Positions 1 through 24,634 of a stretch of 24,634 nucleotides of DNA are shown piece after piece. The translations under genes and the position numbers were made by a program. Source of the stretch: a virus; IMG/VR virus record IMGVR_UViG_3300010354_000615, positions 1 through 24,634 of that record, one strand, 5' to 3'. Position 1 is the first letter of the stretch, and each line of letters starts with the position of its first letter. The notes below the pieces were generated by a model. The model made no database searches, was not told where the DNA came from, and worked only from the letters and a program-made list of their open reading frames with translations.

Positions 1-982
1 ACTGAACAATACTATTGTCTAGGATACAAAGTTGCTTGAGAATTAGTTCAATTGCTGTCTTGATAAGAACCATAGTGGCAGCACTGATGCCAGTAAATGA
101 TGCAATCAGTCCAATTCCCTTACTAATCTGTCCAGCAAGTTCATTCAACCATTCTCTCATTGCAGCAACTGTCTGAGCAGCAATCGCCATAATTGCATTT
201 TTGATCGCAGCAGTAATTTTATCGATAGCAACAGGGACGTTATCAGAAAGACGCTTATATACACCTGGTTGTACTTTCACAAGACCAGCAACTTCCTGTG
301 CTGCCACATTGACAATATTTGTCAGGTGCATCTTCAAAGTTTTTGCTGGACCTCCAGTTCCATCTGCAGCAGGAACTGGAGAAAATGGAGGAGTTTGCTG
401 AGGAGATGCTTGAGATACATTTCCTGCGTTTGTTGGGTTTCCAGGATTAGGTTGTGATTGTTCTGACTGATTGGGAAGTTGAACACTATTGATTTGGTTA
501 GCAACAGTCGGTCCATCTGGACCAGTAGTAGTGTTTTGTCCTGCAGGAGCAGTCGTAGTATTGGTATATGGTGTGTTTGATTCTCCAGTCAATACAAAGA
601 ATGGTTTATCTCTAGACTGCTCTCCCTTGACTACACGAAGAACTCCCATAACAACTGGTTGCTGTCCCTCTTCTCCATCAAAGAAGAACCCCATTACAAT
701 AGCACCTGGTTGTAATTGACCAGAAGATTCACCCTGCCCATCGTTGCCAGCTTGTGTGGTCGGTTGCAAAACTAACGCCCAAGGAAGTTCTTCCCCAGGA
801 AGATCTTTCAATGTATCTCCAGATGGATTGGTATACCAACCCAAGATACGACACTTTACACGACCGATATTTAGAGGGTCTTCATTATTTTCGACCTCAC
901 CAATCCACCATGTGAGACTATCTTTTCCAAAAAAGTCGTTGCTCCTTTCATTAGGATAACCTTCTACAACTGAAGCAGGCAT
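1..982 (-). CDS. 5: gp5-like baseplate central spike/hub protein (partial, 3' end outside window)
   Basis: The reading frame is open for 327 codons from the ATG at 982 to the window edge; the C-terminus is missing. Residues about 22-115 match the N-terminal OB-fold domain of T4 gp5: the stretches WWIGEVENNEDPLNIGRVK, LPWALVLQPTTQAG and a GAIVMGFFFDGEEGQQPVVMG strand region align well. After this comes a low-complexity linker rich in Gln, Pro, Asn, Thr and Ser (about residues 130-215), then hydrophobic, Ala- and Ile-rich helices. In T4 the OB-fold is followed by a lysozyme domain; I see none in the 327 residues visible here. The protein should sit at the tip of the tail tube with the gp27-like hub encoded upstream. 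A TAAATA motif lies 26 nt before the start. I see no clear Shine-Dalgarno sequence. Confidence 0.85.
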   Translation of the reverse strand, partial: MPASVVEGYPNERSNDFFGKDSLTWWIGEVENNEDPLNIGRVKCRILGWYTNPSGDTLKDLPGEELPWALVLQPTTQAGNDGQGESSGQLQPGAIVMGFFFDGEEGQQPVVMGVLRVVKGEQSRDKPFFVLTGESNTPYTNTTTAPAGQNTTTGPDGPTVANQINSVQLPNQSEQSQPNPGNPTNAGNVSQASPQQTPPFSPVPAADGTGGPAKTLKMHLTNIVNVAAQEVAGLVKVQPGVYKRLSDNVPVAIDKITAAIKNAIMAIAAQTVAAMREWLNELAGQISKGIGLIASFTGISAATMVLIKTAIELILKQLCILDNSIVQ

Positions 983-1007
983 AGTAAATTACTGTGATAT
1001 ATGTGTT

Positions 1008-1015
1008 TATTTATT
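1008..1015 (-). promoter_or_regulatory. T4-type late promoter motif upstream of gp5
   Basis: Reads AATAAATA on the minus strand, 26 nt before the gp5 ATG and just after the tRNA 3' end. It resembles the T4 late promoter box TATAAATA and fits the same position seen before other late genes in this window. Based on motif and spacing only. Confidence 0.45.
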
Positions 1016-1017
1016 CA

Positions 1018-1089
1018 TGGGTGATGACGGGATCGAACCGCCGACCGCCTCGGTGTAAACGAGATGCTCTACCGCTGAGCTAATCACCC
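1018..1089 (-). tRNA. trnV(TAC): tRNA-Val (anticodon TAC)
   Basis: A full cloverleaf folds on the minus strand. The acceptor stem is GGGTGAT/ATCACCC with discriminator A at 1018. The D-arm region is AGCTCAGCGGTAGAGC, the anticodon stem TCTCG/CGAGG encloses loop TTTACAC (anticodon TAC), and the T-arm carries GGTTCGATCCC. It closely resembles bacterial tRNA-Val(TAC). The length is 72 nt, and CCA is not encoded, so the host enzyme must add it. The first six bases overlap the end of the cpeT reading frame. Phage tRNAs are usually explained as supplementing codons common in AT-rich phage genes; that role is inferred here. Confidence 0.95.
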
Positions 1090-1554
1090 GATACGTTTGA
1101 ACTCAAAGAATTTAGTGCCACCGAAAACGAATTGACCATTTCTGGTTCCGTAATCGAAGACTCGATACTTATCTTTGCTTATTTCAATGTTCGTCTGAAC
1201 AAGTACGTCATAATGATAACAAGAACCATTATTGACTCCAACCCACCCGTTTGGTGTTTGTGTTAGAAGTATATCACATCCTTCTCGTTTTGTCCACTCA
1301 TGATCGTAACTTTCTAAAATATAATTAGATCCGTTCTTCACAAATTTATGGTAACGATCTCGATATGCTTTATCTATACCCTCTCTGTGTTTCCATTGCC
1401 GTGATCGAAGACCACCATCAATGCGTTCCCACAAAATATGTATATTAGAATATTCTGTGGGATACATTGAACACTGTCTTCTGTTGTTCCAGTGCCCTAG
1501 AAAATAATCTTCAATCGTCGTAAACGAGACACTCTGGTGCTTCTGGGTTTGCAT
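1084..1554 (-). CDS. cpeT: CpeT/CpcT-family phycobiliprotein lyase
   Basis: About 156 aa. The family pattern is visible. Near the N-terminus is an F-x-G-x-W-x-N element (DYFLGHWNNRRQ), followed by a middle stretch with paired aromatics and basic residues (RSRQWK, YRDRYH). Next come a GCDILLTQT segment, a Gly-Ser-Cys turn, and a C-terminal block of the form EISKDKYRVFDYGTRNG ending in a phenylalanine-rich strand (KFFEFKR). CpeT-type proteins attach or chaperone bilin chromophores on phycoerythrin and other phycobiliproteins, and cyanophage homologues are known. The frame opens with GTG at 1557, but ATG at 1554 is the likelier start. It overlaps the upstream CP12-like gene by 44 nt. An ATT codon overlapping the upstream stop could also serve as a coupled start. 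The stop codon lies inside the tRNA-Val gene. Confidence 0.82.
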   Translation of the reverse strand: MQTQKHQSVSFTTIEDYFLGHWNNRRQCSMYPTEYSNIHILWERIDGGLRSRQWKHREGIDKAYRDRYHKFVKNGSNYILESYDHEWTKREGCDILLTQTPNGWVGVNNGSCYHYDVLVQTNIEISKDKYRVFDYGTRNGQFVFGGTKFFEFKRIG

Positions 1555-1723
1555 CACAATAAAGTTCTAGAGATGTTGGATCATGTGTATCTTCTGGGTG
1601 GTTTTCTTTATAAGATTCCAGAGCAGCAAGTTCTTCTTGAGTATGTCTACGTGCCTGTGGAGATGTCTGTGGATCGTCAAGAATCAGTTTATCATGTTTG
1701 ATGTGGGCGTCAATGCTTTCCAT
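1511..1723 (-). CDS. cp12: CP12-like Calvin-cycle regulator (C-terminal CP12 domain)
   Basis: A small acidic protein of 70 aa. The last 20 residues, with CDANPEAPECLVYDD at the end, match the C-terminal cysteine-loop motif of CP12 (C, six residues including Asn-Pro, Glu-Cys, then a Tyr-Asp tail). In cyanobacteria this region binds GAPDH. CP12 is a redox-controlled scaffold that ties up GAPDH and phosphoribulokinase and shuts down carbon fixation, and cyanophages are known to carry versions. The N-terminal cysteine pair and the AWD-VEE core expected in host CP12 are not visible; instead there is a charged, probably helical region. It starts at ATG 1723, just after a TAAATA motif, without a clear Shine-Dalgarno sequence. 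It would be expressed with cpeT. Confidence 0.78.
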   Translation of the reverse strand: MESIDAHIKHDKLILDDPQTSPQARRHTQEELAALESYKENHPEDTHDPTSLELYCDANPEAPECLVYDD

Positions 1724-1744
1724 TAGTCTGTAGCGTATTGATAA

Positions 1745-1752
1745 TATTTATC
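1745..1752 (-). promoter_or_regulatory. Late promoter motif upstream of the cp12-cpeT pair
   Basis: GATAAATA on the minus strand, directly after the stop of the gp27-like gene and 22 nt before the cp12 ATG. It forms the centre of a short palindrome, GATAAATATTATC. Spacing matches the motifs before gp26, gp5 and the glutaredoxin gene. Confidence 0.45.
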
Positions 1753-3150
1753 TTACGATGCTTTTTCTTGTGTACTATCACGAACAAGTAAACAATTTGT
1801 AGTCAATTTTCCACTCTTGAAACGATGAGTAACCCCTGCTACCATCCATCTACCGCTCCATCTCTTATCAACTGGTATTTTCTTATCTGATGGTTTATCA
1901 GGAAGATTCTTAGGGATTTCTACCTCAATACCATATCCAGCATAAATGTCCAGATTTCCAGCAAATTGAATTGAAAGTTGCTGATACATAAATGATTTTA
2001 GACGTAGATAACTGTATGATGAGGCATCAACAATGTCTTGGAAGTTTTTACCACCTGCAGCGACTGCCTTCTTATCACCAGGTACTCCAAAAGTTCTGCT
2101 CAATATTGGTTTGAGTCTATGTCTTCTTGGAACAGAGTACAAATAATCTGGAGCACCTTTGTATGGTTTTGCTTTCTCTACATGTGCCATACTACCCCAA
2201 ACTTGCTCAATTAGATATTCTCTAGTTGCCGCTGGCGTATCTTTAGATGGATCCTTAGAAGATCCCTTTGCCAATTCAACTGGATCAAATGCTTGAGTAT
2301 ATCCAGCTAAAGTTCCATGTCTAATCTGATCCAGGAGACTGTAAGATTTGGGAAATGTCAACTTATCAATCAAAAATTCATTCTCTTCTGGATTATTTTG
2401 TCCAAGATTTTTCTGCCCGTAAGTATATTTGTAAAGTGGTGGAATGGGTCTTGCTCCACAATTGCTTCCCTGCGTGATAGTCTTTGAACTTGATGATTGT
2501 TTTTTAGAATCCTCAATCAATTTATCCAATGAAGTGAAATGGAATCCAAAAACATTTTCATACAAAATGAATCCAGATTGCCTCACAGATCCAGATTTAT
2601 TAGCCCTAATTGACTTCTCACACAACCAGTTGATGCAATTGAAAACTCTCCAATTTGTTGCAACAAAAGTAAATGTTGCGTCGGTATTTTCAATAAAAAC
2701 TTTTTTCTCCGTAAATTTACCGATTGTCTTGAATTGTTTCTTGGTCATAATTTCACATACATGTTCAGATGCTTTCTTGTCTTTGAATGACCCGAAAACA
2801 TTTGATAGTTCATTTCTAAGAAATTCACCAGATGCTAGATGAATCATATAGACAGCACGTTTTTCTTGACGTACATAATCGCTAACTTTGAATGATTCTA
2901 ACTTATACGTTTGATTTCTATGCTTGCTCTTGATTTCAATATTCCATCTCTCTCCACCATCCAAGTTTGTAATAAGGTCTCCAGAGTCATCAATTACAAG
3001 TCTTGCATATATGCATGGTGTATCAATAGATTCAGTGATTTCACACTCAATGATATATTGATCAAGATAGAATGTTTTTCCGTCAGGACCAGTTCTCCCA
3101 TCCATCCAGGCATGGAATATGGCGTCGCCTGTCTGATTTAGAATTTCCAT
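1753..3150 (-). CDS. 27: gp27-like baseplate hub protein
   Basis: 465 aa. I see no single diagnostic motif, but several features fit the hub family of T4 gp27 (baseplate ring that joins the gp5 spike to the tail tube). The N-terminal half is a series of alternating beta strands (YIIECEITESIDTPCIYARL, then an IEIKSKHR strand). A helical, Lys-rich section lies around residues 125-145, and the C-terminal strand block is of the type WSGRWMVAGVTHRFKSGKLTT, typical of phage hub and gpD-like proteins. Length is somewhat above T4 gp27 (391 aa). Its position also agrees: downstream of gp51/gp26 and the giant hub proteins, upstream of gp5. The ATG follows directly on the stop codon of the 1462-aa gene, so the two are probably translated in series. 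Confidence 0.62.
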   Translation of the reverse strand: MEILNQTGDAIFHAWMDGRTGPDGKTFYLDQYIIECEITESIDTPCIYARLVIDDSGDLITNLDGGERWNIEIKSKHRNQTYKLESFKVSDYVRQEKRAVYMIHLASGEFLRNELSNVFGSFKDKKASEHVCEIMTKKQFKTIGKFTEKKVFIENTDATFTFVATNWRVFNCINWLCEKSIRANKSGSVRQSGFILYENVFGFHFTSLDKLIEDSKKQSSSSKTITQGSNCGARPIPPLYKYTYGQKNLGQNNPEENEFLIDKLTFPKSYSLLDQIRHGTLAGYTQAFDPVELAKGSSKDPSKDTPAATREYLIEQVWGSMAHVEKAKPYKGAPDYLYSVPRRHRLKPILSRTFGVPGDKKAVAAGGKNFQDIVDASSYSYLRLKSFMYQQLSIQFAGNLDIYAGYGIEVEIPKNLPDKPSDKKIPVDKRWSGRWMVAGVTHRFKSGKLTTNCLLVRDSTQEKAS

Positions 3151-6100
3151 TTATAGACCGCTTCCTCCAATTCCAGCGAATAATCCGAACCCAGGACGAT
3201 ATTTGACAATATCATCATCACCCAACCGTCCACCCCCACCAATAGGGATCTCAATTTGACCACCACTGTTGTGTTGAACTTTCTTATTTAGTGAACTTGC
3301 CTTAGCGGTAGCTTGACCCTGCTGAGCAATTGACTGAGCATATTTATTAGCAGCACTAGCTTTATCGGAAGCAATTTGTGCTTTCAGTATTCCATTGGTT
3401 TCAGTAGATTGCTTTACTGCCTGAGATGTCGGTTCTGCTGCTGGTTTGACATTAGCAGGATTAGATACTGGTGGATTTGCTGTTGAACGGTACTTGGCAG
3501 CAGCAGTATGTGCCTTGACATAATGCTCTAGTTCTGCACCATTTAGACCCTGTGCTCTTCCTTCTTCTCTTGCTCTCTTCGCAGCTTCAAAAATTGTAGG
3601 ATCACTCGCAGCAGTTTTTGTTGGATCAAGTAATTTATTCAATTGATCTGAACTCATCTTCAAGTAATCAGCAGCACTCTTGGTTGGAGCTGGTTGAGTT
3701 CCTCCAGTTGCAGTTGGTGCTCCTGGTGTTGCTGGTTTTGTTCCTCCAATAGAATCAGTTCCTGATCCTGATGGTTTTTGCCCAAGTGATGTGAGTGCTT
3801 TATCAATTGCATCTAAAAATGCTTGTTTTGGATCTGCACTTGCTTCACCTTTACCAGTAGCATTTGCATCTGCAGCATTTGGATTATTAGGATCTAGTTG
3901 AAGACCAGTACCAGTTGCTCCACTCATTGCTGCAAGAACAGTCTTAGAGTCATCCGATCTTTCTTTTTGCTCTCTTGGACCCTGATCTGCTGGTTTTTCG
4001 TAATTCTTCAGAACCCAATTTGACGCAGCAACAACTTCTTTGGTTCCAGTAAATACCGAAGACATGTAGGTTTTGAATTCCTGTGCCAAAAATCCCGTTG
4101 CCAGTGCATCAGTTGCACCTTTATTCTTCCAGTCATGACCCTTGGATTCCATGTACTTGGCAAAGTTTTTCTGCCTATCAATGGAAGTCCACTGCGGATA
4201 CGAATATCCAGTAACACCATCCAATTTGAGTGGACCTCTTTTTCCTCCTTGAAGTACATCTGGACGTAATCCACTCTCTTGGTTTACATTACCAACAATT
4301 GCTGCTGCTTGATAATCTTTGATTCCAAGCATGTTCTGCAAATCTTTAGCAATGTTCGCACCTTTTGTCTGGAGTGCTCCACCACCAGCCATTTTTCTCA
4401 AGAATCCCCCTAGAGATTTACCTTCTAGAGATGCATTTGCTTTGTTGATTGCATCCAAGAATTTATCGATAAGTTGTTGAGGGGTTTCCTTCTCTTGCGT
4501 TGCACCTTCTGCAGCAGAAGGTGTTGAATTACCAGAAGTATCGACACCTTTAGCATTAGCAACTTCTTCTGCAGATAATGGTTTGGGATTGCCCATCAGT
4601 GCAGTAAGTTCTGGACTAATTGGAATGAGACCCTTACCATCCAACTTCATTGCAGTAAAATGAAGGTGTGTATTGGTATCACTTGCATTTCTACCATGAC
4701 CACCAGATTTGTCACTTACAGGTCCGAGTATTTGACCAAATGATTTCCCTGCAAGGGGCATCATCTTCTTTTCCCATGCAATAGTTTCGTTCCACCAAGT
4801 TGGACTATTTCCAGATGGACCGAAGTACCCAGCATCCATAGCATTATATCCATGGTTCGGAGTTCTATGGGCAGCATTATTATATTTTCCAGGATCAAAT
4901 GCGTTTTCATTTGGTTGGAATCCAATCTTTCTTAGATAACCACCCCACTGCTTCCAATTGATAAATCCACCAGCATTACGTTGCCTACGTTGACCATCGG
5001 CGTTATCTTTCGATAACTGCTTTCTAGCTGCTTTCCATGCTTCTGGCAGTCCCTCTGGTTGTTCGTATATCTTAGATCCATCTTCTTTATAATTAGTAAT
5101 CTTTGCAACATTGGCATAGAGTTCAGATTTATTTGCGATTGGAGATGAATACCCAGTTCCAAGAGTTCCTGTAAATGCTCTACTTCCAATTGGGGCTGAT
5201 CCAAAAGCAGATTTAGAGAAATCCGTCGTCAATCCAAGAGAAGCAGCAAGTTGAATTCCCTTAGAACCCAAATCCCAGGCATTTCCAGTTGCTCGTGAGT
5301 TTAGATATGATTGAATCTCATCATATCCAGATTGCCCTGGTTTTACCTTTCTAGCAAGATCTGGGAAATTCTTCGCCCACTGCTGCATTGGCGTAAGATT
5401 AGATCCAGCAACTTTTGGAGATACAAGTTTAGAACCTTCAGTTTTAGTATCTGGTTTAGATCCAGATACATCTGGAGTTCCAGATAACATCAGAGCATCA
5501 TTTGGAACATTACCAGTAGTATCCAAATTTCCACCCTGAGATAATTTGAATCCAGCAGACATCGCTTCTCCCATGCGTCTGCCAGTAAGATTTTTATTTC
5601 CTCTGGTTGCTGGAGTATCAAATGGTACTACATATGCACTTCTAGTGTTTCCACCGCCAGATTTAGTGGCAACATATTCTGTACCATGACCAATAAATGC
5701 TACTGATTTTCCACCATCTAGAGATACTGGATATCCTGTTTGTGGTCCTTGTATCCATCCCCCTCCAGCAGCAAAGAGTCCAAGAAACTTACTTCTAGCA
5801 GGTGCTGGTTTTCCAGCAGGTGCTGGTTTTCCATTGCCAGTTCTTCCAAAATTCCTAGGGGAAGCACCAGCCTCACCATATCCACTACTATTTGCACCAT
5901 ACGCCTGATTTCGTTCTTCAATCTGCGCCTGTGCTTTTACTTTAGAAATTTCTTGCTTCTTTTTTTCTTCTTCCTGTTTCTTCTTTTGAGCGATGGTGCC
6001 ACCACCCTTGGACATACTGCCGATGGTTGCTTTCAGTCCAAATGCAGACGCAACTGGACCAACCAATCCTTGCATCATCTTAGAAAGGAATCCAGCACCA

Positions 6101-7539
6101 GGAACCTTGGATAGAACCTTAGCAAGATTGTTGATGACACCAATGGTTGCTAGTCCAACCATCTTCATTGGCAAATATACCAATGTTGGAATCAATTTTT
6201 GTTGTTTCTTGTACTGGGCATCCCCTACAGGTACTTCAGCTTTCTTTTTGCCGAGGAACGAATCTAGTTTGGTTAGTGGTTCAAATTTACCTAGATTTTT
6301 TGGCAGAGACGGCGCAGGTGCAGTAGGTGTTGGACCACCCTCTGCCCTTCTTGGTAATCTACCACCACGAGACATTGGTGGAGTTGCCGCTGGTGGTGGT
6401 AACTCTGGTGGTACAGGTGTTGATTGTGGAAGTATTCCGCCAACTCCTCTGGTTGGCGTTGGAGCTGGTAAAGATGGAGCATCAGGTGCTTCGCCCTGTG
6501 GAATATCTCTTCCTGGTGCTGGTTGAACACCACCCTTAGGAGATGGAATTGCCTTCTCTTTTGCTGGGGCCTGTGATTTTGCTTCAGTATCAGAGATAGC
6601 CTTGGTAGCATCTCTATTGAATCGTTCAACTTCCTTCTTATTCTCTTTTTCGTCTTCTAATTCAAGATCGGAAAGTTCCTTCTCGGCATCGTCTAGATCT
6701 TTGCCAGTAACACCATCAGCAATTCGATCGATTGCATAGGATGCTCCGAATGCTGCTGCAGCACCCAGAACCATTTTGCCAACTCTACCCTTGCCGCCTC
6801 TCAGAAGATTTTTGGAACTTCTAGCAATGAACTTTGTAAGTTTGGCAGAGAATTTCAGTAGTGCTTTGAAAAATCCCTTGAATAGACTGAATACTTGCTT
6901 TACAACAAATTTGACTGCCTTACCACCGAACAGCTTTCTGAATGCCAAGAAAGATGTACCAAGAGCAGCCATGAAAAGACCGAACTTTAGAATCTCTTTC
7001 CAGAAAGGCAGTTTAGTAAATCCAGCAATCAGTTCTAATGTAACGTATACTGTGCCAGATACTATTTTATAAAGAAATTTACCGATCTCTGCTAGTGCGC
7101 CAACAATACTTGCGAGTTTCTTTTGATTCTCCTCTTTACGCATCCAGTCAAGAACTGGTAATACGATGAATAGTTTGAACAGTGATCCAAACAAACCAAG
7201 AATACCGCCAGCACCCTCAGCAACGATTTTACCAAAACTTCCAACAACTCCACTAGTAAATGAAAGTTTTCTTCCTTTTTTACCAGGATCTTCCTTAGGT
7301 TTCGCTTTTACTTTGGTAAGTTTCTGCTGTGCTATAAAGTTCTTAGCAGAAAGTTGAACATACTCATCAAGTACTCTAGCAATTCCATTGACAGTAGATC
7401 CCAGATTATTCAATCCTTGGGTTACTTTGCTATCCCCGATAGATGTAAATACTCCTCTCTTGCTGTCAATTTTACCAACAAACTTGTAAAAATTGATCTT
7501 TTTTCCTTTGACTTGTTGGATCTTCTGTTCGTTTGCCAT
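3151..7539 (-). CDS. Giant tail hub/tape-measure-like protein with M23-like and tail-lysozyme domains
   Basis: 1462 aa. The N-terminal ~280 residues contain a coiled, Lys-rich stretch and long hydrophobic helices (about 95-270). Next is a charged and Pro-rich linker (about 290-410), then Gly/Lys/Gln-rich segments with an imperfect AGKPAP duplication (2 x 18 bp at 5797-5832). Residues 715-751 form a module shared with the neighbouring 1286-aa protein. Residues about 870-970 look like a degenerate M23 peptidase: His896, Asp902 and a final HLH at 958-960. Residues about 1050-1170 resemble phage tail lysozyme, with the probable catalytic Glu1088 in NQESGL. The C-terminus is Ala/Gln-rich, ending in a Gly-rich tail. 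Gene position corresponds to the T4 hub/tape-measure region (genes 27-29). The likely role is tail tip structure plus local cell-wall digestion. Its ATG overlaps the upstream stop codon (TAATG). Domain calls are by eye. Confidence 0.7.
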   Translation of the reverse strand: MANEQKIQQVKGKKINFYKFVGKIDSKRGVFTSIGDSKVTQGLNNLGSTVNGIARVLDEYVQLSAKNFIAQQKLTKVKAKPKEDPGKKGRKLSFTSGVVGSFGKIVAEGAGGILGLFGSLFKLFIVLPVLDWMRKEENQKKLASIVGALAEIGKFLYKIVSGTVYVTLELIAGFTKLPFWKEILKFGLFMAALGTSFLAFRKLFGGKAVKFVVKQVFSLFKGFFKALLKFSAKLTKFIARSSKNLLRGGKGRVGKMVLGAAAAFGASYAIDRIADGVTGKDLDDAEKELSDLELEDEKENKKEVERFNRDATKAISDTEAKSQAPAKEKAIPSPKGGVQPAPGRDIPQGEAPDAPSLPAPTPTRGVGGILPQSTPVPPELPPPAATPPMSRGGRLPRRAEGGPTPTAPAPSLPKNLGKFEPLTKLDSFLGKKKAEVPVGDAQYKKQQKLIPTLVYLPMKMVGLATIGVINNLAKVLSKVPGAGFLSKMMQGLVGPVASAFGLKATIGSMSKGGGTIAQKKKQEEEKKKQEISKVKAQAQIEERNQAYGANSSGYGEAGASPRNFGRTGNGKPAPAGKPAPARSKFLGLFAAGGGWIQGPQTGYPVSLDGGKSVAFIGHGTEYVATKSGGGNTRSAYVVPFDTPATRGNKNLTGRRMGEAMSAGFKLSQGGNLDTTGNVPNDALMLSGTPDVSGSKPDTKTEGSKLVSPKVAGSNLTPMQQWAKNFPDLARKVKPGQSGYDEIQSYLNSRATGNAWDLGSKGIQLAASLGLTTDFSKSAFGSAPIGSRAFTGTLGTGYSSPIANKSELYANVAKITNYKEDGSKIYEQPEGLPEAWKAARKQLSKDNADGQRRQRNAGGFINWKQWGGYLRKIGFQPNENAFDPGKYNNAAHRTPNHGYNAMDAGYFGPSGNSPTWWNETIAWEKKMMPLAGKSFGQILGPVSDKSGGHGRNASDTNTHLHFTAMKLDGKGLIPISPELTALMGNPKPLSAEEVANAKGVDTSGNSTPSAAEGATQEKETPQQLIDKFLDAINKANASLEGKSLGGFLRKMAGGGALQTKGANIAKDLQNMLGIKDYQAAAIVGNVNQESGLRPDVLQGGKRGPLKLDGVTGYSYPQWTSIDRQKNFAKYMESKGHDWKNKGATDALATGFLAQEFKTYMSSVFTGTKEVVAASNWVLKNYEKPADQGPREQKERSDDSKTVLAAMSGATGTGLQLDPNNPNAADANATGKGEASADPKQAFLDAIDKALTSLGQKPSGSGTDSIGGTKPATPGAPTATGGTQPAPTKSAADYLKMSSDQLNKLLDPTKTAASDPTIFEAAKRAREEGRAQGLNGAELEHYVKAHTAAAKYRSTANPPVSNPANVKPAAEPTSQAVKQSTETNGILKAQIASDKASAANKYAQSIAQQGQATAKASSLNKKVQHNSGGQIEIPIGGGGRLGDDDIVKYRPGFGLFAGIGGSGL

Positions 7540-10500
7540 TAGTACATCTTGAATCTAGTGCTGAGTAATGAACTTGTGAGCGGCATATAGATTGGAACGG
7601 GTGGTGCTACTTGAGTTGTGCCACTTCCACTATTTATTGGCACTGGTACTGGTACTGGCATAGTATTAGATGCTTCCTTCGTCTTCTCATCTCGTTCTTC
7701 TTTTTGAACGGATTGATTTTTTAGAATAGAACCCTGAATTTGAACTTTATCAGTCACTTCTTTGAATACATTCAATGCTGGAGATTTTGTGGTAGCATAA
7801 GAGACAGTATCTTTTGCTGCTTGAGTTGCTTTATTTTTTAGGAAGTCCTGAATCTCATTGAATCCACTTTGTCCTGGTTTTACAGCTTTTGCAAGTTCTG
7901 GGAAATTCTTTGCCCATTCTTGCATTGGTGTCAATTTTGCAAGACCGAGTTTACCAGTAAGAGCATCAGCAGCTTTCCCAAATATACCCTTAGTATCAAC
8001 TCCAAAGGATCCTGCAATTGATGAAAGACCTTTACCATTCAATAGATTGGTTGCTGCTCCAAATTTATCTCCTAGAATATTCTTCCCAGCGCCAAATGCC
8101 GTACTAGCAATATTCCCAGGATTGAATCCACCACTAAAAGCAGACTTACCAAAGTCAACTGCCTTTCCTAGAACACCACTTCCAAGACCAGGAACAAAAC
8201 TACTCGCAGCACCAAATGCAACATCAGTGAGAGATTTTCCTCCCAAAAGTCCCCCAACTGCATTTCCAGCAACTGCTCCAAGAGGACCACCTATAAGACC
8301 ACCAACAGCACCCAAAAGACCGCCACCGCCTCCACCAAAGAGACCACCAAAGAGACCACCACCGCCTCCACCACCGCCGAAGAGACCGCCAAAGAGACCA
8401 CCATCTTTCTTATCTTCTTCTTCCTCCTTCTCTTTGAATCCCATCTGCTCTGCTAGTCTTTTCAGAGAAGCTTTGTATACAATATAATGACCATCATTTA
8501 CTTGCTGTGATAATCCAAGCAATTGATCCTTTCCGAGTCTCTGCTTCCCTGGTGCTGGCATTGTAGATGGAACTGCAATAGCACCAGTTCTAATTGGAAC
8601 AGGACCACCAGTTGCAAGAGATGCATTAGATTTCATCAATCCCTGCAATTTTGGTGGGTAACTAGGATCAGTAGCATAACCCTCTGCCTTTAGCATCGAT
8701 GCGGCGGCATCTGCAGAAGAAGCTCTATTGACCCCTTTGTACCCCTTATAATCTTTATACCACTGACTTACAAGATGATTTACTGCATCTTGTGCGCTAG
8801 GGAAGTTCTTGAATCCAGCAGTAATCGTTACAGTTTTGCCACCATAAACTTCTTGAGTTTTGTGGGATTGAGAAGATTCTCCTGCTGCTGCTTTGATTCC
8901 GAAGTAATTGTGTTGAGCTGATAATGCGGTTCCCCATCCAGATTCGAGAGCAAATTGTGCAGCAACAAGTTGAGGCCATTTTGCTCCTGCTTTGGAACCC
9001 ATTTCTTTGAACTTCTTCCACTTTTCTGCTTTAGACCCTGTAACAGGTGGACCAGCAGGACCAGCTGGAGCAGATGTATCTGGGGATGCTGTTGTTCCAG
9101 AAGGTGTTGTTCCAGAAGGTGTTGTTCCTGAGGGATTTTGTTGAGTATCAGCAGCAGGTTCATTTACAACTGTTGGGGTGTCTTGTGCAGAGAGCAGAGA
9201 AAGAAGATTTAGATCAGTTCCAGTATCACTACCAGCCTTAGCAAGATCTAGAATACTAGCATTTGCACTGACCAATCCAGCAGCAGTGGAGGAACCACCC
9301 AATTTCTGAACACCAAATGCTCCAGCAACAGAACTAAGTTCCGATCTAAATTCCTGTGCCCCTGGAACTCCCCTAATTCCACCAAGTACTGACGAAGTTG
9401 CACCAATGAGATTTTCTGCACCAGGAAGAATACTTCTAGATGTCGGATCCAAAAGTCTCTCAAGTTGTGTTTTTGTTAGAACAACTTCTGGTTCAGTTTC
9501 AGCGACCTGAATAAAGGATGGTTTCATAATGATACCACCAGTGCTGAATGCTCCTTCTGGAGATGGTGGTATACCCATAAGATCAGCAATCTTATTACCT
9601 ATCCATTCACCACCCCACTGAGCAACACCAGTGATAACACCACCAGCAATAACAGCACCAATACCACCTGTACCAAGTCCCAGAGCAGCAGTAGCAGCGC
9701 CTCCTGCGATGAGACCAGCAACTGATCCACCTAACTTCAATGCAACCCGTCTAGGATCTGTGCCTGCCTTCAGATCCATCAACGCAAACGCCGCTTCAAT
9801 AGCGAGATCTAGTGGTCCAATATGCAGAGGACCAAGAGTATTCTTCAGGTTCCTTAGATGAGGTTTTACAAAATCAGCAAACTGATTGAATGCCTTGGCA
9901 AATCCAGCCTTTGCTCCCTTCTTCGGAAACAGACTTAGTAGTTTTTGAAGAATTGGAGACTTTTTGATAAATTCTCCGATATTTGCTTTGAGTGGTTCTA
10001 GAACTTTTTGAAGTATCCAGTCATTTCCCTTCTTAGCCCATTCTTTAGACCACTTCCAAGCACTCTTTGCTTTTTCTGGTATTGAGATTACACCTTTGTA
10101 TAGATTCTTGGCACCTTCGGCAACTTTCTTACTTACGTCTCGTATAGCTTGAGCAATTTTAGTATTTTTTGCCCAACTTACAAATCTATTTCCTTGATTC
10201 TTTGCAAAATCAGTAGCTTGTCCAACTTTATCAACAACAGTATCTTTTGTCTTATTGAGTAGTTTTCCAGCACTATCTCTCAGAGCAGTAGCTTTGTCCC
10301 CAACTGCCTTTACGATATCTACTGCTTTCTTACCAGGAACAGAATCTAGAACTTCTGCAATTGCTCGTTTTGCTGCAGGTCTAATTGTGTCATAGTATTG
10401 ACGTAGTGCAAATGCTACGACTCTACTAGACAATGCTTGAATATATCTGCGTGCTGCTGCCAAAACAGCAGTTCTAAATTTCGTAAAACGTCTACCAAAA

Positions 10501-11399
10501 CGTTTTGCAAATATTCTTACTCTTTGCTTGAACTTGTCGAGAAAAGTCTTTGGTTTTTTACCTTTAGGTTTATTTGGTTTATCTGGATCTGTAGGTTTAC
10601 CATCTGGTCCACAGGGACAATCGCCACTAGCACCCGTTTTATCTGCAACTTCCAGCAGATCCAAGATGCCACCCATGAGCTTCCATGGGTTTAGGAACAT
10701 AGACAATCCCTTGAGGGCAAGAAGACCCACCATGAGTTGCCCGAATCCCATTATGGTATCCCAGGCACCACCTAATACATTACCCTCTTTGAACTTCCCT
10801 ACACCACCAAATACCTTTCCAAGACCATCAATTAGGTTTGTTACACCAAATTCACCCCATTTATAGAGAAATTTGAAAATTTCTCCCATGAATTCAACAA
10901 GTCTTTCAACTTTTTCAATATTCTTGGGATCAGAGAACCACTCCAGTGCTCCCATGATGGCAGCATAGTTGATAAAGGGAGAGAGAACGTTGAAAATATC
11001 AATGAGTGGTCCAAAAATCTTTTCTAAAAATCCCTTCTTCTTTTTAGGATCTTTCTTGATTTCCTTTTCACCAGATTTTTTTATTGAATCCCTATCTGCA
11101 TCAGTAGCTTCTACTCGGTCTTCCGCTGCCTGATCTAATGATCTTCTCTTAGAACGGCGTTCATCAACTTCATCTTCTCGTAGTGAAATCGCTCGTACTT
11201 CTTCAATCGATTTGAGTGCTTTTACACTCGTATAAATGCTGTTGCATGTTGCTCCAAGTCTATTGACACCAAGGAGAACTTTTGCATATGGTAGAGCACC
11301 AGGTTTTGCGGCACCAATACTCTTAGCGGCTGCTTTTTCTTCGCCACTAAGAGATGGATTTACAAACTTATATCCTAATTTTGCTGGTGCTCCTGCCAT
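7539..11399 (-). CDS. Giant tail hub/tape-measure-like protein with GH73 glucosaminidase domain
   Basis: 1286 aa. The N-terminus parallels that of the 1462-aa neighbour: a NRLGATCNSIYTSVKAL helix, a Lys/Asp/Glu-rich stretch, then an amphipathic block ending FKFLYKWG. Long amphipathic helices, rich in Ala and Lys, fill residues 250-560. About residues 565-610 are hydrophobic and Gly/Ala-rich. A segment reading IQVAETEPEVVLTK resembles elements common in tape-measure proteins. Residues about 790-925 match glucosaminidase (GH73, FlgJ-like), with LVAAQFALESGWG placing the catalytic acid at Glu819. A Gly-Leu-Phe repeat tract follows (about 999-1035), then the shared module at 1156-1192. Expected role: part of the tail hub or tape measure that also cuts peptidoglycan during DNA entry. 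It begins directly after the gp51 stop. Confidence 0.7.
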   Translation of the reverse strand: MAGAPAKLGYKFVNPSLSGEEKAAAKSIGAAKPGALPYAKVLLGVNRLGATCNSIYTSVKALKSIEEVRAISLREDEVDERRSKRRSLDQAAEDRVEATDADRDSIKKSGEKEIKKDPKKKKGFLEKIFGPLIDIFNVLSPFINYAAIMGALEWFSDPKNIEKVERLVEFMGEIFKFLYKWGEFGVTNLIDGLGKVFGGVGKFKEGNVLGGAWDTIMGFGQLMVGLLALKGLSMFLNPWKLMGGILDLLEVADKTGASGDCPCGPDGKPTDPDKPNKPKGKKPKTFLDKFKQRVRIFAKRFGRRFTKFRTAVLAAARRYIQALSSRVVAFALRQYYDTIRPAAKRAIAEVLDSVPGKKAVDIVKAVGDKATALRDSAGKLLNKTKDTVVDKVGQATDFAKNQGNRFVSWAKNTKIAQAIRDVSKKVAEGAKNLYKGVISIPEKAKSAWKWSKEWAKKGNDWILQKVLEPLKANIGEFIKKSPILQKLLSLFPKKGAKAGFAKAFNQFADFVKPHLRNLKNTLGPLHIGPLDLAIEAAFALMDLKAGTDPRRVALKLGGSVAGLIAGGAATAALGLGTGGIGAVIAGGVITGVAQWGGEWIGNKIADLMGIPPSPEGAFSTGGIIMKPSFIQVAETEPEVVLTKTQLERLLDPTSRSILPGAENLIGATSSVLGGIRGVPGAQEFRSELSSVAGAFGVQKLGGSSTAAGLVSANASILDLAKAGSDTGTDLNLLSLLSAQDTPTVVNEPAADTQQNPSGTTPSGTTPSGTTASPDTSAPAGPAGPPVTGSKAEKWKKFKEMGSKAGAKWPQLVAAQFALESGWGTALSAQHNYFGIKAAAGESSQSHKTQEVYGGKTVTITAGFKNFPSAQDAVNHLVSQWYKDYKGYKGVNRASSADAAASMLKAEGYATDPSYPPKLQGLMKSNASLATGGPVPIRTGAIAVPSTMPAPGKQRLGKDQLLGLSQQVNDGHYIVYKASLKRLAEQMGFKEKEEEEDKKDGGLFGGLFGGGGGGGGLFGGLFGGGGGGLLGAVGGLIGGPLGAVAGNAVGGLLGGKSLTDVAFGAASSFVPGLGSGVLGKAVDFGKSAFSGGFNPGNIASTAFGAGKNILGDKFGAATNLLNGKGLSSIAGSFGVDTKGIFGKAADALTGKLGLAKLTPMQEWAKNFPELAKAVKPGQSGFNEIQDFLKNKATQAAKDTVSYATTKSPALNVFKEVTDKVQIQGSILKNQSVQKEERDEKTKEASNTMPVPVPVPINSGSGTTQVAPPVPIYMPLTSSLLSTRFKMY
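8316..8403 (-). repeat. Low-complexity repeat coding for a Gly-Leu-Phe tract
   Basis: Imperfect tandem copies of an AAGAGACCACC-type unit mixed with poly-CCACC on the plus strand, encoding repeated GGLFGG and long glycine runs in the 1286-aa protein. This is a flexible or hydrophobic linker region prone to length change. It is not a CRISPR: there are no spacers and the frame is kept. Confidence 0.8.
9091..9135 (-). repeat. Three tandem 15-bp repeats coding PSGTT
   Basis: The unit GTTGTTCCAGAAGGT occurs twice exactly and a third time with changes. It encodes three PSGTT pentapeptides in the linker just ahead of the GH73 domain of the 1286-aa protein. Its likely role is an adjustable spacer. 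Confidence 0.85.
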
Positions 11400-11585
11400 T
11401 TACCTGGATTTCATCTGTTGTTCTTTATACCTACGTTCCTCTTCTTTGAGATGCTGCATAAGCATACTAACATAGATTTCTTTCTCCCAGGGGAGCAAGT
11501 TATCCAACTGTTCAAGATCCCATTTATGGTAGTGCATCAACGCGAAATTGGTCTCATAATAGTTCAATAACGTATTATGCAACAT
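11400..11585 (-). CDS. 51: gp51-like baseplate hub assembly protein
   Basis: 61 aa with a DLEQLDNLLPWEKEIYVSML helix and a highly charged C-terminus (KEEERRYKEQQ). This matches the small gp51 family, which in T4 is needed for hub assembly but is thought to be catalytic or chaperone-like. Position directly after gp26 supports the call. The ATG lies two bases after the gp26 stop codon, and its own stop abuts the ATG of the 1286-aa gene, so the three genes should be translated as one unit. The sequence is short, so the call rests partly on context. Confidence 0.7.
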   Translation of the reverse strand: MLHNTLLNYYETNFALMHYHKWDLEQLDNLLPWEKEIYVSMLMQHLKEEERRYKEQQMKSR

Positions 11586-11587
11586 CG

Positions 11588-12301
11588 CTACGCGAAAAAA
11601 GACGCAAGACCCTCCAGAGTTACTTCACTTTCAACACCCGTATTAGGATTTGATACCATAATTTTCTTTTGGAGTTTTGGCATCGTTTCAAAGAATTTCT
11701 GAACTTTTTGAAACTGTTCAGAACTGAGTTGCTCTAGAAACTCTACTTTTTCTTTACGTGGAGTATCCTTGCCATCATAAACTTGATTTTCATCATAGAT
11801 GTTATCAATGCAATCAGCAGCAAGATCGAACACTTGATCAATTTCATTGCCAGTTCCAGTGATATTCATTTTCACGAAAGTATCCAGAGAAGGATATTTC
11901 ATAACAATGCCAACAGAATCAGTCAGTTCAATCTTCTTATTATGCTCAGGATCCGTAACAACTTCAACTGCAGATAGATCAATATCAACTGCTACATCAG
12001 TCTCGTTATCATCTGGACATGTAATCAATACCTTAGATGATTCACCAACAGACTTTGCTCGAATCTTCAAAAACAAGTACTCAATATCAAAAGTTGGAAG
12101 ATCATCAATCATTCCTTTCACATCAGTACAGTCACTAATAATAGATTTGATTGTAGTGATAGTCTGCTGTTCGTCTTCAGATTCCATTGCCATAAGAAGA
12201 AGTTTTTCCTCTTTGACAAGAAATGGTCTATATTTGACTTGTTTGCCTGTAGATGGCAATTTCAAAGTATATTGTGGGGTAGCAATCTTAGGTAATGCCA
12301 T
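11588..12301 (-). CDS. 26: gp26-like baseplate hub subunit
   Basis: 237 aa. The opening MALPKIATPQYTLKLPSTGK, the RPFLVKEEKLLLMAMES segment and the later DLPTFDIEYLFLKIRAKSVGE stretch are typical of the T4 gp26 baseplate family in cyanophages. In those families the conserved ends form a beta-rich domain and the middle is helical. T4 gp26 (208 aa) is a hub component needed for baseplate assembly. The gene starts 22 nt after a CTAAATAC late motif and is the first gene of the hub operon running leftward to gp51 and the giant hub genes. The stop codon is TAG. Confidence 0.85.
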   Translation of the reverse strand: MALPKIATPQYTLKLPSTGKQVKYRPFLVKEEKLLLMAMESEDEQQTITTIKSIISDCTDVKGMIDDLPTFDIEYLFLKIRAKSVGESSKVLITCPDDNETDVAVDIDLSAVEVVTDPEHNKKIELTDSVGIVMKYPSLDTFVKMNITGTGNEIDQVFDLAADCIDNIYDENQVYDGKDTPRKEKVEFLEQLSSEQFQKVQKFFETMPKLQKKIMVSNPNTGVESEVTLEGLASFFA

Positions 12302-12322
12302 AATGTTTTCAACTCAGTGTAA

Positions 12323-12330
12323 GTATTTAG
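12323..12330 (-). promoter_or_regulatory. Late promoter motif upstream of gp26
   Basis: CTAAATAC on the minus strand, 22 nt before the gp26 ATG. The same 8-mer stands before gp4 and before the glutaredoxin gene at similar distance. Confidence 0.5.
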
Positions 12331-12412
12331 CGAAAAAACTAAAGGGGTCAATTTTTTGGCGGGGAATTTTTTCCGACTTTTTGGTAAATAAAAGTCGATT
12401 TTCGTTTTGAGA
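12331..12412 (-). other. gp54-gp26 intergenic spacer with A/T tracts, direct repeats and an inverted repeat
   Basis: The 111-bp gap is the longest non-coding stretch of the window. It holds two copies of a GGGG-(TC)-AATTTTTT block on the plus strand (about 12344-12371) and an 8-bp inverted repeat, CGACTTTT at 12374-12381 with AAAAGTCG at 12390-12397. The hairpin could end gp54 transcription, but the T-rich run following it is on the plus strand, so terminator function for the minus-strand genes is doubtful. Confidence 0.5.
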
Positions 12413-13126
12413 TTATGTTTCTCCTCCTCCATTGAGATCCCATTGTGGTTTTGGAAAGAATCTATATCTTTCATATGAGAACGTAACATCCACAGTGACT
12501 GGAGCACCTGGTTGGTTATTGAATTGTGCAGTGCTGATATTTTTTGGGAACACATTATAGCATACCCACATACCAACAAAGTCATTGTACTTTGGTCTAT
12601 TTGGAATATCTTCTACAGTTAGTCCTTGCTCAGCTAGTTGAGCAGCATCTAGGGGGATATTTCCACCAGCACCTCGCTCAAGTTTGTAGATGACTAGACT
12701 GGATGCAACATATTTATCATAGTAATCAACATACTGGTTGGCATCATTCGCCATGATGTTCATCCATCTCTCAAAGAAGGTCACCAAATAATGATTTCTT
12801 GGAACATAGAACTGTACTGAAGTCTCACTAAATGCACTACCAGTTGCGTATAGATATTCAGATCCAAGAATCTTTGCATTTCCAGTTGTTACTTGTCTTG
12901 TAGGAGTATTGACTTCATTTGCATACAAACTCATTAGTTGACGAATTTGAGTCACTGGAAATTTATTTTGCAAAATCTGAGGTACTTCAATATCAAAATA
13001 CCAAAGATTAGATCTCGAAACCTCATGGTTCTTGTTAGATAAAGCCTTCGCCATGAAAGCCTGAATGCTACCACCGAGTGTAGATTTGGCAAATGATTGT
13101 GCTTGTGAGAAATTTGTTAGTGCCAT
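12413..13126 (-). CDS. 54: gp54-like baseplate tail-tube initiator
   Basis: 237 aa with the layout of the T4 gp54/gp19 tube fold: an N-terminal helical stretch (about 1-35), then beta strands and a helix. Examples are SNLWYFDIEVPQIL, TGNAKILGSEYLYATGSA and the FYVPRNHYLVTFFERWMNIM segment. It ends in a VTVDVTFSYERYRFF strand, as expected for tube proteins. In T4, gp54 binds the baseplate hub and seeds gp19 tube polymerisation. The major tube protein gp19 is related, so it is an alternative, but in T4-like phages gp19 normally stands beside gp18. The neighbourhood here (gp26, gp51, gp48, gp53) favours gp54. The ATG overlaps the gp4 stop (TAATG). Confidence 0.75.
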   Translation of the reverse strand: MALTNFSQAQSFAKSTLGGSIQAFMAKALSNKNHEVSRSNLWYFDIEVPQILQNKFPVTQIRQLMSLYANEVNTPTRQVTTGNAKILGSEYLYATGSAFSETSVQFYVPRNHYLVTFFERWMNIMANDANQYVDYYDKYVASSLVIYKLERGAGGNIPLDAAQLAEQGLTVEDIPNRPKYNDFVGMWVCYNVFPKNISTAQFNNQPGAPVTVDVTFSYERYRFFPKPQWDLNGGGET

Positions 13127-13548
13127 TATACTTTTAGTTCTTTTTCGGTAATCAGCATAAACTGCATAGAGTTATCATTACAAAATTCCTCTGCTGCTTT
13201 CCACTTCGCTTTGTTTACAGCATATGTCACGACTTCATTGATATACTTTTTAGTGTTTCTCTTTTGTGTCTTTGGTTCTTGTGTCTGATAAAACGGTTTG
13301 ACTTCAACAATATATCTACCTCGCCCCTTGATGTTCACATAAAAATCTGGAAAATATCTATGCACTTTACCATCGGCAGGAGAAACATATGGTATGAAAA
13401 TTTCCTCACTCCCCCATTCAACCACAGATGGTGTGATATCACACCATTTCATAAATTTATACTCCCAGGAAGACCTATAAATAATATTTCGTGAATCACC
13501 TTTGTACTTCTGAGGAAATGAAGGAACATATTTTCCTTGATATCTCAT
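13126..13548 (-). CDS. 4: gp4 head completion protein (nuclease-like fold)
   Basis: 140 aa; aligns along its length with T4 gp4 (head completion, also called 50). It opens MRYQGKYVPSFPQKYKGD, followed by IIYRSSWEYKFMKWCD, VEWGSEEIFIPYVSP, a RYFPDFYVNIKG segment and IVEVKPFYQTQEP. The PD...EVKP arrangement (Asp68, then Glu and Lys) is that of a PD-(D/E)XK nuclease core. In T4 the protein is needed to complete filled heads so that tails can join. It is followed directly by gp54. A CTAAATAC motif lies 29 nt upstream, in the shared divergent region with gp48. Confidence 0.93.
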   Translation of the reverse strand: MRYQGKYVPSFPQKYKGDSRNIIYRSSWEYKFMKWCDITPSVVEWGSEEIFIPYVSPADGKVHRYFPDFYVNIKGRGRYIVEVKPFYQTQEPKTQKRNTKKYINEVVTYAVNKAKWKAAEEFCNDNSMQFMLITEKELKV

Positions 13549-13556
13549 GATAAATA
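13549..13556 (+). promoter_or_regulatory. Late promoter motif for gp48-gp53
   Basis: GATAAATA on the plus strand, 36 nt before the gp48 ATG, beginning one base after the gp4 start codon. It is the only plus-strand late motif I can pair with a gene, consistent with gp48-gp53 being the only plus-strand genes. Confidence 0.45.
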
Positions 13557-13576
13557 ATAATTAGATAACCATAAAA

Positions 13577-13584
13577 GTATTTAG
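13577..13584 (-). promoter_or_regulatory. Late promoter motif for gp4-gp54
   Basis: CTAAATAC on the minus strand, 29 nt before the gp4 ATG. It lies to the right of the plus-strand motif at 13549, so transcripts from the two motifs would overlap by about 20-30 nt. Confidence 0.5.
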
Positions 13585-13591
13585 GTGTATA

Positions 13592-14560
13592 ATGGCAAAT
13601 CTGATATACCCAAATAGATTCCCGATTCCTGGACAACTAAACGACAACGATAAGGATCAACCAACTGGGTATATTGATTACCTAATGATTCATCGTCACG
13701 AACAAAAGAAAGACTCAAAAAATGCTCAGGGATTTTTCTACAACACATCAAAAGCAGTTGGTGGAGACTACGCTGGTCTCTCTCCAAGAAGTGACATTGT
13801 GTATCTATCAACTCCACCAAATATCAATGTAACATATGGTGCATCATACGATTCTGTGAATTTTGGTACTGCTGGTATGATGGCAGGTAATCTTCTCGCA
13901 GCAGGAAGTAATGCTACGGCATCTTCAGCAGCAGAGGCATTGAAAACAATGGCAACAGATTCAATGCCAGAGTTCACATTCAAAACTCTAGCAGATGCAA
14001 CCAGAGCACTTGGTGATGTTTTAGGTTCTCCAAGTGATGTAACCGCAAGTGATCTTCTTGCCGTATCTCAAGGAAAAATCTTCAACCCATACGAAGAAAT
14101 GATCTTCAAGGGAACTGGTTTTAGAAGTCATAACTTTCAATTCAAGATGGTTGCAAGAAATGAAAATGAAGCAGTACAGATTGGTCAGATCATTGCATAT
14201 CTAAAGCAAGGTATGCTACCAAATTTTAGTGGTGGAAGTGAGGGTCTAGCAGGAACTGCAGAAACCGCTCTAGGAGAAACAAATATTCAAGGAAGATATC
14301 TAACCGTACCTGATAAATTCAAACTGGCGTACTATAGATTGAAAGAAGATGGAACTGAACTAACAGCACTTCCACACTATAAATTTCAATTGTGTGTTCT
14401 CGAAAATCTTGATGTTAGTTATACCCCTGATGGTCAGTACGTTTCATTCAAAAAAGGATCTAACACTGCAAATAAACTATTTGTTCCAGCAGTTACACTA
14501 AATATGAACTTCAAAGAAGTGGCATACATTACATCAGCAATGGCAGGATCGGGTTACTAA
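13592..14560 (+). CDS. 48: gp48 baseplate tail tube cap
   Basis: 322 aa, close to T4 gp48 (364 aa). The middle segment, with NPYEEMIFKGTGFRSHNFQF, KMVARNENEAVQIGQIIAYL and a following MLPNF, is characteristic of the gp48/gp54 family of tube-related proteins. The N-terminus carries a YPNRFPIPGQLNDND stretch. The C-terminus has strands of tube type (VSYTPDGQYVSF, FVPAVTLNMNFKEV). In T4, gp48 caps the hub and, with gp54, starts the tail tube. A weak AGGT Shine-Dalgarno-like sequence precedes the ATG. gp53 follows after one base. These two genes form an inverted island within the otherwise minus-strand block. Confidence 0.88.
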   Translation: MANLIYPNRFPIPGQLNDNDKDQPTGYIDYLMIHRHEQKKDSKNAQGFFYNTSKAVGGDYAGLSPRSDIVYLSTPPNINVTYGASYDSVNFGTAGMMAGNLLAAGSNATASSAAEALKTMATDSMPEFTFKTLADATRALGDVLGSPSDVTASDLLAVSQGKIFNPYEEMIFKGTGFRSHNFQFKMVARNENEAVQIGQIIAYLKQGMLPNFSGGSEGLAGTAETALGETNIQGRYLTVPDKFKLAYYRLKEDGTELTALPHYKFQLCVLENLDVSYTPDGQYVSFKKGSNTANKLFVPAVTLNMNFKEVAYITSAMAGSGY

Positions 14561-14561
14561 T

Positions 14562-15338
14562 ATGGATTTCTTCAATAAACTACCAGAAGTATACGTTGGT
14601 GTAAATAATCAAGCATCATACTATGAAGAAACTCAACTGACATATGTTAGAGTAAAAAATTTCTTTAGAACTGCAAGGATTAGAAAAGACTACGAAAAAT
14701 ATGTAACACTTTTCGAACCCTACTACATTGGAGATGGTATGCGTCCAGATAATGTGGCGCAAGAAGTTTATGGCGATGTTGCATTGGACTGGATAATTCT
14801 AATGACAAACAACATCTTAGATATGTACACGCAATGGCCGAAACAATTTGAAGAACTACGCAGATACGTTTCGGAACTATATGGTGAAGAAAACATGGTC
14901 GCAACCCATCACTGGGAGACCAGAGAAGTAAAAGATGAAGAAGGTGATATTATTTTACCTGGTGGAATTATTATCCAAGAAAATGCAACTTTCAAGAATT
15001 GGAAAAACGGAACTACAATTCCAACAGCAGAAGCAATTGCATCAATCTCAAACTATGAATATGAAGAGTACTTGAATGAAAAGAAAAGATTCATCTATAT
15101 TATGACAGGTTCTTTAGTAGATCAATTTGCAAGAGATTTTGAAGAGTTAGTAGCATATCAAAATAACTCCGATATCACAACAGGAAATCAAGGAGCGCCA
15201 CTAACAAAGATTGAACCATCTGGAGAGTACTCGGTCCTACAAAGTGGAAGATCTATCTACCCATCGTTCGGGGTGACAAACAACTTTACTGCCGCTGCTG
15301 CCGCCACAAAAGCGTTTCTAGAGTCTGAACTGCAATAA
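14562..15338 (+). CDS. 53: gp53 baseplate wedge subunit
   Basis: 258 aa. The N-terminal third is conserved in the gp53 family: MDFFNKLPEVYV, then RVKNFFRTARIRKDYEKYVTLFEPYYIGDGMRPDNVAQEVYG (positions about 30-72) and LDWIILMTNNILDMYTQWP. T4 gp53 (196 aa) binds wedges around the hub. The C-terminal half is longer here and ends in an Ala-rich stretch. It starts one base after the gp48 stop. The TAA stop overlaps the T-run of the terminator of the opposing gp32 transcript. Confidence 0.92.
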   Translation: MDFFNKLPEVYVGVNNQASYYEETQLTYVRVKNFFRTARIRKDYEKYVTLFEPYYIGDGMRPDNVAQEVYGDVALDWIILMTNNILDMYTQWPKQFEELRRYVSELYGEENMVATHHWETREVKDEEGDIILPGGIIIQENATFKNWKNGTTIPTAEAIASISNYEYEEYLNEKKRFIYIMTGSLVDQFARDFEELVAYQNNSDITTGNQGAPLTKIEPSGEYSVLQSGRSIYPSFGVTNNFTAAAAATKAFLESELQ

Positions 15339-15376
15339 AAAGAGGGGTCTTGACTGATAGTTGCCAGTCACCCCTC
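15337..15376 (-). terminator. Intrinsic terminator downstream of gp32
   Basis: Inverted repeat GAGGGGT (15342-15348) with ACCCCTC (15370-15376), extended by an inner GACTG/CAGTC pair after a three-base bulge. On the minus strand it is followed by CTTTTTATT, a T-run, so it should end the gp32 transcript. On the plus strand no T-run follows, though the hairpin may still slow read-through from gp53. Confidence 0.75.
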
Positions 15377-15403
15377 CGTTATAGCGCACGACGATATTCG
15401 ATA

Positions 15404-15411
15404 CTATTTAT
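15404..15411 (-). promoter_or_regulatory. TAAATA motif overlapping the gp32 stop codon
   Basis: ATAAATAG on the minus strand, immediately after or overlapping the TGA stop of gp32. It is part of a 13-bp sequence (15399-15411) repeated exactly at 16429-16441 on the other side of gp32. No minus-strand gene starts downstream here, so promoter function is uncertain. Confidence 0.3.
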
Positions 15412-16376
15412 CAGTCTTCTTCTGCGAGTCGAGCAAAGTATGATAGAGTGTCCTCTGAGTCATCAGACGATGGAGCAACTGCAACTGCTTTCTCTCGGAA
15501 AGATGATACTTCTTCTGCCCAAGACTGTTTAGGTTCGGAAGGTTTGCTTCCAAATCGGGACGCTGCTGTATTAGTAAACGGCGCAGAATCATCCTCATCT
15601 TCTGCCGTCTCAGCATCAACTCGGGGACGTGCAGAACCTGTAGAAAGAACAGTAACAAGTCGTTGCTGAAGTTCCTCATAGGTCTTGAAGTTCTTCGGAT
15701 CTGTAAAGTCAGTCAACGAATACTCTTGACGCCAGATCTTTTCAAGTTCACTATCTTGGAAGTCACCGAGAGTCGATGCTTCAGCGAACTCGGACTTGTC
15801 GTAGTTCCAATAACCTTCGACTTGTCGAATCTTCAGTTTGAAGTCTGCACCAGTCCAAAGATCAAAGGGATCGATAGGACTTTCATCAGCGAAAGCAGGT
15901 TTCATTGCCTCTACAATCTTGTCAAAGATCTTCTTACCAAACTTGTAGAGGAACACACGACCCTCGTTCTCGGGGTGTGCAGGATCACTTACAACATAGA
16001 TGTTGGCATAGTATGACAGTTTACGCTTCTGCTTACGTGCTACTTCTTTATCAGCATCCGTGCCACTGTTCCAAAGTTCACGATTCAATTCACCCACGGG
16101 ATCCTTTTTGTTGAGAGTAGTCAGACTATTCTCAATGTACCAACCACCAGGTCCTTTGAACGCATGAGACCATACTTTAGCGAACGGGAGATCTTCTCCC
16201 TCAGGAGCAGGAAGAAAGCGAATTACGGCATAAGAGTTGCCACCTTTATCGAGTTCTGGTTTCCAGAATCGATCATCAACACCACCACCAGTGGTAGGTT
16301 GATTGATTTTCTCAATTTCTTGTGTCAGTTTAGCAAAGTTACTGCCACTAGACTTCTTGAGACTTGCGAAAGACAT
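15411..16376 (-). CDS. 32: gp32 single-stranded DNA-binding protein
   Basis: 321 aa (T4: 301). The N-terminal LAST-type basic motif SLKKSSG (cooperativity) is followed by DDRFWKPELDKGGNSYAVIRFLP, the opening strands of the OB-fold core. Next come FAKVWSHAFKGPGGWYIENS and YYANIYVVSDPAHPENEGRVFLYKFG, all conserved in gp32. The C-terminal third is acidic (EDEDDSAPF, SSDDSEDT), as expected for the protein-interaction tail. The T4 zinc site (one His, three Cys) is not conserved; there is no cysteine in the whole protein. It coats ssDNA and organises replication, recombination and repair together with gp59. A strong GAGGTAA Shine-Dalgarno sequence precedes the ATG. The leader carries a hairpin that may be an autoregulatory operator. 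Confidence 0.97.
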   Translation of the reverse strand: MSFASLKKSSGSNFAKLTQEIEKINQPTTGGGVDDRFWKPELDKGGNSYAVIRFLPAPEGEDLPFAKVWSHAFKGPGGWYIENSLTTLNKKDPVGELNRELWNSGTDADKEVARKQKRKLSYYANIYVVSDPAHPENEGRVFLYKFGKKIFDKIVEAMKPAFADESPIDPFDLWTGADFKLKIRQVEGYWNYDKSEFAEASTLGDFQDSELEKIWRQEYSLTDFTDPKNFKTYEELQQRLVTVLSTGSARPRVDAETAEDEDDSAPFTNTAASRFGSKPSEPKQSWAEEVSSFREKAVAVAPSSDDSEDTLSYFARLAEED

Positions 16377-16410
16377 AGGATTACCTCGTATTTGTTAGAT
16401 TTGGTCTGTT

Positions 16411-16434
16411 GGTACTGTATCGGCGTACCGATAC
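16411..16434 (-). promoter_or_regulatory. Hairpin or possible pseudoknot in the gp32 leader
   Basis: On the minus strand GTATCGG (16434-16428) pairs with CCGATAC (16423-16417) around loop TACG. A further GTACC at 16415-16411 can pair with GGTAC formed by the stem end and loop, as in an H-type pseudoknot. It is followed by an A-rich, apparently unstructured leader leading to GAGGTAA and the gp32 ATG. T4 gene 32 has a translational operator of this layout, which gp32 binds to repress its own synthesis. The function here is inferred from layout. Confidence 0.45.
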
Positions 16435-16441
16435 TATTTAT
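16434..16441 (-). promoter_or_regulatory. Late promoter-like motif upstream of gp32
   Basis: ATAAATAG on the minus strand, overlapping the TAA stop of the DUF1825 gene and 58 nt before gp32. If a start site lay about 6 nt downstream, it would fall inside the leader hairpin, so only read-through transcripts would carry the intact hairpin. Confidence 0.35.
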
Positions 16442-16773
16442 GAAGGATCGTCAAGTTCCTTCTTGATGGCACTGTCGAGAATGGAGTTCATCGCCTCACA
16501 GCACTCGTTCATGTTAGCATACCCGAAGGTCCGTGTCAAGTCATCGATCTTGGTTTTCATCTCCAGTGCTTCCGAATCTTCGTATGCAGCGAGACACAAT
16601 CGGGTATAAAAAAGTTTTTGCTTTTCGATGAGAGCTTTGGTCTCATTGATGTGAGCAATCTTCCCTGTATGATCCATGTTAGGAAGATTTGCTGACATTT
16701 GAGCGATCCTTTTGTAGTTATCAAAGATAACAGAAAGATCCTGTTTTACTATTTCTGAATTGAAAAATGTCAT
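16438..16773 (-). CDS. DUF1825-family protein of cyanobacterial type
   Basis: 111 aa. The opening MTFFNSEIVKQDLSVIFDNY and the rest (a single long helical protein with TGKIAHINETKALIEKQKLFYTRL) match the DUF1825 family, which is conserved in cyanobacteria and T4-like cyanophages. No function is established. It lies between gp59 and gp32, where T4 has no gene. The ATG overlaps the gp59 stop (ATGA), so it is translated with the replication operon. The two adjacent Cys near residues 89-90 are the only striking residues. Confidence 0.75.
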   Translation of the reverse strand: MTFFNSEIVKQDLSVIFDNYKRIAQMSANLPNMDHTGKIAHINETKALIEKQKLFYTRLCLAAYEDSEALEMKTKIDDLTRTFGYANMNECCEAMNSILDSAIKKELDDPS

Positions 16774-17369
16774 AACTTGTTATTGATAGTGTCAAGAATC
16801 ACTTTTCTATATCGACCACAATCGATGTCAAGAAATGGCACATACTTTACGATCTTCATTCTCGTCTGCTCCCACACAGGATCAGAAAGATTCTTATCAA
16901 AGTTTTTTACATACCCAAGACAATGTTCCAACACTGCCATTGTCTCAAGAGTAATTTCATTAGCATAAAAACTTCGGAGTAGAACTGGATGCTTGTTTGG
17001 TTCTACGGTGAAAAGATTGTCAAAGTTTTTGTCATATGGATATTCAACTTCATCCAGAAGACTATCAATATCCTGCTTGAACCTATAGGTAAATGATTCC
17101 TGTTTGGTTTTCCAGTTTTTGTAGGCATCATCGGAGAAATTCCGAACATACCCACCAAAATCAACAATAAAATTAGACACCAAATAATAGATCATCTCTT
17201 CAGGAGAATACTTGGCACCCAATTTCTTGAAAAAATATACATCCTTTCGTTTCTGAAAGGATGCTTCGTTTGCTCGAACGTTTCCGTTATATCGAAAATA
17301 ATTATACTGTTCTTTAGTGAAGTGATTTTTGACTGCAAGATACATTTTATACACTTCAAATCCAGTCAC
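16770..17369 (-). CDS. 59: gp59 helicase assembly protein (loader of gp41)
   Basis: 199 aa (T4: 217). Matches T4 gp59 along its length: VYKMYLAVKNHFTKEQYNYF near the N-terminus, then ANEASFQKRKDVYFFKKLGAKY, IYYLVSNFIVDFGGYV, and the C-terminal LEHCLGYVKNFDK and VWEQTRMKIVKY segments. It is an all-helical protein that binds forked DNA and gp32 and loads the gp41 helicase. The start codon is GTG, overlapping the gp33 stop (GTGA). Gene order 33-59-32 is as in T4, apart from the inserted DUF1825 gene. Confidence 0.93.
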   Translation of the reverse strand: MTGFEVYKMYLAVKNHFTKEQYNYFRYNGNVRANEASFQKRKDVYFFKKLGAKYSPEEMIYYLVSNFIVDFGGYVRNFSDDAYKNWKTKQESFTYRFKQDIDSLLDEVEYPYDKNFDNLFTVEPNKHPVLLRSFYANEITLETMAVLEHCLGYVKNFDKNLSDPVWEQTRMKIVKYVPFLDIDCGRYRKVILDTINNKL

Positions 17370-17617
17370 AACGGCAGAACCCCCCTTGATGTTTTTTTGA
17401 TATAGTTGAGTCTTTGTGCTTCGTAATGTAGTTTCTGCTTCAGAGACTTGGACATGAGTTTGGAAACGGTTTCCATTTCAATGTCGTTGTCTTGGCAAAA
17501 ACAAACGATAGCATCTAGGTAGTTTACCAGACCCTTACCATTTTTGACAATGGTTTCAATCTCTTCGGCAAACTTTGCGGAAGTCATAAATTTTTTTTCG
17601 ACTTCCTTTTTATTCAT
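17366..17617 (-). CDS. 33: gp33 late-transcription co-activator
   Basis: 83 aa from ATG at 17617. The frame is open further upstream, but the part before MNKKEVEKKF overlaps the nuclease gene deeply. This ATG has an AGAGGA Shine-Dalgarno sequence at good spacing and an ATGAATAA overlap with the upstream stop. Conserved elements of cyanophage gp33 are visible: FAEEIETIVKNGKGLVNYLDAIVCFC, then NDIEMETVSKLMSKSLKQKL and a final ERLNYIKKT-like segment (AQRLNYIKKT). gp33 bridges host RNA polymerase with the sliding clamp and the late sigma-like gp55, giving clamp-activated late transcription. This matches the late promoter motifs found across the window. Confidence 0.82.
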   Translation of the reverse strand: MNKKEVEKKFMTSAKFAEEIETIVKNGKGLVNYLDAIVCFCQDNDIEMETVSKLMSKSLKQKLHYEAQRLNYIKKTSRGVLPL

Positions 17618-18281
17618 TGGGGTGTCCTCTGACGAATTCTTCAATATAAGACTTGAGTAATTGTAAATAGTCATCAAGATTGTACTTCTCAAAAATTTGT
17701 ATAGAGCCCCCTTCAACGGCGATAAGCGTGACAATTTTCTTTACCTCTAATCCTGTACGTTCTAAAAACATGGCAGCATAGGCAGTTTCTTGAACGAAAT
17801 AATTTTCAATCCAGTGCTCTTCTTTATTCTTAGTGGATGTCTTGAAGTCAATGACAGCAAGTTCCCCATCGAATTCAGCGATGCAATCGACACGACCAGC
17901 GAGACCGAGATAATCGGACCACATTGGTGTCTCCAGACAGTAGATATTATTGATTCGATCAAGAGTGCTTTTTGCCGAAGTGAACATGTACCAAGCAAGA
18001 GGGTGTTCGTTCTCTTTTTCGCCCAGAGTTCCTTTCAGATACTTTTCAGCGAGAGAGTGAAACGCTGTGCCGCGTGAGGTTGCCCTAGCAGATACTTTGT
18101 TTGCTTCTTCTTCACCGACTCTCTTTCTCCATTCCATAATGGATTTTTTGGAGCGAATGCCAGTGACAGAAGTTACACTCGGATAATATTTATCATTGTT
18201 ATCAAAACGATAAAAACGAAGTCCATTTTCTTCACGAACCTGAGGTTCTGGGAAGTCGATGGTTTTCACAAAATTGAACAT
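17610..18281 (-). CDS. PD-(D/E)XK family exonuclease (RecB/Cas4-like)
   Basis: 223 aa. Nuclease motifs in order: RGTAFHSLAEKY (Arg70-His75-Glu79), LETPMWSDYLGLAGRVD (Glu117, Asp132), AVIDFKTST (Asp145, Lys147) and a following QETAYAAMF motif with Gln and Tyr. This is the arrangement of the RecB/lambda-exonuclease superfamily. Cyanophages of this group carry such a gene between phoH and 33. It may take part in host DNA breakdown or in recombination with gp32 and gp59. The substrate is not evident from sequence. The stop overlaps the gp33 start, and the ATG touches the last base of the phoH stop. Confidence 0.88.
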   Translation of the reverse strand: MFNFVKTIDFPEPQVREENGLRFYRFDNNDKYYPSVTSVTGIRSKKSIMEWRKRVGEEEANKVSARATSRGTAFHSLAEKYLKGTLGEKENEHPLAWYMFTSAKSTLDRINNIYCLETPMWSDYLGLAGRVDCIAEFDGELAVIDFKTSTKNKEEHWIENYFVQETAYAAMFLERTGLEVKKIVTLIAVEGGSIQIFEKYNLDDYLQLLKSYIEEFVRGHPNE

Positions 18282-19042
18282 TAGTAACCTAATTTATATT
18301 TGGATAGGAGATAAGATTTGACAAGACCAGAACGAACGATATCAGGAATACCAAACTCAATGCAAGTAAACTCTTCCATGTTTTGAATGATCTTCATGAA
18401 GTCGTTGATGCCAGACTTCTCACTCTCTTTAGTCAAGTCAGACTGTGTGATGTCACCACAGAACATGATCTTAGAATCTTCACCAACACGGGTGATGATA
18501 GAATCAAGTTCGTGGAAGTTTAGATTAGAGAATTCATCAACGATGATAATCGCATTGTCAAGAGTAACTCCCCTAATAAAAGAAGTAGACCAAAAACTAA
18601 TAGTTTCCTGGGCTCGTAGGTTATCATACAGCATTTCAAACGAATTGTCATCAGGCATACTGAACATATAACGAACCATGTTCTTGTATGGGATCTGATA
18701 TAGAGAAGACTTATCTTCATGGTCCCCAGGGAGGAATCCAATCTCTCTAGTTGGAACAAGTGATCTCACAATATAGATTTTATCGTAAGGAGTATTTTCA
18801 TCCAACACTTCACGCAATGCGTTGTAGAGAGTAATGAAAGTCTTACCAGTACCTGCTACGCCATGCAAGAGTAGATTCTTACCGCGAGCATATTCATTGA
18901 ACATCCACTCTTGATTATCTGTTACTGGTTCAATAGGAACCATGAAAGAAGAATCAATGGGTTTCCTGCGTCTGATTTGTTTTGCAGTCATACCAGGTGG
19001 AACTGGTGGGGCACCAGCACGAGACTTTCTAGATCTTGGCAT
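18281..19042 (-). CDS. phoH: PhoH-like P-loop ATPase
   Basis: 253 aa from ATG at 19042. The frame is open further upstream (to 19153), but that part overlaps the preceding gene. Walker A GVAGTGKT lies near residue 60. Walker B is IIIVDEFSNL, and the segments REIGFLPGDHEDK and FCGDITQSDL are diagnostic of PhoH. PhoH is widespread in marine phages. It is often linked with phosphate stress in its host form, but phage function is unresolved; proposals include RNA-related roles. The basic N-terminus (PRSRKSRAG) may bind nucleic acid. It lies one base after the stop of the FmdB-like gene, in one operon with thyX upstream and the nuclease downstream. Confidence 0.95.
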   Translation of the reverse strand: MPRSRKSRAGAPPVPPGMTAKQIRRRKPIDSSFMVPIEPVTDNQEWMFNEYARGKNLLLHGVAGTGKTFITLYNALREVLDENTPYDKIYIVRSLVPTREIGFLPGDHEDKSSLYQIPYKNMVRYMFSMPDDNSFEMLYDNLRAQETISFWSTSFIRGVTLDNAIIIVDEFSNLNFHELDSIITRVGEDSKIMFCGDITQSDLTKESEKSGINDFMKIIQNMEEFTCIEFGIPDIVRSGLVKSYLLSKYKLGY

Positions 19043-19043
19043 A

Positions 19044-19274
19044 TTATGTAAAGCGAGATAGGTTTGACCCAGGATGGGCTTTCTGAACTTTGGACATGAC
19101 TTCTTTGAAACCAGCATCAGTCTTGGGTTTACCATAAGTAACACCACCGACACCTGCTGACCAGTCTTTATCCCAGTCAGGGTTATCGTCTTTCCATTTA
19201 CTGTATTCAGTCATAGTCATGGAGAGTTCTTGTTTCTCCCCAGTGAGTTTATTTATTACTGGATAAGTCGGCAT
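19044..19274 (-). CDS. FmdB-like small conserved phage protein without zinc cysteines
   Basis: 76 aa from ATG at 19274, which overlaps the thyX stop (ATGA). The start MPTYPVINKLTGE and the end DAGFKEVMSKVQKAHPGSNL are typical of the short FmdB-like proteins found beside phoH in T4-like marine phages. FmdB proteins normally carry a zinc ribbon after the MPTY segment; here no cysteine is present. Function unknown. Confidence 0.75.
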   Translation of the reverse strand: MPTYPVINKLTGEKQELSMTMTEYSKWKDDNPDWDKDWSAGVGGVTYGKPKTDAGFKEVMSKVQKAHPGSNLSRFT

Positions 19275-19975
19275 CAATCAATCCTCACTGATGGTTGGAC
19301 GGTTTCGATTTCGCTGCACCTACAGTCGTCATTAGGACAAGACCAATCAAGTGCTTCCGAGACAGTGGGGAACGTACACGTAAAGATGCGCTTAGCGCCC
19401 AGTGCAATATCCATGTGCTCTTTTTGAGTACCATTTGCAGAACGAAGATTGATATAATGTACCCAACTACGCACATTTCCCGTCATATAAATGCGAGTCG
19501 GTGTGCATAGTGGCAGTACCATTCTAGCACATTCTTTTGCAATGCCATCTTCCAACATATCTTGATACAAATTCATGGCATGTTTGAAGTGGTCCTGCAT
19601 AAGGATCTGATACTTCTGAACAATCCAAGGATCAACATCATCAATACTGTTTTGACGATTTTTTGTATCTTGACGACGAAGTTCTGGTACAGGAATATCT
19701 TCTCCAAGCATTGAAGAATCTGCATAGCGTTGAGAAAATTCCTGATAGGTGAATGATCTATGCCTCAAGATCTGGGCAGCAATCGCCCGAGTAGTATTGA
19801 TCTCAAGAGTCATGTGTGCCTGCTCAAAGACGCTCCAGTGCCCGTGTTTGATGCAGTACTTCAGAAGACCCGCAACGTTGGGATTGTCCTGGTTCTGGGG
19901 GTTGCTAACGCGAGCAATGTACCCCATCAGCGACTCTCCATTGGGAGTTGCAGATACAAGTTTTACATTATTCAT
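19274..19975 (-). CDS. thyX: ThyX flavin-dependent thymidylate synthase
   Basis: 233 aa. The ThyX signature RHRSFTYQEFSQRY (RHR at 71-73, seven residues, then Ser81) is intact. An upstream H54 region and C-terminal segments RIYMTGNVRSWVHYINLR fit the family's FAD and dUMP-binding parts. The enzyme makes dTMP from dUMP using methylene-tetrahydrofolate, FAD and NADPH, and supplies thymidine for AT-rich phage DNA. The C-terminal end after about residue 208 has an unusual Cys cluster (SCPNDDCRCS) and an acidic/hydrophilic tail; I cannot assign it a function. Start ATG overlaps the stop of the membrane-protein gene upstream. Confidence 0.96.
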   Translation of the reverse strand: MNNVKLVSATPNGESLMGYIARVSNPQNQDNPNVAGLLKYCIKHGHWSVFEQAHMTLEINTTRAIAAQILRHRSFTYQEFSQRYADSSMLGEDIPVPELRRQDTKNRQNSIDDVDPWIVQKYQILMQDHFKHAMNLYQDMLEDGIAKECARMVLPLCTPTRIYMTGNVRSWVHYINLRSANGTQKEHMDIALGAKRIFTCTFPTVSEALDWSCPNDDCRCSEIETVQPSVRID

Positions 19976-20246
19976 GATCAGATTTTTCTAATTTTACATT
20001 ACCAAGAACAATAGATGCCATAACTAGCATACCTAAAGATTTTAGATATCCAATTTTAGCAATTCCAAACGTAGGTGTCAAGATAGAATTCCACAGTATG
20101 AAGAATACAATTGGAGTAACAACAGCTCTCCATACAACCATAGCGAGTGCTGCAACTACTGTTGCTCTCTGCAATCTTTGCTTGTCTTCTTCACTCAGTT
20201 CTTCTGGTTCATCAACGTCTACTGGTTTATCAAAGTAGATTGTCAT
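19968..20246 (-). CDS. Small membrane protein, cyanophage-type
   Basis: 92 aa from ATG at 20246, where ATGA overlaps the upstream stop. A longer frame exists to 20279, but that extension is within the preceding gene. The N-terminus is acidic (DVDEPEELSEED). Two hydrophobic segments follow: VVAALAMVVWRAVVTPIVFFILW (about 30-52) and a second one about residues 62-80. It probably sits in the host membrane during infection. I do not recognise a named family. Confidence 0.65.
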   Translation of the reverse strand: MTIYFDKPVDVDEPEELSEEDKQRLQRATVVAALAMVVWRAVVTPIVFFILWNSILTPTFGIAKIGYLKSLGMLVMASIVLGNVKLEKSDHE

Positions 20247-20500
20247 TTTGTTTTTTTCTTTTGATTTGGATCGTTCCATAATTTTGGATTCACTTTTCCC
20301 TCAGTCCACTCCATACTAATTAGATCTCCTCTATAGAGATCCCAGTACCAATCAAATATTGCAGATTTCTTATGTGAAATTACAATATCATAACAGATCT
20401 TACCGTCCATCTTGTAAGTAACAAGATAAGAATTCAATGGCAAAGTTTTATCATTTGCCAAAGAACGATCTACATTTTGATGTAAAACTTTTACACTCAT
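20243..20500 (-). CDS. Conserved phage protein of unknown function
   Basis: 85 aa from ATG at 20500, which overlaps the upstream stop (ATGA). An earlier ATG at 20518 lies inside the preceding gene. It is hydrophilic with several strands and aromatic clusters (SYLVTYKMDGKICYDIVI, then DWYWDLYRGDLISMEWTEG) and a Lys-rich end. Probably a small globular cytoplasmic protein. No motif tells its role. Confidence 0.6.
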   Translation of the reverse strand: MSVKVLHQNVDRSLANDKTLPLNSYLVTYKMDGKICYDIVISHKKSAIFDWYWDLYRGDLISMEWTEGKVNPKLWNDPNQKKKTK

Positions 20501-20964
20501 CGAGTTCTGCCTCCCCATTGAATTTGGGGAAATGCTTCTTGAACTACGTTGAATGTTATTCGATACTTATCAGTCAACTTCTTATCTTTCACAAGACACA
20601 GAAGTTCTGCTTCTGAAGAATGAAGTCCCTCTAGAAGTTGGATGAACATAGTTTCTCTGCGAAGAGATGGAATAGAATTATCTCCACCCTTACAGAACCT
20701 ATAAAATCCACGATACTCTTGCTCAAGACGTGTATGATCTGTCCCAGCAGGAGCATCATTTACTGTGTAAGGTACTTCCCCTTCGGGAATAATACTTTCG
20801 ATACTGTCATCATAATTCCAAATCAAAAGTTGACGCAGTGCAGGTGAGTTATATTGCTGAAGAAGTTTTACTTTTTCAGCTTTGGTTTTTGCATTATGTA
20901 CTTTTTGTAGAATTTCACTAATCAAAAGCCTATTGCTGCTGTTTGTCAATAATTGTTTAGCCAT
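20497..20964 (-). CDS. DUF6433-like conserved phage protein
   Basis: 155 aa. KAEKVKLLQQYNSPALRQLLIWNYD, the IIPEGEVPYTVNDAPAGTDHT segment and RRETMFIQLLEGLHSSEAELL resemble a family common in T4-like marine phages, which I take to be DUF6433. Function unknown. In related phages it is one of the small conserved early-region proteins. The start has a good GAGGTA Shine-Dalgarno sequence 8 nt upstream. Translation of the next genes (85-aa protein, membrane protein, ThyX) is linked by overlapping stops and starts. Confidence 0.7.
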   Translation of the reverse strand: MAKQLLTNSSNRLLISEILQKVHNAKTKAEKVKLLQQYNSPALRQLLIWNYDDSIESIIPEGEVPYTVNDAPAGTDHTRLEQEYRGFYRFCKGGDNSIPSLRRETMFIQLLEGLHSSEAELLCLVKDKKLTDKYRITFNVVQEAFPQIQWGGRTR

Positions 20965-20980
20965 TGCGATACCTCATAAA

Positions 20981-21208
20981 TCAATCTTCATCATCATCTA
21001 GATCCTCATAGTCATCTTGAGTGCGAATAAAAAGCAGTTCATCATGTAAGATGTTGCCATCATCATCCAGCATTTCTGGATGGGTAATTGCTTTTGCATA
21101 AGCTGCATTGTCAATGAATGCGTCAATATGTCCTTTGATGCTCCACGTAACTAATGCTCCTAAAACAAAGGCACCAATAACGACTAAGACTACTAGTGCT
21201 ACTAACAT
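20981..21208 (-). CDS. Small single-pass membrane protein with acidic tail
   Basis: 75 aa. Residues 1-24 are one hydrophobic segment (MLVALVVLVVIGAFVLGALV onward), followed by a mixed region and a very acidic C-terminus (DDYEDLDDDED). The N-terminal helix acts as anchor or signal; no cleavage site is clear. AAAGGGGG serves as ribosome binding site but is partly inside an inverted repeat. No named family recognised. Regulated, possibly, by the leader hairpin described separately. Confidence 0.62.
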   Translation of the reverse strand: MLVALVVLVVIGAFVLGALVTWSIKGHIDAFIDNAAYAKAITHPEMLDDDGNILHDELLFIRTQDDYEDLDDDED

Positions 21209-21246
21209 GGTTTCCCCCTTTAGTTATTGTTTACTATTGGAAACCA
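21208..21246 (-). promoter_or_regulatory. Inverted repeat over the ribosome binding site of the 75-aa membrane protein
   Basis: TGGTTTCC at 21246-21239 pairs with GGAAACCA at 21215-21208 on the minus strand, an 8-bp perfect match with a 23-nt loop. The downstream arm covers part of the GGGGG ribosome binding site and the first base of the ATG. It could limit translation. Confidence 0.4.
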
Positions 21247-21270
21247 ACCTCCCATTTGATATACTCAAAT

Positions 21271-21278
21271 ATATTTAG
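21271..21278 (-). promoter_or_regulatory. TAAATA motif overlapping the glutaredoxin stop
   Basis: CTAAATAT on the minus strand; its TAA is the stop codon of the glutaredoxin gene. It lies 63 nt before the 75-aa membrane protein gene and may drive it. Confidence 0.35.
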
Positions 21279-21517
21279 ATTAGTTTTTGTTCTCTTAGAT
21301 ACTTTACAGTATCAGTGCATCCACCTAGTTTAGTTCCGTTCATCAGAACCTGAGGAAAAGTTGCTCCTCTACCAAACTCACGATAGAAATCTTCTCGTGT
21401 AAAATTTGTATCAAGAACGTACTCACGATAATTCAATCCCTTACCACCAAGTACGGTTTTTACTTGATCGCAATACGGGCATCCTTTGCGAGTATAAACA
21501 GTAAAATTCATAGTCAT
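21275..21517 (-). CDS. grx: Glutaredoxin
   Basis: 80 aa. The active site is KGCPYCDQ (Cys13-Pro-Tyr-Cys16), followed by the TFPQVLMNG cis-proline loop (Pro55) and the GGCTDT glutathione-binding turn. A full-length dithiol glutaredoxin, it acts as electron donor, for instance to ribonucleotide reductase; in T4 this role is held by nrdC thioredoxin/glutaredoxin. The start could also be the second Met (residue 3). A CTAAATAC motif lies 25 nt upstream within the end of the preceding gene. Confidence 0.95.
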   Translation of the reverse strand: MTMNFTVYTRKGCPYCDQVKTVLGGKGLNYREYVLDTNFTREDFYREFGRGATFPQVLMNGTKLGGCTDTVKYLREQKLI

Positions 21518-21528
21518 AGTTATAAAAA

Positions 21529-21828
21529 TTAGTTTGGACTAGTATTTAGTTCGTCAATAATTGAGATAATATTATGACGTTTTTTGTCCTTTCTCTTCTT
21601 CACTTTTTTCATGTTTTTATTCAATGCCAAAAGTTTTCCCATCTGTTGAGCAAATTCAGATCGAATTTCCGAACTGACATCTCGGGATATCTGAGCAAGT
21701 CCTGCAGGACCCAATCCAATTTCATCAAGATCTTCATCAATGAGTGGATCGATAACAAAATCATCATCTCCAATCATATCTTGCACTTTTTGTGGTAGAT
21801 CTTCTTTTGAAAAATTTGGAATGTCCAT
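21529..21828 (-). CDS. Hypothetical protein, acidic N-terminus and basic C-terminus
   Basis: 99 aa. The N-terminal half is acidic (DDDFVIDPLIDEDLDEIG), the middle helical (RDVSSEIRSEFAQQMGKLL), and the C-terminal part very basic (KNMKKVKKRKDKKRHN). It begins one base after the upstream stop codon. I recognise no family. A charge layout of this kind could fit an adaptor or nucleic-acid contact, but nothing shows that directly. Confidence 0.55.
   Translation of the reverse strand: MDIPNFSKEDLPQKVQDMIGDDDFVIDPLIDEDLDEIGLGPAGLAQISRDVSSEIRSEFAQQMGKLLALNKNMKKVKKRKDKKRHNIISIIDELNTSPN
21542..21549 (-). promoter_or_regulatory. Late promoter motif upstream of glutaredoxin
   Basis: CTAAATAC on the minus strand, 25 nt before the glutaredoxin ATG, inside the last codons of the 99-aa gene. 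Same octamer and similar spacing as before gp26 and gp4. Confidence 0.45.
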
Positions 21829-21829
21829 A

Positions 21830-23155
21830 TTAGATAGTTGTGATTGTTGTGTCGTACCCTATGCAGTTATCTTTGGTGGACCAGATAAGACTACCAGTTG
21901 AAGTAACGCTGTCTGTTACTTCAAAGATTGTTACGTCTGCATTGGCAGTTCCTCCAGCACTTCCAGTATAACTCACAGAGATAGTTTCGTCAACTGCATA
22001 TCCAGATCCATATGCAGTAACATCGGTTACTGCCCAATTAGAAGTAATCGTATATTCATTTTGAGCAGTTTGAGTATTGTAAGTGACAACTGTATTTTTT
22101 TGGATGGTGACCGTTCCAGTTAGACCCTTCGTATCACTCAAAGAAATATCATCAGTCTCACCACCTTCGGTTGGATTATGTACTAGACTATCATCATTAT
22201 ATCCTGTAACGTATACCCCATTCCATGCTCCATCTTTCCAAGTAATGCCAGGAGGACTGTCTTCTGGTGCCATTCCAATTATTGTTGGAATACCAGTTAC
22301 TGTAGTTACACTATAAGATCCTTGCCAAACTTGAAGTGCTGCAGCTACTGGAGAATCTGACCACAATGATTTGAATGATCCAACTGTAGGATTTTCAATG
22401 AAGATTGTAATATCATAAGTTCCTGCAGTAAGAGATACTTCTTTAGTTTCAAACTGAGAATTGTCATAGGAACTTCTTGTCTCAGTTAGATTTAGAATTT
22501 GTTGGGTTCCAGTTTCTTCAAATTTATTCAACCAAACTTCACCTTGCTTAGAAAATCTATATCTAAAAGTGTAAGTTCCATTAGAAGGAATTGTTATTTC
22601 TGATGTAAAGTAAACTGCATTACCAACAACAATTGTTTTCCCTTCGAAACTACATTGTCCAGAAGATATCCACGCAGCATATTCATTCATCTCAGTGTCC
22701 CAAGTACTATGAGATACACTATAAGTTACTGGTGCAGATCTTGGACTGAATTGATATAGTTCATTCCCACGTACTTCATCTGCCAAATTAGTAGTTGCGT
22801 AAGGTTCTTCACAGAAAGTATCAGGATCTATAGGATCTGGTGTCTTAGGAATATAAAAATTTGGAACATATTCATCCCATGCTTTCCATTTCTCCAATAT
22901 ATCCTGGAAATCTGGATCCTCTTGCCAGTCATAATCAAGAACTGGTTTGTAGAGTGTTCCTTTGCTTTGAAATTTTGTTAGAGTCGGAGCAAAGATCCAA
23001 CTAGGTTGAGGTGTATTAGTTCCTAATTCTTCAACGTCTTGATACTGTTCTTCGATCGGTTGCTTTTCAAGAAGAACTGCCTCGGTTGAAACAGTTCTTC
23101 CCCCAGTGAAATCGCATACTGGTCCAAATACACCATATGGGTTAGTATTTGCCAT
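21830..23155 (-). CDS. Beta-rich probable virion structural or adhesin protein
   Basis: 441 aa. Opens with MANTNPYGVFGPVCDFTGG, followed by a Pro- and Asp-rich region (to about 150). Residues about 165-280 look like a jelly-roll, carbohydrate-binding-type domain: ITIPSNGTYTFRYRFSKQGEVWLNKF, then SLTAGTYDITIFIENP. The C-terminal part is Thr/Ser/Gly-rich with strands and a GSGYAVDETISVSY segment of a kind common in phage fibre or structural proteins. No signal peptide is evident. The usual reading would be a tail fibre or decoration protein that contacts the host surface, but it is outside the tail clusters. Function inferred only from composition and domain look. Confidence 0.55.
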   Translation of the reverse strand: MANTNPYGVFGPVCDFTGGRTVSTEAVLLEKQPIEEQYQDVEELGTNTPQPSWIFAPTLTKFQSKGTLYKPVLDYDWQEDPDFQDILEKWKAWDEYVPNFYIPKTPDPIDPDTFCEEPYATTNLADEVRGNELYQFSPRSAPVTYSVSHSTWDTEMNEYAAWISSGQCSFEGKTIVVGNAVYFTSEITIPSNGTYTFRYRFSKQGEVWLNKFEETGTQQILNLTETRSSYDNSQFETKEVSLTAGTYDITIFIENPTVGSFKSLWSDSPVAAALQVWQGSYSVTTVTGIPTIIGMAPEDSPPGITWKDGAWNGVYVTGYNDDSLVHNPTEGGETDDISLSDTKGLTGTVTIQKNTVVTYNTQTAQNEYTITSNWAVTDVTAYGSGYAVDETISVSYTGSAGGTANADVTIFEVTDSVTSTGSLIWSTKDNCIGYDTTITTI

Positions 23156-23202
23156 TTACTAGTTGTAATATTTGTTCCTAATATATCTATACACAGATTT
23201 AG

Positions 23203-24093
23203 TCATCGTTTTACTCTAAGTTTTGCATAATCAAAAATCTTTTCGGGTATGTTTATACCCAGATAGGTTTCGAAACCACGAAATCCTGGCGAGGAGTTTG
23301 CTTCACAGATCCTGTATCCATCTTCATGGAAAAGCAAGTCAACACCAGCGATATCAAGATCAAGTACCTTTGCCGTTTGGATAGCAAGCATTTCCAATTT
23401 GTCATCAAGTTCATACGGGGATCCTTCGCCACCACGAGAAATATTTGCTTTGAAAGAACCATCAGTAGATCGCCTTTCCATTGCTCCCACCACTTTACCA
23501 CCAATTACAATTACACGCAAGTCCCTTCCCTCAGAAAATCTGACATACTCCTGAACAATCATACTATTCTTGAAGTCTAGTGCAGAGATCAATTCAGAGA
23601 GATCTTCAAACTCTTTTGGTGTATGGCAAAGATAAACACCAGCACCATGAGATCCAGTAACTACCTTTAGTACACATGGAAATCCAACCACCTTTTCAAC
23701 TAAATCTGCTTTACATGGAAAGCGAGTAAGCATTGTCTTGGGAATAGGAAGACCTGCCTGTGCCAAGATCTGATTAGCATACATCTTATCTTTTGCTGCA
23801 ATGATGCTGTCAGAGTTTGGAAGAGTTGGTACATTCAATCGTTCGAACTGTCTCAAGACCGATAGATTATAAGCACCAGTCCCAGACCCAGTACGAGGGA
23901 GTAGAACATCAGGTAGACTAACAATGTCATTTTGATATCGGATCGATTTTCTGTCATCACGGGAAACTAATAGGTCAATTTCATCAGCATAAACCACAGA
24001 GAAATCAATACCTTGCTTCTCTGATTCTTCTAAAAATCTATCTGCTTCGTAAGTTTCTTTAGACTTACGATTTGAAAGCATCCAAAGTTTCAT
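23203..24093 (-). CDS. rimK: RimK-like ATP-grasp glutamate ligase
   Basis: 296 aa, full length for the family. ATP-grasp features: KDKMYANQILAQAGLPIPKT (Lys101 onward), VLKVVTGSHGAGV (Lys143, Gly loop 147-152), RDLRVIVIGGKVVGAMERR (190-208), ISRGGEG (Arg220), GVDLLFHEDGY (Asp252) and CEANSSPGF (Glu264, Asn266). These are the RimK signatures. RimK adds glutamate residues to the C-terminus of ribosomal protein S6, and relatives ligate amino acids to other targets. Phage substrate unknown. The start is one base after the stop of a 59-aa ORF, suggesting a pair. The 47-nt spacer after its stop has no clear promoter. Confidence 0.88.
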   Translation of the reverse strand: MKLWMLSNRKSKETYEADRFLEESEKQGIDFSVVYADEIDLLVSRDDRKSIRYQNDIVSLPDVLLPRTGSGTGAYNLSVLRQFERLNVPTLPNSDSIIAAKDKMYANQILAQAGLPIPKTMLTRFPCKADLVEKVVGFPCVLKVVTGSHGAGVYLCHTPKEFEDLSELISALDFKNSMIVQEYVRFSEGRDLRVIVIGGKVVGAMERRSTDGSFKANISRGGEGSPYELDDKLEMLAIQTAKVLDLDIAGVDLLFHEDGYRICEANSSPGFRGFETYLGINIPEKIFDYAKLRVKR

Positions 24094-24094
24094 A

Positions 24095-24274
24095 TCAAAT
24101 TTTCACCACAATGAGTTCATATAGTCCAGTAATATCAGATTTTGCTATGGCAGATTGTTCAGTTTCAAACTGCTTTGCTTTTGATTTATCAGTTGTCCAT
24201 TTAGGTGAATCATTTTCATTGGTCTGAAAATATAACTTTCCTCCACCAGGGGTTTCTCGATAAACAATATACAT
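24095..24274 (-). CDS. 59-aa conserved-looking small protein upstream of rimK-like gene
   Basis: 59 aa from ATG at 24274, with a coherent globular composition: MYIVYRETPGGGKLYFQT at the N-terminus, then KWTTDKSKAKQFETEQSAIA and an ending LYELIVVKI. The strand-helix pattern, the W-T-x-D-x-x-K-A-K-x-F element and the coupling to rimK (one base between TGA and ATG) support that it is real. No family recognised with certainty. It follows the psbA terminator and is probably the first gene of the rimK unit. A TATAAT box lies 22-27 nt before the ATG. Confidence 0.65.
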   Translation of the reverse strand: MYIVYRETPGGGKLYFQTNENDSPKWTTDKSKAKQFETEQSAIAKSDITGLYELIVVKI

Positions 24275-24295
24275 TGGTCTGAGATTACTACAGTA

Positions 24296-24301
24296 TTATA
24301 A
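24296..24301 (-). promoter_or_regulatory. Possible sigma70-type -10 box for the 59-aa/rimK unit
   Basis: TATAAT on the minus strand between the psbA terminator and the 59-aa ORF. The expected place for a -35 box falls in the T-run and terminator stem, with no good TTGACA match, so this is weak. It does fit the need for a fresh promoter after a strong terminator. Confidence 0.3.
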
Positions 24302-24310
24302 CTATCTAGG

Positions 24311-24339
24311 CAAAAAAAACCACCCCCAAAGGAGTGGTT
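24311..24339 (-). terminator. Intrinsic terminator of psbA
   Basis: On the minus strand AACCACTCC (24339-24331) pairs with GGGGTGGTT (24326-24318) around a short loop, including one G-T pair, followed directly by a T-run to 24312. A strong rho-independent terminator 43 bases after the psbA stop. Confidence 0.9.
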
Positions 24340-24350
24340 AGTTGTTTTTC

Positions 24351-24369
24351 TAATAAACGCCGTTTATTA
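24351..24369. repeat. Perfect 9-bp palindrome after psbA
   Basis: TAATAAACG and CGTTTATTA flank a single C at 24360. It lies between the psbA stop codon and the terminator. As RNA it would form a small AT-rich stem. It could be a 3' stabilising element or a protein-binding site; neither can be decided from sequence. Confidence 0.6.
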
Positions 24370-24381
24370 GGATTCCGAATA

Positions 24382-24634
24382 TCAACCGATTGCAGGAGCA
24401 GTCAGAGCAACAGGAGTGCTAGAAGCAGCAGCAAGATCGAGAGGGAAGTTGTGAGCATTACGCTCGTGCATCACTTCGAAACCGAGATTAGCACGGTTGA
24501 GGATGTCTGCCCAGGTGTTGACTACACGACCACTGCTATCAAGCAGCGACTGGTTGAAGTTGAAACCGTTGAGATTGAATGCCATGGTCGAAACACCAAG
24601 AGCAGCAAACCAGATGCCTACAACAGGCCAAGCA
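24382..24634 (-). CDS. psbA: Photosystem II D1 protein, C-terminal end (partial)
   Basis: The window holds the last 83 codons; the gene continues beyond the right edge. Reading in frame from [20 protein letters not shown], it matches the last transmembrane and lumenal part of D1. The segment [13 protein letters not shown] supplies the manganese-cluster ligands (His332, Glu333, His337, Asp342, Ala344 in usual numbering), all intact. The C-terminal extension [13 protein letters not shown], removed by CtpA in the host, is present. Cyanophages use psbA to keep photosystem II working after host shut-off. In the visible part the gene is undamaged and is followed by its own terminator. Confidence 0.97.

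What the first reader, a model, noticed from the sequence alone, without database searches (positions are those of the whole stretch)
3880..9040. Three different wall-degrading domains spread over two neighbouring tail proteins
GH73 glucosaminidase (Glu819 in ALESGWG) is in the 1286-aa protein. An M23-like site (His896, Asp902, HLH 958-960) and a tail-lysozyme-like domain (Glu1088 in NQESG) are in the 1462-aa protein. Together they would cut both glycan and peptide bonds, which could suit the thick, cross-linked cyanobacterial wall. The M23 spacing (HxxxxxD rather than HxxxD) suggests a variant or inactive site.
Basis: partly seen in the sequence, partly recalled or inferred. Interest (0 to 1): 0.6.

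Follow-up and report, generated by a model that had tools for sequence, protein, structure and literature searches.

The report
Swappable wall-cutting domains in cyanophage tails
Two neighbouring, related tail proteins of a T4-like cyanobacterial virus carry several cell-wall-cutting domains that relatives of the virus swap for other kinds at the same place, and one of them belongs to a family of putative metal enzymes that none of the libraries searched describes.

Summary
The 1286-aa protein (B) carries a GH73 glucosaminidase and the 1462-aa protein (A) a Phage_lysozyme2 domain; both match Pfam strongly and their catalytic Glu is invariant in relatives. The "M23-like site" is real but matches neither M23 nor any other Pfam, NCBIfam or PDB family. 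It is a conserved domain family of about 110-125 aa: 31 relatives, several in tape-measure proteins including that of cyanophage S-2L, keep H(x5)D and HxH plus three more His/Asp. The spacing is a family feature, not decay. Two predicted models match no solved fold. I call it a putative metal-dependent peptidase.

The locus matters more. A and B share a homologous N-terminal scaffold at a fixed place between gp26 and the hub-like protein. In 20 pairs compared, catalytic domains differ from phage to phage (eleven Pfam families over cut-off). In the nearest relative the M23-like segment is replaced by an NlpC/P60-like domain. Fifteen of 20 pairs combine glycan and peptide/amide cutters. Published mass spectrometry finds both proteins of this place in virions of two phages. 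So this is an exchangeable, virion-borne set of wall-cutting domains, often annotated "endolysin". Enzyme activity is inferred, not shown.

The parts
7539..11399 (-). protein B, 1286 aa: first of the paired tail proteins
   Evidence: ORF; ortholog of the first gene of the pair in S-ShM2, S-SM1 and others
10680..11399 (-). N-terminal scaffold of B, about residues 1-240
   Evidence: homologous to the A N-terminus: hhalign 99.6%, E 1e-24 between ortholog sets; conserved in isolates
8625..9014 (-). GH73 glucosaminidase domain of B (796-925), catalytic Glu819
   Evidence: PF01832 E 5.9e-20; FlgJ structures; Glu819 65/65
7809..7952 (-). 48-aa LTPMQ-WAKNFP motif in B (1150-1197), also present in A
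   Evidence: 60% identity to A 709-756, E 1e-14
3151..7539 (-). protein A, 1462 aa: second of the paired tail proteins
   Evidence: ORF; ortholog of the second gene of the pair
6850..7539 (-). N-terminal scaffold of A, about residues 1-230, with hydrophobic segment 109-133
   Evidence: 53% identity to S-ShM2 second gene over 1-216; hydropathy
5512..5769 (-). conserved glycine-rich module of A, 591-676
   Evidence: 40-69% identity to the second gene of eight isolates
5272..5415 (-). 48-aa LTPMQ-WAKNFP motif in A (709-756)
4585..4965 (-). putative metallopeptidase domain (the M23-like segment), about 859-985; conserved H891, H896, D902, D943, H948, H958, H960
   Evidence: 31 relatives; own-record profile match E 2e-43; AF2 pLDDT 80
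3928..4341 (-). Phage_lysozyme2 domain of A (1067-1204), Glu1088
   Evidence: PF18013 E 3.8e-15; Glu1088 14/14
3154..3219 (-). conserved C-terminal tail of A (1441-1462)
   Evidence: 77% identity to L002 and 64% to S-ShM2 while the stretch before it is less conserved
1753..3150 (-). hub-like tail protein directly downstream (T4-GC15 family); marks the place of the pair
   Evidence: phrog_350 E 6e-115; the family was detected in the S-SM1 virion (PMC3037559)
11588..12301 (-). gp26-like baseplate hub protein upstream of the pair
   Evidence: PF12322 E 5e-75

Best explanation
A and B are paralogous, virion-borne tail proteins of a T4-like cyanomyovirus. Each has a conserved N-terminal scaffold that places it in the tail or baseplate hub, followed by exchangeable peptidoglycan-cutting domains. 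During injection the domains reach the periplasm and open the wall locally: GH73 (B) and the tail lysozyme (A) cut glycan strands, and the H(x5)D/HxH domain (A) cuts peptide stems or cross-links with a bound metal, probably zinc. The domain set is a combinatorial cassette: phages keep scaffold and position but swap the catalytic domains, usually keeping one glycan cutter and one peptide or amide cutter. Shown here: domain identities, conserved residues, fixed position, scaffold homology, replacement of the M23-like segment by an NlpC/P60-like one in the nearest relative. Shown by others: presence of both proteins of this place in virions of two phages. Inferred: wall cutting, metal binding, peptide-bond specificity, location in the tail, role at entry.
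For: Domains and catalytic Glu. Position between gp4, tail tube, gp26 and the hub-like protein in every isolate read. Scaffold homology of A and B families, hhalign 99.6%, E 1e-24. Orthology of A with second genes and B with first genes. In L002, 59% (B) and 48-56% (A) identical, A 761-1040 falls to 12-35% identity while the stretches on either side are at 62-85%, and the segment there is NlpC/P60-CHAP-like. Eleven wall-hydrolase families over Pfam's cut-off at this place in 20 pairs. GH73 lies in the first gene here and in the second gene of S-RIM2 at 53% identity. Both proteins detected in virions: S-SCSM1 gp213 (GH73) and gp214 (VanY) (PMC9602691); S-CREM2 gp208/209, 73 and 71 unique peptides (PMC10665884). 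The M23-like domain occurs in tape-measure proteins (S-2L, L015, L021, L028) and directly after a transglycosylase stretch in L024. Precedent: a wall-cutting motif in the TM4 tape measure helps infection of stationary cells (PMC1796659).
Against: No activity or metal binding was measured. S-CREM2 gp208/209 show no detectable homology to the A or B scaffold, and S-SCSM1 only a weak one, so their mass spectrometry bears on this locus mainly by position, domains and neighbours. Five of 20 pairs do not show both bond classes (S-CREM2, ACG-2014a, S-SSM4, Syn19, L003). Several matches used are below Pfam's cut-off (L002 NlpC, L004 and L005 M23, S-SM1 M15_3, ACG-2014b Hydrolase_2). The authors of the proteome papers suggest capsid packaging or carry-over instead of a tail role.
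Confidence: 0.8

Rival explanations
1. The middle domain of A is an ordinary, diverged M23 (lysostaphin-like) endopeptidase.
For: H(x)nD plus HxH layout; spacing varies in true M23 (PMC9662197); other phages carry recognisable M23 at this locus (P-RSM1, metaG-MbCM1, L011).
Against: No M23 match for any of 25 members at E <= 5; hhalign 2.6% against an M23 profile, the aligned 13 columns not joining the motifs; no PDB fold match; two further conserved His (H891, H948) and Asp943.
Confidence: 0.15
2. The middle domain is a distant M15 (D-Ala-D-Ala peptidase) relative within the LAS group.
For: Local likeness GHx4HMxxxAxDM to the M15_3 domain of S-RIM2, where hhalign also lands; M15-type domains occur at the same locus.
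Against: hhalign probability 0.9%; no Pfam M15 match in 25 members; spacing is x5, not the x6 of M15 (own knowledge; seen in the S-RIM2 domain); HxH instead of the M15 ending.
Confidence: 0.3
3. The middle domain is not catalytic: a degenerate or metal-stabilised wall-binding or structural module.
For: No activity data; no fold match; inactive M23-like folds with other roles exist (PMC9662197).
Against: Seven His/Asp positions conserved at 29-40% identity; replaced at the same place by an NlpC/P60-like peptidase domain in L002; next to a transglycosylase stretch in L024.
Confidence: 0.2
4. A and B are lysis enzymes (endolysins) carried over on virions, as many database records name them, and act at release.
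For: RefSeq and PHROG label 'endolysin'; authors of two proteome papers allow carry-over or capsid packaging.
Against: Very large proteins with a conserved scaffold, fixed among baseplate genes; 71-73 unique peptides each in S-CREM2 virions; a stand-alone lysozyme-like candidate exists elsewhere in Syn19.
Confidence: 0.12

Closest known systems
Mycobacteriophage TM4 tape-measure peptidoglycan hydrolase motifs (PMC1796659)
   Same: Wall-cutting motif embedded in a large tail protein; found in several phages; helps DNA injection
   Different: One siphovirus tape measure with one tested motif; here two paralogous proteins beside the baseplate hub genes, several domains, myovirus
T4 gp5 tail lysozyme
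   Same: Tail-borne lysozyme acting on the wall at entry (general knowledge)
   Different: In this phage a separate gp5-like gene also exists (window 2-982); A and B are extra
S-SCSM1 gp213/gp214 and S-CREM2 gp208/gp209 (PMC9602691, PMC10665884)
   Same: Same position, large size, wall-hydrolase domains, detected in virions
   Different: Described as endolysins or non-structural; other domain combinations; scaffold homology weak or undetected
Tape measure protein of cyanophage S-2L (QQG31340)
   Same: Carries the same H(x5)D/HxH domain (30% identity over 126 aa)
   Different: A single tape-measure protein of an unrelated phage; the domain is not annotated there
M23 peptidases
   Same: H(x)nD and HxH layout
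   Different: No sequence or fold match; extra conserved His and Asp

Membership tests
GH73 glucosaminidase (PF01832) | Profile match over curated cut-off | tested here: met
   72.6 bits against 30.2
GH73 glucosaminidase (PF01832) | Catalytic Glu aligned with FlgJ and conserved | tested here: met
GH73 glucosaminidase (PF01832) | Glycosidase activity | not testable with these tools
   needs zymography
Phage_lysozyme2 (PF18013) | Profile match over curated cut-off | tested here: met
   56.7 bits against 28.2, profile 10-139 of 140
Phage_lysozyme2 (PF18013) | Conserved acidic residue | tested here: met
   Glu1088 14/14
Peptidase M23 (PF01551) | Profile match | tested here: not met
   none in the window, none in 25 members at E <= 5
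Peptidase M23 (PF01551) | H(x)nD and HxH metal motifs | tested here: met
   H896(x5)D902, H958xH960; spacing varies in M23. The layout alone does not define membership
Peptidase M23 (PF01551) | M23 beta-sheet fold | tested here: inconclusive
Peptidase M15 (PF08291, PF13539, PF02557) | Profile match | tested here: not met
   none in 25 members
Peptidase M15 (PF08291, PF13539, PF02557) | H(x)6D motif | tested here: not met
   H(x)5D in all members
Phage tail length tape measure protein | Homology to a known tape measure such as T4 gp29 | tested here: not met
   hhalign 0.4% (A) and 3.0% (B) against T4 gp29, a single sequence
Phage tail length tape measure protein | Length sets tail length | not testable with these tools
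   no tail length for this phage
Virion-associated peptidoglycan hydrolase | Present in the virion | tested here: inconclusive
   shown by published MS for the pair at this place in S-SCSM1 and S-CREM2, not for this phage

The most novel reading that the evidence does not exclude
The H(x5)D/HxH domain is a previously undescribed family of metal-dependent peptidoglycan peptidases with its own small alpha/beta fold, spread among cyanophage tape-measure and tail proteins and interchangeable with NlpC/P60-type peptidases in a combinatorial wall-cutting cassette.
Probability: 0.35. Interest if true: 0.65.

Novelty: new variant of a known kind. Interest (0 to 1): 0.5.

Why it matters
T4-like cyanophages kill abundant marine picocyanobacteria, but how they open the wall at entry is little studied, and the responsible genes are filed as 'endolysin' or 'hypothetical'. 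A fixed tail locus with swappable catalytic domains would mean that wall-cutting specificity evolves by domain exchange, and could be tested as a host-range determinant.

Tried and rejected
A close-relative scan with the window's own M23-like segment found nothing; the weak S-2L hit opened the family. A scan of 84,980 bacterial and archaeal genomes with the two-row alignment found none, a limited test with two patterns. Foldseek matches of both models are at noise level and were not used. Homology of A or B to T4 gp27, gp28 or gp29 was looked for and not found; the hub-like neighbour against gp27 is only suggestive (7.5%). That A and B are the tape measure was considered and left open: homology absent, tail length unknown. 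The PDB search for the lysozyme2 domain gave only noise. Conservation in alignment A5 is biased because members were chosen with a motif pattern; the less biased figures are those, where one relative of 31 (L039) lacks the C-terminal motif, apparently from a frameshift. Papers were searched for a description of this exchangeable tail pair: none found in the open-licence library, which does not hold most subscription journals.
Full report
What is there. The window is a 24,634-base virus record with the gene order of a T4-like cyanomyovirus: gp4-like head closure, a tail tube protein, gp26-like hub protein, then protein B (7539-11399, minus strand, 1286 aa), protein A (3151-7539, 1462 aa), a hub-like tail protein, CpeT and a gp5-like gene.

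Three domains. B 796-925 is GH73 (E 5.9e-20) and A 1067-1204 is Phage_lysozyme2 (E 3.8e-15), both far over Pfam's cut-offs. Glu819 falls on the Glu of ALESGWG in solved FlgJ and is invariant in 65 of 65 sequences; Glu1088 in 14 of 14. The third site has no Pfam, NCBIfam or PDB sequence match.

A family of its own. A weak match to the tape measure protein of cyanophage S-2L (E 6e-3; shared HRTPNHxxNAxDxG and HxH) allowed a two-row search that returned 30 viral contigs. With S-2L that gives 31 relatives, 29-40% identical to the window. They keep H891, H896, N899, A900, D902, D943, H948, and, in all but one, H958 and H960. The odd one, L039, apparently changes frame in the middle. Of five host proteins scanned whole, three (L015, L021, L028) match tape-measure families well and L022 weakly; L024 has a transglycosylase stretch just before this domain (domain position). 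The longer H-to-D spacing is therefore a stable property of a family, and true M23 enzymes also vary in it (PMC9662197). Profile comparison with M23 (2.6%) and M15_3 (0.9%) is not significant, although the M15_3 comparison lands on a similar GHx4H...AxD stretch. AlphaFold2 models of the window domain (pLDDT 80) and of a central member, L022 (pLDDT 88, pTM 0.80), place the Asp and the HxH on strands, but neither finds a solved fold.

The locus is a cassette. Near relatives of the whole pair exist in L001 and L002 (B 59%, A 48-56% identity). There A 761-1040 drops to 12-35% identity between stretches of 62-85%, and the segment is an NlpC/P60-CHAP-like domain, below Pfam's cut-off (E 9e-4), with Cys and His motifs. 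The swap of one putative peptidase for another supports a peptidase role for the window's version.

In isolates the pair has a fixed place between gp26 (and gp51) and the hub-like protein. A matches the second genes, B the first, chiefly over residues 1-216 and the module 591-676 of A and over the N-terminus of B. The two N-termini are homologous to each other (hhalign 99.6%, E 1e-24). The catalytic part differs: S-ShM2 lysozyme2 with C39-like and GH24; S-SM1 GH24 with M15_3; S-RIM2 GH73 with M15_3; S-SSM4 VanY; P-RSM1 Hydrolase_2 with M23; S-H38 lysozyme2 with M15_4; ACG-2014a Amidase_2; ACG-2014b Amidase_2 with Hydrolase_2; S-CREM2 GH19 with GH24; S-SCSM1 GH73 with VanY; metaG-MbCM1 Hydrolase_2 with M23; Syn19 none recognised; uncultured pairs lysozyme2 with M23, M15_3, VanY plus M15_4, GH73 plus M23, or alone. 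GH73 is in the first gene here and in the second in S-RIM2 (53% identity), so domains also move between the two genes. Counting the window's third domain as a peptidase, and including matches somewhat under Pfam's cut-off, 15 of 20 pairs combine a glycan cutter with a peptide or amide cutter.

In the virion. Mass spectrometry of S-SCSM1 detected gp213 and gp214 (PMC9602691), which lie at this place and carry GH73 and VanY. S-CREM2 gp208 and gp209, same place, gave 73 and 71 unique peptides (PMC10665884). The authors thought of packaged or carried-over endolysins. The baseplate neighbourhood, the size and the conserved scaffold make a tail location more likely; this is inference. Scaffold homology of those two pairs to A and B is weak (S-SCSM1) or undetected (S-CREM2), so this support rests mainly on position and domains.

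Mechanism. Following TM4 (PMC1796659), the likely action is local wall opening at injection: GH73 and lysozyme2 on the glycan, the metal-type domain on peptides. Activity, metal and bond specificity are not shown.

Verdict.

Noticed in passing
window 5272-5415 and 7809-7952 (minus strand): A 48-aa motif (LTPMQ-WAKNFP-L-K-VKPGQSG) occurs in both A and B at 60% identity; the B relatives in L001/L002 match it at two places. Its function is unknown.
   Followed up: partly
L087 8830-9420 (Syn19) and L005 11956-12663: Small stand-alone proteins (about 196 and 236 aa) match the lysozyme2 domain; the Syn19 one lies near psbA. They may be the true endolysins of these phages.
   Followed up: no
L080, L083, L084, L191, L192 (RefSeq cyanophages): The paired tail genes are named 'endolysin' in RefSeq, which is probably misleading for proteins set among baseplate genes.
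   Followed up: partly
S-CREM2 ORF124 (PMC10665884, Table 3): A 2668-residue virion protein with 450 unique peptides; at about 0.15 nm per residue this gives about 400 nm, close to the 418 nm tail, so it might be the tape measure of that phage.
   Followed up: no
   Followed up: no
L046 4984-14055 (S-CREM2 pair): The pair at this place carries GH19 and GH24 but shows no detectable homology to the A/B scaffold; only the neighbour gp210 matches its counterpart (E 2e-20).
   Followed up: partly
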